Both the position numbers and the translations under genes were made by a program. A stretch of DNA of 64,000 nucleotides from Actinomyces gaoshouyii (lineage in GTDB: Bacteria; Actinomycetota; Actinomycetes; Actinomycetales; Actinomycetaceae), in contig NZ_MVIV01000004.1 in NCBI RefSeq assembly GCF_002072175.1, positions 124,001-188,000 of the forward strand. Direction: 5' to 3'. A model generated the notes under the pieces. It saw nothing but the letters and a program-made list of their open reading frames with translations, made no database searches and was not told where the DNA came from. This document shows, piece by piece, positions 1 through 64,000 of the stretch. Each line of letters starts with the position of its first letter. Positions within the stretch are counted from its first letter, which is position 1.

Positions 1-277
1 CGCTCATCGGCCCCAGTCTATGCGCCGCCCCTCCCCCTGCCGTGCTCCTCTCGCAAGACCGGGCGAGCAGCGCACCGAGCACACAACCTCCATGCGTTAC
101 TTCGATCACAGGGCTGAACGCCTCACCCCAGCGAAGATGGCGAGGTTTGAGGATTGCTTCTTCCTCAGACCCTCCTAGCAGCCGCCAGGTCCGCAGGATC
201 ATGCGGTCCTTGAACGATCAAACACTGCAATTCGGCCGAGCAATCCTCAAATCTCGCCATGTCACCCCGCACACCCC
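1..277. other. non-coding segment at window edge
   Basis: I see no convincing gene here. The segment lies just downstream of the minus-strand efflux gene that ends at 278. Its main structure is the long inverted repeat at 137-260, listed separately. Confidence 0.5.
137..260. repeat. imperfect 21-bp inverted repeat with 82-bp centre
   Basis: The arm at 137-157 is the reverse complement of 240-260 with one mismatch. The 82-bp centre holds a second, shorter imperfect hairpin around 186-211. An RNA from either strand would fold into a long stem. It sits 18 bp past the stop codon of the minus-strand MFS gene, so it could end or stabilise that transcript. A small miniature-element relic is also possible. 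There is no clear U-tract. Confidence 0.6.
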
Positions 278-1501
278 TCACACCCCGGGCAGGCGGCGCT
301 GGGAGGGCGCGCGCCCCACGAGAAGGTAGGCGGCCCAGGCGCCGATGATCCCGGTGAGCATGACGGCGACCATGGGCACGGCGCTGGCACCGCCCCCGGA
401 GCTCGCCAGCGGCGCGGAGATCCCCATGGCGATCGCCTGCACGACGCCCATGAGGGCGCTGGCCGCCCCGGCCACGTGCCGCACCTCGCCGAGGGCGAGC
501 GCGCTGGCGTTGCCGAAGATGAGGCCCTGCGCCGCCATGGTGAGCACGAAGCCCGCGCACAGCGGCACAAGCGCCACGCCCCAGGCCAGCACAGCCAGGG
601 TCACCAGTGCGATCCCGCCCCCGGAGATCCCGAGCCCGACGGCGATGAGCCGCCGGGGCCGGTAGCGCCCCACGAGCCGGGAGTTCGTCAGCGCCATGAG
701 CATGTTGGCCCCGGCGGTACAGCCGAAGAACACGGAGTACTGCATGGCGGTGAGTCCCTTGGTCTCCTGCAACACGAAGGAGGAGGCGGAGATGTAGGCG
801 AACATGGCGAAGCCGGAGAACGCGGAGGTGAGCATGTATCCCATGAATCGCTTGTGGCGCACGAGCTCGGCGAATCCGCCGGCGAATCGGCGCAGACCCC
901 CGTGGCGGCGGTCAGATGCCAGAAGGGTCTCGGGGATGACGATCGCGGCCATGGCCATCATGAGCAGCCCGAATCCGGCCAGGCACCAGAAGATCATCCG
1001 CCAGGTCGCCGCGGACAGGACGGCGCTGCCCGCCACGGGGGCGAGCATGGGGGCCAGGCCGCCCACGGCCATGAGGATGGACATGATGCGGGCGAGGCGG
1101 TCGCCGTGGGCGACGTCGACGAGGACGGCGCGCCCGACGACGGAGGCGATTCCCCCGCCGAGGCCCTGGAGGATCCGCCCGGCCAGAAGGATTCCGATGC
1201 CGGGTGCGAGGGCGCAGACGACGCCGCCGAGGGTGCAGATGAGCCCGCCGGTGATGATGGGGCGGCGTCTGCCGTAGCGGTCGGAGGCGGTTCCGCCCGC
1301 GAGCTGACCCGTGCCCATGCCGATGAAGAAGGCGGTCAGGGTCAACCCGACGGCGGTGGCTGAAGTGCCGAGGTCGGTGGCGACTTGCGGGAAGGCGGGC
1401 GAGTACATGTCCGTGGCGAAGGGCGGCACGGCGTTCTGGATGGCGAGGGCGATGATGAGGCCGGCAGTGATGGGGACCTCGGGGCTCCGGGATGGGTTCA
1501 T
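278..1501 (-). CDS. Bcr/CflA-type MFS drug efflux transporter
   Basis: This 407-residue protein has the length and about 12 hydrophobic segments expected of a major facilitator. The N-half carries FATDMYSPAFPQVATDL, typical of the Bcr/CflA drug:H+ antiporter subfamily, followed by SDRYGRRRP (the loop 2-3 motif A of MFS proteins) and GRILQGLGGG (motif C-like). Substrate is not predictable; family members export bicyclomycin, chloramphenicol or sulfonamides. The ATG start at 1501 is preceded by AAGGA about 4 nt upstream. It runs in the same direction as the protease gene starting at 2645, with a 34-bp gap, so co-transcription is possible. Confidence 0.88.
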   Translation of the reverse strand: MNPSRSPEVPITAGLIIALAIQNAVPPFATDMYSPAFPQVATDLGTSATAVGLTLTAFFIGMGTGQLAGGTASDRYGRRRPIITGGLICTLGGVVCALAPGIGILLAGRILQGLGGGIASVVGRAVLVDVAHGDRLARIMSILMAVGGLAPMLAPVAGSAVLSAATWRMIFWCLAGFGLLMMAMAAIVIPETLLASDRRHGGLRRFAGGFAELVRHKRFMGYMLTSAFSGFAMFAYISASSFVLQETKGLTAMQYSVFFGCTAGANMLMALTNSRLVGRYRPRRLIAVGLGISGGGIALVTLAVLAWGVALVPLCAGFVLTMAAQGLIFGNASALALGEVRHVAGAASALMGVVQAIAMGISAPLASSGGGASAVPMVAVMLTGIIGAWAAYLLVGRAPSQRRLPGV

Positions 1502-1535
1502 GCGTTCCTTCTACTCGGATGAGTGGTCCTTCGGG

Positions 1536-2645
1536 TCAGCGGGCGCCGGTGGGGACAGCGCCGATCATGCGTCCACTGTCGACAACGATGAGCCAGCGGG
1601 AGACGGTGCGCGCCGTTTTGAGGGCGTCGGCGGCCTCCTGGCCGGTCAGGGAGGTGGTGATGGCCGCGACGGGCAGGACGGTGCAGGCTTGCTCGGCGGT
1701 GGCTCCCTCCCCCCTGACACCGAGCTCGGCCAGGCCGGCGGCGTCGATGGTGCCGAGGATGGTGGGGCCGTCGGTGATGAGGGCGAGGGCGGCGCCGTCG
1801 TCGAGGGCGGCGCCGACCTGGACAAGCGGCGCGGCGGCGGGGAGCGTGGCGATGGGACGGGCGAGGGAGCGCAGGTCGAGGCGGGCGGCGGCGCGCTGGG
1901 CGCCACCGAGGCCGAGGATGCGCCAGCTGGTGGAGCCGATGGTCCAGCCGACCATGGCGGCGAGGATGAGACTGGTGGGGCTGGGGCGGTGGTGGTCGAT
2001 GAGGAGGGGCTGGAGGAGGTAGAGCCAGGCGATCCCGGCGACGACGGCGAGCCCGCCCCAGGCGGCCGCCTTGAGACCGGCGCCGCGGTTCCCGGTGGCC
2101 TGGGCGACGAGGGAGGCGAGGGCCTGGCCGCCGTCGAGGGGCAGGCCGGGCAGGGCGTTGAAGATGGCGAGGGCGAGGTTGAGCCAGGTGATGGCCCACA
2201 GGGCGACGTAGATGGCGGGGGTGGTGAGGGCGCCGAAGTCGAGGACGGTGCGACCGGCGATCCATAGGAGCGCATTGGTGGCGGGGCCGGCGAGGGAGCA
2301 GACTGCGTCGCGCCAGGGGGACCAGGCGCGACGGGGCGGGCCGAAGCTGGTGCGCCCGCCCCACAGGAGGAGCTCGTAGCGGATGGGTGGGCGGCCGAGG
2401 GCGGCGCCGACCAGGCCGTGGGCGAGCTCGTGGAGGAGGATGGAGATGGCGACGCCGATGACGGTGGCGGCGACGGTTCCCAGGACGACGACGATGCCGG
2501 CATCCCCGAGGGCGCTGGTGACCAGGGGGTACCAGGAGGCGGCGATGATGAGTCCGAGGAGCAGGGATGTGGAGGACACGACGACGGGCGCGCCGCCGAT
2601 CCGCCCCAGGGCCATCTCCCCGTTGCGCGTGGCTGCAGATGGCAT
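1536..2645 (-). CDS. site-2 protease family (M50) membrane metalloprotease with CBS pair
   Basis: A 369-residue intramembrane zinc protease. The zinc site HELAHG lies at residues 72-77 (H72, E73, H76) in a membrane helix. The second motif NALPGLPLDGGQ (about 163-174, D171) supplies the third ligand. About six membrane segments precede a soluble tail from about residue 240 that looks like two CBS repeats, a usual arrangement in actinobacterial M50B proteins such as the Rip3 type. The substrate is unknown; relatives cleave anti-sigma factors or other single-pass membrane proteins. The ATG at 2645 has no Shine-Dalgarno, but a TAGTCT box ends 7 nt upstream, so the mRNA is probably leaderless. Confidence 0.85.
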   Translation of the reverse strand: MPSAATRNGEMALGRIGGAPVVVSSTSLLLGLIIAASWYPLVTSALGDAGIVVVLGTVAATVIGVAISILLHELAHGLVGAALGRPPIRYELLLWGGRTSFGPPRRAWSPWRDAVCSLAGPATNALLWIAGRTVLDFGALTTPAIYVALWAITWLNLALAIFNALPGLPLDGGQALASLVAQATGNRGAGLKAAAWGGLAVVAGIAWLYLLQPLLIDHHRPSPTSLILAAMVGWTIGSTSWRILGLGGAQRAAARLDLRSLARPIATLPAAAPLVQVGAALDDGAALALITDGPTILGTIDAAGLAELGVRGEGATAEQACTVLPVAAITTSLTGQEAADALKTARTVSRWLIVVDSGRMIGAVPTGAR

Positions 2646-2652
2646 GCGCCTG

Positions 2653-2658
2653 AGACTA
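2653..2658 (-). promoter_or_regulatory. -10 box of M50 protease, leaderless type
   Basis: TAGTCT on the minus strand, ending 7 nt before the ATG at 2645, which places the transcript start at or next to the start codon. Confidence 0.5.
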
Positions 2659-3057
2659 CCGGGATGGGCGGCCGGTCAGCTGGTGGCGCCCATCAGGATC
2701 ATTGAGATCGAACTCATTAAAGACCGATACAAGGGCAGGGATGACAGCATCCTCAATCACCCCTATTTCACCGTCACTGCCCGCATCTTCACGAACCATC
2801 CTCGACTGGAGACGGTGCGGTGAAACGCTACCCGCACGGATAGCATCATTATCCGTCTTCGAGACGATGCCGCGCCCGCAGAGGAAGAGGCTTATTCATA
2901 GGGGTATTCGGGGTGTTTAAGGGGGCGACATCGCGGAGCCGGCCAGCGGCCTGCTTGCCATCGTTGCTCAGCGCGGCCCTGCCGCCCTCGCCGCCTTCCC
3001 GCACGGGCGTCCTCCCCTCCCCCTCCCGCCAGCCGGATTCTTGTCGGAGCCTCGGGG

Positions 3058-3063
3058 TACGGT
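3058..3063 (+). promoter_or_regulatory. -10 box of RecB-like nuclease, leaderless type
   Basis: TACGGT ends exactly 6 nt before the ATG at 3070; no Shine-Dalgarno is present. Confidence 0.5.
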
Positions 3064-3069
3064 GCCACC

Positions 3070-4029
3070 ATGACAGTAGACGGCACGGCGCCCGCAGCGC
3101 ACTCATCCCCCGAGCCGCCCGCCGCCCCGGCCACCACCCGTCCGCGCGCCACGGGCCCGGGCGTCGGCCGATCCGCGCGCAGGGGACCCCGCCGGGCGGC
3201 GCTCTCCCCGTCGCGTGCCAAGGACTTCCTCCAATGCCCCCTGCTGTTCCGACTGCGCACCGTGGACGGCCTGGCCGAGCCCGGCTCGCTCGCCACCCAC
3301 AAGGGCACGCTCGTCCACGCGATCCTCGAGCGCCTCTACGACCTGCCCGCGCGCGATCGCACCCCGGAGGCCGCCCTCGCCATGCTGCCCGAGCAGTGGG
3401 AGGCTCACCGCGCCAAGAGCCCGGAGGTCATGGGGCTCTTCGAGGAGCCCGCGCAGATCGAGGCCTGGCTCGGCCAGGCGCGCGACCTCATCGCCTCCTA
3501 CTTCCACATGGAGAACCCCCAGCGCCTCGCCCCCGCCGAGCGCGAGCTCTTCGTGGAGACCGAGGTCGCCGACGGCCTGCTCATCCGCGGCTTCGTCGAC
3601 CGCCTCGACATCGCCCTCGACGGCGCCATGCGCGTCGTCGACTACAAGACCGGCAAGTCCCCCTCCCCCAGATTCCAGGAGGAGGCGCTGTTCCAGATGC
3701 GCTTCTACGGGCTCGTCCTGTGGCGCCTGCGCGGACGGGCCCCCGCCCGCCTCCAGCTCCTCTATCTCAAGGACGGCCGCACCCTCACCCACGACCCGCA
3801 CCTGCGCGAGCTCGAGGCCGCCGAGACGCGCCTGGCCCGCATCTGGGACGACATCGAGGACTGCGCCCACGCCGGCACCTTCGCCCCCAGGCGCGGCCCC
3901 CTGTGCGGCTGGTGCGCCTTCCAGGCCCACTGCCCCCTCTTCGGCGGCAAGACTCCCCCGCTGCCGGACGACGGCGTCGCCCGCCTCCTCACCGCCCGCA
4001 CCAGCGTCGCCTCGGCAGGCTCCCGCTGA
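3070..4029 (+). CDS. RecB-family PD-(D/E)XK exonuclease, Fe-S type
   Basis: A 319-residue single-domain nuclease. The sequence LSPSRAKDFLQCPLLFR near residues 45-62 is the usual opening of the PDDEXK_1/AddB-like C-terminal domain. The catalytic core is GFVDRLDI followed by VVDYKTGK (Asp, Asp and Lys of the PD-(D/E)XK fold). The final cluster LCGWCAFQAHCPLF together with Cys56 gives four cysteines, as in the 4Fe-4S staple of AddB and Cas4. It is a stand-alone nuclease without a helicase domain, a common actinobacterial form; its DNA substrate is unknown. The first 40 residues are Pro/Ala/Arg-rich and probably disordered. Confidence 0.85.
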   Translation: MTVDGTAPAAHSSPEPPAAPATTRPRATGPGVGRSARRGPRRAALSPSRAKDFLQCPLLFRLRTVDGLAEPGSLATHKGTLVHAILERLYDLPARDRTPEAALAMLPEQWEAHRAKSPEVMGLFEEPAQIEAWLGQARDLIASYFHMENPQRLAPAERELFVETEVADGLLIRGFVDRLDIALDGAMRVVDYKTGKSPSPRFQEEALFQMRFYGLVLWRLRGRAPARLQLLYLKDGRTLTHDPHLRELEAAETRLARIWDDIEDCAHAGTFAPRRGPLCGWCAFQAHCPLFGGKTPPLPDDGVARLLTARTSVASAGSR

Positions 4030-4071
4030 GGCACCCAGCCCGCTCGGTGGGCCGCCTCACGTGGACACCGC

Positions 4072-4101
4072 TTGCCATGGCGGTATCCGCACCGATAGCG
4101 T
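4072..4101 (+). promoter_or_regulatory. candidate promoter of the thiosulfate-uptake operon
   Basis: TTGCCA at 4072-4077 and TAGCGT at 4096-4101 are 18 bp apart. Transcription would start near 4108, about 40 nt before the leader ORF at 4151 and about 400 nt before the transporter gene. Confidence 0.35.
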
Positions 4102-4150
4102 CCGAGCACGTCGCCGCACCTCGCGGCGCCACGACTGAACGGACGATCGC

Positions 4151-4234
4151 ATGAGCACGGACCACGCACGCCGCAACCGCACCGCTCTCGGCGAGGTTGC
4201 CATGTGTATGCGCTGCCTGGTCCAGGCGATCTGA
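4151..4234 (+). CDS. cysteine-containing leader peptide (uORF)
   Basis: A 27-codon ORF upstream of the thiosulfate transporter. Its second half contains MCMRC, with Cys codons TGT at 4205-4207 and TGC at 4214-4216, in a genome region where Cys is rare. The bases right after the second Cys codon (4216-4223, CCTGGTCC) are perfectly complementary to 4311-4318 (GGACCAGG), which overlaps the left arm of a downstream hairpin. Short Cys-codon leader ORFs act as cysteine-responsive attenuators upstream of sulfur genes in mycobacteria, so this is probably a functional analogue. I see neither a good Shine-Dalgarno nor a TANNNT box directly before the ATG, so its translation is inferred. Confidence 0.5.
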   Translation: MSTDHARRNRTALGEVAMCMRCLVQAI

Positions 4235-4278
4235 GGGCTGCGCTCCGCAACCAGCATCCGACGAAGCACCCCCTCACC

Positions 4279-4360
4279 GGCCATGGCGCGATGACCGCGC
4301 CGGCCTCCCCGGACCAGGCGCACCGCTCACCCGACACCCCGGGTGACAGCACCGTGCGCC
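4279..4360 (+). promoter_or_regulatory. leader hairpins, possible attenuator
   Basis: Two stem-loops follow the leader ORF. The first (about 4279-4304) pairs GGCGCG with CGCGCC, extended by flanking GGCC on both sides. The second (4317-4360) pairs GGCGCAC (4317-4323) with GTGCGCC (4354-4360) and, inside, TCACCC with GGGTGA. The left arm of the second overlaps bases that can instead pair with the Cys-codon end of the leader ORF. There is no U-tract, so it may act on translation or through Rho. Confidence 0.45.
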
Positions 4361-4505
4361 CCAGCAGCCACCGACCGCGCAACGCGTCGCCGCGGCGCCA
4401 CTGCCGCTGCCAGCGCCTGCGCACCATGGCGCCGCACGCCCCGTCCACCCGGGCCCTCCCAACAACCGGGCGCCGCACCCGCGCCCCGCCCCAGGAAGGA
4501 CCCCC

Positions 4506-5615
4506 ATGATCATCACCGGACTGATCACCGGAGCCGCCCTCGGCTTCATCCTCCAACGCGGCCGCTTCTGCATCACCGGCGCGTTCCGAGACCTCTGGGT
4601 CTCGCGATCCTCCTTCTGGCTCACCGCCTTCCTCATCGCCATCGCCGTCCAGGCCGTCGGCGTCTTCGCGCTCACCCTCACCGGCAGCATCGCCCCGGAG
4701 GCGCCCCAGCTCTCCGTGGTCGCCACCGTCGTCGGCTCCCTCCTCTTCGGAGTCGGCATCGTGCTGGCGGGAGGCTGCGCCACCGGCACCTACTACCGCG
4801 CCGGCGAGGGCCTCGTCGGGTCCTGGTTCGCCCTCATCGCCTACGCCCTGGCGGCCGCTGCCGCCAAGACCGGCATCCTCGCCGGCCCCAGTCGATGGGT
4901 GAAGGGCCTGTGGACCACCGAGCTCACCACCATCCCGGCCACGCTCCACCTGCCCCAGTGGGTCGGAGTGGCCGCCCTCGCCGTCGGAGTCGCCCTCCTG
5001 GCCCGCAGGCAGCTGCGCCTCACCGCGGCCCGCGGCCCGCAGTTCAGCCTGCCCGCCCGCCGCACCGGCCTGTCCCACCTGCTCCTGGAGAAGCGCTGGA
5101 ATCCCATGGCCACCGGTGCGATCGTCGGGATCGTTGCGGCCGCGGCCTGGCCCCTGTCATGGGCGACCGGCCGCGAGGACGGCCTGGGCATCACGACGCC
5201 GTCCGCCAACCTCGTCGGCGTCATCGTCACCGGGGACACCAGCCGTTTCGACTGGGGTGTCCTGCTCGTGCTGGGCATCCTCATGGGCTCCTTCATCGCC
5301 GCGAAGGCCTCCGGCGAGTTCCGCGTGCGCGTCCCCGACGCCACCATCATCATCCGCTCCATCCTGGGCGGCCTCCTCATGGGCATCGGCGCCGCCTGGG
5401 CCGGCGGCTGCTCCATCGGCAACGCGCTCGTGCAGACCTCCCTGCTGTCCTGGCAGGGCTGGGTAGCGCTGGTCTTCCAGGTCCTCGGGGTCGGGGCCGC
5501 CGCCTGGGTCCTCCTCATCCGCCCCCGCCAGAAGCGGCGCGCGGCCCGAGCCGCCCGTGCTGAGGCGACCGACGCCTCCGCCCCCTCACCCGCACTCGAG
5601 GCCGCACCCGCATGA
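4506..5615 (+). CDS. YeeE/YedE-family thiosulfate importer (TsuA-like)
   Basis: A 369-residue polytopic membrane protein. It holds the three conserved cysteines of the YeeE/TsuA thiosulfate channel: Cys22 in GRFCITGAFRD, Cys91 in LAGGCATGT and Cys302 in WAGGCSIGN. In this family thiosulfate is relayed along these residues across the inner membrane. It is followed 70 bp later by a TusA-like sulfur carrier, the standard partner, so the pair should import thiosulfate and pass its sulfur to biosynthesis. AGGAAGGA just upstream of the ATG is a strong ribosome site. The long leader (4108-4505) suggests regulation by cysteine or sulfur supply. Confidence 0.88.
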   Translation: MIITGLITGAALGFILQRGRFCITGAFRDLWVSRSSFWLTAFLIAIAVQAVGVFALTLTGSIAPEAPQLSVVATVVGSLLFGVGIVLAGGCATGTYYRAGEGLVGSWFALIAYALAAAAAKTGILAGPSRWVKGLWTTELTTIPATLHLPQWVGVAALAVGVALLARRQLRLTAARGPQFSLPARRTGLSHLLLEKRWNPMATGAIVGIVAAAAWPLSWATGREDGLGITTPSANLVGVIVTGDTSRFDWGVLLVLGILMGSFIAAKASGEFRVRVPDATIIIRSILGGLLMGIGAAWAGGCSIGNALVQTSLLSWQGWVALVFQVLGVGAAAWVLLIRPRQKRRAARAARAEATDASAPSPALEAAPA

Positions 5616-5685
5616 CCCGCGGGGCGGCGCAGCTCCCTCCCGCCCTCATCGCACCGCTCCTCCACCACACTGAAAGGACCCCATC

Positions 5686-5907
5686 ATGCGCACGATCCTC
5701 GAGACGAACGGCCAGGTCTGCCCCTTCCCCGTCATGGAGGCGGAGGAGGCCATGGAGGACCTCGAGGCCGGCGACGAGCTCGTCATCGCCTTCGACTGCA
5801 CCCAGGGAACAGAGACTCTGCCCGCCTGGGCCGCCAAGAACGGCTACACCATCACCGAGTTCGAGACCGTCGGCCCCGCCTCCTGGACCATGACCGTGCG
5901 CAAGTAG
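5686..5907 (+). CDS. TusA/YeeD-like sulfur-carrier protein
   Basis: A 73-residue sulfurtransferase of the TusA/SirA/YedF family. The sulfur-accepting Cys12 is in the signature VCPFP (CPxP motif), and the acidic helix EAEEAMEDLEAGDELVI follows as in TusA. In YeeE-YeeD pairs this cytosolic protein receives sulfur from the membrane channel. GAAAGGA sits 8-9 nt before the ATG. It is expected to be co-transcribed with the transporter ending at 5615. It could alternatively serve tRNA thiolation, but the neighbour favours thiosulfate assimilation. Confidence 0.85.
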   Translation: MRTILETNGQVCPFPVMEAEEAMEDLEAGDELVIAFDCTQGTETLPAWAAKNGYTITEFETVGPASWTMTVRK

Positions 5908-5930
5908 CGGAGACCCCCGGTAGATGGGGA

Positions 5931-6040
5931 GGGGTGGTGGCTCCGGTCCGCAGGGCCGTCACCGGGTCTGCGGGAGCACCGGAGGGCGCCCAGCGCCCGA
6001 TGGTGCGAGGGACCGACCCGCGGACCGGAGCCACCACCCC
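5931..6040. repeat. perfect 21-bp inverted repeat with structured 68-bp centre
   Basis: Bases 5931-5951 are the exact reverse complement of 6020-6040. The centre contains a nested hairpin (GCACC...GGTGC enclosing GGGCG...CGCCC, about 5976-6006). It starts 24 bp after the stop of the TusA-like gene and ends 41 bp before the -10 box of the next gene. It could be a large terminator, an unannotated structured RNA or a MITE-like element. There is no U-tract. Confidence 0.75.
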
Positions 6041-6081
6041 GACCCGGTACGCACGACACGAGAATTCGACGCCGGGACAGG

Positions 6082-6087
6082 TACCTT
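6082..6087 (+). promoter_or_regulatory. -10 box of aldo/keto reductase, leaderless type
   Basis: TACCTT ends 7 nt before the ATG at 6095; no ribosome-binding site is visible. Confidence 0.45.
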
Positions 6088-6094
6088 TGGCACC

Positions 6095-7075
6095 ATGGAG
6101 TACAGGAGACTGGGCCGCACCGGCCTGCGCGTGTCCACCGTCGGCCTCGGCACGATGACCTGGGGCAGGGACACCGATGAGGTCGAGGCCAAGGACCAGC
6201 TCGGGATCTTCCTCGACGCAGGCGGCACCCTCCTGGACACTGCCGCCACCTACACCGAGGGCCTGGCCGAGCGCACCATCGGCACTCTCCTGCGCGACTA
6301 CGTCAACCGCCAGGACCTCATCATCGTGTCCAAGGCAGGGGTTCGCACCTGGCGCACGGGCGATGGCCCGGCCACCGCCGACGCCTCACGTGGCACGCTC
6401 CTGGACAGCCTCGACGCAACCCTGGAGACCCTGGGCACGGACCACCTCGACCTGTGGCTCGTCCAGGTTCCCGACCCCGCCACCCCCCTGGAGGAGACGG
6501 CTGACGCCCTGCGCCGTGCCGTCGCCTCCGGTCGGGCCCGCTACGTGGGGGTCTCCAACCATCCCGCATGGGCGAGCGCGCGCGTCGCCAGCCTGCTCGC
6601 CGAGGGCCCTGAAGCGCCCGGGATGGCCGCTGTCGAGGTGGAGCACTCCCTGCTCAACCGAGGCATCGAGAGGGAAGTCATCCCCGCCGCCGAGGCCATG
6701 GGCTTCGGCGTCATCGGCTACGCGCCACTGGGCCGGGGGGTCCTCAGCGGCAAGTACCGGGCCACAATCCCCGCGGACTCGCGAGCCGCCTCTCCGCACC
6801 TGCGCTCCTACGCCTCGGCCTACCTGGGCAGCGAGCACCGGGGCATCGTGGAATCGGTGGCCACGGCCGCCGCCGGCCTGGACCGCAAGCCCGTCGAGGT
6901 GGCACTCGCCTGGGCCCGCGACGCCGAGGGCATCGCCTCCACAATCGTGGGCGCCCGCACCCCGGCGCAACTCCAAGGAGCGCTCTCAGCGCAGGACCTC
7001 GAACTGCCCGCGCAGATCCGCCACGCCCTCGGCGAGGTCAGCGCCCCGAGGATCGGATACCCCGAGAGGTTCTGA
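6095..7075 (+). CDS. aldo/keto reductase family protein
   Basis: A 326-residue TIM-barrel oxidoreductase beginning YRRLGRTGLRVSTVGLGTM, the standard N-terminus of Kv-beta/YajO-type aldo/keto reductases. Of the catalytic tetrad, Asp48, Tyr53 and Lys80 are present, but the histidine normally found in LHxPDP is Gln124 (LVQVPDP). The protein may therefore be weakly active or act on unusual substrates. The NADPH-binding end is intact (GARTPAQL near the C-terminus). The frame stays open further upstream, into the inverted repeat, but the family start and the TACCTT box both support the ATG at 6095. Confidence 0.88.
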   Translation: MEYRRLGRTGLRVSTVGLGTMTWGRDTDEVEAKDQLGIFLDAGGTLLDTAATYTEGLAERTIGTLLRDYVNRQDLIIVSKAGVRTWRTGDGPATADASRGTLLDSLDATLETLGTDHLDLWLVQVPDPATPLEETADALRRAVASGRARYVGVSNHPAWASARVASLLAEGPEAPGMAAVEVEHSLLNRGIEREVIPAAEAMGFGVIGYAPLGRGVLSGKYRATIPADSRAASPHLRSYASAYLGSEHRGIVESVATAAAGLDRKPVEVALAWARDAEGIASTIVGARTPAQLQGALSAQDLELPAQIRHALGEVSAPRIGYPERF

Positions 7076-7107
7076 CCGATCAGGCCGCCGCGACGGGGCC
7101 CGGGAGA

Positions 7108-7407
7108 TCAATCCTCATCGTCGTAGTCGACGTCGTCATCCTCATCATCGTCGTAGTCGACGTCGTCATCCTCATCGTCGTCATCGATGATGTCGTCATC
7201 ATCGTCGTCCCCGTCGTAGGTGTCGAAGGGGAGCTCGATGCCGTAGGCGGTGAAGAGGACGTCGTCGTAGGTGAAGAAGGCATCCTGGAGGGCGTTCTCA
7301 GCGGCGACCACTGCCGGCGAGTTCTCGTCACCCGTCGCGGCGGCGTCGAGGTGGGCCTCGAAGGCGGCGATGAGTCGGTTGAGCGCGGACCGCGGGTCGT
7401 TCGTCAT
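7108..7407 (-). CDS. small protein with very acidic repetitive tail
   Basis: A 99-residue protein. The first 65 residues form an amphipathic helical region (MTNDPRSALNRLIAAFEAHL...). The last 35 are almost all Asp/Glu, built of a ten-residue unit (DEDDDVDYDD) repeated in tandem. Similar short actinobacterial proteins are sometimes annotated as primosomal protein; I cannot support that function. A TAGGCT box ends exactly 6 nt before the ATG, which backs the start and implies a leaderless mRNA. The acidic tail could mimic nucleic acid or bind metal or a basic partner. Confidence 0.65.
   Translation of the reverse strand: MTNDPRSALNRLIAAFEAHLDAAATGDENSPAVVAAENALQDAFFTYDDVLFTAYGIELPFDTYDGDDDDDDIIDDDDEDDDVDYDDDEDDDVDYDDED
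7113..7190 (-). repeat. 30-bp tandem repeat coding the acidic tail
   Basis: Two consecutive copies of a 30-bp unit (containing TCGTAGTCGACGTCGTCATC on the plus strand) plus partial copies encode the Asp/Glu-rich tail. Slippage here could change tail length without changing frame. Confidence 0.6.
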
Positions 7408-7413
7408 GGCGCC

Positions 7414-7419
7414 AGCCTA
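7414..7419 (-). promoter_or_regulatory. -10 box of acidic-tail protein, leaderless type
   Basis: TAGGCT ends exactly 6 nt before the ATG at 7407. Confidence 0.5.
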
Positions 7420-7480
7420 CCGGCATCCCCCGGCGGCGCGCACCACATCAGCGCCCTGGCCCCGCGGGAGGGGACCAGGA

Positions 7481-7502
7481 CGCCCGCGGCCGCAAGCGGG
7501 CG
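7481..7502 (-). terminator. hairpin after FAD oxidoreductase gene
   Basis: CGCCCGC pairs perfectly with GCGGGCG across an 8-nt loop, 14 bp beyond the stop codon of the gene ending at 7517. No U-tract follows. Confidence 0.45.
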
Positions 7503-7516
7503 GAGGGCGATGAGCG

Positions 7517-8611
7517 TCAACCGACCAGGCCGAGCTGCTCGCGCAGATTCTCCGTGAACAGGTCCTCGCCCTTGATCCGATTGGTGAACTCGGGGCCCTC
7601 GACCACCCTCATCCCGTCCTTGAGCACCTGGGAGGCGCCGCCGACCGGGCCCAGCGGGAGCACGACGAGATCGGACTGGGGCGTGTAGGAGGCCGACGGC
7701 TCGCGGCCCGCCATGATGTCCTGGATGTTCTGGGCGACGACGGCCGCGTGGTCACGAGCGTGCTGGGCGCGGTTGGACTCGCGGACGTCGGCGATGTCCC
7801 CGATGGCCCACACGCCCGGGTGATCGATGACCCGCAGCTTGTCATCCACGCGGATCGTGCCGTCATAGCGGCGGATCTCGTCGTAGTCCTCGCCGAGGAA
7901 GCCCGTTGCGGCGCAGGCCCCGTAAGCGCGGAACCAGATATCGGCCTCGATGGTGCGCCCACCGGTGGTGGTCACGCGGAAGGGGGCGAGCCCGCCGACG
8001 TCGATCGGGGGCAGGTAGGCCAGGGTGTCCCCGGTGATGATCTCGACGCCGCGCTCGGCGAGCTGGGCGGCGATCGAGTCGCGCAGCTCGGCCTTGTAGT
8101 CGCCCTGCGGCAGGATGGTGGGGCCGGCCTCGACGATGGTCACGCGCAGGTCCGGGAAGGCGGAGGTGAGCTCGCCGGCGAATTCCAGGCCGACGGCGCC
8201 CGCGCCCAGGATGAGAGCGCGCTTGGCGGACTCCAGGCAGACTCGCACGCGCTCGATGCGGGCCTTGGCGATCGCCGTGGTGGACTCCAGATGCTTGGCG
8301 GGGAACGGGTAGTTGGTGCCCGTGGCGAGCACGAGGTGGTCGGCCTGGATATCGCCCTCGCCGGAGACCTGGACGGTGGTGCCCTTGACCGCCATGGCGG
8401 TGCCGCGCACCACGCGGCCGTTGATCAGGAGCTTGTCGTAGGGCAGGAAGATCCTCTCCGACCACTCCTTGTCCACCGCCGCGCGCAGGGAGGCGGCGTG
8501 GTGGACGAAGGCGTCCTTCTGCTCGACCAGGGTCACTTCGGCGATGCCGTCGAGCGCCTTGGCCAGGGTGATACCGCCGTAGCCTCCGCCGACGATGGTG
8601 ACACGTGCCAT
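7517..8611 (-). CDS. FAD-dependent pyridine nucleotide-disulfide family oxidoreductase (AIF/FSP1-like)
   Basis: A 364-residue flavoprotein. The N-terminal FAD site VTIVGGGYGG and the second Rossmann site LILGAGAVGLEFAGEL (about 130-145) are clear, and VWAIGDIAD near residue 290 is the second FAD motif. It resembles AIF/FSP1-type NAD(P)H oxidoreductases and NDH-2 relatives; there is no redox-active CxxxxC. It may reduce quinones or other one-electron acceptors. The start at 8611 is favoured because MARVTIVGG begins the Rossmann fold and AGGATCC precedes it; the open frame extends 38 codons further without homology. Confidence 0.8.
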   Translation of the reverse strand: MARVTIVGGGYGGITLAKALDGIAEVTLVEQKDAFVHHAASLRAAVDKEWSERIFLPYDKLLINGRVVRGTAMAVKGTTVQVSGEGDIQADHLVLATGTNYPFPAKHLESTTAIAKARIERVRVCLESAKRALILGAGAVGLEFAGELTSAFPDLRVTIVEAGPTILPQGDYKAELRDSIAAQLAERGVEIITGDTLAYLPPIDVGGLAPFRVTTTGGRTIEADIWFRAYGACAATGFLGEDYDEIRRYDGTIRVDDKLRVIDHPGVWAIGDIADVRESNRAQHARDHAAVVAQNIQDIMAGREPSASYTPQSDLVVLPLGPVGGASQVLKDGMRVVEGPEFTNRIKGEDLFTENLREQLGLVG

Positions 8612-8721
8612 GGGGATCCTCTCACGGGGGCCGGGCGCGGATCCGTCCTCGGACCGGGCCGACCGATTCTGGTGCGGGCCGGGCCAGGCTATCCCGATCC
8701 CGGCGCGCTTCCCAAGACCGG

Positions 8722-9858
8722 TCATCCCCGCGCGGCGGCCTCGCGCTGCTCGCGCAGCACTCGGGCCACATCCGGCGGGAAGTAGCCCGGGCCCTTGAGG
8801 ACCTTGCCATCCTCGCGGTAGATCGGGCGCCCGTCCTCCCCCAACTTGGACATGTTGGAGCGCTGCACCTCGGCCAGCACGGCGGCCAGGTCGATGCCGG
8901 TCTCCAGGGCCATCCCATAGATGACGTAGACGAGGTCCGCCAGCGCGTCCGCCGTCTCGACGATATCCCGGGAGCCGTCATCGGCCGCGCGCGCCCGGGC
9001 GCAGGCGGCCTCGATCTCCGCCCTGGCGGCTCGGCCATAGACGGCTCCGGTCAGCTCGGCGAATTCCTCGGCGATGAGGCTCATCCGCATATCCAGGCTC
9101 TCACGGTCCAGGCTCGGCCCGTCGGTGCGGATCGGGAGGCCGTAGACGTGGTGGAAGCGCCGCACGAGGGCCTCGGGGTCATCGCCCTCGCGCTCGCCGA
9201 CGCCGTCGTGCGCAACGAGCGGGGCCTCCGCGGGTACCGCCGGTCCGTCCCAGGGGGCCGCAGGACGCCGGGGCTCGCCGGCCAGGAGCGTGGCCGTCCA
9301 CTCGTCGAGGCGGCGCCCGCCGCGGACGCGGGCCGCGCGTCGCAGCCCCTCGCGGGTGAAGCCGAGGGACCAGGCGATCCTCCACGACGGCCAGTTGGGC
9401 ACGCCGTCCTCGATCCAGCAGCTCCAGGACACGGCGGGAAGGGCCAGGGCACTGGGATCGAGAGCTGCATCGACGACGGCGCCCGCCGCCCGGGTGGCCA
9501 CTCCCCTGCCGCGGGCCTCGGGCGCCACCCAGAAGCCGAGCTCGCCCCTGCCGGACGAGTCGATGCGCAGCCCGATCATCCCCACGGGCCTGCCAGCCGC
9601 GCCATCCTCGCCCGCGTCGCGCCGTTCGCGGATAGCCCAGGTGAGCTCGCGCCCCGTCTCCCAGCCGGGGGCGACGACATCGGTGAGGTACTGCCTCGCG
9701 TCGTCGAGCGAATAGGGCGAGGGGACGAGCGTCCAGCGGTGGATCTCGGGGTCCTGGCAGATCTCGCGTACCCGCTCGGCGTCGTCCATCGTGGGTGCGG
9801 ACAGGAGGAGGCCCGGGCGGCCAGCCTCGGCTGGGACGGTGATCTCGAAGGGCTGCAT
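8722..9858 (-). CDS. GNAT acetyltransferase fused to MazG/HisE-like NTP pyrophosphohydrolase
   Basis: A 378-residue two-domain protein. Residues 1-195 are a RimJ/RimL-like GNAT domain, with ELGFWVAPEARGRGVATRA as acetyl-CoA motif A and WPSWRIAWSLGFTREG as motif B. Residues about 230-375 match all-alpha NTP pyrophosphohydrolases of the PRA-PH/MazG group: EEFAEL as the first metal motif, ETADALADLVYVIYG as the ExxD motif, and a tail NMSKLGEDGRPIYREDGKVL shared by stand-alone HisE-like phosphohydrolases. The fusion suggests a link between modification and nucleotide clean-up, but neither substrate is predictable. A TAGGAT box ends 6 nt before the ATG, supporting the start. Confidence 0.82.
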   Translation of the reverse strand: MQPFEITVPAEAGRPGLLLSAPTMDDAERVREICQDPEIHRWTLVPSPYSLDDARQYLTDVVAPGWETGRELTWAIRERRDAGEDGAAGRPVGMIGLRIDSSGRGELGFWVAPEARGRGVATRAAGAVVDAALDPSALALPAVSWSCWIEDGVPNWPSWRIAWSLGFTREGLRRAARVRGGRRLDEWTATLLAGEPRRPAAPWDGPAVPAEAPLVAHDGVGEREGDDPEALVRRFHHVYGLPIRTDGPSLDRESLDMRMSLIAEEFAELTGAVYGRAARAEIEAACARARAADDGSRDIVETADALADLVYVIYGMALETGIDLAAVLAEVQRSNMSKLGEDGRPIYREDGKVLKGPGYFPPDVARVLREQREAAARG

Positions 9859-9864
9859 GCCCCG

Positions 9865-9870
9865 ATCCTA
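9865..9870 (-). promoter_or_regulatory. -10 box of GNAT/pyrophosphohydrolase gene, leaderless type
   Basis: TAGGAT ends exactly 6 nt before the ATG at 9858. Confidence 0.5.
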
Positions 9871-9871
9871 A

Positions 9872-11170
9872 TCAGGCGGCCCGTGGGCACTGCCAGGCGG
9901 CCTGCCGCCCCCGCCCTGGCCGGGAGTCGTGGAGCATCGGCCAGGAGGCGATCATGATGACTCCGCCGAGGATCCCGTACCCCAGGGCCACCCAGGTGCC
10001 GTGCGCGTCGGCGAGCATTCCGACGACCGGCGGGGCGACCATCATGATGACCCGGGCGAGCCAGCTGACGATCGTCAGGCCCGCGCCGGGCGCCAGGCCC
10101 GGGATGCCGTCGGCGGCGGCGAAGGCAACGGGGACGGCGACGGCGCAACCGGCCCCGGCCAGAACCATGCCCACGAGGATCCCCCCGATCGTTCCCGCGA
10201 CGATTCCGGTGCCCATGCCCAGGACCACGAGCGCGCCGCCCGCGGCGATGACCCGCCGGCCGCCGAGAGCATCGATGATCCGGTCCCCGATGAGGCGGCC
10301 GACGATCATGGTGGCCTGCATCGTCACCAGTCCCATTCCGACCATCCCCGCCGGGGGCCGAAGCTCGACGAGGAGGAGAGGGGACCAGTTGGCGCTCACA
10401 TCCTCGGGGAACATGGCGGCGGCGCACATGGCTCCCAGGACCACGATCATGGCGATCACCGCGAGCCGGGAGGCTCGCGCGGGCGGCGCGAGGCGCGCCG
10501 GGCCGCCCGGCGCGGGCGCGGTGGGGGCAGCCGTGGGGGACGCGGAGGGCTCCACCGCCGCATCACTGCGGTCATCGGAGTCGGGCCCCGGGATCATCCA
10601 GCGCAGAGCTGCCAGTGACAGCGCGGCGAGGATGAGCACGACGCCACTCAGGTGCCAGGCGATCGGCACTCCCGAGGCGGCCATCCACTGGCCCATGAGC
10701 GCGCCGCAGACGGCCCCCAGCGACCACGCGGCGTGGAAGGAGGTGATGATCGAGGACCCCCAGCGCCTCTCGACCCTCAGCCCGTGGGCGTTCTGGGCGA
10801 CGTCGATGATCGCGTCCAGCCCGCCGCCGAGCGCGAGGCAGACGGCGAGTACGAGCCAATTCTCCGCGGTCCCCGCACCGAGGTAGGCCAGTCCTGCGAG
10901 CGCCATGCCGGCACTGGCCACGCGCGCCGAGGTCCACCGGGTGATGAGCGCGGAGGCGGCGAGCCCGGCGACGAGCGCGCCGATCGACCCGGCCATGACC
11001 GCCTGGCCGAAAGCGGCCTTGGTGATGGCGAGGCGCTCGACGATCTCGGGGTAGCGGGGCACGAGGTTGGAGAAGGCCAGCCCATTGCAGAAGAAGGTGA
11101 GGCACACGGCGGCGCGGGCACTGAGCACGGCACGGGAGCGACCACCCAGCGATGCGCGGTTCAAAGTCAC
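9872..11170 (-). CDS. MFS transporter, YbjJ/fucose-permease-like
   Basis: About 432 residues with 12 hydrophobic segments. FFCNGLAFSNLVPRYPEIVERLAITKAAFG is typical of the YbjJ-like actinobacterial MFS group. A charged, Ala/Pro-rich loop of about 50 residues divides the two halves. The substrate is unknown. The start is uncertain: GTG at 11170 lies just before the basic segment leading into helix 1, while the frame stays open to an ATG at 11263 with no homology in the extra 31 codons. It is divergent from the DUF805 gene at 11278. Confidence 0.75.
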   Translation of the reverse strand: MTLNRASLGGRSRAVLSARAAVCLTFFCNGLAFSNLVPRYPEIVERLAITKAAFGQAVMAGSIGALVAGLAASALITRWTSARVASAGMALAGLAYLGAGTAENWLVLAVCLALGGGLDAIIDVAQNAHGLRVERRWGSSIITSFHAAWSLGAVCGALMGQWMAASGVPIAWHLSGVVLILAALSLAALRWMIPGPDSDDRSDAAVEPSASPTAAPTAPAPGGPARLAPPARASRLAVIAMIVVLGAMCAAAMFPEDVSANWSPLLLVELRPPAGMVGMGLVTMQATMIVGRLIGDRIIDALGGRRVIAAGGALVVLGMGTGIVAGTIGGILVGMVLAGAGCAVAVPVAFAAADGIPGLAPGAGLTIVSWLARVIMMVAPPVVGMLADAHGTWVALGYGILGGVIMIASWPMLHDSRPGRGRQAAWQCPRAA

Positions 11171-11277
11171 GGCAGGACGAGACGATACAAGTCCATTACG
11201 ATGAGGGCGGTACTGGCGATGAGCCAACATCGTCGCAGACCGGAAGTTCTTAATATCGTCCACCCACAGGAGTTATC

Positions 11278-11829
11278 TTGACTCTCCCCCATGGGAACGG
11301 CCAGCCTTTTCAGGCCCCCTCTCCCCAGCCCGGCTACCCCATGGGCGCCCCCGCTTATGGAGCGCCCCAGACGACCATGCTCCCCCCTGAGCTCACGGCC
11401 CTCCCCAGGGCCTCCTTCGGCGAGGCCGTGCGCCGCTTCTTCCGCCGCTACGCCCAGTTCCGGGGCACGGCCTCGGTCTCGGAGCTGTTGTGGCCCTGGC
11501 TGTTCCACTTTCTGGTCATCAGCGTCCTGATGACGATCGCCGGCATCTCGCTCAGCGCCGGCACGACCCCCGCCAAGACAGTCCACGCCGACCCCGAGGT
11601 GGCCGGTTGGGCGACCGCCGTCGCGGCCCTCTGCTGGATCACCACCGGGATCTTCAACTTGGCGCTCGTCGTTCCCGCCATCGCGGTCCAGGTCCGCCGT
11701 CTCCATGACGTCGGCAAGTCCGGCGGGTGGTGGTTCATCGGCCTCGTGCCCATCGTCGGGCCGATATGGCTGCTCGTCCTGCTGCTGTCGTCATCGAAGC
11801 CGGAGTCGTTCCGCCCCGAGTGGGCCTGA
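11278..11829 (+). CDS. DUF805 family membrane protein
   Basis: A 183-residue protein. The first 45 residues are Pro/Gly/Gln-rich. Then come FFRRYAQFRGTASVSELLWP, the RxSxSE-like entry of DUF805, two hydrophobic hairpins, and the family signature RRLHDVGKSGGWWFIGLVP near residues 140-158. Function is unknown; family members are small inner-membrane proteins. The TTG start at 11278 is chosen because AGGAG lies 5 nt upstream (11268-11272). TAATAT at about 11250 may be its -10 element. Confidence 0.8.
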   Translation: MTLPHGNGQPFQAPSPQPGYPMGAPAYGAPQTTMLPPELTALPRASFGEAVRRFFRRYAQFRGTASVSELLWPWLFHFLVISVLMTIAGISLSAGTTPAKTVHADPEVAGWATAVAALCWITTGIFNLALVVPAIAVQVRRLHDVGKSGGWWFIGLVPIVGPIWLLVLLLSSSKPESFRPEWA

Positions 11830-11985
11830 GCCCCGACCCGCACCGCTGGCCGCACGCCGTCCCCTGCGCTTGCCGACGCGCAGCGGGGTTGCGGACGCAC
11901 CCCGAGGACGCGCCGGTAACCCCCGAGTACATTCACAATCCCGGGACGCGTCAACAGCGCAAGAGCCCCGGCCGAGAACACAACG

Positions 11986-12021
11986 AGGGCGGGCCCCAGG
12001 ATCACTCCTGAGGCCCGCCCT
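11986..12021 (-). terminator. strong terminator of tRNA-Leu with GTGA tetraloop
   Basis: A 16-bp stem with a single G-U pair closes a GTGA (GNRA-class) tetraloop, starting 5 nt past the tRNA discriminator base. On the minus strand it is followed by CGTTGTGTTCTC, a moderately U-rich run. It is the clearest intrinsic terminator in the first 20 kb. Confidence 0.85.
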
Positions 12022-12026
12022 GGTCG

Positions 12027-12114
12027 TGTCCGAGGGGGGACTTGAACCCCCACGCCCGTTTAATAAGGCACTAGCACCTCAAGCTAGCGCGTCTACCAAT
12101 TCCGCCACTCGGAC
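12027..12114 (-). tRNA. tRNA-Leu (anticodon GAG)
   Basis: The minus strand folds into a class II tRNA of 88 nt. The acceptor stem is GTCCGAG/CTCGGAC with discriminator A at 12027. The D arm contains GGAATTGGTAGACG. The anticodon stem CTAGC/GCTAG encloses TTGAGGT, giving anticodon GAG for Leu codons CUC and CUU. A long variable arm precedes the T arm GGGGGTTCAAGTCCCCC. The 3' CCA is not encoded. Confidence 0.97.
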
Positions 12115-12251
12115 CTATTCAGTTGCGCCGCCCGCCCAGGTCTCCCGCGCTGGCAACGCAGAGAAAGTTACCCAGGAGGAGCGCTCGCACGCAAATCACC
12201 CCGCGGTGCTTCATCTCACAGCGCCGCGGCGCCCGAACTCATTCCCCCTCC

Positions 12252-13133
12252 TCACAGGTGCTCGACGGCGATCCTGGCCCCCATGGCCATGGTCTCCCCC
12301 ATCTCGAGCAGAGCCGCGGAACGGCCCAGCCGGGCGGTCTCGACGCACACCATCGTCGGGAACTCCTCCTCGGCCATATCCGCCAGCGCGGCAGCGCCGC
12401 TGCTCCACGGGTTCCAGACGACGGTCTGGGCCGCCCCCGTGGGCGAGACCCGCACGCGGCGGTCGAGCGCCGGGTCGAGGACCGTCGTCGGAGCGCCGGA
12501 CTCATAGATCCTGTCCACGGGGCCGCGCACGCCCAGTGGACCGGTCTGCACCGAGACGGCGCCCCCGGCCACCTTGTCCGCGTACTCGCACCCCTCCAGC
12601 CCGATGATCCGCACGGCGGTCACGTCACCGACCCGCAGGTAGGTGTGCAGCGCCGCCTCCACGCTCCGGGGCGCCGCCCCGCGGTTGCCGATCGACAGGG
12701 ACAGCTCCAGCTCCTGCCCCACGCCGATCTCGTAGAGGAGGCTCAGCCCATCATGCTCCAGGGCCATGAGGACCCGCACGGCGCCATCGGGCCGGCTCTC
12801 GACGCAGCGCAGTTCCCACTCCATGATCCGGGCCCATCCATGGGAGGGCCTCCGCTCGCCGTCGGGCCCGGAGGCGAACCAAGGAAGGCACAGGGGCACG
12901 CCGCCCCGGATGGCGGTCTCGCCGTCGAAGACGGCCCTGCGGGAGGTGAACAGGGCCTCATCACCGCCCCGGGGGATCCAGGAGGTCAGGTGCGCTCCGT
13001 GGAGGTAGATCTCCGCCGCCCCGGAGGGCGCGTCGATGAGCAGGCGGGGCTGGCCGCCCCTGCCCGGGGTCAGGGCCGCGACGCGCGGCAGGCGGAAGGG
13101 CGGGCGGGAACCGGCACGGCGTGAGGGACTCAT
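12252..13133 (-). CDS. D-hexose-6-phosphate mutarotase (YeaD-like aldose epimerase)
   Basis: A 293-residue beta-sandwich epimerase. It has the YeaD-type motifs IRGGVPLCLPWFASGP, PSHGWARI (substrate His), EAALHTYLRVGDV (catalytic His), VWNPW and FPTMVCVETA (catalytic Glu). The enzyme interconverts alpha and beta anomers of glucose-6-phosphate and related sugars for glycolysis and the pentose pathway. A TAGCGT box ends 6 nt before the ATG at 13133, so the mRNA is probably leaderless. It is divergent from the exporter gene at 13190 with a 56-bp gap. Confidence 0.88.
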   Translation of the reverse strand: MSPSRRAGSRPPFRLPRVAALTPGRGGQPRLLIDAPSGAAEIYLHGAHLTSWIPRGGDEALFTSRRAVFDGETAIRGGVPLCLPWFASGPDGERRPSHGWARIMEWELRCVESRPDGAVRVLMALEHDGLSLLYEIGVGQELELSLSIGNRGAAPRSVEAALHTYLRVGDVTAVRIIGLEGCEYADKVAGGAVSVQTGPLGVRGPVDRIYESGAPTTVLDPALDRRVRVSPTGAAQTVVWNPWSSGAAALADMAEEEFPTMVCVETARLGRSAALLEMGETMAMGARIAVEHL

Positions 13134-13139
13134 GGCCCC

Positions 13140-13145
13140 ACGCTA
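13140..13145 (-). promoter_or_regulatory. -10 box of mutarotase gene, leaderless type
   Basis: TAGCGT on the minus strand ends exactly 6 nt before the ATG at 13133. Confidence 0.5.
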
Positions 13146-13189
13146 GTAGGCTGACCGGGCCCCGTCAGCGAAAGCGAGACGCAAGGATC

Positions 13190-14563
13190 ATGACGAGTCC
13201 CCGAAACCCGACGCCCCACGGCGCACCAGACACACCCGACGACGCCGCGGGCACCCCTGACGTCACCGCCGTCCCCAGCGCAGCGGGCACCACGGCGCCG
13301 ATGACCGAGGAGCCCCACGACCTCGCCGATCGCGGGCGCGCGCCGACTGGCGGGGCCGCGCAGGCGGAGGGGGCCCAGGAGGCAGTGGAGGCCGAGAAGA
13401 CCGCTGCTGCGGGTCCGGCGACCCCGCCCACCGTCGTCGTGGCCTCGAGGCCCACCATCCTGGACGCCCTGCCCCATTGGCTCGTGCGCGGCGGGATCGC
13501 GGCCTGGCTGGGGCTGGGGCTCCTCATCATCATCAGCCTCGTCTTCTTCGCGACCTTCAAACTCGTCCCGGTGGTCGTCGGGCTGTTCATCGCCCTCGTG
13601 TTCACCACCCTCCTGCAGCCCCTCGTCACCCTCTTCGCCCGCGTCATGCCCCGCTACGCGGCGACCTTCCTCGCGCTCGGGGTGACCGTCGGCGTCGTCG
13701 CCAGCCTCATGTTCTACGTCATCACCTCGGTGACGGACCAGTGGAGCAGCCTCGCCGACCAGTTCAACACCGGTATCGACACGATCGTCAACTTCCTCGA
13801 GCACGGCCCCCTGCCCCTGCACCTGACCGAGGACCAGATCTTCGCCCAGGTGCACAGCCTTGTCGTCAAGGGCCAGGAGTACCTGCGCACCAATGCGCCG
13901 ACCCTCGTCTCCGAGGCCCTGGCCAACGCGGGCGCCGTCGTCGACGTCTTCGCCGTACTCGCCCTGGCCCTGTTCTGCACGATCTTCTTCCTGGCCTCCG
14001 GGGGCCGCATGTGGCGCTGGTTCCTCAACGAACTGCCCGCCCATCTGCGCGAGCCCGTCCACCGCGCGGCCGGCGCGGGCTGGTACACCTTCGCCGGCTA
14101 CGCCCGGGGCACCGTGCTCGTGGCCGCCACCGACGGCATCATGGCGGGAATCTTCCTGCAGCTCATCGGGATCCCCCTGGCCGCCCCCCTGGGCGTGCTC
14201 GTGTTCATCGGCGCCTTCATCCCGCTGCTCGGCGCGCCGGCGGCCATGGCCGTGGCCATGATCGTGGCCCTGGCCTCCAAGGGCTTCCTCACGATGATCA
14301 TCGTGTGCCTCGGCGTGGCGGGCATCGGCCAGATCGAGGGGCATATCCTCCAGCCCCTCATCATGGGCAAGCAGGTCTCGCTGCACCCGGTGGTCGTCAT
14401 CATCGGTGTGGCGGTGGGCACCTACTCCGCGGGCCTGCTCGGCGCGGTCATCGCCGTCCCCCTCATCAGCGTCGCCTGGTCGGTCTACTCCGAGCTCCAC
14501 GTCAAGGACGCGCCGGTCATCGGGGAGCTGCCCGCTTACTCCGAGATCCGCACGAAGCCCTAA
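13190..14563 (+). CDS. AI-2E (PerM/TqsA) family transporter
   Basis: A 457-residue membrane protein. About 90 disordered residues rich in Pro, Thr and Ala precede the AI-2E domain. FKLVPVVVGLFIALVFTTLLQPLV starts the membrane core. Near the C-terminus GHILQPLIMGKQVSLHPVVVIIGV is the family signature. Members export autoinducer-2 or act as Na+(Li+)/H+ antiporters; which applies here cannot be told from sequence. The start at 13190 is supported by AAGGA 3-4 nt upstream; an open frame extends 23 codons further without similarity. Confidence 0.85.
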   Translation: MTSPRNPTPHGAPDTPDDAAGTPDVTAVPSAAGTTAPMTEEPHDLADRGRAPTGGAAQAEGAQEAVEAEKTAAAGPATPPTVVVASRPTILDALPHWLVRGGIAAWLGLGLLIIISLVFFATFKLVPVVVGLFIALVFTTLLQPLVTLFARVMPRYAATFLALGVTVGVVASLMFYVITSVTDQWSSLADQFNTGIDTIVNFLEHGPLPLHLTEDQIFAQVHSLVVKGQEYLRTNAPTLVSEALANAGAVVDVFAVLALALFCTIFFLASGGRMWRWFLNELPAHLREPVHRAAGAGWYTFAGYARGTVLVAATDGIMAGIFLQLIGIPLAAPLGVLVFIGAFIPLLGAPAAMAVAMIVALASKGFLTMIIVCLGVAGIGQIEGHILQPLIMGKQVSLHPVVVIIGVAVGTYSAGLLGAVIAVPLISVAWSVYSELHVKDAPVIGELPAYSEIRTKP

Positions 14564-14616
14564 GGGCGCCCGGGCCTCCGCTCCCGGCCGTCCCGATCAC
14601 CCTCGGGTCCTGCGGA

Positions 14617-17600
14617 TCAGGTCCAGTCGCGGCTCGACGGCGCCACGATCCCTCCCAGGGCCTCCAGGCGCTCGCCGATGAGGACCACCGCGCCGTCGCC
14701 GACCTCCACCGTCCCGCGCACCACGAGAGCGCCGGCCCGCCGGCCGATCCCCCGGTAGCGGCGCCACATGCCCGCGGAGCACACGACGTTGAGCAAGCCG
14801 GTCTCATCCTCCAGATTGAGGAAGATCATCCCCGACGCCGTGTGGGGGCGCTGCCGGTGGGTGATGACCCCGGCCACCCGCACCCGCTGACCCGCCCGGC
14901 GCGCCACCTCGGCGATCGTGAGGATGCCGCCGGCCGCCAGGGCGGGGCGCGCGAGAGCCATCGGGGAGCGCGGCGAGGCCACCCCCGTGAGCCGGATATC
15001 GGCGACGGCCTCCTCCGCGGGGGTCATCGGAGTCAGCTCCGGCGCGCTCGCGCCGACGGCGGTGCCCGGCAGCGGCGGCTGGGACCAGGCCTCGCCCGGG
15101 GCGGGGGCGCGGCGCCGCCCGATCTCCCCGGCGACCGCCCCCGCCGCCCAGAGGGCCTCGCGCCGATCCGCCCCGAGTGAGCGCAGCGCCCCGGCAGCGG
15201 CCAGGGACTCCAGCCTCGCCGTCGTCAGCCGCACGCGGCGAGTCAGGTCCGCCAGGTCCGTGAAGGGCCCGTTCTCGGCGCGCTCGGCGACGATCCGCTC
15301 AGCGGCTCCGCCCAGACCCTTGACACGGCCCAGGCCGAGGCGCACGGCCAGGGCCGGGTGGGCGTCAATGGGCGCCAGGGCGTGCGGGGAGGGCGCGAGG
15401 GGCTCCCAGTCGGGACCTGCCGCCGCAGGGCGCTGCTCCACCCCGGCCTCGACCTCCGAGGCATTGACGTCGGCGGGCAGGACGCGCACCCCGTGGCGGC
15501 GGGCGTCGGCCACGAGCGTGGAGGGCGACCAGAAGCCCATGGGCTGGGCGCCCAGAACGCCGGCGTAGAAGTCCTCGGGCCGGCGGGTCTTGAGCCAGGC
15601 TGAGGCGTAGACGAGGTAGGCGAAGGAGAAGGCGTGGGACTCGGGGAAGCCGAAGTCCGCGAAGCCCCTGAGCTGGGCGAAGACGGATTCGGCGTCGTCC
15701 TGGCTCACCCCGCGCCGCGTCATGCCGTCCACGAGCCGGGCGTGCAGGGCCTCCATGCGCTCAGCCGAGCGCTTGGCGCCCATGGCCTGGCGCAGGGCAT
15801 CGGCCTCGGCGGGGGTGAAGCCGGCGGCGTCGATGGCGATCTGCATGAGCTGCTCCTGGAACAGCGGTACGCCCAGGGTCTTGGCCAGAGCGGGCTTGAG
15901 GGAGTCGTGGAGGTAGGTGATGGGCTCGCGGCCGAGTCTGCGCCGGATGTAGGGGCTCACGGCGTTGCCCTGGATGGGGCCGGGGCGGATGAGGGCGACC
16001 TCGACGACGATGTCGTAGAAGGTCTCGGGGCGCAGCTTCGGCAGGGCGGCCATCTGGGCGCGCGACTCGACCTGGAAGACGCCCACGGTGTCCGCGGCCC
16101 GCAGGAGCCGGTAGACCGCCGGGTCCTCCTCGGGCAGGGTGTGCAGGTCCCAGGGGCGGCCGACCTTCGCCGCGCGCAGCTCTCCCCCGGGCGCGAGCTC
16201 GGGCACGGTCTCCCCACGGGCGGCCAGGCTGGTGAAGGCCAGACGCAGCGCGGTGAGCATCCCCAGGCCGAGCAGGTCGAACTTGACCAACCCGGCGTCG
16301 GCGCAGTCGTCCTTGTCCCACTGCAGGACGGTGCGCCCCTCCATGGCGGCCCAGCGCACGGGGCAGACCTCGGTGATGGGGCGGTCGGCCAGGACCATGC
16401 CGCCGGAGTGGATGCCCAGGTGGCGGGGCAGGCCCAGGAGGGATTCGGCGACGTCGAGGACCTGGTCGGGAATGCCGTCGCCGCCCCCCGGGGCGCCGTT
16501 ACCCGTGCCTTCTCCGCTGCCCGGCGCGCCCTCGGCCAGGTCCGTGCGCACGGTGGACCGGCGGTCCATGAGGCCCGCCCACCGGTCCTGGAGCCCGCCG
16601 GGGTGGCCCAGGGCCCTGGCGGCGTCGCGCACGGCCGAGCGCGGCCGGTAGGAGATGACGTTGGCGACCTGCGCGGCGTACTCGCGCCCGTAGCGGGCGT
16701 AGACGTGCTGGATGACCTCCTCGCGGCGGCAGGCCTCGATATCCAGGTCGATATCCGGGTAGCCCTTGCGCCCCGGGGACAGGAAGCGCTCGAAGAGCAT
16801 CTTGTGGCGCACGGCGTCCACGGCCGTGATGCCCAGGGCGTAGCAGACGGCGGAGTTGGCGGCGCTGCCGCGCCCCTGGCACAGGATGCCGGCCTCAGCG
16901 CAGAAGTCGACGATGGAGCGCACGATGAGGAAGTAGCCGGGGAAGCCGAGGGACTCGATGACGTCGAGCTCGTGGGTCAGGGTCCTCCAGGCCTCGGGCT
17001 CCTCGCGCGGGGACCCGTAGCGCTCCAGGGCGCCGCGCCGGGTGAGCTCGCGAAGCCAGGTGGCTGGGGTGTGCCCCTCGGGGACGGGTGGGATGGGCAG
17101 GTCGGGGACGACGAGGGCGAGGTCGAAGGCCAGCTCCGCCCCAATATCCGCTGCGGCGTCGACAGCGGCCGGATCACGGCGGTGCAGGCGCGCCATCTGA
17201 TCGGGGCCGCGCAGGTGGCGGCCGACGGCGGGCAGATGGCCGCGCGCGGAGTCCAGGTCGGTGGCCAGGCGGGTGGCGATGAGCACGTCGGCCAGGCGGG
17301 AATCGGCCGGGCGGGCGCAGCGCACAGCGCCGGTGGCCACGAGCGGCAGGCGGTGGGCGCGGGCCAGGGAGCCCAGGGCCTCGGTCAGCGGCGCGTCGGT
17401 GAAGGACCCGTCGAGCGCGAGCTCCACGGCGACGCCGTCGGGCCCGAGGAGATCGACGAGTCGGCCCAGAGCCGCGTCAGCCGCCGCGAGGCTCCACTCG
17501 GCGGGGCGGCGCGGGTCCCCCAGGGCCCGGCGCAGAGGGCCGTTGGCAGTGCCGGTCAGGGCCAGGATCCCCCCGCCCTCCAGGGCCGCGGCGAGATCCT

Positions 17601-17973
17601 GGAGGCGGTGGACCGGCTCCTCGCGCCGCCCGGCGGCGAGGTTGTGATGGGAGATGGCGGCGGCGAGGCGCCGGTACCCGCGGGGGTCCCGGGCGAGGAT
17701 CGGCAGGTGGGAGGCGTCATCGAGGGTGAGCTCGGCGCCGTGGATGGTGGGGACGCCGTGGGCGCGGCCGGCCTGGGCGTGCTTGACGATGCCGGGCATG
17801 CCGTCGTGATCGGTCAGGGCCAGGGCCTCCAGGCCGAGCTCGACGGCCGCGGCGTGGAGCTCGGCGGGCTCATTGGCGCCGTCGAGGAAGGAGTAGGCCG
17901 AGTGGGCGTGGAGCTCGGCGTAGCGGTGCGAGGACGGCAGGGGCGGCCCCTCCCGAGCGATGGATTCGAACAA
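14617..17973 (-). CDS. dnaE2: error-prone DNA polymerase III alpha subunit DnaE2
   Basis: About 1118 residues. An N-terminal PHP domain begins with YAELHAHSAYSFLDGANEP. The polymerase core has GYPDIDLDIE near residue 404 carrying catalytic aspartates, and PLFQEQLMQIAIDAAGFTPAEAD. The C-terminal OB fold contains VAGVITHRQRPHTASGMIFLNLED. This is the translesion DnaE2 of the SOS mutasome, working with ImuA'/ImuB encoded at 20493-22999. A LexA-type box overlaps the start region. The start is uncertain: TTG at 17973 sits 6 nt after a TATTCT -10 box, CTG at 17940 follows a GGGAGGGG ribosome site, and the frame is open to ATG 18054, upstream of the operator. Confidence 0.92.
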   Translation of the reverse strand: MFESIAREGPPLPSSHRYAELHAHSAYSFLDGANEPAELHAAAVELGLEALALTDHDGMPGIVKHAQAGRAHGVPTIHGAELTLDDASHLPILARDPRGYRRLAAAISHHNLAAGRREEPVHRLQDLAAALEGGGILALTGTANGPLRRALGDPRRPAEWSLAAADAALGRLVDLLGPDGVAVELALDGSFTDAPLTEALGSLARAHRLPLVATGAVRCARPADSRLADVLIATRLATDLDSARGHLPAVGRHLRGPDQMARLHRRDPAAVDAAADIGAELAFDLALVVPDLPIPPVPEGHTPATWLRELTRRGALERYGSPREEPEAWRTLTHELDVIESLGFPGYFLIVRSIVDFCAEAGILCQGRGSAANSAVCYALGITAVDAVRHKMLFERFLSPGRKGYPDIDLDIEACRREEVIQHVYARYGREYAAQVANVISYRPRSAVRDAARALGHPGGLQDRWAGLMDRRSTVRTDLAEGAPGSGEGTGNGAPGGGDGIPDQVLDVAESLLGLPRHLGIHSGGMVLADRPITEVCPVRWAAMEGRTVLQWDKDDCADAGLVKFDLLGLGMLTALRLAFTSLAARGETVPELAPGGELRAAKVGRPWDLHTLPEEDPAVYRLLRAADTVGVFQVESRAQMAALPKLRPETFYDIVVEVALIRPGPIQGNAVSPYIRRRLGREPITYLHDSLKPALAKTLGVPLFQEQLMQIAIDAAGFTPAEADALRQAMGAKRSAERMEALHARLVDGMTRRGVSQDDAESVFAQLRGFADFGFPESHAFSFAYLVYASAWLKTRRPEDFYAGVLGAQPMGFWSPSTLVADARRHGVRVLPADVNASEVEAGVEQRPAAAGPDWEPLAPSPHALAPIDAHPALAVRLGLGRVKGLGGAAERIVAERAENGPFTDLADLTRRVRLTTARLESLAAAGALRSLGADRREALWAAGAVAGEIGRRRAPAPGEAWSQPPLPGTAVGASAPELTPMTPAEEAVADIRLTGVASPRSPMALARPALAAGGILTIAEVARRAGQRVRVAGVITHRQRPHTASGMIFLNLEDETGLLNVVCSAGMWRRYRGIGRRAGALVVRGTVEVGDGAVVLIGERLEALGGIVAPSSRDWT

Positions 17974-17980
17974 GTGTACA
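17966..17980. promoter_or_regulatory. degenerate LexA (SOS) box of dnaE2
   Basis: TCGAACAAGTGTACA matches one half of the actinobacterial SOS box (TCGAAC-N4-GTTCGA) perfectly and the other half partly. It overlaps the predicted -10 (TATTCT, minus strand 17980-17985) and start codon region, as expected for repression by LexA. Confidence 0.6.
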
Positions 17981-18136
17981 GAATAACGCGCTCGAGTCGT
18001 GACGGCGCTCAGACGCCTCTGAGGCAGCCACGTGAGACAATCCCCGTCGTTCACCCGCGGAGTAGCTACTGTGCCCGCATTCCCAATGTCGGCGACTCAT
18101 CCCTGAGCGCCGCGCCACCTCGATCCAGGATCCAGC

Positions 18137-19621
18137 ATGACCGATTCCCAGCTTGCGGGCGCCGCCGCAGAGTCCGACGGAGAACAGGAAGAGCCCCAGG
18201 AGCTGAGCCGCAGCCTGCTCAGCCGCCACCTCACCATGATCTCGATCGGCGGTGCGATCGGCACCGGCCTGTTCGTCGCCTCCGGCGCCACCATCTCCCA
18301 AGCGGGCCCCGGCGGCGCGCTCGTGGCCTACGCCGCCGTCGGCATCATGGTGTGGCTCATCATGCAGTCCCTGGGCGAGATGGCCGCCTACCTACCGGTG
18401 GCCGGTTCCTTCGGCGAGTACGGGACGCGCTTCGTCTCCCGCTCCTTCGGCTTCGCGATCGGCTGGAACTACTGGTTCAACTGGGCGATCACCGTGGCCG
18501 CCGAGCTCGTGGCGGCGGCGCTGGTGATGAAGTACTGGCTGCCGGACGTCCCCTCCCTGGTCTGGTCAGCCCTCTTCCTCATCATCCTGTTCGCCATCAA
18601 TGCCCTGAGCGCCCGCGCCTACGGGGAGTCCGAGTTCCTCTTCGCCTCGATCAAGGTGGTCGCCGTCGTCGTCTTCCTCATCCTCGGCACGGCGATGATC
18701 GCCGGGATCCTGGGCGGCCCCAGCCCGGGCATGACGAACTGGACCATGGGCGAAGCGCCCTTCGTGGGAGGCGGTGAGGGGATCCTCCTCGTCCTCCTCG
18801 TAGCCGGCTACTCCTTCCAGGGCACCGAGCTCATCGGGACGGCTGCGGGCGAGGCGGAGAACCCCGAGCGCACCATCCCCCGCGCCATCCGCACGATCTT
18901 CTGGCGCATCCTGCTGTTCTACATCGGGGCGATCGCCGTCATCGGCTTCCTCATCCCCTACACCGACCCCAATCTGCTCAACTCCTCGGAGTCCAATATC
19001 TCGGTGTCCCCCTTCACGCTCGTCTTCGAGCGAGCGGGCGTCCTGGGGGCCGCCTCGGTCATCAACGCGATCATCCTCACCTCCGTGCTCTCAGCGGGCA
19101 CCTCCGGCCTGTACTCCTCCACCCGGATGCTCTTCGCGCTGGCCGAGCGCGGGCACGCCCCGCGCTTCCTCACGCGCCTGTCCTCCCACCAGGTGCCGAT
19201 GAACGCGCTCGTGGCCACGACCCTCGTGGGCCTGGCGGGCTTCATCACCTCCCTCATCGGCGACGGCGCCGCCTACGAGTTCCTGCTCACCCTGTCCGCC
19301 CTGGCGGGCTTCATCACCTGGGCGGGCATCTCCTGGTGCCACTGGCGCTTCCGCATGGCCCTCGAGGCGCAGGGGCGCCCGCTGACCGACCTGCCCTACC
19401 GGGCCCGGTTCTTCCCCGCGGGCGCCATCGTGGCCCTGCTGGCCTGTATCGCCATCATCATCGGGCAGGCCTACGGGCCGATCACCAGTGGGGACTCCCT
19501 GGGAAAGATCCTCATGCCCTACATCGGCATCCCGGTGTTCCTGGCCCTGTGGTGGGGGCACAAGCTCGTCACCCACGCCCCCACCGTGGACCCCGCGCAG
19601 GCGGACCTGGGCAGGGAGTAG
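18137..19621 (+). CDS. LysP-type amino acid permease (APC superfamily)
   Basis: A 494-residue permease with 12 predicted helices after a 30-residue acidic N-terminus. Signatures of the LysP/AAT group are RHLTMISIGGAIGTGLFVASG (helix 1 substrate-binding glycines), YSFQGTELIGTAAGEAENP (helix 6) and SPFTLVFERAG, close to lysine-specific permeases. Basic amino acids, lysine first, are the likely substrates. AGGATC lies just upstream of the ATG. It is placed between dnaE2 and imuAB on the opposite strand and appears unrelated to SOS repair. Confidence 0.87.
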   Translation: MTDSQLAGAAAESDGEQEEPQELSRSLLSRHLTMISIGGAIGTGLFVASGATISQAGPGGALVAYAAVGIMVWLIMQSLGEMAAYLPVAGSFGEYGTRFVSRSFGFAIGWNYWFNWAITVAAELVAAALVMKYWLPDVPSLVWSALFLIILFAINALSARAYGESEFLFASIKVVAVVVFLILGTAMIAGILGGPSPGMTNWTMGEAPFVGGGEGILLVLLVAGYSFQGTELIGTAAGEAENPERTIPRAIRTIFWRILLFYIGAIAVIGFLIPYTDPNLLNSSESNISVSPFTLVFERAGVLGAASVINAIILTSVLSAGTSGLYSSTRMLFALAERGHAPRFLTRLSSHQVPMNALVATTLVGLAGFITSLIGDGAAYEFLLTLSALAGFITWAGISWCHWRFRMALEAQGRPLTDLPYRARFFPAGAIVALLACIAIIIGQAYGPITSGDSLGKILMPYIGIPVFLALWWGHKLVTHAPTVDPAQADLGRE

Positions 19622-19714
19622 CGGGGGGCAGCGGCGACCCGCGCGACGTCGGGCAGTCCGCCGGGACGGGGAGCGCCCCATGGGCTCCCGCAGCGTCGGC
19701 ACAGCGCGCGCCCC

Positions 19715-19720
19715 TAGGAT
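19715..19720 (+). promoter_or_regulatory. -10 box of PAP2 gene, leaderless type
   Basis: TAGGAT ends exactly 6 nt before the GTG at 19727. It could alternatively serve as a weak ribosome site. Confidence 0.4.
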
Positions 19721-19726
19721 GACCTC

Positions 19727-20461
19727 GTGCGATTCTCATTACCGGTACTCCCCGAGCCATCGTTGCGGTCCCTGCCGTCCAGTCGGGCCATCGCCTGGAC
19801 GATGGCGGTGGCGCTCGCCGTCTTCACCATCGCGGCGGTCGCCACGCTCACTGTCAACGGCGGCAGGGGCGCCGGTGCGGGCGCCCCCGGCCGGACTTTG
19901 GCCGTCGACCTGTGGGCGGCCAGGCGGGCGGCCTCGTTGCGCGCCCCCGCGCTCACGCCCCTCGCCTGGTCCCTCACCCATGCGGGAGGGACGATCGGCC
20001 TCACACTCCTCACAGCGGCGATCGCTCCCGCGCTGGCTCTGCGGGGCCTTGGGGCGCAGGCGGTCATCCTGGTGGCCTCCATGAGCGGCGCGTCCATCCT
20101 CACCCTCGCGCTCAAGGGAGTCTTCAGCCGCCCGCGCCTGGGCGCCGAGTTCCGCCTGGGCCCACCCCTGCGCACCGCGGCCTTCCCCTCGGGGCACTCC
20201 CTCAACACCGCGGTCTTCATGGCTCTTCTGGCGGGATTCGTCCTCATCTCAGCGGCTTCGCGGGCAGCGCGGGCGGGCGCCGTGGCGGCGGCCCTGGTGG
20301 TCACGGCCGCCGTGGGCGCCTCCCGCGTCTACCTCGGCTACCACCGCCTCACGGAGATCCTGGCGGGCTGGGCCCTGGGACTCGCATGGGCTTGCGCCAC
20401 GGCGCTCGTGGTCATCGCGCTCAGCCGTCAGCGGCCGCGCCGCGCCATCACCCACCCGTAG
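19727..20461 (+). CDS. PAP2-family phosphatase
   Basis: A 244-residue membrane phosphatase. The three PAP2 motifs are KGVFSRPRLG (KxxxxxxRP), FPSGHSLNT (PSGH) and SRVYLGYHRLTEILAGW (SRxxxxxHxxxD, with Glu instead of the usual Asp). About six helices are predicted. Family substrates include phosphatidate, phosphatidylglycerophosphate and undecaprenyl diphosphate; this one is not assignable. The GTG start is followed by MRFSLPVLPE and then the first helix. It converges with imuB, leaving 31 bp between stop codons. Confidence 0.85.
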   Translation: MRFSLPVLPEPSLRSLPSSRAIAWTMAVALAVFTIAAVATLTVNGGRGAGAGAPGRTLAVDLWAARRAASLRAPALTPLAWSLTHAGGTIGLTLLTAAIAPALALRGLGAQAVILVASMSGASILTLALKGVFSRPRLGAEFRLGPPLRTAAFPSGHSLNTAVFMALLAGFVLISAASRAARAGAVAAALVVTAAVGASRVYLGYHRLTEILAGWALGLAWACATALVVIALSRQRPRRAITHP

Positions 20462-20492
20462 TCCCGTCGCAGCCGGTCGCGGTCCCCCACGG

Positions 20493-22181
20493 TCAGTCGT
20501 AGACGGCGTCGAGCCACCACCTCCCGGAGCGCTCCAGGAGCAGGGGAGGGCCGCAGCGGCGGGTCACTTGCAGGTAGGCGCGCCGGTGGGCGCCGGGCCC
20601 CCACCAGCCCTCGTCGATGACCCAGGGCCCGGCCCAGGCCAGGACCTCATCGCTCCCGTCCCACTCCGAGTGCGGGCTCCCCGGTTCCCCGATGCGGATG
20701 GCGGCGGGAGCGCCGTCGAGGATCCCCTGGGCGTCGACGCCGATCTCCTCCCCCATGGCATCGGCGAGGACCGCGGGCACGCGGTGGCAGGGGACGGTGG
20801 CGGGGCTCGGTTCCGGGAGCATCCCGGCCCAGGGCGGCGTCCCCTCGCGCGCGGCGCCGCCCGGGCGCCCCACCGGGGAGGGCCCGGCGGGCGACTCGTC
20901 CCAGCCGATGAGGCGGGCGCGGGAGCGCGGGTCCCGCCCGGGGACGAGGCGAGGGGACAGCACCCCGCCGACCCCGAGGAGGGACTCGACGCGCTCGGCG
21001 GCCCTGCGAGCGAGGCGCTGCCCCCGCTCGCCCGGGGTCCCCCACAGCCCCTCCCGGTGGGCGCCGGCGACGACGGGCTCGAGAGCGGTCAGGCGCAGGA
21101 GGGTCAGGGGTGCGGCGGGCGGGCGGCCGGAGCGGCCGGCCAGCCAGCCCTCGATCTGCCAGCGGACGCGGTCCGTGGTCCAGGAGGGGTCGGGGAAGGA
21201 GTCGAGAATCCAGGAGCGGGCGAGCTCGGAACCGTCCTCGCAGCCGGCCTCGATGAGGAGCCGCCCCGCGCCGAGGCCCGCGCCCGCCAGGCGGGAGGCC
21301 AGACGCTCGGCAAGCCCGCGGGCCACGAAGGCGGCGGCGTCGGCCCGCTCGATGGGCGGATCGAGGCGCTCCTCGACGCCGATGCTCGCCCGAGGGCGCG
21401 GGGCCCGGGGGGCGTCGCGCGCCTCGGCGCTGGCCAGGAGGTGGAGACGCTCCCCGGTGATCCCGAATCGCGCGGCGATATCCCGGCGCGGGAGGCGGGC
21501 CAGATCCCCCAGGCGGTGGATGCCCAGGCGCGAGAGCGTCTCGATGACGGCCTTGGCCTCCTGCCCCGCCGCGCGGGAGGTCAGGGCGGCCAGGGCGGAG
21601 GGCATCGGCCAGGGGGACAGGAAGTCGGCGGTGGCGCCGGAAGAGACGATGATGCCGCGCCGGGCGGCGAGGACGGCTCCGAGGAGGGAGTCGGCGATGC
21701 CGACCTGGCACTCGACGCCGATCCCCTGGGCGACGGCCTCGATGACGGCCTCGGCGAGGGGCTTCTCTCCCCCGGCCCACGCGGCGGGGCCGCGAGCGCC
21801 GGACAGGGCCAGGCCGGGCCGCACGATCGAGGGGTCGGCAAGGACGGTGGTCAGGGCCTCCATGACGTCCCCGAAGGCGCGGGCCTCCCGCTCGGGACAC
21901 GGGGGGATGACGGCCAGGCCGGGGCACAGGGATCGGGCCAGGCGCAGGCGCATCCCGATGCCCACGCCGGCGGCCCTGGCCGCCGGGGAGGCGGCGACGA
22001 CGCCCCGAGCGCCGATGACGGCGACCGGCCCGGTGGCCGGATCGGGCGGAGACTCTCCGGATCCCCGGCGGGCCCGGGCCTGATCGCGTGCCTGGAGGGT
22101 GAGGGCGACGACTGGCCAGTCGGGGACCCATACAGCGAGGAGTCGCGGGACGGTGGGAGTCGGGGGCGGCGAGGGGCTCAT
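20493..22181 (-). CDS. imuB: ImuB, catalytically inactive Y-family polymerase homologue
   Basis: A 562-residue DinB/UmuC-like protein. The first metal motif is VWVPDWPVVAL, and the position of the usual SxDE catalytic motif reads LALSGARGPAAW without acidic residues, so it cannot polymerise DNA. Thumb-like HhH segments (RLGIHRLGDLARLPRRDIAARFG) follow. In mycobacteria and Caulobacter ImuB is the hub that binds the beta clamp, ImuA' and DnaE2. The ATG overlaps the imuA stop in an ATGA junction (22178-22181), so the two are translationally coupled under the LexA box at 23024. Confidence 0.87.
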   Translation of the reverse strand: MSPSPPPTPTVPRLLAVWVPDWPVVALTLQARDQARARRGSGESPPDPATGPVAVIGARGVVAASPAARAAGVGIGMRLRLARSLCPGLAVIPPCPEREARAFGDVMEALTTVLADPSIVRPGLALSGARGPAAWAGGEKPLAEAVIEAVAQGIGVECQVGIADSLLGAVLAARRGIIVSSGATADFLSPWPMPSALAALTSRAAGQEAKAVIETLSRLGIHRLGDLARLPRRDIAARFGITGERLHLLASAEARDAPRAPRPRASIGVEERLDPPIERADAAAFVARGLAERLASRLAGAGLGAGRLLIEAGCEDGSELARSWILDSFPDPSWTTDRVRWQIEGWLAGRSGRPPAAPLTLLRLTALEPVVAGAHREGLWGTPGERGQRLARRAAERVESLLGVGGVLSPRLVPGRDPRSRARLIGWDESPAGPSPVGRPGGAAREGTPPWAGMLPEPSPATVPCHRVPAVLADAMGEEIGVDAQGILDGAPAAIRIGEPGSPHSEWDGSDEVLAWAGPWVIDEGWWGPGAHRRAYLQVTRRCGPPLLLERSGRWWLDAVYD

Positions 22182-22999
22182 GCGCTCCCCCTGCGGGCAG
22201 TAAGGGTGCCGGGCTCGGCGGGGGCGGCGGGGCCCTTGGACGCGGCCGCTCCCCGCTCATCGGCCCCTGCGAGATCCTCGAGCTCCATGCCGCCGCCTCC
22301 CAGGCGCAGCTCGAGGCGGGAGCCGCGGGCGTCGTCGTGCAGGCGCCAGGACAGGGCGTCGAGATATCCAGCGGACATCTCCTGCGCGCCCTGGGCGGTG
22401 GCGCGCAGGGGGACGAGGGTGCCGCGGGACTCGACGCGCAGGACGCGAGCGCCCTCCCAGGGGATGGAGCTGAGGATGAGGGCGCCGCGGTCCCGGGCGC
22501 GGGCGGTCAGGGTGGCGCGATCCCGGGATCGGAGGCGCGAGGCGGGGCGAGCGGTGATGAGGAGGGCGTCGACGCCGTCGAGCAGAGCGGCGGTGACGGC
22601 GAGGATGCCGGCGGGGGCGAGTTCCTCCCGCACCGCGTGGACCTCCTCGCCGCCCCCCGTGCCAATGGGGACGGCGAGCACGCGGTCGAGGGCGAGGCCG
22701 AGGTGAGCGGCGGCGCACCAGCCGAGGTCATCGCCGCCGACCACCGCGCACCACCCCTGGGCGCCCTGGCGGTGGGCGAGGAGGGCGAGCAGGGCGCTGG
22801 TCGAGCCGGTGAGGACCACGGCCCCACTGGTGGCGGCGCCCACGCCGAGCCAGGGGCCGGGAGGGGGGTCGCCGATGAGGCCTTCCCGGGCCCGGGGGGC
22901 GAGAGGCTCGCGCGCCGAGCGCAGGCCGGTGCGCTCCTCAGCTCTGGCCAGGGCGCTCCTGGCGGCCCGGAGGCGCGAGAGTCCCTCGTCCCCAACCAT
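22178..22999 (-). CDS. imuA: ImuA'-like RecA-fold protein of the SOS mutasome
   Basis: About 273 residues with weak RecA-like character: GLIGDPPPGPWLGVGAATSGAVVLTG occupies the place of the Walker A region, but without a canonical GKT. Identity rests mainly on its position immediately upstream of and overlapping imuB and on the strong SOS box. ImuA' interacts with ImuB and RecA to support DnaE2-dependent mutagenesis. The ATG at 22999 is preferred because GGGAGGAG lies 7 nt upstream; the frame also opens 8 codons earlier, next to the LexA box. Confidence 0.78.
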   Translation of the reverse strand: MVGDEGLSRLRAARSALARAEERTGLRSAREPLAPRAREGLIGDPPPGPWLGVGAATSGAVVLTGSTSALLALLAHRQGAQGWCAVVGGDDLGWCAAAHLGLALDRVLAVPIGTGGGEEVHAVREELAPAGILAVTAALLDGVDALLITARPASRLRSRDRATLTARARDRGALILSSIPWEGARVLRVESRGTLVPLRATAQGAQEMSAGYLDALSWRLHDDARGSRLELRLGGGGMELEDLAGADERGAAASKGPAAPAEPGTLTARRGSA

Positions 23000-23023
23000 G
23001 GCGCCTCTCCTCCCGTAGCGCAT

Positions 23024-23039
23024 TCGAACACATGTTCGA
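23024..23039. promoter_or_regulatory. perfect palindromic LexA (SOS) box of imuA-imuB
   Basis: TCGAACACATGTTCGA is a perfect 16-bp palindrome that fits the actinobacterial/Gram-positive SOS consensus exactly. It lies 24 bp before the imuA ATG on the minus strand and would place the operon under LexA control. Confidence 0.92.
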
Positions 23040-23159
23040 GTTCGGTATGAGCGTAGCGCACGGGGGCGACAGGAATGAAGCCCGCTCGTCAGGCGCCTTC
23101 AGGAGAGAGAGACCGGCGTCTAGAGTGGCCCCATAGGCTCGACCGAGAACGGAGGCACC

Positions 23160-23735
23160 ATGACCGACCTGCGACGCCCGCGCCCCCCTTTCCCCTATGA
23201 CCTGCTTCCCACCGTCCCCGCATTCACCCTGGAGTCGACGGACATCGCCGCTGGCGCGCGCATCGCGGACCGTTTCACCGCCGCTGCGGGCGAGAGCATC
23301 TCGCCCGCCCTGTCGTGGTCGGGCTTCCCCGAGAGCACCTCCTCCTTCGCGGTGTCCTGCTTCGATCCCGATGCCCCAACGCCATCGGGCTGGTGGCACT
23401 GGACCATCGTGGATCTCGACGCCTCCACGACCTCCCTGCCACAGGGGGCGGGAGCCTCGGACCTGACCCTTGACGGCGCCGCCTTCCACCTGCGGGGAGA
23501 CTCGGGTGATCACTCCTACTTCGGCCCCTATCCCCCTGCGGGCGACGGCGATCACCGCTATGTCTTCGCCGTGCACGCCCTGGATGTGGAGACCCTGGGA
23601 CTCGACGATGAGGCGACGCCGACCATGGCGGCCTTCCAGATGGCGCAGCACGCCCTGGCCCGCGCGACGCTGACCGCCGTCTATTCGCTCCCCGGCGAAG
23701 CCGGCGCCGAGCCCTTCCTCCAGGGGCCGGCATGA
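23160..23735 (+). CDS. YbhB/YbcL family PEBP protein
   Basis: A 191-residue phosphatidylethanolamine-binding-protein homologue. The ligand-pocket motifs CFDPDAPTPSGWWHWTIVDL and HSYFGPYPPAGDGDHRYVF are intact. Bacterial YbhB proteins have no settled role; binding of small anionic ligands is inferred from the family. GGAGG precedes the ATG. The stop overlaps the next ATG (ATGA at 23732-23735), so it is coupled to the SDR gene. Confidence 0.88.
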   Translation: MTDLRRPRPPFPYDLLPTVPAFTLESTDIAAGARIADRFTAAAGESISPALSWSGFPESTSSFAVSCFDPDAPTPSGWWHWTIVDLDASTTSLPQGAGASDLTLDGAAFHLRGDSGDHSYFGPYPPAGDGDHRYVFAVHALDVETLGLDDEATPTMAAFQMAQHALARATLTAVYSLPGEAGAEPFLQGPA

Positions 23736-24619
23736 GCCGACGGGCGGCAGGGCCGCCCATCACCGCGCCTCCGGCCGGTCCGCCCTCCCCCACGGGCGCG
23801 GCAAGCCCTTCGCAGGGGGCGGGCACGCGCCGCAGCCGCCGGGACGCGGCGCGCGGCGAGCTCGTGGAAGCGGTCACCGGCGCGTTCCCGGCGGCGCCGA
23901 TCGGGCGCCACCAGCGTCGGCCGATCGCCGTGGTGACGGGGGCGACGTCGGGGATCGGCCTGGCGATCGCCCAGGACCTGTCCCGGGACCACGACCTCAT
24001 CCTCATGGCCCGCACGCAGTCGGACCTCGATGACCTGGCCGTCGCCCTGCGCCAGCACGCGGGCACCCGGGTGCGCGCCGTGGCGGTGGATCTGACCGAC
24101 GACGAGGCGCTGGCCCACGAGGTGGCGAGCCTGAGGCTGCCGCGCCTCGATGTGCTCGTCCACTCGGCGGGGGTGGAGGCTCCGGGCCGCGTGGAGGAGC
24201 TTGAGCCGGCCCAGTGGCGCTCGGCGCTCAACCTGGACCTGGTGGCGGTCGCGCATCTGACCAAGCTGCTGCTGCCGGCCCTGCGGGTGCGCAAGGGCCT
24301 GGTGGTCATGATCAACTCCGGCGCGGGGCACCGCTCCTTCGTGGGCCAGGCCCTGTACTGCGCGGCCAAGCACGGGTTGCGCGCCCTGGCCGACTGCCTG
24401 CGGGAGGAGGAGCGCGGAGACCTGCGGGTGACCACCATCTACCCGGGCCGCGTGGACACGCCGCTGCTGAGGCGCCTGCAGGAGGACGCCGGCCAGGAGT
24501 ACCGGCCGGCGGAGTACATGACCCCGGACTCGGTGGCCTCCGCCGTGCGCGTGGCCGTGGACATGCCTCAGGGCGCGGCCGTGGAGGACCTCATGGTGCG
24601 CCCTTCCCAGCTCACCTGA
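23732..24619 (+). CDS. SDR-family short-chain oxidoreductase
   Basis: A 295-residue classical SDR. The NAD(P) site VVTGATSGIGLAIA lies at about residues 68-81, NxxG-type motif VHSAGVE follows, then the catalytic region with INSGAG (Ser) and YCAAKHG (Tyr-x3-Lys). The first 60 residues are Pro/Ala/Ser-rich and not part of the fold. The translational start could therefore lie downstream, but the ATGA overlap with the PEBP gene supports 23732. The substrate is unknown. Confidence 0.84.
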   Translation: MSRRAAGPPITAPPAGPPSPTGAASPSQGAGTRRSRRDAARGELVEAVTGAFPAAPIGRHQRRPIAVVTGATSGIGLAIAQDLSRDHDLILMARTQSDLDDLAVALRQHAGTRVRAVAVDLTDDEALAHEVASLRLPRLDVLVHSAGVEAPGRVEELEPAQWRSALNLDLVAVAHLTKLLLPALRVRKGLVVMINSGAGHRSFVGQALYCAAKHGLRALADCLREEERGDLRVTTIYPGRVDTPLLRRLQEDAGQEYRPAEYMTPDSVASAVRVAVDMPQGAAVEDLMVRPSQLT

Positions 24620-24640
24620 GCCGCGCGTCGTCCTTCCCCG

Positions 24641-25108
24641 CTAGCGCCCGCCGGGGAAACCAAGGACCCGCCAGGCCTCGTAGAGCCCGATGGCCGCGGA
24701 GTTGGCGAGATTGAGGGAGCGATTGCCCTCGACCATGGGGATGCGGACGCGGTCGGTCACGCGGGGGTGGGCCATGACCTCCTCGGGCAGACCGGTCGGC
24801 TCGGGCCCGAAGAGAAGGGCGTCGTCGGCCCGCCAGTCCACCTGGGTGTGCAGGCGCTCGGCCTGGGCGGTGAAGGCGTAGATCCTCCCGGGGACGTGGA
24901 CGAGGCAGGACTCCAGGTCCTCGTGGACGCGCGTCCGGGCCAGGTCGTGGTAGTCCAGGCCGGCGCGGCGCAACTTGGCGTCATCCATGTCGAACAGGGG
25001 GTCGATGAGGTGGAGCATGGCGCCGGTGTTGGCGCTCAGCCTGATGGCGGCGCCGGTGTTCCCGGGGATCCGCGGCTCGAAGAAGACGACGTGCAGCACG
25101 CGGACCAT
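24641..25108 (-). CDS. trmL: tRNA (cytidine/uridine-2'-O-)-methyltransferase TrmL
   Basis: A 155-residue SPOUT methyltransferase. It has the TrmL motifs FEPRIPGNTGAAIRLSAN, LLFGPEPTGLPEEVM and the knot IPMVEGNRSLNLANSAAIGLYEA. TrmL dimers methylate the ribose of wobble residue 34 in tRNA-Leu isoacceptors using SAM. Length is normal for the family. The frame is open 23 codons further upstream, but those are Pro/Gly repeats; MVRVLHVVFFEP at 25108 is the family start. Confidence 0.9.
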   Translation of the reverse strand: MVRVLHVVFFEPRIPGNTGAAIRLSANTGAMLHLIDPLFDMDDAKLRRAGLDYHDLARTRVHEDLESCLVHVPGRIYAFTAQAERLHTQVDWRADDALLFGPEPTGLPEEVMAHPRVTDRVRIPMVEGNRSLNLANSAAIGLYEAWRVLGFPGGR

Positions 25109-25243
25109 CCTGCCACCCGCGGTCCCGCCCCCGCGCTCGGGGGGAGGAGGAGGGGGCGCGGTCGATCCGGCGTCCACTGCGGCGCCGTCGGGGATGAGGC
25201 GGACCTCAGCCGCGGTCCCGCGCGCCGGCAGGATCAGGGTTTC

Positions 25244-27928
<2,685 letters not shown>

Positions 27929-28154
27929 CGTCGCTCCTGTTGCTCGAGGATCACCGGAGGCGGCGCGGCCCGGGTCGTCCGGCGCGGGCCCGCCCGGTGT
28001 GGCGCCCACGCTATCCGACGGCGCGTCATCGCCCGTCAACATGCCGATCCGGTGCGGTGCGCCCGTCCTTGGGGAAGGGGAGCGAGCACCGAATATCGCG
28101 AGCCGCTCCGCACCTAACCGGCACCGGGCCGAGCCGCGCCGGAGGGCGCCGGGC

Positions 28155-29591
28155 TCAGGGGCGCTGGAGCACTGCGATCGTCTCGAAGTGGTGGGTGTGG
28201 GGGAACATGTCGAGGGCTCGCAGGTCCTCCAGGCGGTAGCCGCCGCGCAGGAGGCAGCCCACGTCCCTGGCCAGGGCCGCGGGGTCGCAGGCCACCAGCA
28301 CGACCCGCCCGGGGCCCATCTCCACGATCGCCTCGATGACGTCCCTGCCCGCGCCCTGGCGGGGAGGGTCGAGGACGACAACGTCGGCGCGCCCATCCGC
28401 ACCGGGGCCGAAGGATCGCCCGAGCTCAGCGACCGAGGCGCCCGTCACCCGGCCCGCCATCAGGCGGGCCGGGGGAGCCGGGCGCAGATTGCGGTCGGCA
28501 TCGCGCACCGCGCGCTCGGAGCCCTCCAGGGAGATGACCTCGCCGGCCAGCAGGGCCAGTGGGAGGGTGAGCAGGCCCGAGCCGGAGTAGAGCTCCAGGA
28601 CGCGGGGCCCTCCCGGCCGACCGGCGCCGGAGGCGTCCGCCCCGCCCGCCTCATCGCCCAGGGCACTGCGGGTCACGGCCTCCACGAGGACCCGGGGGGC
28701 ATCCCGGTGGATCTGCCAGAAGGCGTCGGCGCGCACCGTGTAGCGCAGCTGCCCCAGGCCGAGGCCCGAAGCATCGACGGACTCGTCCACCCGCTGCCTG
28801 CTCAGGGGGCGCCCGGTGGCCGACAGGACGGTGCCGTCGACGATGACAACGGGAGCGCCCGCGCTGGGGGCGACGGCCTCGACATGCCGTGCCCCGGTCA
28901 GGCGCCGGCGCCAGGGCCCGCGCATGGTCAGGCCCAGATCCCGGATGGCAGGGACCGCCAGTGGGATGTCGCGCACGGGCAGGATCGTCGCCGAGCGAAA
29001 GGCATGCATGCCGGGGGTGCCGTTGTCGTCGATGGCGAGCTCGATGCGGGTGCGCGTACCGGTCCCCGCCAGGGCGCGAACCCGGGGATCCTCGGCGGCC
29101 TCGGCGGCCGCCTCATGGGGCATGGGCTCGACGGGCACACCGCCGGGAGGCGTCGAGGAGGGCAGGGCCAGGACGGCCTCGGCAACCTCCGGTCCACCGA
29201 TGCGGCGCAGGCAGTCGGCCAGGACCCATCGCTTCCAGGTGCGCTGGGCGGGCAAGGCCACATGGGACAGCTCTCCTCCGCCGACCCCGCCGGGGCCGGC
29301 CTCGGGCCACACCGGCTCCACCCGGTCCGGGGAGGCGGTGAGTGCCTCGACGGCGTCAGCGCGCCACATCTTGGAGGTCCTGGCGGTGATGCGCGCCCGC
29401 ACGGTCTCCCCAGGCAGCGCGTGGCGCACGAAGACCACGCGGCCCCCCGGCTCCCCCTGGGGCCGGGCCACGCAATGCCCTCCGTGGGCGGGGGGCCCGA
29501 CGACGAGGATCATCTCCTCCGGCTCATGGGCAGCGCCCTGGGTCTGCTCCCGGCGGGCCGGACCGCGCCCCCGCCCTCTCATGGCTCTCAT
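28155..29591 (-). CDS. TrmA/RlmD-like RNA (uracil-5-)-methyltransferase
   Basis: A 478-residue SAM-dependent RNA m5U methyltransferase. A TRAM-type OB fold covers about residues 25-90 ([15 protein letters not shown]). The Rossmann core has [16 protein letters not shown] (SAM motif I), [13 protein letters not shown] (motif IV) and [14 protein letters not shown], which holds the catalytic Cys. The target, rRNA or tRNA uracil, is not assignable. Its ATG overlaps the stop of the permease gene (29588-29591), matching the mycobacterial gene order where the homologue precedes the ceoBC region. Confidence 0.85.
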
Positions 29592-31684
29592 GGCCTCTTC
29601 CCCACGTCGGGGCCGGAGGCGCCGACGGGCGCCCCGGCACCACGACGACGGGCCCGCGCGCCCCGGCGCACCGCCTCATCGGCGTCAACGATGCCTGCGG
29701 CCGAGGCCAGGCGCCGCTCCTGGCGCGCCCGCCGCATCCCTGGAGCCCCCAACTGCCACGGCACCGAGGCCACCACCACCCCGGGGGTGAACAGGAGCGC
29801 CGTCTTGATGCGCAGCGCCATCTGATTGTGCAGCACCTGCTCCCACCAGTGCCGCACCAGGTACTCGGGGATGAAGACGACCACGAGGTCGCGCGGGGAC
29901 TCCCGGCGCACCGAGCGCACATAGGCGATGACCGAGCGGGTGATATCGCGGTAGGGCGAGTCGAGGACGGTCAGGGGGACCTGGAGGTCCGCCTCGTCCC
30001 AGTCGTCCAGGAGCCGCTCGGCCCGGTCATCGCCGATATCCACGGTGAGCGCCTCGATCGAGGTCGGGTTCGTGGACAGCGCGTAAGTCAGCGCCCGCAG
30101 GGTGGGCTTGTGCAGGCTGGAGGCCAGCACGATGGCGTGGATGTGGGCCGGGAGGACCCGGGAGTCATGCAGATCGGTAATGGCCAGTTCCTCGCGGACC
30201 CTGTCGTAGTGGCGGTGGATCCAGTTCATGACCAGGAAGATGATCGCCATGATCGTCAGCGTGATCCACGCGCCGCGAGTGAGCTTGGTGATGAGGACGA
30301 CGATGAGCACGAGGCCCGTCGCCGCCAGGCCGATGCTGTTGACAATACGGGAGCGCCTCATCCGGGAGCGCAGCCGGGCATCGGTGGCGGTGGCCAGCTC
30401 GCGGGTCCAATGGCACACCATGCCGATCTGGGACAGGGTGAAGGAGATGAACACGCCCACGATGTAGAGCTGGATGAGGCGGTTGGTGTCGGCCTCGAAA
30501 CCGACGATGAAGGCGATCGCCCCGAGCCACAGGGCGATGATCCCGTTGGAGTAGGCCAGGCGGTCACCGCGCTGGGTGAGCTGGCGCGGCAGGAAGCCAT
30601 CGGTGGCCAAGACGCTCGCGAGCACCGGGAAGCCGTTGAAGGCGGTGTTGGCGGCGAGTACCAGGATGAGGCCCGTCACCGCCGTCACCAGGTAGAACAT
30701 GGGGCTGAAGCCGGCGAACACGGTGGCGGCGAGCTGGCCGATGACCGGGTCCTGGTGGTAGCCCTTCCCCACGGGCAGTCCGTGGGAGGTCAGCTGGGTG
30801 GCGGGGTCCTCCACCATGTGGACGCCGGTGGCCCCGGCCAGGTGGATGATGGACATGAGCATCGCCGCGGCGATGCCGCCGAGCATAAGCAGCGTCGTCG
30901 CCGCGTTCTTCGACTTGGGGCGCTGGAAGCTGGGCACGCCGTTGGAGATCGCCTCCACACCGGTCAGGGCCGCGCAGCCGGAGGAGAAGGCCCTCAGGAT
31001 GAGGAAGGCGCCGGCCAGGCCCGTCAGCCCGGAGTCCCATCCGGGCCCGGCGACGACGTCGAAGGCCGAGGACTCCGCTCTGCCCAGCGTCCCCATGGCC
31101 TCCTGGACGAAGCCGGTGACGGCCAGGGCGCCGATGGCGATCATGTAGATGTAGGTGGGGATGGCGAAGGCACCGCCCGCCTCGCGAGTGCCGCGCAGGT
31201 TGAGCAGCGCCAGGATGGTGGACACGCCGACGGCGATCTCCACCTTGTAGGGGGCGGCCGCGGGCACGGCGGTCACCAGGTAGGACGATCCCGAGGAGAT
31301 CGACACGGCGACGGTCAGAACATAGTCGGCCAGCAGCGCGGAGGCCACGGCGAGGCCGGCGTGGGAGCCCAGGTTGGTGGAGACGACCTCGTAGTCACCG
31401 CCGCCGGAGGGGTATGCGTGAACGGTCTGGCGGTAGGAGGCCACCACGATGAGCAGCACGCCGACGACGGCCACCGCCACCCAGGGCGACAGGGCGGTGG
31501 CGGCCACGCCCGCCACGGCGAGGGTCACGATCACCTCGTCCGGAGCGTATCCGACGGATGACAGGGCATCCGAGGCGAAGACCGGCAGGGCGATCCGCTT
31601 GGGCAGGAGGGTCTCGCCTAGCGCCCCGCTGGGCACGGGGCGGCCGACGAGGAGCCGCTTGACGCGGTCGGCGAAGTCACGCAC
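29588..31684 (-). CDS. APC-family permease with large cytoplasmic C-terminal domain
   Basis: About 698 residues. LLPKRIALPVFASDALSSVGYAPDEVIVTL marks the group of APC-superfamily permeases that occur beside ceoB/ceoC in actinobacteria. About 12 helices are followed by a soluble C-terminal domain of some 190 residues. Because the divergent neighbours are the Trk gating proteins CeoB and CeoC, potassium transport is a reasonable but unproven role. The GTG at 31684 fits the family N-terminus, with a TAGCAT box 8 nt upstream; the frame remains open another 68 codons through the ceoB promoter. Confidence 0.8.
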   Translation of the reverse strand: MRDFADRVKRLLVGRPVPSGALGETLLPKRIALPVFASDALSSVGYAPDEVIVTLAVAGVAATALSPWVAVAVVGVLLIVVASYRQTVHAYPSGGGDYEVVSTNLGSHAGLAVASALLADYVLTVAVSISSGSSYLVTAVPAAAPYKVEIAVGVSTILALLNLRGTREAGGAFAIPTYIYMIAIGALAVTGFVQEAMGTLGRAESSAFDVVAGPGWDSGLTGLAGAFLILRAFSSGCAALTGVEAISNGVPSFQRPKSKNAATTLLMLGGIAAAMLMSIIHLAGATGVHMVEDPATQLTSHGLPVGKGYHQDPVIGQLAATVFAGFSPMFYLVTAVTGLILVLAANTAFNGFPVLASVLATDGFLPRQLTQRGDRLAYSNGIIALWLGAIAFIVGFEADTNRLIQLYIVGVFISFTLSQIGMVCHWTRELATATDARLRSRMRRSRIVNSIGLAATGLVLIVVLITKLTRGAWITLTIMAIIFLVMNWIHRHYDRVREELAITDLHDSRVLPAHIHAIVLASSLHKPTLRALTYALSTNPTSIEALTVDIGDDRAERLLDDWDEADLQVPLTVLDSPYRDITRSVIAYVRSVRRESPRDLVVVFIPEYLVRHWWEQVLHNQMALRIKTALLFTPGVVVASVPWQLGAPGMRRARQERRLASAAGIVDADEAVRRGARARRRGAGAPVGASGPDVGKRP

Positions 31685-31730
31685 GACCCCGAATGCTATG
31701 CCCGCGCTCGGCTTCGACCAAGAATGAGGG

Positions 31731-31736
31731 TACGGT
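31731..31736 (+). promoter_or_regulatory. -10 box of ceoB, leaderless type
   Basis: TACGGT ends exactly 6 nt before the GTG at 31743. The 58-bp gap to the divergent permease start must hold both promoters. Confidence 0.5.
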
Positions 31737-31742
31737 TCGGTC

Positions 31743-32408
31743 GTGCACTTCGTCATCATGGGCTGCGGCCGGGTTGGCGCCACCATGGCCGCCCAGCTGG
31801 ACCGCATGGGCCATTCAGTGGCCGTCATCGATAGGAGCTCCGAGGCGTTCCGGCGCCTCCCCAAGGATTTCAACGGCCGCAAGGTCAAGGGCGTGGGTTT
31901 CGACCGCGATGCCCTCGAGCAGGCCGGGATCGATGAGGCCTACGCCTTCGCCGCCGTGTCCAACGGGGACAACTCCAATATCGTCTCGGCCCGCGTGGCC
32001 CGCGAGACCTTCGGCGTGGAGCACGTGGTTGCCAGGATCTACGACGCCAACCGCGCCGATGTCTACGAGCGGCTGGGCATCCCCACGGTCGCCACCGTGC
32101 GCCGCACGGCGGACCAGATGATGCGCTGGGTCCTGCCCGGGGGCTCGGCCAGGGAGGCTGAGGACCCCTCCGGCGCGGTCTGCCTCGTCCAGCCCGATGC
32201 GTCGTCGGGGTGGGTGGGCGTGTCCGTGGCGACGATCGAGGACCGCGTGGGCGGGCGCGTCGCCTGGATCTCGCGCGGCTCGGGGGCGCTCGTGCCCGAG
32301 CCCACCACCCTGCTGCAGGAGCATGACCGCCTCCATCTGGTGGTCGCCACCGAGCGCATCACCGCCGCGCAGCGCGTCCTGTCACGCCCGCCCGTCCAGG
32401 AGGCCTGA
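31743..32408 (+). CDS. ceoB: TrkA-type potassium regulatory protein CeoB
   Basis: A 221-residue RCK protein. An N-terminal NAD-binding fold (FVIMGCGRVGATMA) is followed by a TrkA_C domain. As in mycobacteria, two single-RCK proteins are encoded in tandem instead of one double-length TrkA. They bind nucleotide and gate a K+ transporter at the membrane. The next gene starts 3 bp after the stop. The GTG start agrees with the -10 box 6 nt upstream. Confidence 0.88.
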   Translation: MHFVIMGCGRVGATMAAQLDRMGHSVAVIDRSSEAFRRLPKDFNGRKVKGVGFDRDALEQAGIDEAYAFAAVSNGDNSNIVSARVARETFGVEHVVARIYDANRADVYERLGIPTVATVRRTADQMMRWVLPGGSAREAEDPSGAVCLVQPDASSGWVGVSVATIEDRVGGRVAWISRGSGALVPEPTTLLQEHDRLHLVVATERITAAQRVLSRPPVQEA

Positions 32409-32411
32409 GCC

Positions 32412-33077
32412 ATGAAGATCCTCATCGCCGGAGCCGGCAGTGTGGGGCGCTCCATCGCCCGCGAGCTCATCAGCCACGGCCACGAAGTCACGCTCGTGGA
32501 CCGCTCGGCGGAGGCCATGCGCCTGTCAACCGTCCCCGATGCCGACTGGCAGCTCGCCGACGCTTGCGACGTCGAGGCCCTGGACGACGCCGGGGCCGGG
32601 CAGTGCGACGTCGTCGTGGCCTGCACGGGCGACGACAAGGCGAATCTGGTCATCTCCCTGCTGTGCAAGACCGAGTACGGAGTCCCCCGCACGGTGGCGC
32701 GCGTCAACAACCCGAAGAACGAGTGGCTCTTCGATGAGACCTGGGGCGTGGACGTGGCCGTCTCGACGCCGCGGATCATGACGGCGCTGGTGGAGGAGGC
32801 CGTGAGCGTGGGCTCCCTGGTCGCCCTGTTCACCTTCCACCAGTCCGGGGCCTTCATGCACGAGCTGACCCTGCCGGATGACTCCCCCATGATCGGCGAG
32901 CTCGTGTCCTCCGTGGTCCTGCCCCCTCACACGGCGCTCACCGCGATCCTGCGCGAGTACCGGCCGATCACCCCCGATGAGGATGAGCGCTTCGAGCGCG
33001 GGGACGAGCTCATCTTCCTCACCGCCAAGGAGGGCGAGGCCACGCTGGGGGAGATCCCGGAGATCTTCAACGCCTGA
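32412..33077 (+). CDS. ceoC: TrkA-type potassium regulatory protein CeoC
   Basis: A 221-residue RCK protein. The Rossmann motif is ILIAGAGSVGRSIA, the acidic ribose-binding residue lies in VTLVDRS, and the TrkA_C domain starts near residue 140. It is the second half of the CeoB-CeoC pair and almost certainly co-transcribed, with only 3 bp between the genes. It acts at the cytoplasmic face of a K+ uptake system; no TrkG/H-like pore is encoded in this window. Confidence 0.88.
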   Translation: MKILIAGAGSVGRSIARELISHGHEVTLVDRSAEAMRLSTVPDADWQLADACDVEALDDAGAGQCDVVVACTGDDKANLVISLLCKTEYGVPRTVARVNNPKNEWLFDETWGVDVAVSTPRIMTALVEEAVSVGSLVALFTFHQSGAFMHELTLPDDSPMIGELVSSVVLPPHTALTAILREYRPITPDEDERFERGDELIFLTAKEGEATLGEIPEIFNA

Positions 33078-33112
33078 CCCCTCATCGCGCGGCCCGGATC
33101 GGCGCGCTCCGG

Positions 33113-33820
33113 CTAGTCCCGGGGCCGCACCAGGAGCCAGACGATCCACAGGGTCAGCGCGTACAGCGGCAGCCCCAGGATGATTCTGGCCGCCCCGAGC
33201 GGCCCGACGGCGCCCGCCAGGTACAGGGGCAGCTCAATGACCAGCCGCAGGGCGAACATGCCCGCCAGCACGGCGGTGCCCCAGGTGTAGCGGCGCCGAT
33301 CGGCCCGCAACGCGGGGTCCTTGCGCCAGGAGGCCCAGCCCGCGCCGTCCTCGCCATCGGTGGTGGCGCGCCACAGGCCCATGAGGACTCCCACGAGGGG
33401 CCAGCGCAACGCTAGGGAACCCGCGGTGAGCGCGAGCCATCCGGCGTTGATGAGCAGGCCCGTGATGTAGAAATCCTCGGCCTTGCCCGTGCGCCAGGCC
33501 CAGGCGGCCGAGATGGCGGCCAGGGCCGCCCCACCGATGACCTGGGTGAGGCCCTGGCGGGCGGCCAGGCGCGCCACGAGGCCGACGACGCTGATGGCCA
33601 GGGATGCCACGAGCGCTGGGATGAGGGCGGAGGGGCGCAGCGCGACGATGGTGACGAAGATGAGCGTGGGGGCGACGGATTCGATGATCCCGCGCCAGCC
33701 GCCCACGGCGGTCGAGACGTCGAAGGCCTGGGCGCTGATCGCGTCCAGCCCGCCCGAGGGCCTGGCCAGGCCCTCCTCCCGGGCGCCGGGCCCCTGCTCC
33801 GGAGCGTGTCCGCGGCTCAT
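33113..33820 (-). CDS. DUF3159 membrane protein
   Basis: A 235-residue protein with six predicted membrane segments, recognisable as DUF3159 by GWRGIIESVAPTLIFVTIVAL and by RRRYTWGTAVLAGMFALRLVIELPLY. Function is unknown; the family is actinobacterial and nearly always sits next to the OB-fold gene, as here. Its ATG at 33820 overlaps the OB-fold stop (ATGA). The first 30 residues are hydrophilic. Confidence 0.85.
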   Translation of the reverse strand: MSRGHAPEQGPGAREEGLARPSGGLDAISAQAFDVSTAVGGWRGIIESVAPTLIFVTIVALRPSALIPALVASLAISVVGLVARLAARQGLTQVIGGAALAAISAAWAWRTGKAEDFYITGLLINAGWLALTAGSLALRWPLVGVLMGLWRATTDGEDGAGWASWRKDPALRADRRRYTWGTAVLAGMFALRLVIELPLYLAGAVGPLGAARIILGLPLYALTLWIVWLLVRPRD

Positions 33821-34203
33821 CGTCGAGCACCCAGCAGTTCGTAGGCGGGGTTGAAGATCGTGGGCCTCGTGCGGCCGGCGACGACCATGCCCTCCACGGC
33901 CAGGCGCGCGCCGGGCTCGATGCCCACGATGCGGCGGCGCCCCATCCACACCAGGTCCACGCTGCCGGTCCCGTCGAAGAGCTGGCCGACGAGCACGGGG
34001 CGGGCCTCGGAGGGACGGTAGGTGACGGCGCGCAGCACGCCAGTGACGCGCACGCGGTGGCGGGGGACGATGCCGGCGATCTCCACGGCGCCGAGCTTGG
34101 CGAGGCGCTCCCCCGCGACGCGGGCCTCGTCGTCGGCGTCGAGGTCTTCCCGGCTGCGGCCGAGGGAGCGCAGGCGGGCGAGCAGGCCTGGGGCCGGGCT
34201 CAT
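33817..34203 (-). CDS. OB-fold nucleic-acid-binding protein
   Basis: A 128-residue protein with one OB fold. VRVTGVLRAVTYRPSEARPVLVGQLFDGTG and VDLVWMGRRRIVGIEPGARLAVEGMV resemble the RecG wedge/OB-type anticodon family. A basic N-terminus (RLRSLGRSREDL) precedes it. It is the middle gene of a translationally coupled trio: the start overlaps the DUF3710 stop and its own stop overlaps the DUF3159 start by 4 bp each. Binding to nucleic acid is inferred from the fold only. Confidence 0.8.
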   Translation of the reverse strand: MSPAPGLLARLRSLGRSREDLDADDEARVAGERLAKLGAVEIAGIVPRHRVRVTGVLRAVTYRPSEARPVLVGQLFDGTGSVDLVWMGRRRIVGIEPGARLAVEGMVVAGRTRPTIFNPAYELLGARR

Positions 34204-34919
34204 CGGACCTCGGCGATGGTGGGGCCCGGGGTGAGCGGGTCCAGGCCGGGCAGGTCCTCGACTTGGGGCATCACCGCAGCGCCCGGGACGCGGAGGGGGA
34301 GGATCTCGCGCGGGGGCCGGGCCGCGCCGTCGCGCACGACGACGACGCCGCGGAAGACGTCGCGCAGCTCGCGGGCGGCCGCATCGTCGACGGCGGCCGG
34401 GCCCTGGAGCACACCGCGCAGGAACCAGCGGGGGCCGTCGACGCCGAGGAAGCGGACTCGCACGGTGCCGGTGGCCCCCTCGGCGTTGCGCACGGGGACC
34501 TCGGCGATGATCTCGACGCCGTTCTCGCCGTCGACCTCCTCGGTGCGGGCCTGGGCGCGGCCGAGCTCGTCGAGGATGTCGGCGCGCAGCTCGTCCCAGA
34601 TCCCAGCGGTGCGGGGGGCGGCGAAGGCGCGCAGCTCCAGCGTGGAGCCGCCCAGGACGAGGGAGACGGCCTGGATGCCGCCGGGGCCGGGGGACTCCAT
34701 GCGCAGCTGCATGCCATCGATGGCGGGGACCCTCAGGGACCCGAGGTCGATGCGGTTGTCATCGTCGTCCTCGGCGACTTCCTCGGAGTCCCAGGGGCCG
34801 TCGGCCGGGCGGGCGGTGGCGGCCGACGAGTCGTCGCCGTCCTCGGGGGAGCCGGCGGAGCCCCCGGCAAGGGCGTCATCATTGCCGCGCTCGCTCTTGC
34901 GGCGGGAGAACAGTGCCAT
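34200..34919 (-). CDS. DUF3710 family protein
   Basis: A 239-residue soluble protein. The first 55 residues are acidic and disordered (MALFSRRKSERGNDD...). The conserved part runs from IDLGSLRVPAIDGMQLRM to RWFLRGVLQGPAAVDDAAARELRDVF, typical of DUF3710. Its function is not known, but its position beside the OB-fold and DUF3159 genes is conserved across actinobacteria. The dut gene that usually precedes it is absent here. Confidence 0.85.
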   Translation of the reverse strand: MALFSRRKSERGNDDALAGGSAGSPEDGDDSSAATARPADGPWDSEEVAEDDDDNRIDLGSLRVPAIDGMQLRMESPGPGGIQAVSLVLGGSTLELRAFAAPRTAGIWDELRADILDELGRAQARTEEVDGENGVEIIAEVPVRNAEGATGTVRVRFLGVDGPRWFLRGVLQGPAAVDDAAARELRDVFRGVVVVRDGAARPPREILPLRVPGAAVMPQVEDLPGLDPLTPGPTIAEVR

Positions 34920-34977
34920 ATGGGGCTCCTTCGGTGATGGGGGATCCTCGGCCGTAGTCGGCCGACGGGGGCGGCGG

Positions 34978-35286
34978 TCAGCCGGCGCAGTCGGTGCACA
35001 CCGGCAGACCGGTGGCGTCGTCGATGTAGGCGAGCTGGCTGCGGTGGTGGACGAGGAAGCACTCCGAGCAGGTGAACTCGTCCTCGAGCTGGGGCACCAC
35101 GTGGACGCTCAGCTCCTCGCGGGATAGATCGGCGCCGGGGAGCTCGAAGCCCTCGGCGACCTCGTTCTCATCCTCCTCGATCGCCTCGGAGGACTGATCC
35201 TTCTGCCGGGCGGCGGTCAGTTCCTCGATGGAATCGGCTTCGGGCTCGTCATCGTGCTTACGCGGGGCGTCGTAGTCGGTCGCCAT
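34978..35286 (-). CDS. DUF4193 zinc-ribbon-like protein
   Basis: A 102-residue protein that starts MATDYDAPRKHDDEP and is acidic throughout the middle. The C-terminal CSECFLVHHRSQLA...CTDC gives two CxxC pairs, a probable zinc ribbon. DUF4193 proteins are found in nearly all actinobacteria and have no established role. The frame extends over 100 codons upstream without homology; the ATG at 35286 matches the family start. Confidence 0.87.
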   Translation of the reverse strand: MATDYDAPRKHDDEPEADSIEELTAARQKDQSSEAIEEDENEVAEGFELPGADLSREELSVHVVPQLEDEFTCSECFLVHHRSQLAYIDDATGLPVCTDCAG

Positions 35287-35554
35287 GGTCCACGTCACTC
35301 TCTCTCGTCGACGGCTCGTCACGCGGGGTCCGGCAGCAGGGGCACTACCGGGCAGGCTCGCCTCCACGCAGAGGCGGTCCCGTTCAGAGCAGGGCACGCG
35401 CACCATAGCACCGCTGAGGATCAGCGCAAGCCCCTGTGAGACGGGGCGTCCTGCCCTGTCCGGAAACGGCTCACCGGCGGGCCTCCCCGGCATCCCCGCC
35501 CTGTGATGGCAGGCTGTGCCCTGGAACGAGAGATCCTTGAGGAGGCACATCGCC

Positions 35555-36763
35555 ATGATCGAGCTCGAGCTCCTGGGTGCGAACGGCGACACGGTCGTTC
35601 TGACGGATGCCGACGGCGAGCGCTACAGCGTTGTGATTGACGACGCCCTGCGCGCCGCGGTGCGCCGTGACCGAATCGCCGCCCTGCCGCAGCCCACGGA
35701 CGCCGCGCCGACGGACTCCCCCGTGCGCCCCAAGGACCTCCAGTCCCTCATGCGAGCCGGGGCCTCGGCGGAGGAGGTGTCCGTCGCCACTGGTATGGAC
35801 CTGGAGCACGTGCGCAAGTACGAGGGCCCGGTCATCGCCGAGCGCCGGTGGGCCGTCCAGCAGGCTCAGGCCTGCCGCATCGGCTGGGGCAAGGACTCCC
35901 CCGTCCTGGGCGACCTCGTCGTCGACCGCTTGGCCACCCGCGCCGTCACGCCCGCCAGCCTGGAGTGGGATGCCATGCGCGAGGGGCGCGACCCCTGGCG
36001 CATCTGCCTCACCTTCGTCCAGGGCGCCCAGGAGAAACAGGCGCGCTGGCTCCTCGACCTCTCCGCGCGCACCGTGACCGCCCTCGACGACGAGGCCCGC
36101 TGGCTCACCGAGGCGGCCTCGCCCTCGGCGCGGCGCCCCGACGTCTTCGACCAGGATGACGCCTCACCAGTGCCGAGTGCCCCCCGCTCCTCGCTGCGCA
36201 CCAGTCGTACGGTCCCCACGGGACTGCCCGTCGTGGAGAAGCCCCTGGAGGGCGCTCCGGGCGGGGCCGCCCCCGCGCTGGACCCCACCGACGCGCTCCT
36301 GGCGGACCTGGCCTCCAGCCGAGGGCGGCGCGTGGAGGTCGATATCCCCGATGACGACCCGGCCGGCGCCGAGGCCGCCGCGGATCCCGCCGCCCAGGAC
36401 CCGTCCCAGGGCGAGGCCCAGGTGCTGTCCATGGAGGGGCGCCGCCGCCGCGCCAAGGGCTCGTCCAACCACCCCGCCGGCAAGCGCAGGGGCGGCGCGG
36501 CCGAGAGCCAGGAGCGCGGCTCCGACAGCGCGGAGGACTCGAAGGGGCCCGGCACGAAGGGCTCCCGCTCCCGGCGTGGCAGGGCCGTCGAGCCCGAGGA
36601 CGTCTCCGACCCCACCACGGAGGTGGCCGCGGTGGCCCGCGTCAGCGGCGTCCTTCAGGAGGCACTGCCAGAGATGCCGCAGGCCCCCGCCAAGCCCAAG
36701 CGGCGGGCGCGCCGCTCCGTGCCCTCCTGGGACGAGATCGTCTTCGGCGCCAAGCCCGAGTAG
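35555..36763 (+). CDS. sepH: septation protein SepH (DUF3071)
   Basis: A 402-residue protein. The N-terminal DUF3071 domain (IELELLGANGDTVVLTDADG) contains a helix-turn-helix-like stretch RPKDLQSLMRAGASAEEVS, then a long variable, charged linker from about residue 200. In Streptomyces and mycobacteria SepH stimulates FtsZ assembly at division sites. GAGGAGG about 10 nt upstream supports the ATG at 35555. The last residues, PSWDEIVFGAK, match the conserved C-terminal tail of the family. Confidence 0.9.
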   Translation: MIELELLGANGDTVVLTDADGERYSVVIDDALRAAVRRDRIAALPQPTDAAPTDSPVRPKDLQSLMRAGASAEEVSVATGMDLEHVRKYEGPVIAERRWAVQQAQACRIGWGKDSPVLGDLVVDRLATRAVTPASLEWDAMREGRDPWRICLTFVQGAQEKQARWLLDLSARTVTALDDEARWLTEAASPSARRPDVFDQDDASPVPSAPRSSLRTSRTVPTGLPVVEKPLEGAPGGAAPALDPTDALLADLASSRGRRVEVDIPDDDPAGAEAAADPAAQDPSQGEAQVLSMEGRRRRAKGSSNHPAGKRRGGAAESQERGSDSAEDSKGPGTKGSRSRRGRAVEPEDVSDPTTEVAAVARVSGVLQEALPEMPQAPAKPKRRARRSVPSWDEIVFGAKPE

Positions 36764-36791
36764 GCGGGCGCGAGGGCGGTGGGTCCCGGCG

Positions 36792-38096
36792 TCAGGCGCG
36801 CGTGATGAGCAGGGGGATGCGCGTCTCGGCGCCGGTGAAGGAGCCGTGGACGCCGGGCATCCCCAGGACGGCGTCGGCGTGGACGCGCGGGTCGAGCACC
36901 ACCCAAGTGCCGGCGGCCGCCACGAGCACGTCACCGGTGACACCGCGCGCCCTCTCGCTGAGCGGGCCGAGATGCTCTCCGGCCTCGTCGCGGGTGCCGA
37001 CCCATAGCGCCCTCTCCCCCAGCTCCGCTCGCCAGCGCTCGGCGAGCGCCGATGCTCGCTCGGAGCGCTCGGCATCGTCCCGGCCGCCGACGTAGAGGTG
37101 GGTGAATCGCGGCTCCCCCGCCACGCAGGCGACGTCCCGCATGAGGCGGGGCGAGTCGGTGATGAGGAGGCGGTGCTCGGCGTCGGTATCGACCATACCG
37201 TGGTCGGCGGTGAGCATGATCCGCGTGCCGCGCGGGACGCGGCGCTGGAGCTCGGCCATGAGGGCGTCCAGGCGCTCCAACTGGGCCAGCCACTTCTGCG
37301 AGCGCCAGCCGTGGGCGTGCCCGGCATGGTCGAGCTCGCCCACGTAGAGGTAGACGAGCGGGATGCCCCGCCTCAGCGCCTCGGCGGCGTGGCCGGCGCG
37401 CGATTCCATGGCGTCGGCCCCGATATGGGGGGCGCCGCGCAGGCCCGCCTCGGTCAGGCCCGAGCCGGCGAAGCGGGCGGGCCCGATCGTGACGGCCAGG
37501 GGCCGGTCCGCGGCGGGGCGATCGGGGAGACGAAGGCGCTCGAAGATTGTGGGCACGTCCTGCCAGGCGCGCGGGTTCGGGCAGCGCCCCTCCCAGGAGA
37601 TGAGGCTGAGCAGATCGGAACCGTCTGGGGCGTCCTCGGCGGAGGCCGGGGGCAGCAGGGGGTTGCGCACCGAGTAGCCGACCATGCCGGTCATGCCGGG
37701 CAGGGCGCCCGTGCCGAGCGTGGTGAGAGCGGCCGCCGTCGTCGAGGGCCGGCAGGTGACGGCATCGGGGCCCGGCCCCTGGCCAGCGCGGGCGGCGGCC
37801 TCGGAGTCGGCCAGCAGGCCCCGCAGGGCCGGGGCGTGGCCCCGACGCTCGCGCAACTGGTCCAAGCCGAGCCCGTCGACGAGCACGACGACGGTCGGCG
37901 AGGCCGATGCGGCCCCGCCGACCGGCATTAGCCCCCAGCGCTCAGCGGCATCCTCGGCCTGGGTTTGCGTGAGCGCGCCATCGGGGCCATCGGCCAGGAA
38001 GAGCCCGGAGGCGAGGGCGGCGGCGCCCAGGATCTCGCGCAGGTGCGGAACAGGGACGGCCGTGGGCCGATCCCCCGGGTTCTTCGGCGTCGTCAT
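36792..38096 (-). CDS. type I phosphodiesterase/nucleotide pyrophosphatase family protein
   Basis: A 434-residue alkaline-phosphatase superfamily enzyme. [13 protein letters not shown] supplies the first metal Asp, [16 protein letters not shown] the Thr/Ser nucleophile region, [11 protein letters not shown] the Asp/His ligands and [10 protein letters not shown] the final Asp-His pair. Physiological substrate is unknown; nucleotide sugars or phosphonates are typical for the fold. No signal peptide is evident. CACAAT ends 6 nt before the ATG and no ribosome site is visible, so the transcript is probably leaderless. It is divergent from parC. Confidence 0.85.
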
Positions 38097-38102
38097 GCGG
38101 TC

Positions 38103-38108
38103 ATTGTG
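38103..38108 (-). promoter_or_regulatory. -10 box of phosphodiesterase gene, leaderless type
   Basis: CACAAT on the minus strand ends exactly 6 nt before the ATG at 38096. Confidence 0.4.
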
Positions 38109-38166
38109 CCACCGGGCACGGGTGTCGCTGCCCGGGCGGGAGGAGCCCGGACACGAGAATGCCCCC

Positions 38167-40671
38167 ATGCCGAAGTCCGCCACCCAGACGCCCCCTCCGA
38201 CCGACGGCGCGATCGTCGAGCAGGATCTCTCCAGCGAGATGCGCTCGAGCTTCCTGGAGTACGCCTACTCCGTCATCTACTCCCGGGCCCTGCCCGACGC
38301 CCGTGACGGCCTCAAGCCCGTCCAGCGCCGCATCCTGTTCCAGATGGACCGCATGGGACTGCGGCCGGACCGCCCTCACGTGAAGTCCTCGCGCGTCGTC
38401 GGCGATGTCATGGGCAAACTGCACCCCCACGGCGACGTGGCGATCTACGAGGCGCTCGTGCGCCTGGCCCAGCCCTTCACCATGCGCCTGCCGCTCATCG
38501 ACGGGCACGGCAACTTCGGCTCCCTCGACGACGGCCCCGCCGCCCCTCGCTACACCGAAGCCCGCCTGGCCGCACCGGCGCTGGCGCTTACCGCGGACAT
38601 CGACGAGGACACGGTCGACTTCTCCCCCAACTACGACTACACGCTCACCGAGCCGGAGGTGCTGCCCGCAGCCTTCCCGAACCTTCTGGTCAACGGCACC
38701 TCGGGGATCGCCGTGGGTATGGCGACGAATATGCCGCCGCACAACCTGGGCGAGGTCGTCAGCGCCGCCCGCCACCTCATCGAGCACCCGGATGCCACAC
38801 TGGAGGACCTCATGGCCTTCGTGCCGGGCCCGGACCTTCCCGCGGGCGGCATGATCGTCGGCCTGGACGGCATCCGGGAGGCCTACCGCACGGGCCGCGG
38901 CAAGTTCCTCACCCGCGCCACCGCCCGCGTCGAGAACGTGACGGCCCGCAAGAAGGGCATCGTCGTCACCGAGCTTCCCTACCTCGTGGGGCCGGAGAAG
39001 ATCATCGCGGCCATCAAGGACAGGGTCGCCTCCAAAAAGCTCCAGGGAATCACCGACGTCGCCGATCTGACCGATAGGAAGAACGGGACCCGCCTGGTCA
39101 TCGGGGTCAAGAACGGCTACAACCCCGAGGCGGTCCTGGCCCAGCTCTACCGGTACACGCCGCTGGAGGACTCCTTCGGCATCAACAACGTGTGCCTCGT
39201 GGACGGCCAGCCCCGCACCCTGGGCCTGCGCGAGCTCCTCGAGGTCTTCGTGGGCCATCGCCTGAGGGTGGTGGAGCGGCGCACCCGCTTCCGCCTGGGC
39301 AAGCGGCGCGAGCGCGCGCACCTGGTGGATGGCCTGCTCATCGCCATCCTCGACATCGATGAGGTCATCGCGCTCATCCGCTCCTCGCAGGACGCAGTGA
39401 CGGCGCGGGAGCGCTTGCAACAGGTCTTCGACCTGTCCGAGGCGCAGGCCTCCTACATCCTGGAGCTGCAGCTGCGGCGCCTGACCAGGTTCTCCGTCAT
39501 CGAGCTGGAGAAGGAGCGCGACGAGCTCGCCCGGGAGATCGAGGCCCTGGAGGCGATCCTCGCCGACGACGTGCTCCTGCGCCGGGTGGTCTCCCGCGAG
39601 CTGTCCTCGGTCTCCGAGGAGTTCGCCACGCCGCGACGCACCGTGCTGTTGGAGGCCTCCGGCGCCGTCCCCAGCTCCGCCGACGGCGCGGGCGACTCGG
39701 ATGGGGCGGCGGGGCCGGCCCCGGTGGGCCTCATGGCGGGCGCGAAGGATGTGCCCTTGACGATCCCGGACGCCCCGTGCCGGATCCTGCTGTCCGCCAC
39801 GGGCCTCGTGGCGCGCACGGCGGGGTCCGAGCCTGTGCCCCGCTCGGGCGCGAGGCAACCCCATGACGCCCTGGTCTCCCAGGTGGCGACGACGGCGCGC
39901 GGCCGCGTGGGCGCGGTGACCGACACCGGCCGCCTCGTGCGCCTCGACGTGGTCTCCGCCCCCGAGGTCCCGCGCCCGGAGGGCGCGCCATCCCTGGCGG
40001 GGGGCACCCCGGTGCGCCTCCTGGTGGAGATCGAGCCCGAGGAGCGCGTGGTGGGGCTCGTGCCGGTGGGCGATGCGGGCGCGGCCCCAATCGTCCTGGC
40101 CACGGCTGCCGGTGTCATCAAGCGCGTCAAGGTGGGCGATGAGCCCGCCAGGGGCGATTCCTGGGAGGTCATCTCCCTGGCGGACGGCGACTCCGTGGTC
40201 TTCGCGGGCACCGCCGCCGACACCGATGTGCTCACCCTCGTGGCCTCGGATGCCCAGTTGCTGCGCTTCGAGGCCTCGAAGGTGCGCCCGCAGGGCCGCG
40301 GGGCCGGGGGCATGTCGGGGATCAGCCTGCACGACGGCGCCCGCGTGGTCGCCGCCTCGGCGGTGAGCGCCGATCTGCTGGCCGAGGCGGTAGTGGTCAC
40401 CGTGGCCGCCAGCGCGGGCGCCCTGCCCGGAACGGGCGGCAGCGTCAAGGTGACGCCCCTGGACCGCTACCCGGCCAAGGGCCGGGCCACCGGGGGCGTG
40501 CGCGCGCAGCGGTTCCTGCGCGGCGAGGACGAGTTGGTCCTGGCATGGGTGGGCGTGGGCCCGGCGCGCGCCGTCGGCTCGGGGGGCCAGAGCATCACCC
40601 TGCCGGGTCCCGACGAGCGCCGCGATGCCTCCGGCATCCCCACTATCGCGCCGATCACCGCCATCGGCTGA
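38167..40671 (+). CDS. parC: DNA topoisomerase IV subunit A (ParC/GyrA type)
   Basis: An 834-residue type IIA topoisomerase breakage-reunion subunit. The catalytic Tyr129 is in AAPRYTEAR, and the [38 protein letters not shown] block is the quinolone-target helix region. A C-terminal pinwheel follows residue 500. With the facing subunit B gene at 43069-45321 it makes topoisomerase IV, which unlinks daughter chromosomes. The ATG at 38167 is preceded by GAGAAT, ending 6 nt upstream, and lacks a properly spaced Shine-Dalgarno. Confidence 0.88.
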
Positions 40672-40697
40672 TCGCCGCCCGGGGCGCGTACAGTTCC

Positions 40698-41757
40698 ATG
40701 AGCGGTCTTCTCATCCGTGGCGCGCGCCCTGTCCGCTTCCGAAGCCGCGGCGAGCTGGGCCGCCTGCGCGCCGCTGTCCCCTCCGCGCGCACCGGGCTGA
40801 ACGGGCCCCCGGCCCCGGGCGGCCCCACGGATCTGAGGATCGAGGCGGGAGCCGTCGTCGAGATGGGACCGGCCCTGGCGCGCCGCGACGGCGAGGAGGT
40901 CCTTGACGCGGGAGGCGCTTGGCTCATCCCCGGCCTGTGGGACGCTCATGCCCACCTGGACCTGGAGGCCGCTCGCGTGGCGCGCCTCCTGCGCGGAGGA
41001 GGTTCTGGGAATCGTCGCGGTGCGGGCCCGCGCTCTCCGCGCGGGCGCGGGCGCGGCGGATGGTCCCGCGCTTATCCAGGGCTTCGGGCACCGCCTGTCC
41101 AACTGGCCGCGCGTGCCCAGCGTGGCCGAGCTCGATGACATCCCCGGCTCGCGCGAGCTCGTCGAATCGGGCTATCGCAGGGTCTTGGAGGACATGGCCG
41201 CCCGCGGCATCACCGGTGTCACCGATATGACCTGGGGGCAGGACTCCCGCCTGGATCGCATGAGCGCGACCGGCCCCCTGCCGGGCCTGCCGCGCATCCG
41301 GGTATCGACCTGCCGTGAGGGCCTGGAGGAGCGGATCGACGCCCATCTGCGCACGGGCAGCCCCTTGCCGGGCTCCCCCGCGGGCGGCGACGGCGCAGCG
41401 CTGCCGACACAGGGGCCCCTCAAGATCATCTCGGATGGCTCCATGGGCACGGGCACGGCCCGCCTGTGCCGCCCCTACCCCGCTGATCTGGGCCTGGATC
41501 ATCCCCATGGAGTGATGAGCGTGGGGCTGGACGAGCTCACCCGTCTGCTGGGCCGGGCCCACGAGCATGGGATGACGGCGGCCGCCCACGCCATCGGGGA
41601 CGCGGCGCTCATCGACGTCGCCGCGCCCGTTCGCGCGGGGTCGCGGGCGGATCTCGTCCCGCTGCCGGATGATCCCCTCATGCTCGGCCCGGAGGATCTG
41701 CGGGCAGTGCGCCCCCTGGCCACGGTGGTCGCCGGCGCCCTGACTGCCCACCGCTGA
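40698..41757 (+). pseudogene. degraded amidohydrolase (YtcJ-like, Amidohydro_3)
   Basis: Two frames together encode an amidohydrolase. The first (from ATG 40698) includes GGAWLIPGLWDAHAHLDLEAARVARLL with the HxH metal site. After a shift somewhere in about 40985-41010, the homology continues in another frame with IQGFGHRLSNWP, GPLKIISDGSMGTGTARLCRPY and AAHAIGDAALIDVA. Compared with the usual 500+ residues, about 100 residues are missing after residue 140 and most of the C-terminal barrel is missing, so the gene is broken by both a frameshift and deletions. It follows parC by 26 bp. Confidence 0.75.
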
Positions 41758-41772
41758 GCATCACCGCCGGGG

Positions 41773-42816
41773 TCACACGTCCAGGCCGTAGAGGATCGTG
41801 CCGCGCGTGGGCTGGTAGCCGAGCCGCTCGTAGAGGCTGCCGGCGCCCGTCGGGCTCGCGGAGTCGACGCCGGCGGCGGCGTACTCCATGCCGTCGGCCG
41901 CGTAGGCGCGCATGGCCGCGGCCAGCAGGGCCGCGCCGAGGCCGCGGTCGGCGTACTCGGCGAGCGAGCCGAGCATATCGGTGTAGCCCTCCTTCCAACC
42001 CAGCGCCTCCCAGTCCTGCTCGTACCGGCTGGATAGGAGGTACCCGGCGATCCGAGCGCGGTCACTGGAGCGGTCCAGGGCCACGAAGGACCACTCGGGG
42101 GCGAAGAAGGCCCGGCCCGCGGCCCACCGTTCGGGGCTCATCGGCTCCGCGCCGGCGTCGTCGGCCGCCCGGTTGTGGGCCCGCAGGATCGCCTCATCCA
42201 AGTCCTTGGACCACGGTTCGATGCTGAGGAAGCGGTCCACGGGGGCCTGCGGGATCGGCTCGCTCAGCGAGCGGCGCACCTCCCGGTACCAGCGCTGGGG
42301 CGAGTATCCGAGGTTCGTCAGATGCGTCTGCATCCGCTCATCGTCCTCGAGCACCGTGGTGATGATGTGGGCGGGGATGAGAGAGCCATCGCCCTGCCTC
42401 CCCGCGCGCTCAGCGCCGATGAGGTGACGGGCGCGCTCGGACTGCCAGTGCAGGATCGCCCCGCCGATGCCCCGGCCCCGCCAGAGCGGGTCGACGACGC
42501 CGAGCACGGAGGCGAAGATCTCCGCGGCCGGGCGCACCCGGGCGAGCCCGAAGGCGCGCATGACGCCATCGGCGTCCCTCCCGGCGACGCCGGAGTACGT
42601 TGGGTCGAGGAAGTACTCGGCGGTCTCCTGCTCGGTGGTGCGGTAGGGGGGATCATCGACATCCTCGGCCCGGGCGACGAGCGCGGCCAGCTCGGCGTTA
42701 TCGGCGGGGCCCAGGGGCCTCCAGGACAGGGAGCGGGGCAGGGCCGAGCGCGCGCCCGGGCGCATCATCGACCACGCCGCGGCCGCGGTGGCCTTGGGTC
42801 GTCCGTAATATGCCAT
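41773..42816 (-). CDS. double-GNAT N-acetyltransferase
   Basis: A 347-residue protein with two GNAT folds. Domain 1 (about 30-170) has VVDPLWRGRGIGGAILHW as the acetyl-CoA loop. Domain 2 (about 195-347) has MLGSLAEYADRGLGAALLAAAMR and YERLGYQPTRGTILY. The layout recalls mycothiol synthase-like proteins, but sequence alone does not show that activity. AAGGAGG 5-6 nt before the ATG at 42816 fixes the start. It lies between the decayed amidohydrolase and parE. Confidence 0.82.
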   Translation of the reverse strand: MAYYGRPKATAAAAWSMMRPGARSALPRSLSWRPLGPADNAELAALVARAEDVDDPPYRTTEQETAEYFLDPTYSGVAGRDADGVMRAFGLARVRPAAEIFASVLGVVDPLWRGRGIGGAILHWQSERARHLIGAERAGRQGDGSLIPAHIITTVLEDDERMQTHLTNLGYSPQRWYREVRRSLSEPIPQAPVDRFLSIEPWSKDLDEAILRAHNRAADDAGAEPMSPERWAAGRAFFAPEWSFVALDRSSDRARIAGYLLSSRYEQDWEALGWKEGYTDMLGSLAEYADRGLGAALLAAAMRAYAADGMEYAAAGVDSASPTGAGSLYERLGYQPTRGTILYGLDV

Positions 42817-42918
42817 TACCGCCTCCTTACTGCCTGATCCGATGCCCTGCCGACGAAGTGCCAGTGAGCCGCCACTGCCGCCGCCGGTTCCACGGCCGGC
42901 CCGCTGCCGGCCTCATCC

Positions 42919-42927
42919 GGGGGGGGG
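42919..42927. repeat. homopolymer of nine G
   Basis: A G9 run in the 252-bp gap between parE and the acetyltransferase, about 103 bp upstream of the latter's start. Such tracts can vary by slippage. Confidence 0.6.
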
Positions 42928-43068
42928 CGCCCGTGTCCACAGCGACACCCGCCCCGGCACCGGGACACGTTTCCGGCAAGGCTACCGGAGAGGCGGGGCC
43001 GGCCCCTCCTCCTGCAGGTGGAACCGGGAGCGGCCCGGGATGGGCGACGGCGGACCCCTCACCGGCGC

Positions 43069-45321
43069 TCAGGCGTCGATGCGATCGCGGTCCACGGCGT
43101 CGGCCCCCGCGATGATGAAGTCGCGGCGCGGCTCCACGCTGGAGCCCATGAGGAGCTCGAAGACGTCCTCGGCGTGGGTGAGGGCGGCCTCGTCGGCCAG
43201 GGTGATGCGCCGCAGGGTGCGGTGCTCGGGCTCCATGGTGGTCTCGGCGAGCTGGTGGGCGTCCATCTCCCCCAGGCCCTTGTAGCGCTGGGGCTCCTTG
43301 AAGGAGCGGCCCTGCTTCTCCAGCCTGCGCAGGGTGGTGACGAGCTCGTCGTCGGAGTAGGTGTAGATGATCTCCCTCTTGCGGCGCCCGGAGCCGGAGA
43401 CCTCGATGCGGTGCAGGGGCGGCACGGCGGCGAAGACTCGGCCCGCCTCGATCATGGGGCGCATGTAGCGGAAGAAGAGGGTGAGCAGGAGGGTGCGGAT
43501 GTGGGCGCCGTCGACGTCGGCGTCGGTCATGAGGATGACCTTGCCGTAGCGGGCCTGCTCAAGGTCGAAGGTGCGCCCCGAGCCCGCGCCCACCACCTGG
43601 ATGATCGCCGAGCACTCGGCGTTGCGCAGCATATCCGCCTGGGAGGCCTTCTGGACGTTGAGGATCTTGCCGCGAATGGGCAGCAGCGCCTGGTACTCGG
43701 AGTTGCGGGCGTTCTTGGCGGTGCCGAGCGCGGAGTCGCCCTCCACGATGAACAGTTCGGAGTGGGCGACGTCGTTGGAGCGGCAGTCGGCGAGCTTGGC
43801 CGGCAGGGTGGAGGTCTCCAGGGCGGTCTTGCGACGGGTGATCTCCTTGTGCATGCGCGCGCTCACACGAGCGCGCATCTCCCCGACAACCTTCTCCAGC
43901 AACGAGCGGGACTGGGCCTTCAGGTCCCTCTTGGTGGAGGTGAGCAGGGCTGTGAGCTCCTTCTCCACGACGCGGGCGACGATCTGGCGCACGGGGGCGG
44001 TGCCCAGGACCTCCTTGGTCTGCCCCTCGAACTGCGGCTCGGGCACGCGCACGGTGACCACGGCGGTCAGGCCCGCCATGATGTCCTCCTTCTCGATGCG
44101 GGGGTCCTTGGCCGTCATCTTCAGGGCGCGGGAGTTGGCGTCGATCTGCTTGCGCAGCACCTTGACGAGGGCCTGCTCGAACCCGGTGAGATGGGTGCCC
44201 CCCATGGGGGTGGCGATGATGTTGACGAAGGAGCGCTCCAGGGTGTCGTAGCCGATGCCCCAGCGCAGGGCGACGTCGACGGAGCAGGTGCGCTCCACCT
44301 CCACGGGGCGCAGGTGGCCGGTGGACTTGTCGAGCTGCTGGACGGTCTCGGTGTAGGTGCCCTCGCCGCTGAGCCGGAAGGTGTCGGTCACTGAGGCGTC
44401 GGTGGCGAGGAAGTCGACGAAGTCGGCGGTGCCGCCGCGCGCCCGGAAGACCTCGACGCCGTCCTCAGCACCGGTGTCGAACAGGTCCCCCGAACCCTCG
44501 ACGGCGTTCTTGGCGGCCGCCCGCAGTGAGGCCTCGGCCACGGCGTCGTCGGTGGCCCCGGCGTCCGCAGCGGGCGTGGCGGAGGCGGCGATAGCCTCGG
44601 CCTCGGGGCGCTGGTCGTCAAGGGACAGGGTGAGGCCGGGCACGAGGAAACTGGTCTGGCGCAGGCGGGCGCGCAGGGCCCCGGCATCGTACTCGGTGGG
44701 CCTGGGGAAGATCTGGGGGTCGGCCCAGTAGCGCACTCGAGTGCCGGTGGTGCCCCGCTTGACCTTGCCGATGACACGCAGCTCGGAGGCGTCGGTGAAC
44801 TCTGTGAACGGCGAGTCGGGGCCGCGGCCGGCGGAGTCGTCGAAGGAGCCTGGGACACCGCGGTGGAAGCTCATGGCGTAAGTCCTGGAGTCGCGGTCCA
44901 CCTCGACGTCCATGCGGGAGGCCAGGGCGTTGACGACGGAGGCGCCCACGCCGTGCAGGCCCCCGGCGGCGCCGTAGGACCCGCCGCCGAACTTCCCGCC
45001 GGCGTGGAGCTTGGTGTAGACGAGCTCGACGCCGGTCAGCCCGCTGGAGGGCTCGATATCGACGGGAACGCCGCGCCCGTTGTCGCGCACCTCGATGGAG
45101 CCGTCGTCGTGGACGATCACCGAGATGGCGTCCCCATGTCCCTCGAGGGCCTCGTCGACGGCGTTGTCCACGATCTCCCACACGCAGTGCATGAGGCCGC
45201 GCTGGTCGGTCGAGCCGATGTACATGCCGGGGCGCTTGCGCACCGCCTCGAGCCCCTCCAGGACGGAGAGGTGGCGCGCGGAGTAGTCGCCTCGGCTGGT
45301 CTTGTTCTCGGATGCGGGCAC
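43069..45321 (-). CDS. parE: DNA topoisomerase IV subunit B (ParE/GyrB type)
   Basis: A 750-residue ATPase subunit. The GHKL fold is shown by WEIVDNAVDEALEG, VRDNGRGVPV and KFGGGSYGAAGGLHGVGASVVNALA. The Toprim domain has ELFIVEGDSALG and LMTDADVDGAHIRTLL, and RYKGLGEMDAHQLAET ends the family core. It pairs with parC. An acidic, Ala-rich insertion of about 45 residues in the transducer domain (near 240-290) is longer than usual. The GTG start is backed by a TAGATT box ending 6 nt upstream. Confidence 0.9.
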   Translation of the reverse strand: MPASENKTSRGDYSARHLSVLEGLEAVRKRPGMYIGSTDQRGLMHCVWEIVDNAVDEALEGHGDAISVIVHDDGSIEVRDNGRGVPVDIEPSSGLTGVELVYTKLHAGGKFGGGSYGAAGGLHGVGASVVNALASRMDVEVDRDSRTYAMSFHRGVPGSFDDSAGRGPDSPFTEFTDASELRVIGKVKRGTTGTRVRYWADPQIFPRPTEYDAGALRARLRQTSFLVPGLTLSLDDQRPEAEAIAASATPAADAGATDDAVAEASLRAAAKNAVEGSGDLFDTGAEDGVEVFRARGGTADFVDFLATDASVTDTFRLSGEGTYTETVQQLDKSTGHLRPVEVERTCSVDVALRWGIGYDTLERSFVNIIATPMGGTHLTGFEQALVKVLRKQIDANSRALKMTAKDPRIEKEDIMAGLTAVVTVRVPEPQFEGQTKEVLGTAPVRQIVARVVEKELTALLTSTKRDLKAQSRSLLEKVVGEMRARVSARMHKEITRRKTALETSTLPAKLADCRSNDVAHSELFIVEGDSALGTAKNARNSEYQALLPIRGKILNVQKASQADMLRNAECSAIIQVVGAGSGRTFDLEQARYGKVILMTDADVDGAHIRTLLLTLFFRYMRPMIEAGRVFAAVPPLHRIEVSGSGRRKREIIYTYSDDELVTTLRRLEKQGRSFKEPQRYKGLGEMDAHQLAETTMEPEHRTLRRITLADEAALTHAEDVFELLMGSSVEPRRDFIIAGADAVDRDRIDA

Positions 45322-45327
45322 GCCCGG

Positions 45328-45333
45328 AATCTA
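45328..45333 (-). promoter_or_regulatory. -10 box of parE, leaderless type
   Basis: TAGATT on the minus strand ends exactly 6 nt before the GTG at 45321. Confidence 0.5.
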
Positions 45334-45611
45334 GCCGATACCGGGGCCGCGGTGCTTCTGCCGCGCCGCCGGCACGGCTCGCGGGCGCCGTTGCGGGAGC
45401 AGGCTCACAAGGGGAACGCTGACATGCGGGAAGTCGCAGAACCATCACATAATGACTACAAGTCCATAAAAATCCCGGACTTAAACGGTTCTCCGGGGGT
45501 TGTGAGCTTCGACAGCGCCGGAGCCAGCACCGCTGACCGCTGCCCTGTCGGTGACGGCGCATCCGCCACAGCGGTGCATCGCCGCCTCGACAATGAGGTT
45601 CCTTCACTCCC

Positions 45612-45780
45612 ATGCGCGACTCCACCACGCTCGATCAGATCTCCCAGGCCGCCCCGCGCAGGGGTTCATCAACCGCATCGAGGGCCCCTTCTCCGCCATC
45701 ATGATCACCTCGGCCCTCGCCCTCGTCGGCGGCACCTGGGGCCTGGGGCGCCGCTGGCAAGGACGGTGTACCGAGCGATC
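45612..45780 (+). pseudogene. possible remnant of a small membrane-protein gene
   Basis: An ATG at 45612 opens MRDSTTLDQISQAAPR, and after a shift of frame the sequence reads FINRIEGPFSAIMITSALALVGG, a convincing membrane helix, then loses coding character. No parent family is recognised. The pieces could also be chance; confidence is low. Confidence 0.25.
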
Positions 45781-46031
45781 GCCCGCAACCGGCACAGCCC
45801 CGGCCGCCAGGGCTCGTGCGCCGTCCCGCCGCGAGAGCCCTCCGCCGCCCTCCGGCGCCATAGCTCGTCAGCGCAGTCGCCGTCGCCGTGATGCGTCGGG
45901 TCGCGAATCGGGGACGGCTGGGAGGTCCCGCGTGAGCGGGCCTCCCCACGTCCCCGATCGGCCCACGGCGAACTCTCTGCGCCCCCGGCGGAAACCCGGG
46001 TCCGCGGACCGGATCGGGAGGGCGGCCGTGG

Positions 46032-46037
46032 TCCAAT
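46032..46037 (+). promoter_or_regulatory. -10-like box of DUF7455 gene, leaderless type
   Basis: TCCAAT ends exactly 6 nt before the ATG at 46044; it matches the -10 consensus less well than others in the window. Confidence 0.35.
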
Positions 46038-46043
46038 CGAGTC

Positions 46044-46307
46044 ATGAGCACTACGAGCACCTCCATCATCGAGCGCGCGGCCGCAACCGAGGCCGCCCCT
46101 CTCACCGAGGGCGTCGCCGTCGAGGCTCGTCCTCTGACCACGGCGGACCGCTGCGACGCCTGCGGCGCCCAGGCCTGGATGCGCGTGTTCCTCGTCTCGG
46201 GAGAGCTGCTCTTCTGCGCCCATCATGGGCGGGAGCACTCCCAGGCGCTCGCCGAGCGGGCGCTGTTCATCCAGGACGAGAGCTCGCGCCTCACCGAGGG
46301 CGCCTGA
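46044..46307 (+). CDS. DUF7455 zinc-binding small protein
   Basis: An 87-residue protein. A variable N-terminus precedes the conserved core LTTADRCDACGAQAWMRVFL and ELLFCAHHGREH, in which Cys37, Cys40, Cys58 and His60/His61 can bind zinc. The family is widespread in actinobacteria, often near the primary sigma factor or topoisomerase genes as here. Its function is unknown. Confidence 0.87.
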   Translation: MSTTSTSIIERAAATEAAPLTEGVAVEARPLTTADRCDACGAQAWMRVFLVSGELLFCAHHGREHSQALAERALFIQDESSRLTEGA

Positions 46308-46449
46308 CCCCGGGCCGCAGCCCTTACCCAGCAGGGCGATGATCTCCGAGTCGTTCGCGCGCACCACGGTGGGCCGCAGGGATGAGCCTGTAGGCCGGGG
46401 TTTACGGCCCCCGAGCGCGATGGATGGGATACGCGTCCGCGCTCAGGCA

Positions 46450-46953
46450 TCAGCCGGCGTCCGCGGCTTGGGCGCCCTGACCGTGGAAGTTGGACTGGAC
46501 GACGGCGCGATCGCCCAGGGGCGCGGCGAGGGTGACCCGCACGGTCGCGGTCTCGAGGATCGCCGGGCACTGCGCAGGAGCACCCGGGAAGGAGCCGACG
46601 CTCAGGTTGATGTCCACGGCGTCGGGTGACTCCCCGACATCCGCGTGGACTGCCATGCAGGTCGCCGGCCCGCTGGAGAAGCCGAGCTCGATCGTGGTCT
46701 CGTCAACGGCGCGCCAGGTGTCCCACGCCTGGGGAAGGGGGCTGATGAGGTCATCGCGCGAGACCCACTCACCCCCCATGGTGGTCTGAACGGCGGTGGG
46801 CTCCCCGGTGGCGGACTGCCGCGATGACGAGGACCCGGAGGAATCCTTCGAATCCTTGGACTGGGAACAGGCTGCGGCCAGCAGGGGAAGGCCGACGGCG
46901 CCGAGGCCGAGCACCAGTCGCCGGGCGGGGAGGCCGGGGCGTGCGTTTCTCAT
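46450..46953 (-). CDS. putative lipoprotein
   Basis: A 167-residue secreted protein. A basic N-terminus (RNARPGLPARR) and hydrophobic stretch lead to the lipobox LLAAAC with Cys29, followed by a Ser/Asp-rich linker. The mature part (about 115 residues) has two further cysteines that may form a disulfide (CMAV and QCPAI). No family is recognised. It is expected to be anchored on the outer face of the membrane. It is the gene just downstream of sigA in the opposite reading order, with 93 bp between. Confidence 0.75.
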   Translation of the reverse strand: MRNARPGLPARRLVLGLGAVGLPLLAAACSQSKDSKDSSGSSSSRQSATGEPTAVQTTMGGEWVSRDDLISPLPQAWDTWRAVDETTIELGFSSGPATCMAVHADVGESPDAVDINLSVGSFPGAPAQCPAILETATVRVTLAAPLGDRAVVQSNFHGQGAQAADAG

Positions 46954-47046
46954 GGCTCCATCCTCTCCCGGACCGGCGCCCAGCGTCCAGAACCCAGCAG
47001 GTCAGTGGCGGCGGGGCCCTGAGCGCGCGCCGACCGGGTCCCGAGA

Positions 47047-48675
47047 TCAGTCGAGGTAGTCTCGCAGGACCTGGCTGCGCGAGGGATGGCGCAGCTTCGA
47101 CATGGTCTTGGACTCGATCTGCCGGATGCGCTCGCGGGTGACCCCGTAGACCTTGCCGATCTCGTCGAGGGTCTTGGGCTGGCCATCGGTCAGCCCGAAG
47201 CGCATGGACACCACGCCGGCCTCCCTCTCGGACAGGGTGTCGAGCACCGCGTGCAACTGCTCCTGCAGAAGGGTGAAGCTCACCGCATCGGCCGGAACCA
47301 CGGCCTCGGAGTCCTCGATGAGGTCGCCGAACTCGCTGTCCCCGTCCTCGCCCAGCGGCGTGTGCAGGCTGATGGGCTCGCGGCCGTACTTCTGGACCTC
47401 GACGACCTTCTCAGGGGTCATGTCCAGCTCGACGGCGAGCTCCTCCGGGGTGGGCTCGCGGCCCAGGTCCTGGAGCATCTGGCGCTGCACGCGGGCGAGC
47501 TTGTTGATGACCTCGACCATGTGGACCGGGATGCGGATCGTGCGGGCCTGATCCGCCATAGCACGGGTGATGGCCTGGCGGATCCACCACGTGGCATAGG
47601 TGGAGAACTTGTAGCCCTTGGTGTAATCGAACTTCTCCACGGCTCGGATGAGGCCGAGGTTGCCCTCCTGGATGAGGTCCAGGAAGAGCATGCCACGGCC
47701 GGTATAGCGCTTGGCCAGCGAGACCACGAGGCGCAGGTTGGCCTCGAGGAGGTGGTTCTTGGCGCGCTGACCGTCCTGGGCCACCCAGTGCAGCTCGCGG
47801 CGGTACTTCGCGGGGAAGTCGTTGCCCTCGGTGGCCAGCAGGTGCTCGGCGTACAGGCCGGCCTCGATGCGCTTGGCGAGCTCCACCTCCTGCAGGGCGT
47901 TGAGGAGGGCGACCTTGCCGATCTGCTTGAGGTAGTCCTTGACCGGGTCCGCCGTGGCGCCAGCGGTGACCACCTTCTGGGCGGGCTCATCGGCGTCGTC
48001 GGAGTCCGAGACGGTGAAGGAGCCGTCCTTGTCGCGCTCCTTGACGCGCTTGCCGGCCTTCTTGGCGGCGGCGCGCTCGGCCTCCTCCCGGCGCATCCTC
48101 TCCAGCTCCCCGGTGAGGGCGGCGATCGAGGGCTCCATCTTGATGCCCTTGATAACCCAGCCGCGGAAGATGTAGCCGTTCTCGGCCAGGAACTCGCGGG
48201 CCACCAGGGGCGCGGAGTCGCCGATGATGAAGCGCGGGACGGGACCGTGGCCGTAGGGGGCCAGGGTGATCGGCTCCTCGAGGGTGCCGTTGCCGTCGAT
48301 CTCCAGGCCCTCGACGATCGTGTGGGAGCGCACGTAGAGGGTGGCGCCGGGGGCGAGCTTGACGCCCTTGAGGGCGGCCGGCGTGTTGAAGGGGTGCTTC
48401 TTCGTGCCGTCCCCGTTCTCCTCCAGGTTCACGTCGAGGTAGTAGTCGCGCAGCTCCGGGGCCGGGCCATCGTCCTCCTGGGCGCCATCGGCGCCCAGGG
48501 AGCCCTCGTCATCCTCGTCGGAGTCCCCGTCCAAGTCGTCGCCGAGGTCCGCCTCCTGCTCATCGGAGTCATCGGCGTCGTCGACGTCCGGATCGAGGTC
48601 GAAGTCGTCCTCGGGGACCTCATCGGCGTCGTCGATGTTCTGAGCACGCTTGCGCAGGGCAGTGGAGGAAGCCAC
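47047..48675 (-). CDS. sigA: primary RNA polymerase sigma factor (RpoD/SigA) with unusual N-terminal insert
   Basis: A 542-residue group 1 sigma factor. Residues 12-75 are highly acidic. Region 1.2 begins at [16 protein letters not shown] (about 243), region 2 has [57 protein letters not shown], and region 4 has [22 protein letters not shown] as the -35-binding helix-turn-helix. Between the acidic stretch and region 1.2, residues about 77-180 resemble a parallel beta-helix instead of region 1.1 (see that entry). The GTG at 48675 follows AAAGGTG and matches the actinobacterial start [11 protein letters not shown]. It should direct housekeeping transcription. Confidence 0.95.
48136..48447 (-). 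other. beta-helix-like domain inside the sigma factor
   Basis: Codons for residues about 77-180 of Sig[60 protein letters not shown] and [12 protein letters not shown] follow in the order typical of the N-terminal coils of secreted right-handed parallel beta-helix proteins (pectate-lyase-like). The segment is in frame, has no stop and has the same codon bias as its surroundings. The helix [19 protein letters not shown] then leads into region 1.2. Identification is by pattern reading, not by a search. Confidence 0.7.
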
Positions 48676-48789
48676 GGGGCACCTTTCACGTGGGGAGTCT
48701 GCTCGGCGGCGGGCCAGCCCCTCGACTCCCCTCATCTCCACGCGGGGAACCGGGCGCAGTCCACCACCATCGCAGCGGGCAACCCAGCG

Positions 48790-48795
48790 ATTGTA
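48790..48795 (-). promoter_or_regulatory. sigA -10 box
   Basis: TACAAT on the minus strand, about 115 bp before the GTG at 48675, implies a 5' leader of about 108 nt. The -35 is not obvious. Confidence 0.45.
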
Positions 48796-48929
48796 GCGTT
48801 TATTCCCGCTCTGCTCAGCATCGCCCCAGCGCAGCCGTGCTCGGCGGCCCAGGGGCGGGTGCTCCCGGGATCGGCCGATCGCCACAACCCCCTGCCGCTG
48901 CTCCCACGACCGCCACCGCCTTTTGCCAC

Positions 48930-48935
48930 TACCCT
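48930..48935 (+). promoter_or_regulatory. -10 box of polyprenyl synthase gene, leaderless type
   Basis: TACCCT ends exactly 6 nt before the ATG at 48942. Confidence 0.45.
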
Positions 48936-48941
48936 GGCGCC

Positions 48942-50093
48942 ATGACGCAGATCGACCGCACGATGAGCCTCGTGCGCCGGGCAGTGGACGAGCGCATCTC
49001 GCAGGCGATCGCCGAGCGGAGGGACGAGTGGTCCGATGCCGGGCCCGCTGCGGCCGAGCTCCTCGACGCCGCCGCGGATCTGCTGGGGGGTGGCAAACGG
49101 ATGCGGGCCGTGCTGGCCGCCATCGCCCTGTCCGCCACAGCCGATAGCGCGCGCCGCGAGGATGTCCTGTCCGGACGGGCCTGCGCCGGCCTGGGCGCCG
49201 CTCTGGAGCTCTACCAGGCCAGTGCCCTCATCCACGATGACGTCATCGACGGCGCGCTGACCCGCCGGGGCCTGCCCGCGGCCCACCGCCGCTTCGCCAC
49301 CGCCCACCGGGGCTCCCACTGGCTCGGCGATGCGGAGGCGCATGGCCGCAGCGCGGCGATCCTCCTGGGGGACCTGCTCCTGTCCGCCGCGGGCTCCGAG
49401 CTCGGGGCGGCCCTCGCCCAGTGCCCGCAGGGGACCCGGGCGGCGGGGCGGGCCGCCTTCGACGCCATGGCGGAGGAGGTGGCGCTCGGCCAGTACCTGG
49501 ACGTGCGGACGGAGTCCCTGCCCCTGCCCGATGAGGGCGCGGATCACGCCGCCGCCGGCCGGGCGATGGAGGAGGCCGCCCTGGCCGTGGTCCGCCGCAA
49601 GTCCGCCCGCTACTCCGTCATGCACCCCCTGCTCATCGGCGCACTCCTGGGGGGACTGCCGCCCCACGGCGAGGGGGCCCGCCGCCTCGCGGAGCTGGGC
49701 GAGGCCACCGGGATCGCCTTCCAACTGCGCGACGACGAGCTCGGCGTCTTCGGAGACCCCGCCCGTACGGGCAAGCCCGCCGGGGACGACCTGCGCGAGG
49801 GCAAGCGGACGGTGCTGCTGGCGCTGGCCTGGCAGCGCTGCGACGCCGGGGGCAGGGCGATCCTGCGCCGCGTCCTGGCCAACACCCGGGCGGATCCGGC
49901 GGAGATCGCCGCGGCTGCGGCGATTATCGAGGAATGCGGGGCCAGGGCCGCGCACGAGGAGAGGATCGACGAGCATGCCGAGCGGGCGCGCCGGGCCCTC
50001 GAAGCGCTCATCACCGCGGAGGCGGGGCTCTCCAGGAGCGCCACTGCCGACCTGGCCTCCGTCATCTCGCTGCTGACCGACCGCAGCGCCTGA
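48942..50093 (+). CDS. polyprenyl diphosphate synthase (IspA/GrcC type)
   Basis: A 383-residue trans-prenyltransferase. GGGKRMR at 49-55 binds the diphosphate of IPP. The first Asp-rich motif is HDDVID (D99, D100, D103), and the second region is [12 protein letters not shown] (261-272), the form usual in actinobacterial enzymes. It condenses allylic diphosphates with isopentenyl diphosphate to make quinone side chains or carotenoid/lipid precursors; product length is not predictable. It is divergent from sigA. Confidence 0.88.
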
Positions 50094-50147
50094 CCCGCGT
50101 GGGAGCCCGCCCCGGCGCTGCGGTCCGGCGCGGACTCCCGGGCCCCA

Positions 50148-50153
50148 TACAAT
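50148..50153 (+). promoter_or_regulatory. -10 box of PASTA kinase gene, leaderless type
   Basis: A perfect TACAAT ends exactly 6 nt before the GTG at 50160. Confidence 0.6.
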
Positions 50154-50159
50154 GCCGTC

Positions 50160-52301
50160 GTGTCCCACGACCCCCTGACTGGCCGGATCGTCGACTCTCG
50201 CTACGAGGTCGGCCGGCGCGTGGCGCGCGGCGGCATGGCCACGGTCTACAAGGCCTATGACCGCCGTCTCGAGCGTGATGTCGCCCTCAAGCTCATGCAC
50301 GCCCACCTGGCGGACTCCCCCGACTTCGTCGCCCGCTTCCGCAGGGAGGCCAGGGCCGCGGCGCGGCTGTCCAATCCCGGCGTCGTCGCCGTCTACGACC
50401 AGGGCGCGATCGACGGCATCGCCTACATCATCATGGAGTACGTGCCCGGGCCCACCCTGCGGGACCGCATCGCCTCGGGCCCCCTGACGGTCGCCGAGGC
50501 CCTGGAGATGACCGGCCACGTGCTCCGGCCGCTGGGCGCCGCCCACCGCGCCGGCCTCATGCACCGCGACATCAAGCCGGAGAACGTCCTGCTGCCGGTG
50601 GACGGCTCCGTGCCGAAGGTCGCCGACTTCGGGCTGGCCCGGGCGGTCACGGAGGCCACCCAGACCTCCACGGGCAACATCCTGGGGACGGTCGCCTACC
50701 TCGCCCCCGAACTCATCACCTCCGGGGCCTCCACGCCGCGCGCCGATGTCTACTCGGTGGGGGTCATGCTCTTCGAGCTGCTCACCGGCGAGCAGCCATT
50801 CAGCGCCGACACCCCGATCCAGATCGCCTTCCGCAACGTCCACGAGGACATCCCCGCGCCCTCGACGCGCGCCGATGGGATACCGACCGCCGTCGACGGG
50901 CTCGTGGCCTCGATGACCGCGCGGGACCCGCAGGAGCGGCTCGCCAATGCCGATGACGCGCTGCGCGCGGTGAGGGAGGTGGCCGCCGAGGTCGTGGATG
51001 AGGCCGGGGCCGACGACGCACCGGCGACCAGTGCCGCCGTGCTGGGCGCCGCCATGGGCGCGGTCGGTGAGGAGGGCGCCGGCGGAGCCGCCTCCCCATC
51101 CGGGGCGGACACCGCCGGCAGTGCGGGCAGCGCTGATGGCGCCGTCGGCTCGGCGAGCGCGCCCGGAGCGGTGAGCCCCGCCGGCGCTCCCGGCCCTACC
51201 AGCGCGGGAGTCTCCGCCAGCGCGGTCACGCCCGCCGAGGCCTCATTGACGGCCCGCCTCCCCCAGGGCCCCCCCGATCCGGGCGCTGCCACTCCCAGCG
51301 CCGGTATGCGCACGGTCTCCCTGCCGATCGGCTCGATCTCCAACACGAGCGGCGATGATGGAGACAGCAAGGAGGATCCCGACACGCGCGCGGCCGGGCT
51401 CCTCGGTCGCCGCCTCCTCATCGCGGGTGGCGCGCTCGCCGTCCTCGGCGCGGTGGGCGGCACCGGCGCCTGGTACTTCGTCGCCGGCCCGGGACGCCGG
51501 GTCAGCGTCCCCAGGATCGAGGGCATGACCACGGAGGAGGCCAGTGCCGCCGTTTCCGGAGCGGGACTGATCTGGGTCGAGCCGACAACGGTCCACTCCG
51601 ACTCCGTCCCGGTCGGCACGATCATCTCGGCCATGCCCGCGGGCGGCACCTCGGTGACCGTCGGAGCGCGCATCCAGACCGTCGTCTCGCTCGGCATTGA
51701 GCAGAAGACCGTTCCGGACGTCGTCGGCAAGACCGAGCACGATGCCCAGACCGCCATCATCGACGCCGGCCTGACAGTGGGTCAGACCTCGAAGGAGTAC
51801 TCCGCCTCCGTGGCCACCGGCATGGTGATCTCCACCGATCCAGCGGCGGGCCAATCCCTGGACAAGGGCTCGACCGTCAGCATCACGGTCTCCAGGGGGC
51901 GCGCCTCGGCCACGGTGCCCGACGTCGTCGGCAGGACCGAGAGGGAGGCGCGCAAGGCGATCGAGGCTGCCGGCCTGGAGATGAGCATTCCCACCAGGGC
52001 CAATGACAAATCGGTCAAGGAGGGTCGTGTCATCTCGCAGTCGCCGAAGAAGGGCGCCAGTGGCGTCTACAAGGGCGACACCGTCGCGCTCGTGATCTCG
52101 CAGGGCCCGAAGATGGTCACCGTCCCCGATGTGACGGAGAAGTCCGAGAGCGAGGCGAAGAAGGCCCTCAAGGACGCCGGCTTCGAGGTGCAGGTGGACA
52201 AGGCCTGGACGGGCCACGTCTTCGGCGAGGTCGACTACACCAAGCCCGCCAAGGGCGAGCAGGCCGCTGAGGGCTCCACGGTGGTCGTGCGCATCAAGTG
52301 A
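50160..52301 (+). CDS. Stk1-type Ser/Thr protein kinase with four PASTA domains
   Basis: A 713-residue receptor kinase. Residues 15-270 are the kinase: GGMATVY glycine loop, Lys44, HRDIKPEN (Asp137), DFG at 156-158 and GTVAYLAPE. A low-complexity Ala/Gly/Ser/Pro linker of about 140 residues precedes one membrane helix (about 417-440). Four extracellular PASTA repeats follow, each starting with a VP-type motif (VPRIEG, VPDVVG, VPDVVG, VPDVTE). PASTA domains bind muropeptides or lipid II, and the kinase controls growth and division. A TACAAT box supports the GTG start. Confidence 0.93.
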   Translation: MSHDPLTGRIVDSRYEVGRRVARGGMATVYKAYDRRLERDVALKLMHAHLADSPDFVARFRREARAAARLSNPGVVAVYDQGAIDGIAYIIMEYVPGPTLRDRIASGPLTVAEALEMTGHVLRPLGAAHRAGLMHRDIKPENVLLPVDGSVPKVADFGLARAVTEATQTSTGNILGTVAYLAPELITSGASTPRADVYSVGVMLFELLTGEQPFSADTPIQIAFRNVHEDIPAPSTRADGIPTAVDGLVASMTARDPQERLANADDALRAVREVAAEVVDEAGADDAPATSAAVLGAAMGAVGEEGAGGAASPSGADTAGSAGSADGAVGSASAPGAVSPAGAPGPTSAGVSASAVTPAEASLTARLPQGPPDPGAATPSAGMRTVSLPIGSISNTSGDDGDSKEDPDTRAAGLLGRRLLIAGGALAVLGAVGGTGAWYFVAGPGRRVSVPRIEGMTTEEASAAVSGAGLIWVEPTTVHSDSVPVGTIISAMPAGGTSVTVGARIQTVVSLGIEQKTVPDVVGKTEHDAQTAIIDAGLTVGQTSKEYSASVATGMVISTDPAAGQSLDKGSTVSITVSRGRASATVPDVVGRTEREARKAIEAAGLEMSIPTRANDKSVKEGRVISQSPKKGASGVYKGDTVALVISQGPKMVTVPDVTEKSESEAKKALKDAGFEVQVDKAWTGHVFGEVDYTKPAKGEQAAEGSTVVVRIK

Positions 52302-52337
52302 CGCCGCCACGGTGATCGACCGACGCAGCGGGACGCG

Positions 52338-52369
52338 CCGGCGAGTCCCGCCGACCGGGCGGGCGCCGG
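52338..52369. terminator. shared hairpin between convergent genes
   Basis: Two stacked 6-bp stems (CCGGCG/CGCCGG and CCCGCC/GGCGGG) with a 3-nt bulge and 5-nt loop lie between the kinase and solenoid stop codons and could act in both directions. Confidence 0.45.
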
Positions 52370-52383
52370 GAGGCCCGGACGGC

Positions 52384-55300
52384 TCACTCGGCGGCCGTGC
52401 GCGCCCGGCGCGCCAGGAGGGCGATGATCCCCGTGCCGTTGCCGCGCAGTTCGCGCAGTCGGTTGCGCCATGGCTCCGGCCAGCCGAGGGCCTGGCCCTG
52501 GGTGGTGACGATGGCCAGGGCGAGAGCAGCGCCGGCGGCGTCCTGACGGCGCATGAGGGCATCGGCGGTGCTGACGGGCAGACCGGACTCGGGCAGGAGG
52601 CGCAGCCGGCGGGCGCGCTCGAGTGCCGCGGCGGCTGTGGCGGCGAGCTCCCCGGCGAGGCTCGCGTCGCCGACGGTTCCGGCCAGGCGCTCCAGAGAGG
52701 CCAGGCAGGCGGCCTCGTCCTCCCAGTCGGTGGCGGCCAGACGGCCGGCCCAAGGAGCACAGAGCGGGCGGGAGTCGCGCTCGATGTCCTCGAGCAGGGC
52801 GCTCATGGCCTCCAGGTGGTCACGGTGCCAGCGCAGGGAGGCGCCATTGTCAGGGATCATGGCGGCAGCGAGGCTCTCCATGCGGCGCAGGCGAGGCAGA
52901 TCGGCCTCGGCCTGGGCGTTGGGCTCGGCGCCGCGCGCGAGTCGGCGCAGGACGGCCAGGTGCTCGCTCCAGTCGGCCGAGAGCGCGCTGTGCCCAGCGA
53001 TCGCGCTGATCGCGGCGGCCGACTCGGCTCGGGCGCCGTCGCGGACGATGCCCTCCAGGAGGCTGGGCAGGTCTGGCAGGACATCGCTCCACTCCCCCAG
53101 GGCCGCGATGAGCTCGGGCTCGCGGGCGGCGGCGAGGAGGAGGCGGGCGTAGCGCAGGCGATGGCGGTCGGCGATGTGCCGAGGCGATGTGGCCGCCAGG
53201 GCGAGAGCGGCGTCGCGGCCCTCGGTGGCCACGTGGGCGAGGATCGTCCAGGCCTCGGGGGCGTCGAGCCAGGCGATCATGGCGCGGGCGGCGGCCAGGC
53301 GCACATCGGGGCGGGTGTCACGCGCCATGGCGGCACCGGTGAGGGTGGGCAGGTCCGCGGGGCGGTGGAGGCGGGCGAGGATGCGCAGGGCCTCCTTGCG
53401 CGCGCTCATGCGGATGGGGCCGGACATCGCGCCGGTGAGGATCTTGGAGGCCATGGCCGGGTCGAGGCGCGCTGCGCAGGCCATGGCGCCGTCGAAGGCG
53501 GTGCGGGCCCAGTCCTGCCCGGCGTGGTGGACGATCTCGCGCAGGGCGGCCTCGGGGTCGGACAGGTGGGCGAGGGCCTCCAGGGCGGAGGCGCGGGTGT
53601 CGGGGGCGCCGTCGTCGAGCCAGGGCCGCAGGTCCTCGACAGTGGTGGACGGGATGCGCGCCAGGGCGGTCAGGGCGCGATGGCGCTCGGGGCGGGTGGT
53701 GGCGCGCGCGTCGATGCGGCGGCGCAGGGCGGAGGCGTAGGAGGCGAGGTGCTCGGGGGCCCAGCCGTGGGAGCCCTCGGGAAGGAGCGCCAGGTAGGTG
53801 TGCTCGCGGTGCCAGAAGCGGCCCCGCAGGGGGCGGTCGAGGAAGAGGATCTCGACGAGGTCCTGCCGCATGGTGGCGATGGCGTCGGTGACGGGGCGCA
53901 GGGCGGCGAAGGACTCGTCGCGGCGCACGAGCTCGGCCACGCGCTCGCCGCGGGTGGCGGGGTCGGCCAGCCAGGCGACGGCGGCCCCCTGGCGGTCCGC
54001 GGCAACGGGGGAGTCGAGCGCCTGCACGAGGAGGGAGTCGAGCAGCCGCTCGCCGTTCGCCCGGCGGCCGAGGGCGGAGTGGAGGTCGAGGAGGAGGCCG
54101 CACTCCCCCGCGAGGGACTCCTCGCGAAGCCGCTTGGCGAGGGCCTCGACGGCGGTGGAGGCCAGGGCGCGCCCAGGGGTGAGCGGCGGGTGCCACAGGT
54201 GCGGTTCGTCCCCGACGGCGGCCTGGAGGAGACGCGCGGGGGCGGTGGGAGAGCCCCCAGTGGCGATCGCGTGGTCGATCAGGGCCCAGGCGAGGCCCTG
54301 GAGGGTCCACTGAGTGGCGCTGGAGGCGTCCTGGGCGCGCAGGGCCGAGCGGGTGAAGCCCTCCAGGGGCGTGAGGGGGCAACTGGCCAGGACGGACAGT
54401 GGGATGGAGGCCAGGGTCCTGGCGACGACGAGGCGAACGGCGTCCTGCTCGTGATCGAGGGCGCCGAGTCGCAGGAGGACATCGGTGAGCGCGTCGGCGT
54501 CGCGGCTGCGCCCGGCGGAGCCGATGAGGGCGGCCCAGGCCTGGGCGCGTTCCTCGGCGCCCAGGGCGTGGAGGCGGGGCGCGGCCTGGAGGATGGCCTG
54601 TTCGGGTGGCAGGAATCCGGCGAGCGAGAGCTGGTCGAGGGCGCTGGCGGCCTCTGGCAGGGCCGCCATGCGCTGGGCCTCGCGCTGGCGCCGGGCGCGG
54701 GGCAGGACCTCCAGGAGCGCCTCGGAGTAGTGGCGATGGGCGGTGTCGACGCCGTCGAGGGCGCCGTCGAGGACCTCCTCGCGATCCCGGGGAGGCAGGG
54801 CCGCGAGGATGGCGGCGAGGCGGCCGTCGTCATCACGGCCGGCGCGGGCCAGGGCGATGCGCTCGGGGACGGCGAGCAGGTGGAGGGCGCGGTGGAGGCT
54901 CTTGACCAGGCGGGCGCTGGCGGTGGTGAGATGGCGCTGGCCGACGTCGTGGGGGGCGCGGGCCAGCAGGGAGCCGACGGCGGTGGGATCGTGACGCAGG
55001 AGGCGCCCGAGATGGGGGTCGAGGCCGTCGGGGATGACGCGGGTGGGCCCGGCGGTCAGGAGCAGGGCGATGATCCCGCCGGGCAGGCTGGCGGCGAGCG
55101 GAGCGTAGGCGGTGCGGGCCCAGGCCCAGGCGCGGTCGCGCTGGACGGGGGCGGCACCCTCGAGACGGCGGGCGAGCTCGTCGAGGACGACTCCGGGGTG
55201 GCGCCGGGCCAGGGGGGCGAGGCTGGGCAGGAGGTCGCCGAGGTCGGCGATGAGGGAGCGGGCGGTGGGCTCGTCGGCGGAGGCGAGGAGACGGGCGCGG

Positions 55301-55668
55301 TCGGCGTCGGCCAGGGGAAGGCCGAGGAGGATGGCGGCCATGTCGGTGCGGCGCGTGGCGCGGATGCGGTGCTCCAGGGCTCGGCGCTGATTCAGGGGCA
55401 GGCAGAGGTAGCGGGTGGCGAGGTCGTCGGTGCCGGGGACGGCACTGCGGCTGAGGGCGCGCACGCGCTCGACGTCGCCGATCGCCCTGGCGGCGGCCAG
55501 GACGAGGCGGGCGTGGTAGTCGGAGACGGCGGCGAGGCCGTCGAGGAGGGAGCCGAGGGTGGGATCGGCGGCGTGGTCGCGGGCGAGGCGCACGAGGGCG
55601 CGCACGCGCTCGACATGCGGGAGGGAGGGCAACTGCCGAGCCAGGGATTCGGCGTCGGGAAGGGTCAT
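52384..55668 (-). CDS. large alpha-solenoid (HEAT-like repeat) protein
   Basis: A 1094-residue, cysteine-poor, Ala/Leu/Arg-rich protein with no signal peptide or membrane helix. Repeating units of about 35 residues, such as LAHLSDPEAALREIVHHAGQ and RPDVRLAAARAMIAWLDAPE, look like HEAT/armadillo repeats over most of its length. No catalytic motif is visible. A scaffold or binding role in the cytoplasm is the only inference supported. A TAGCCT box ends exactly 6 nt before the ATG, so it is probably made from a leaderless mRNA. It converges with the PASTA kinase gene, 82 bp apart. Confidence 0.8.
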   Translation of the reverse strand: MTLPDAESLARQLPSLPHVERVRALVRLARDHAADPTLGSLLDGLAAVSDYHARLVLAAARAIGDVERVRALSRSAVPGTDDLATRYLCLPLNQRRALEHRIRATRRTDMAAILLGLPLADADRARLLASADEPTARSLIADLGDLLPSLAPLARRHPGVVLDELARRLEGAAPVQRDRAWAWARTAYAPLAASLPGGIIALLLTAGPTRVIPDGLDPHLGRLLRHDPTAVGSLLARAPHDVGQRHLTTASARLVKSLHRALHLLAVPERIALARAGRDDDGRLAAILAALPPRDREEVLDGALDGVDTAHRHYSEALLEVLPRARRQREAQRMAALPEAASALDQLSLAGFLPPEQAILQAAPRLHALGAEERAQAWAALIGSAGRSRDADALTDVLLRLGALDHEQDAVRLVVARTLASIPLSVLASCPLTPLEGFTRSALRAQDASSATQWTLQGLAWALIDHAIATGGSPTAPARLLQAAVGDEPHLWHPPLTPGRALASTAVEALAKRLREESLAGECGLLLDLHSALGRRANGERLLDSLLVQALDSPVAADRQGAAVAWLADPATRGERVAELVRRDESFAALRPVTDAIATMRQDLVEILFLDRPLRGRFWHREHTYLALLPEGSHGWAPEHLASYASALRRRIDARATTRPERHRALTALARIPSTTVEDLRPWLDDGAPDTRASALEALAHLSDPEAALREIVHHAGQDWARTAFDGAMACAARLDPAMASKILTGAMSGPIRMSARKEALRILARLHRPADLPTLTGAAMARDTRPDVRLAAARAMIAWLDAPEAWTILAHVATEGRDAALALAATSPRHIADRHRLRYARLLLAAAREPELIAALGEWSDVLPDLPSLLEGIVRDGARAESAAAISAIAGHSALSADWSEHLAVLRRLARGAEPNAQAEADLPRLRRMESLAAAMIPDNGASLRWHRDHLEAMSALLEDIERDSRPLCAPWAGRLAATDWEDEAACLASLERLAGTVGDASLAGELAATAAAALERARRLRLLPESGLPVSTADALMRRQDAAGAALALAIVTTQGQALGWPEPWRNRLRELRGNGTGIIALLARRARTAAE

Positions 55669-55674
55669 GGGGCG

Positions 55675-55680
55675 AGGCTA
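55675..55680 (-). promoter_or_regulatory. -10 box of solenoid gene, leaderless type
   Basis: TAGCCT on the minus strand ends exactly 6 nt before the ATG at 55668. Confidence 0.5.
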
Positions 55681-55758
55681 CCGGGCGTCCTGCCGCTTCT
55701 TCGCCCTGACGGCGAAGCCTTGTCCCCTTCGAGACCTTCCCGGACACCGGGGCCCGGC

Positions 55759-57111
55759 TCAGCCGTGGTGGGTTTGGAGCATCTCGGCGACCTCGAAGGC
55801 CATCTCGAGGGACTGCTGGTGGTTGAGCCGGGGATCGACGAGGGTCTCGTAGCGCTTGGCCAGGCCGGCCTCGTCGATGCGCTCGCCACCGCCGAGGACC
55901 TCGGTGACATCCCCGCCGGTGAGCTCGACGTGGATGCCCCCGGGCACGGTGCCCAGTGCCCTGTGGACCTCGAAGAAGCCGCGGACCTCGTCCATGATCG
56001 CCTCGAAGCGGCGGGTCTTGTAACCGTTGTCGGAGATGATGGTGTTGCCGTGCATGGGGTCGGTGATCCAGGTGACGGGGCGCCCGTCGGCGCGGACCGC
56101 CTCGACCAGGGGCGCCAGCGCGTCGCGGACACGGCCCGATCCCATACGGGTGATGACGCTCAGACGGCCGGGCTCGCCATCGGGATTGAGCCGGTCGACG
56201 AGGGCTAACAGCTCCTCCGGCGCGGCGGTGGGGCCGAGCTTGACACCGACGGGGTTGCGCACGCCCGCCAGGAGGGCGACGTGAGCATCGTCGGCGCCGC
56301 GGGTGCGCTCACCGACCCACAGCAGGTGGGCGCTGGTGCCGTAGAGGTCACCGGTGCGCGAGTCGCGCCGGGTCATGGCATCCTCGTACTCCAGCAGGAG
56401 GGCCTCGTGGGCGGCGTAGAAGTCGACCTGCTTGAGAGCATCGAAATCGACCCCGGCGGCCTCCATGAAGCGCATGGCCCGGTCGATCTCCTCGGCGAAG
56501 GCCTCGAAGCGCTTGTAAGCGGGGTTATCGGTGAAGCCGCGGTTCCAGGAGTGGACCTCGCGCAGATCGGCGTAGCCGCCCATCGTGAAGGCGCGGATGA
56601 GGTTGAGGGTCGTGCCGCTGCGCAGGTAGGCCTCGAGCATCCGGGCGGGGTCCGGTGTGCGGGCCTGAAGGCTGAAGTCGTGACCGTTGACCGAGTCGCC
56701 GCGGTAGGCGGGCAGGGTCAGGCCATCACGGGTCTCGGTGTCGGCGCTGCGGGGCTTGGCGTACTGACCCGCCATGCGCCCGATCTTGACGATCGGCATC
56801 GAGGCGCCGTAGGTGAGCACTGCCGCCATCTGCAGGATGGTCTGGACCTTGAGACGGATGTCCGTGGCGGTATTGCCGTCGAAGGACTCGGCGCAGTCCC
56901 CGCCCATGAGGACGAAGGCCCGGCCCCGCGCGGCCTGGGCCATGCGGGAGCGCAAGGAGTCGACCTCGCCGGCGAACACGAGCGGGGGGCGCGAGCGCAG
57001 ATCCTCCCCAACGGCCGCCAGAGCCCCGGGATCCGGATAGGCGGGCTGCTGCGCGGCAGGACGATCTCGCCAGGTGCCGGGACTGGCGGTGGCCTCAAGC
57101 TCGTTCATCAC
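55759..57111 (-). CDS. aroG: class II 3-deoxy-7-phosphoheptulonate (DAHP) synthase
   Basis: A 450-residue class II DAHP synthase, the first enzyme of the shikimate pathway (PEP + erythrose-4-phosphate). Recognised by LMGGDCAESFDGN (metal Cys), KIGRMAGQYAKPRS, EALLLEYEDAMTR, KLGPTAAPEELL, WITDPMHGNT and GGIHVELTGGDVTEVLGG. The N-terminal extension used for feedback control and chorismate-mutase binding in mycobacteria is shorter here. TATGCT ends 7 nt before the GTG at 57111; an ATG immediately after it is equally possible. Confidence 0.93.
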   Translation of the reverse strand: MMNELEATASPGTWRDRPAAQQPAYPDPGALAAVGEDLRSRPPLVFAGEVDSLRSRMAQAARGRAFVLMGGDCAESFDGNTATDIRLKVQTILQMAAVLTYGASMPIVKIGRMAGQYAKPRSADTETRDGLTLPAYRGDSVNGHDFSLQARTPDPARMLEAYLRSGTTLNLIRAFTMGGYADLREVHSWNRGFTDNPAYKRFEAFAEEIDRAMRFMEAAGVDFDALKQVDFYAAHEALLLEYEDAMTRRDSRTGDLYGTSAHLLWVGERTRGADDAHVALLAGVRNPVGVKLGPTAAPEELLALVDRLNPDGEPGRLSVITRMGSGRVRDALAPLVEAVRADGRPVTWITDPMHGNTIISDNGYKTRRFEAIMDEVRGFFEVHRALGTVPGGIHVELTGGDVTEVLGGGERIDEAGLAKRYETLVDPRLNHQQSLEMAFEVAEMLQTHHG

Positions 57112-57118
57112 GCCGGTC

Positions 57119-57124
57119 AGCATA
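57119..57124 (-). promoter_or_regulatory. -10 box of DAHP synthase gene, leaderless type
   Basis: TATGCT on the minus strand ends 7 nt before the GTG at 57111. Confidence 0.5.
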
Positions 57125-57487
57125 GGTCAGGGCGGAGCGGGCCCGACTCCCCCACCGCATGCCGGGATCAGGGCCCGCCCGGGCCGGACAGCCGCGCCCC
57201 GCCTTTGGAGCACCACGGCAGCGTCAGCCGATTACCGGCAGCGCGCTGAGACGCGGAGTCGCACGCTCGGAGGACACCTCAGGATTCAGAACGTTGGAAT
57301 CACGCGAAGCGATCTCGGGCCGTGGAGTCTCCCGTGCGCATTCGAGGCCCGAATGCGCACGCGGGATCTCGGGCGCGTGCAGCGCCTACGCCATTCCGAC
57401 GAGAAGTCGGAGCGCTCCCGCTGCAAGCGTGCGATTCCCACTCCGCTCACCTGAGATGTCACGCCCATGGGCGCCGAGAACGCGCCT
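57125..57487. other. intergenic region with palindrome and direct repeats
   Basis: No coding region is evident. A perfect 11-bp stem with a 5-nt loop (GTGCGCATTCG at 57334-57344, CGAATGCGCAC at 57350-57360) is flanked by the direct repeat GATCTCGGGC at 57311-57320 and 57365-57374. The layout resembles a small insertion with target duplication, but could be coincidence. Confidence 0.5.
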
Positions 57488-57524
57488 GGGGCCGGCGGCG
57501 CCGCAGCACGGCGCCGCCGGCCCC
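57488..57524 (-). terminator. strong terminator after PPi-type PFK
   Basis: GGGGCCGGCGGCGCC (57488-57502) pairs perfectly over 15 bp with 57510-57524 around a 7-nt loop, 45 bp beyond the stop of the minus-strand gene. No U-tract follows. Confidence 0.7.
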
Positions 57525-57569
57525 GAGTGGCGGTCCTGGCCGGTCCGGTCGGCCGGGCCGTCCCTGGCC

Positions 57570-58799
57570 TCAGTGCTCCGGGGCCGTGTCGGCCGGGGCG
57601 ACGGTCTGGCCGAGTTCGCTCATGAGCTCGGTGAACCAGGGCTGGGTGATGTCGAAGGGCTTGCCGCCGGCGATGCGCGGGAACGGGATGGCGCCCAGGG
57701 CGTCACCGTTCTCCTCGTCCTGGCCGATGACGCCCGACTCGCCGCGCAGGGCGCAGTCGACGGCGAGGTCGCACATCTGCTTGATGAGGGCGAGGTCCTC
57801 GGCGTTGGCGGCGGCGGCGCGCGAGTAGTAGCCGGACTTCTGGACCATGACCTTCTCAGCACCGATCAGCTCGGCGAACTGCCTCGCGAACCACTGGCCG
57901 GGGTTGATGGTGTCGAGCTTGACGTGGCCGAAGGGGTCGCGCTGGACCTCCTCGCCCTTGGCCTCCATCTCAGCGATGATCTCGGGCACGCCGGCGCCCT
58001 CGGACAGGAAGACGTTGACGTTGCCCTGCTCGTCCATGATCGCCTTGAGGCGCTCGGCCTCAGCGGCGATGTCGAGCTTGGCCTCGGGCAGGAAGACGGC
58101 GTGGACGTCCCAGCGCTCCTTGGTCAGGCCCAGCGAGGGGGCCCACTGCTTGGTGTCGAGCAGCTTGTGGTAGCGGCGGGCGGTCTCCGCGGTGAGGTAG
58201 CCGCAGTTGCGGCCCATGCACTCGTGGATGATGAGCATGCGCGGGTTGGAGCGGTGCTCGCCGATGACGTTGAAGGCGAATCCGGCGCCCTCCTCGGCGG
58301 CGGTCCAGGCGCCGAGGGATTGGCGGATCGGAACGACGTCGTTGTCGATGGTCTTGGGCAGGCCGACGACGGTGAGCTCGTAGTCGTTGTCGTGGAGGTA
58401 GGCGGCCAGGTCCGCGGCGGTGGTGTTGGTGTCGTCGCCGCCAATGGTGTGCAGGACGTCGACGCCGTCCTTGCGCAGTTGCTCGGCCGCGAACTCGAGG
58501 GGGTTCACGCCCTCCTCCACCAGGCCGCGCTCGACGAGGTTCTTGGCGTTGGTGAGCTTGACGCGGGAGTTACCGATCGGGGAGCCGCCGAACTCGCGCA
58601 GGAGGCCGGCGTTCTTGCGACCTTCGGCGTCGACGACGATGTAGTTTCCGGTGAGCAGACCGTGGTAGCCGTACTGGTAGGCGATGATCTCGACGTCGGG
58701 AGCGACCTCGGTGTAGCGCTCGATGAGGTCGCCGACGGCGGCGGAGAGGCAAGGGGCGAAGCCGCCCGCAGTGAGCAGGGCGACGCGACGGATCGTCAT
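57570..58799 (-). CDS. 6-phosphofructokinase, pyrophosphate-type
   Basis: A 409-residue PFKA-superfamily enzyme. The nucleotide site reads TIGGDDTN (119-125): the second Asp instead of Gly, together with LPKTIDND (147-154), is characteristic of pyrophosphate-dependent enzymes, which block ATP. It phosphorylates fructose-6-phosphate reversibly with PPi. PPi-dependent PFK is known from Actinomyces. GAAAGG precedes the ATG. A strong terminator follows the gene. Confidence 0.9.
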   Translation of the reverse strand: MTIRRVALLTAGGFAPCLSAAVGDLIERYTEVAPDVEIIAYQYGYHGLLTGNYIVVDAEGRKNAGLLREFGGSPIGNSRVKLTNAKNLVERGLVEEGVNPLEFAAEQLRKDGVDVLHTIGGDDTNTTAADLAAYLHDNDYELTVVGLPKTIDNDVVPIRQSLGAWTAAEEGAGFAFNVIGEHRSNPRMLIIHECMGRNCGYLTAETARRYHKLLDTKQWAPSLGLTKERWDVHAVFLPEAKLDIAAEAERLKAIMDEQGNVNVFLSEGAGVPEIIAEMEAKGEEVQRDPFGHVKLDTINPGQWFARQFAELIGAEKVMVQKSGYYSRAAAANAEDLALIKQMCDLAVDCALRGESGVIGQDEENGDALGAIPFPRIAGGKPFDITQPWFTELMSELGQTVAPADTAPEH

Positions 58800-58949
58800 C
58801 GTGGGCCTTTCGGTGAAGGTTGAGAAGTGACAGCCCTCATCCTAGCCGTGCGCGCTCGGAAGGCGCTGGCGCCGCTGGTCGCCGCTTCCCCGATCCCAGT
58901 CTCCCCCAGAGCGAAACCGTTGGCTCCAGCCACGGCGAGTAGAATAAAG

Positions 58950-58979
58950 TTACATTATGGCGGCCTGAATTACCATAAT
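58950..58979 (+). promoter_or_regulatory. promoter with overlapping dyad, possible operator
   Basis: TTACAT (58950-58955) and CATAAT (58974-58979) are 18 bp apart. The inverted repeat ATTATGG (58954-58960)/CCATAAT (58973-58979), with a 12-bp centre, overlaps both, as a repressor site might. It faces the small Tat-type lipoprotein gene at 59003. Confidence 0.5.
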
Positions 58980-59002
58980 CTCCACTTCTGAAAGTAGGTC
59001 CT

Positions 59003-59251
59003 ATGCACGCCCGGCGCTCCCAGATCGCGCTCCTCCCCTCTACCCCGCCCTCCCTGAGCCGACGCACGGCACTGACGGGGGCGGCCGCCCTTCCGGTGGC
59101 CGCGCTCCTCGCCGCCTGCTCGCCCGGTCAAGCGCCATCATCGGCCGGCGGCGCAGCGGCCGCTGACGCCATCCTGCCCACCTCAGCCGATGAGACCAGG
59201 GCCTTCGCCGTCCTGGCGGCCTGGGGAGCATCCCTGGCACTGGCCGCCTGA
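59003..59251 (+). CDS. short Tat-type lipoprotein, possibly truncated
   Basis: An 82-residue protein. SLSRRTALTG is a twin-arginine motif (R20, R21), and the hydrophobic region ends in the lipobox LLAAC with Cys39. Only about 43 residues remain after lipidation, ending TRAFAVLAAWGASLALAA. It may be a true small lipoprotein or the stub of a longer one. A good promoter (58950-58979) and GTAGG upstream of the ATG suggest it is expressed. Confidence 0.6.
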   Translation: MHARRSQIALLPSTPPSLSRRTALTGAAALPVAALLAACSPGQAPSSAGGAAAADAILPTSADETRAFAVLAAWGASLALAA

Positions 59252-59269
59252 GACCGATCGGCCCCGTCG

Positions 59270-60139
59270 TCAGCGGTCTCGGGACTCCGGGGTGGGCTCC
59301 TCGTCCGACTCGTCGCCATCGTCGGCCTCATCGGCGGGAGGCTCGGGGACGCTCACCTCGGGGGCGGGGCGGCCGCCGGGGGCCGCCACGGGACCGGCGG
59401 GGCGCGAACCGGCCTGCTGGGTCAGCAGGCGATCCGTGGCCTCCAGGGCCGTGATCTTCTCGGCGTCCATCAGCTTCTTCACATCCGCCGCATAGACGTC
59501 CACGTACTCCTGCCCCGACAGGGACATGAGCGCGTACATGACCTCGTCGGTGATGGAGCGCAGCACGAAGCGGTCGTTCTCCAGGCCCCGGTAGCGCGAG
59601 AAGTCCAGCGGCTCGCCCACCACGATGCCCACGCGGTGGCGCGTCGATGGGATGACCTGACCGATCGGCTGGGCGATATTCGAGCCGATCATCGCCACCG
59701 GGATGATCGGCGCGCCCGTGGCCAGCGCGATGCGCGCCACGCCCGTCTTGCCCCGGTACATGCGGCCATCGGGGCTGCGCGTGCCCTCCGGGTAGATGCC
59801 GAACAGCTCCCCCGCCCGCAACCGGTCGATCCCCGCCTGGAGGGCCGCCTGCGAGGGCTTGCCGCCCGAGCGGTCCACCGGGATCGTGCCCACGGCCGTC
59901 ATGAAGCGCTTGACCGCCCAGCCCTTGACCCCCTTGCCGGTGAAGTAGTCGGACTTGCCGATGAACGCCACCTCGCGGTCAATGAGCAGCGGCAGGAAGA
60001 ACGAGTCGATGACCGCCAGGTGGTTCGAGGCGAGGATCGCCGCGCCCTCGGCGGGAATGTGCTCCTCGCCCCTGATCCAGGGCTGGTAGAGCATCTCCAG
60101 GGCGGGGCCGGCGGCGGCCTTCATGCCTCGGTATCCCAC
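59270..60139 (-). CDS. 1-acyl-sn-glycerol-3-phosphate acyltransferase (PlsC family)
   Basis: A 289-residue acyltransferase. The catalytic SNHLAVIDSFF (H40, D45) and the phosphate-binding YPEGTRSPDG (E118-R121) are present. It transfers an acyl chain to lysophosphatidate in phospholipid synthesis, or to a related acceptor. The C-terminal 45 residues are acidic and Pro-rich. The GTG at 60139 follows AGGAGG; MKAAAGP five codons later is an alternative. Confidence 0.88.
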   Translation of the reverse strand: MGYRGMKAAAGPALEMLYQPWIRGEEHIPAEGAAILASNHLAVIDSFFLPLLIDREVAFIGKSDYFTGKGVKGWAVKRFMTAVGTIPVDRSGGKPSQAALQAGIDRLRAGELFGIYPEGTRSPDGRMYRGKTGVARIALATGAPIIPVAMIGSNIAQPIGQVIPSTRHRVGIVVGEPLDFSRYRGLENDRFVLRSITDEVMYALMSLSGQEYVDVYAADVKKLMDAEKITALEATDRLLTQQAGSRPAGPVAAPGGRPAPEVSVPEPPADEADDGDESDEEPTPESRDR

Positions 60140-60231
60140 GGGGGCCTCCTGCGCTCTCGTCTCCTACTGCTGGCGCTCGCATCCCCCACGCGCCCGGCGG
60201 GGCGCCCTTGGAGCGGCTGCACCACGAAGTC

Positions 60232-60237
60232 TAGCCT
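60232..60237 (+). promoter_or_regulatory. -10 box of DEDDh/GIY-YIG nuclease gene, leaderless type
   Basis: TAGCCT ends exactly 6 nt before the GTG at 60244. Confidence 0.5.
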
Positions 60238-60243
60238 CGCACC

Positions 60244-61983
60244 GTGCCCCCACCCACACGTTCCGCCGACGGCGCCCGCGATCCACGCGGCGCCGCCGTG
60301 ACCGCCCGCCCGTGGGTCACCACCGGGACGCAGGGCTCCTTCGAGGATATGGGCACACCCCTGCGCGAGGCGACCTTCGTCGTCGTCGACCTGGAGACCA
60401 CCGGAGCGGGCCCCGGAGCCCACGCCATCACCGAGATCGGGGCCGTCCGCGTGCGCGGCGGCATCGTCGACGACGAGTTCTCCACCCTGGCGAACCCCGA
60501 CGCGCCCATCCCCGCCCAGATCACGCTGCTCACCGGGATCACCAACGCCATGGTCGCCACCGCGCCGGCCCTTGAAGAGGCGCTCACCGCCTTCCTGGCC
60601 TGGTTCCGCCGGGCCCGCCCGGCCGGCTCCGGGGCCGCCGGCCCGATCCTCGTGGCGCACAACGCCCGATTCGACGTCGGCCACCTGCGCGGCGCCGCCC
60701 GCGCGCTGGACCTGCCCTGGGACGAGCCCCGCGTCGTCGACACCCTCGCCCTGGCGCGCAAGGCCTGGTCTCGCTCCAACGTCCCCAACCACAGGCTCGG
60801 CACCCTCGCCTCCTTCGTCGGCTCCCCCACCCGACCCACGCACCGCGCCCTCGACGACGCCCGCGCCACTGCCGACGTCCTCCACGCCGCCCTGGAGGCC
60901 CTCGCGCCGCTGGGCATCACCCACGTGGAGGACCTGGCCACCGCCGCGGACCCCGTTCCCGCCACGCGCCGCGCCAAGGCCCGTCTGGCCGACCCACTCC
61001 CCCACGCGCCCGGCGTCTACCAGTTCCACTCCCCCTCCGGGCAAGCGCTCTACATCGGCAGCGCCTCCGACCTCCACCGCCGCGTGCGCTCCTATTTCAC
61101 CGCCGCGGAGAAGCGCGGTCGCATCGCCCGCATGCTCGACACCGCCGTGAGCGTGCGCCACATCGAGACCCCCACCGAGATCGAGGCCCGCGTTCGCGAG
61201 CTGCGCCTCATCGCCGAGCTCGACCCGCCCCTCAACCGCCGCTCCCGCGCGCCCCAGCGCCAGCCCTGGCTGCGCGTAGCCCAGGGGAGCGGCGGCCTCG
61301 GCCCACGCCTGGCGCTGACAACAGCGCTGCCCACCGACGACGTATCCGAGGCCGTGGGCCCCTTCCCGTCCCGCGCGACCGGATTGGAGGCGCAGCGGGC
61401 CGCCGAGTCGGTCCTGCGGCTGAGCGCCTGGGACGGCACGGGCCCGCGCCGGGTCTCGGGCGATGACTCGCCCGCCGACGCCGCTACCGCGCGCCGGGCC
61501 CTGGCCGGACACATCGACCTCGTGGCCGCGCCCATCCTGGAGCGCGTGGCCGACCTGGCCGAGCGCGAGCGTTACGAGGAGGCGGGCGCGTGGACCTCCC
61601 GCCTGCGCTCGCTCCTGCTCGGCGCGCGCCGCGCGGAGGCCGCCAGGCCCCTGCTCGCCTGCCCGCACCTCATCGCGGCCAGGCGCCGCGAAACGGGCGG
61701 CTGGGAGCTCGTGGCCGTGCGCTGGGGACGGCTTGCGGGCTCGCTCGTCAGCCCGCCCGGCGCGGACCCGCGCCCCTACGTCGACGACCTGCGCGCCACG
61801 GCCCAGATCGTCGCCCGCCCCGAGCGCGTCGGGCAGGCAACTAGCGTGGAGGAGACGCTACTGCTGGCCTCCTGGGTTCTCGACGACGGCGCCCGCCTCG
61901 TCGAGGTCGACGCAGATCCCTCCGTCCTGGCCTGGCCCATCGGCGCCGCCGCCCGCCACCGACGAGTCATCGACTCGGGTTGA
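60244..61983 (+). CDS. DEDDh 3'-5' exonuclease fused to a UvrC-like GIY-YIG endonuclease
   Basis: A 579-residue nuclease. Residues 44-215 are a DEDDh exonuclease like the DnaQ proofreading subunit: VVVDLETTG (D49, E51), HNARFD (D144) and HRALDDA (H200, D204). Residues 257-340 are a GIY-YIG domain (GVYQFHSPSGQALYIGSASD) as in UvrC. The rest resembles the UvrC/Cho linker. The combination is known in actinobacteria and is probably used in repair. A TAGCCT box supports the GTG start. Confidence 0.88.
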   Translation: MPPPTRSADGARDPRGAAVTARPWVTTGTQGSFEDMGTPLREATFVVVDLETTGAGPGAHAITEIGAVRVRGGIVDDEFSTLANPDAPIPAQITLLTGITNAMVATAPALEEALTAFLAWFRRARPAGSGAAGPILVAHNARFDVGHLRGAARALDLPWDEPRVVDTLALARKAWSRSNVPNHRLGTLASFVGSPTRPTHRALDDARATADVLHAALEALAPLGITHVEDLATAADPVPATRRAKARLADPLPHAPGVYQFHSPSGQALYIGSASDLHRRVRSYFTAAEKRGRIARMLDTAVSVRHIETPTEIEARVRELRLIAELDPPLNRRSRAPQRQPWLRVAQGSGGLGPRLALTTALPTDDVSEAVGPFPSRATGLEAQRAAESVLRLSAWDGTGPRRVSGDDSPADAATARRALAGHIDLVAAPILERVADLAERERYEEAGAWTSRLRSLLLGARRAEAARPLLACPHLIAARRRETGGWELVAVRWGRLAGSLVSPPGADPRPYVDDLRATAQIVARPERVGQATSVEETLLLASWVLDDGARLVEVDADPSVLAWPIGAAARHRRVIDSG

Positions 61984-62046
61984 TGCGAGAAACTTCGGAT
62001 GATTTCGGCTGAGGAGTGGGGGATCCGGTCCGCCTCAGTCCTCCTG

Positions 62047-62499
62047 TCAGCCCGCCGCGACGACGCTGCCCCGGCGGGCGCGGAGCGCCGCGACGATGCC
62101 CTCCTGGAGGGCCAGTGGCTCCAGGGGCCGGGGAACGACGGCCTCCGCCTTGGACCAGGCGGCCAGCCAATCATCCTGGGGGCGGGCGGTCAGGAGCAGC
62201 ACCGGTGGGCGGCGGTCCATCTCGGTGAAGAGCTCGTGGGCCAGGCCCATGCCACCGTACTTCTTGACCTCGCCGTCGAGCACGAGCGCGTCGAAGGGCC
62301 TCCGGCCGGCCTCGGCCCGGTCCTTCATTGCCAGGCGCACGCCCTCGGCGGTAGCCGCCTCGAACCAGGTCACGAGCGGCATTCCCTTGGCGGGGCGGCG
62401 GCCGATGCCCTCGATGACCTCGCGGCGGACGTTGGCGTCGTCGGAGAAGACGAGGAGCTCGAGGCGGTCGGCGGCGCCAGGGGAGTCGATGGCGGTCAT
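62047..62499 (-). CDS. receiver-like (response regulator fold) protein
   Basis: A 150-residue single-domain protein. LLVFSDDANVRREV supplies the acidic pair, VLDGE the phosphoacceptor-like Asp75 and LLTARP the Thr position, but the conserved Lys of the KP motif is Arg124 (VPRPLEP). It has no DNA-binding domain. It may be a pseudo-receiver with altered phosphorylation or a protein-interaction module. GGAGG precedes the ATG. It lies alone between the exonuclease and sodA. Confidence 0.7.
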   Translation of the reverse strand: MTAIDSPGAADRLELLVFSDDANVRREVIEGIGRRPAKGMPLVTWFEAATAEGVRLAMKDRAEAGRRPFDALVLDGEVKKYGGMGLAHELFTEMDRRPPVLLLTARPQDDWLAAWSKAEAVVPRPLEPLALQEGIVAALRARRGSVVAAG

Positions 62500-62684
62500 G
62501 AGGTCCTCCGAAGGACGGTCTGGGCGGCAAGGCGTTCAGCGGTCAGTGTAATCACAGCCGGGCAGGGGTGCTCGACTACCCGCGCCCGGCTCGGCGACCT
62601 ACGATGGGAGCACATCCGGGACTTCAGTCCTAGCGCTTCGTCGCGCCGGGCTGGGTCCGCCCACCGACCTGAAAGGCACGCCGC

Positions 62685-63311
62685 ATGGCCGTCTACACCC
62701 TGCCCGAGCTCCCCTACGACTACGCCGCCCTCGAGCCCCACATCTCCGGGCGCATCATGGAGCTCCACCACGACAAGCACCACGCCGCCTACGTCTCGGG
62801 CGCGAACGCCGCGCTCGATGCCCTGGCCGCCGCCCGGGACGCGGACAACTTCGCCGCCATCAACCAGTGGGAGAAGGATCTCGCCTTCAACCTGGCCGGC
62901 CACACCAACCACACGCTCTTCTGGAAGAACCTCGCCCCGAACGCCGGCGGCGAGCCCGAGGGCGAGCTGGCCGAGGCCATCAAGGACTCCTTCGGCTCCT
63001 TCAAGCAGTTCCAGGCCCATTTCACCGCCGCCGCCCTGGGCATCCAGGGCTCGGGCTGGGCGATGCTGGCCTTCGACGTGCTGTCCGGCAAGCTGGTCAT
63101 CTTCCAGCTCTTCGACCACCAGTCGAACCTGCCCGCGGGCACCCTCCCCCTCTTCCTGGTGGACATGTGGGAGCACGCCTTCTACCTCGACTACCTCAAC
63201 GTCAAGGCCGACTACGTCAAGGCCATCTGGAACATCGCCAACTGGCAGAACGTCTCCGAGAGCCTGGCCCTGGCCACCGCCACGCGCTCCGAGATCCTCA
63301 AGGCATCCTGA
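62685..63311 (+). CDS. sodA: superoxide dismutase (Mn/Fe)
   Basis: A 208-residue SOD. Metal ligands H28, H76, D160 and H164 (DMWEHAFY) are in place. Around the active site, GWAMLAFD and DHQSNLP are consistent with the Mn-type group, but metal choice cannot be fixed from sequence. GAAAGG about 9 nt upstream of the ATG is a good ribosome site. TACGAT at 62600-62605 may be the -10 element, giving a leader of about 75 nt. A strong terminator follows. Confidence 0.95.
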
Positions 63312-63351
63312 GCCGCGCTGCGGGGCCCGACTGCGGACCCGGGCCCGGGAT

Positions 63352-63395
63352 GAGAAGGGCCCCGCGACCGATCGTCCGGTCGCGGGGCCCTTCTC
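63352..63395. terminator. bidirectional terminator between sodA and FKBP gene
   Basis: An 18-bp perfect stem (63352-63369 with 63378-63395) closed by an 8-nt loop lies between the convergent stop codons. The 3' side reads CCCTTCTCACCCTCCC on plus, partly pyrimidine-rich. Confidence 0.85.
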
Positions 63396-63443
63396 ACCCT
63401 CCCCTGAGCGGCGCTGCCACTCCCGGGTGAGTGGTGAAGCCGG

Positions 63444-64000
63444 TCAGAGGGCCTCGCCCAGGTCCATCACGTAGGCGAGCGATGGCGCCGAGCCGTCCGG
63501 GGCGGGCGGGGTCAGCACGATGACGCGTGATCCGGTGGGCACCCCTTCCAGGCCCTTGAGCTGGGCCGTCTGCACAGTCTGGAGGACGCCCTCCTTCCAG
63601 GTGGAGCCGGTCCGGGAGCCGTCCCATGTGGAGAAGGCGACGTTCGCCGCAGCGGTGGCACCCGCGGGCAGGGGCTGCCCCGTACCTCGGGCCAGCACGA
63701 TGACCTCGGGCGCGGTGGGCTCCGCCGTACCCGGGGCCACGCTGATCGTCGCCTCGGAGCCGAGCGCTCCGGTCACCGTGATCCCGCGGGCGGTCGCCGT
63801 CTCCTCGCCCTCCATGGTGGCCGTGGAGACGGCGGATTCGACATCTTGGGATGAGGCCTTCGAGACGATCTCGACGACGAACACCAGCGGGCCCTGGGGA
63901 GGCTTCCGCGCGGCGGCCTGCGTCTGGCCGCCGGTCATGCCCTGCCCGTAACCGAGCTCCGGCGGGATCGACATGAGCACGCGCTCGCCAACCCTGTGGC
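63444..64000 (-). CDS. FKBP-type peptidyl-prolyl isomerase, partial (N-terminus outside window)
   Basis: Only the 3' part is in the window. It enters with VGERVLMSIPPELGYG, the end of an FKBP domain, followed by VFVVEIVSKASS, and then a second FKBP-like domain (ARGTGQPLPAGATAAANVAFSTWDGS to LAYVMDLGEAL). Tandem FKBP domains in a secreted lipoprotein are common in actinobacteria and act as proline isomerases or chaperones outside the cell. The apparent start at 63980 is internal, so the gene continues beyond 64000. Confidence 0.85.
   Translation of the reverse strand, partial: HRVGERVLMSIPPELGYGQGMTGGQTQAAARKPPQGPLVFVVEIVSKASSQDVESAVSTATMEGEETATARGITVTGALGSEATISVAPGTAEPTAPEVIVLARGTGQPLPAGATAAANVAFSTWDGSRTGSTWKEGVLQTVQTAQLKGLEGVPTGSRVIVLTPPAPDGSAPSLAYVMDLGEAL

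What the first reader, a model, noticed from the sequence alone, without database searches (positions are those of the whole stretch)
48136..48447. Beta-helix-like domain inserted in the primary sigma factor
Seen: residues about 77-180 of SigA, between the acidic N-terminus and region 1.2, read in order like the first coils of a right-handed parallel beta-helix protein (YYLDVN...NGDGT...[46 protein letters not shown]). Known: primary sigma factors usually have region 1.1 or an acidic/basic stretch here, and such coils belong to secreted pectate-lyase-like proteins. Inference: a domain capture that replaced region 1.1 and may alter autoinhibition of DNA binding, core assembly or sensing. I know of no described sigma factor with this domain.
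Basis: partly seen in the sequence, partly recalled or inferred. Interest (0 to 1): 0.9.

Follow-up and report, generated by a model that had tools for sequence, protein, structure and literature searches.

The report
Glycosidase module inside housekeeping sigma factor
The housekeeping transcription-start protein (SigA) of the bacterial genus Actinomyces carries a small piece that otherwise occurs in sugar-cutting enzymes; it was apparently inserted once in the ancestor of the genus and has been kept since, which was not expected of such a conserved protein.

Summary
SigA residues 74-180 (window 48136-48456, minus strand) hold a ~105-residue module homologous to the N-terminal part of right-handed beta-helix proteins (profile against profile E 9e-24). 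Its nearest relatives are not pectate lyases but stand-alone modules of GH29-type alpha-L-fucosidases of the same bacterial family; in a tree the SigA copies nest among these (moderate support). All 49 genus genomes listed have it (named records: Actinomyces); none of 55 SigA proteins from 34 of the 35 other Actinomycetaceae genera does: one gain. It was inserted between the acidic tract and the conserved linker to region 1.2 and did not replace the acidic, 1.1-like tract. It is under purifying selection (dN/dS 0.24; tail 0.56). Its SigA-specific invariant residues are enriched in K/R, and the charge order of the N-terminus is reversed relative to sister genera. Best mechanism (inferred): a folded docking element that took over the role of the lysine-rich tail and positions the acidic tract. 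No structure could be computed (tool off). SigA N-termini elsewhere in the family carry other modules (Ig-like, Rho_N, phage-connector-like), which also feeds the rival reading of a tolerated spacer.

The parts
47047..48675 (-). sigA, primary sigma factor, 542 aa, GTG start
   Evidence: NCBIfam PRK05901.1-3 E 7.5e-237; Pfam regions 1.2, 2, 3, 4; the start pattern V[AP][ST]ST was found upstream of the module in 27 of 28 named loci, not in L054
48457..48675 (-). N-terminal acidic tail, aa 1-73 (aa 1-76: 32 D/E, 4 K/R); fast-evolving
   Evidence: mean column conservation 0.60, dN/dS 0.56
48028..48135 (-). K/R-rich connector aa 181-216 ([29 protein letters not shown]...); helix inferred from sequence only
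47947..48027 (-). conserved linker aa 217-243 ([27 protein letters not shown]), similar in sister genera, C-side border of the insertion
   Evidence: dN/dS 0.08
47848..47949 (-). sigma region 1.2, aa 243-276
   Evidence: Pfam PF00140
47086..47751 (-). sigma regions 2, 3 and 4, aa 309-530
   Evidence: Pfam PF04542, PF04539, PF04545

Best explanation
Shown at sequence level: a ~105-residue module homologous to stand-alone modules of alpha-L-fucosidases (themselves homologous to the N-terminal part of right-handed beta-helix enzymes) sits in the primary sigma factor of genus Actinomyces, between the acidic tract and the linker to region 1.2, best explained by one insertion in the ancestor of the genus, and is kept by purifying selection. 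Inferred: it folds as a compact mini beta-helix (cap helix, about two coils, closing helix and strand) and works as a folded docking element of sigma region 1. Its SigA-specific invariant residues are enriched in K/R and could bind a polyanion: promoter DNA, RNA, or the protein's own acidic tract. With the K/R-rich connector it takes over the role of the lysine-rich tail of sister genera and anchors or positions the acidic tract, which would act as the 1.1-like DNA mimic that occupies and then leaves the RNA polymerase channel during open-complex formation. Likelihood by step: homology and capture 0.97; descent from a fucosidase-type module rather than a long beta-helix 0.8; folded domain in SigA 0.9; polyanion- or RNAP-docking role as described about 0.4.
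For: Homology. Fucosidase context: in 9 of 9 proteins with Pfam Alpha_L_fucos among the 14 relatives scanned, the module lies beyond the catalytic domain; in 5 of 9 an F5/8C domain begins 121-134 residues after the module start, which bounds its size. Tree: SigA + fucosidase modules against the other 15 rows 100/98; SigA with 4 fucosidase modules 80/88. Distribution: 49 of 49 genus genomes listed; 0 of 55 sister SigA. One gain, Actinomyces clade 98/80. Constraint: dN/dS 0.24 in the module, 0.56 in the tail. Basic set: 38 invariant positions not shared with most fucosidase modules hold 9 K/R and 3 D/E; 50 variable positions 2 K/R and 11 D/E; Fisher p 0.005, or 0.019 when only aa 77-174 are counted (6:2 against 2:10). 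Charge order: basic before acidic in 37 of 37 sister SigA with a parsable start (of 53 split), acidic before basic in 28 of 28 Actinomyces; K/R medians 30 and 27. Precedent: in M. tuberculosis SigA the acidic disordered residues 132-179 are needed for initiation and are likened to sigma 1.1 (PMC10011835: abstract, section 9 and passages).
Against: No structure and no binding data. The net charge of the window module is negative (-4 over 112 aa), so 'basic face' depends on invariant positions whose surface exposure is unknown; positions and sequences are not independent, and some 'SigA-specific' positions lie at the ends where most fucosidase slices are gapped, so the Fisher p is only indicative. 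Removing parts of the N-terminus of M. tuberculosis SigA did not change promoter-DNA affinity of free sigma, and region 1.1 of Thermus aquaticus SigA is called dispensable in vitro (PMC4593229 passage). The module's dN/dS is well above that of the sigma core (0.01-0.06) and close to that of the non-conserved region (0.27). The nesting among fucosidase modules has moderate support, the tree is midpoint-rooted and warns of long branches.
Confidence: 0.5

Rival explanations
1. Inert spacer: the module is a captured, tolerated folded insert in a permissive disordered tail. It only lengthens the tether and is retained because it must stay folded and soluble.
For: SigA N-termini in this family accept very different modules: Ig-like in 1 genome, Rho_N/HeH, phage-connector-like. 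The sigma core's dN/dS is several-fold to an order of magnitude lower.
Against: Present in all 49 genus genomes listed; 38 invariant positions beyond those shared with most fucosidase modules, enriched in K/R; dN/dS 0.24 against 0.56 in the tail.
Confidence: 0.2
2. Docking site for a genus-specific protein partner, for example another RNAP subunit or a regulator, rather than nucleic acid.
For: Strong conservation of SigA-specific residues. Actinomyces beta' (rpoC) ends in a tail (RADFSDDFRTGF..EDYQF-like) in 8 of 8 genomes that the 10 sister genomes lack in this form.
Against: The rpoC tail is a correlation in one clade, and the beta' C-terminus is not near sigma region 1 by my general knowledge of RNAP; rpoB shows no genus-wide indel above one residue by the criterion used.
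Confidence: 0.2
3. Ligand or carbohydrate sensor: the module still binds a sugar or nucleotide-sugar and couples it to housekeeping transcription.
For: Relatives sit in glycosidases and match lacto-N-biosidases and alginate lyases of the PDB.
Against: Only the N-terminal part of such folds is present; 26 of the 38 SigA-specific invariants occur in at most 1 of 9 fucosidase modules; the shared positions are mostly Gly, Pro, Leu, Tyr, Thr and other uncharged residues; I know of no ligand for the fucosidase module.
Confidence: 0.1
4. Not a beta-helix-type module; chance resemblance of a low-complexity tail.
For: No Pfam, NCBIfam or PHROGs family reported in the stretch alone.
Against: E 9e-24 profile-profile; 58 of 58 SigA sequences (overlapping sets) against 0 of 115 sister, reversed and shuffled sequences.
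Confidence: 0.01

Closest known systems
Stand-alone module of alpha-L-fucosidases (Pfam Alpha_L_fucos; GH29 is the recalled family name) of Actinomycetaceae, without a Pfam name; e.g. L125 762-862, L127 540-619
   Same: Collinear over about 100 residues including a closing '..gW' strand; 24 of the 62 SigA-invariant positions are shared with at least 5 of 9; tree neighbour
   Different: Multidomain, presumably secreted enzyme; lacks most of the 38 SigA-specific invariant residues; no connector to a sigma core
Right-handed beta-helix enzymes: lacto-N-biosidase 6kqs and 7v6m (GH136, recalled), alginate lyase 7dmk (PL6)
   Same: N-terminal sequence signature; PDB hits of the SigA profile and of the relatives' profile (7v6m 3e-16, 6kqs 1.1e-14)
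   Different: By general knowledge those have many coils and a catalytic cleft; SigA has room for about two coils before region 1.2
Group 1 sigma-70 factors of Actinobacteria (HrdB, mycobacterial SigA)
   Same: Regions 1.2-4, acidic N-terminal tract
   Different: Their N-terminal part is reported as disordered ('disordered region 1.1' of HrdB, PMC10936776 passages; Mtb, PMC10011835 abstract and section 9); the module was not found in SigA outside the genus in the genomes searched here
E. coli sigma70 region 1.1
   Same: Acidic element before region 1.2, described as a DNA mimic in the channel (PMC4598750 passages)
   Different: One of the helical structured domains of sigma (same passages); here an acidic tract plus a separate beta-type module
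Human AsnRS N-terminal UNE-N domain (4zya)
   Same: Weak sequence match to the first half (E 0.066 with the SigA profile): a possible second case of such a cap on a cytoplasmic nucleic-acid enzyme; 77 aa, function unknown per PMC7424529 passages
   Different: Match not significant; a lead only

Membership tests
Primary (Group 1) sigma-70 factor | Regions 1.2, 2, 3, 4 present, SigA/RpoD-type match | tested here: met
   one match per genome at E<=1e-60 in the 37 genus genomes
Primary (Group 1) sigma-70 factor | Essential for growth | not tested
   no data for this organism
Right-handed beta-helix N-terminal module | Significant profile match to proteins of solved beta-helix fold | tested here: met
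   (fold of the PDB entries recalled)
Right-handed beta-helix N-terminal module | Three-dimensional parallel coils | not testable with these tools
   structure prediction switched off
Full right-handed beta-helix enzyme (PL or GH136 type) | Many consecutive coils and a catalytic site | tested here: not met
   profile match ends near aa 180; region 1.2 starts at aa 243
Fucosidase-associated module | Collinear match and tree placement among these modules | tested here: met
   (100/98 for SigA with fucosidase modules; nesting only 80/88)
Sigma region 1.1 (E. coli type) | Match to a sigma-70 region 1.1 family at this place | tested here: not met
   Pfam lists no region 1.1 family for SigA at E<=5
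Sigma region 1.1 (E. coli type) | Acidic element that inhibits free sigma and occupies the channel | not testable with these tools
   acidic tract present; function untested

The most novel reading that the evidence does not exclude
A housekeeping sigma factor domesticated a module of a fucosidase and turned it into a new, genus-wide regulatory domain of transcription initiation (a polyanion- or ligand-gated 'lid' on the acidic 1.1-like tract). More widely, the SigA N-terminus of Actinomycetaceae is a recurrent landing site where surface-protein and phage modules are recruited into the core transcription machinery.
Probability: 0.3. Interest if true: 0.88.

Novelty: new variant of a known kind. 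Interest (0 to 1): 0.74.

Why it matters
Primary sigma factors are highly conserved, and what their N-terminal region does in Actinobacteria is open, in part because it is disordered in the solved complexes described in the papers seen. A genus whose region 1 contains a conserved, probably folded module is a natural case in which that region may become visible in the holoenzyme and can be tested. It also documents how a module of glycosidases can enter the core transcription machinery.

Tried and rejected
A scan of viral contigs with the wide alignment A2 failed because it had no conserved stretch and was not repeated. The shuffled control with the A1 profile was flawed: only the module was shuffled, the helix residues that A1 also covers were left in order, and these copies scored E down to 4.9e-9. 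I therefore count only the A4-profile control of that call. The idea of an overlapping gene or frameshift was dropped: the SigA matches listed show no stop inside, with L044 the one named record whose frame lacks the sigma core motif. Replacement of region 1.1 was rejected on order and on A. vulturis. A correlated RNAP insertion was looked for in 8 Actinomyces and 10 sister genomes: rpoB none above one residue; rpoC only small indels and a C-terminal tail. No sigma-70 promoter-like or terminator-like site was found in 48600-49000. 'Actinomyces + sigma factor + beta-helix' gave 0 papers; 'sigma factor + N-terminal domain + parallel beta-helix + RNA polymerase' gave 1 phage paper, seen only in the listing. 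PMC11119718 (modular sigma factors of cyanobacteria) was seen in passages and did not mention a beta-helix. The library holds open-licence papers only, so absence there is weak.

Full report
WHAT IS THERE. The gene is sigA on the minus strand, GTG 48675 to stop 47047, 542 aa. Pfam finds regions 1.2, 2, 3 and 4 at aa 243-530 and NCBIfam an RNA polymerase sigma factor (E 7.5e-237, match from aa 197); before region 1.2 Pfam shows only a sub-threshold match at aa 176-212. The start is plausible: an AAAGGTG stretch precedes the GTG, and the same start pattern was found upstream of the module in 27 of 28 named loci. The order is acidic tail (aa 1-73), module (74-180), K/R-rich probable helix (181-216), conserved linker with SDSD (217-243), region 1.2.

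IS THE RESEMBLANCE REAL. The 130-residue stretch alone has 7dmk, 6kqs and 7v6m as its top PDB chains; the 13-row SigA profile A1 gives 6kqs and 7v6m at 2.4e-4 and 7dmk at 1.9e-3. In the family's genomes A1 also finds large open frames at E down to 1.5e-14; where both positions are listed they lie elsewhere than SigA. A4, a profile of 12 of the 24 relatives read, with no SigA in it, finds all 30 SigA of the first set and all 28 named ones, and none of 55 sister SigA, 30 reversed and 30 shuffled sequences. Profile against profile: E 9.1e-24. A4 matches 7v6m at 3e-16 and 6kqs at 1.1e-14. That lacto-N-biosidases of this kind (GH136) and PL6 lyases are right-handed beta-helices is recalled. A weak match to the human AsnRS UNE-N domain (E 0.066) is only a lead.

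WHAT IT IS CLOSEST TO. 24 non-sigma relatives were read (10 from the class sample, 14 from the family). 14 of the 24 were scanned with Pfam: nine have an alpha-L-fucosidase domain (GH29 is the recalled name), and of the other five, four show Pfam's right-handed beta helix further on (L130 and L132 above, L089 and L134 below the curated cut-off) and L133 shows none. Domain content suggests secretion; signal peptides were not tested. In the nine fucosidases the module lies beyond the catalytic domain; in five of the nine an F5/8C domain begins 121-134 residues after its start, which bounds its size. SigA aligns with these over about 100 residues, to a closing 'gW' strand. In a tree of 38 rows (14 of 29 SigA, 9 fucosidase modules, 15 others, of which only the five named were scanned with Pfam) SigA plus fucosidase modules is split from the rest with 100/98, and SigA groups with four fucosidase modules at 80/88; the root is the midpoint and the program warns of long branches. 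One genus genome, G174, holds such a fucosidase besides its SigA (L127).

WHO HAS IT. All 49 genomes of the window's genus that one search lists match at E below 1e-74; the genomes without a match, only some of which are shown (123 are not), begin with other genera. In 37 of these 49 the match was also seen as full-length SigA. The named scan returned 28 loci, all titled Actinomyces; 27 of 28 frames contain the sigma core motif, the exception being L044 (A. ruminis), whose frame stops early. None of 55 SigA proteins from 34 of the 35 other genera has it (genus g34 was not fetched; L112 and L123 may be cut at the contig or locus end). In 394 genomes of the class and 396 of the phylum, matches besides the window's genome were 10 and 2 (one shared); none of the 10 class frames holds sigma core motifs, and the one new phylum hit (E 0.008, open frame 916 aa) was not read. 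On a SigA tree without the N-terminus (79 rows: 27 Actinomyces of 29, 52 sisters of 55) the module needs one change, with the genus one clade at 98/80. A. vulturis branches first and has 11 K/R before its module, including KTAAKK, against 1-5 in 26 others (the start of L052 was misparsed). So the module was inserted between acidic tract and linker, and the lysine-rich tail shrank afterwards.

HOW IT EVOLVES. On 26 of 29 sequences (L044, L052, L054 skipped), dN/dS is 0.56 for the tail, 0.24 for the module, 0.40 for the K/R connector, 0.08 for the linker, 0.27 for the non-conserved region and 0.01-0.06 for regions 1.2-4. So the module is constrained, but about as much as the non-conserved region. 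Of 112 positions (aa 74-185), 62 are invariant in 29 SigA: 24 shared with at least 5 of 9 fucosidase modules (0 K/R, 1 D/E) and 38 not (9 K/R, 3 D/E, 1 H), while the 50 variable ones have 2 K/R and 11 D/E; Fisher p 0.005, and 0.019 when the ends, where most fucosidase slices are gapped, are left out. This is indicative only, since positions and sequences are related. The net charge of the window module is still -4. In sister SigA the basic part precedes the acidic part in 37 of 37 with a parsable start (53 split), in Actinomyces it follows in 28 of 28, with similar K/R totals.

MECHANISM. Region 1.1 of sigma70 keeps free sigma from DNA and then acts as an acidic DNA mimic in the channel (review PMC4598750, passages). 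In M. tuberculosis SigA the disordered acidic residues 132-179 are needed for transcription in vitro and for complementation, while truncations did not change promoter affinity of free sigma (PMC10011835, abstract, section 9 and passages). In the Streptomyces structure region 1.1 of HrdB is disordered (PMC10936776, passages). Against a strict need, region 1.1 of Thermus aquaticus SigA is called dispensable in vitro (PMC4593229, passage). I infer that the Actinomyces acidic tract plays the 1.1 role and that the module is a folded docking or anchoring element which, with its connector, supplies the basic surface that the lysine-rich tail supplies elsewhere. This is not shown. A tolerated spacer and a partner-protein dock are about equally likely rivals; a ligand sensor is less likely.

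A WIDER PATTERN. Other SigA N-termini of the family carry other modules. G012 has an Ig-like unit 52% identical (E 1.4e-19) to units of a separate frame in the same genome; among the 15 of 213 genomes with a match, only this one has it at SigA where the SigA position is known. The g26 SigA L117 has three Rho_N stretches by Pfam, and similar-looking repeats are visible in seven other g26 rows and one g24 row (by eye). Two g32 segments tested resemble the C-terminus of phage head-tail connectors (phrog_2322, E 7.6e-8 and 3.1e-6). This supports the N-terminus as a landing site and is also the main argument for the spacer rival.

VERDICT. Novelty: a new variant of a known protein; I found no description in the searches listed under Tried and rejected, which cover open-licence papers only.

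Noticed in passing
L111 (G012, genus g12), SigA N-terminus; L168: SigA with an Ig-like module 52% identical (E 1.4e-19) to units of a separate 559-aa frame in the same genome: a second, independent capture.
   Followed up: partly
L117 (G055) and L141-L145, L148, L150 (g26), L156 (g24): SigA N-termini with Rho_N/HeH-type repeats (Pfam Rho_N E 2.4e-17 in L117; the others by eye).
   Followed up: partly
L119, L140, L151, L153, L158, L159, L161, L164-L166 (genus g32): SigA N-termini with a short 'W.EYRV..TK.ELI'-like segment resembling the C-terminus of phage head-tail connector proteins (phrog_2322; 2 of these 10 tested).
   Followed up: partly
L179-L186 (rpoC of 8 Actinomyces genomes): The beta' subunit ends in an acidic/aromatic tail (RADFSDDFRTGF..EDYQF-like) in 8 of 8, not in this form in 10 of 10 sister genomes.
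   Followed up: no
L125-L129, L131, L136-L138: An unnamed ~105-residue module stands beside F5/8C domains in alpha-L-fucosidases; Pfam reported no family there.
   Followed up: partly
L044 (Actinomyces ruminis record): The sigA frame is 373 aa long and lacks the sigma core motif; draft-assembly error or real break not resolved.
   Followed up: no
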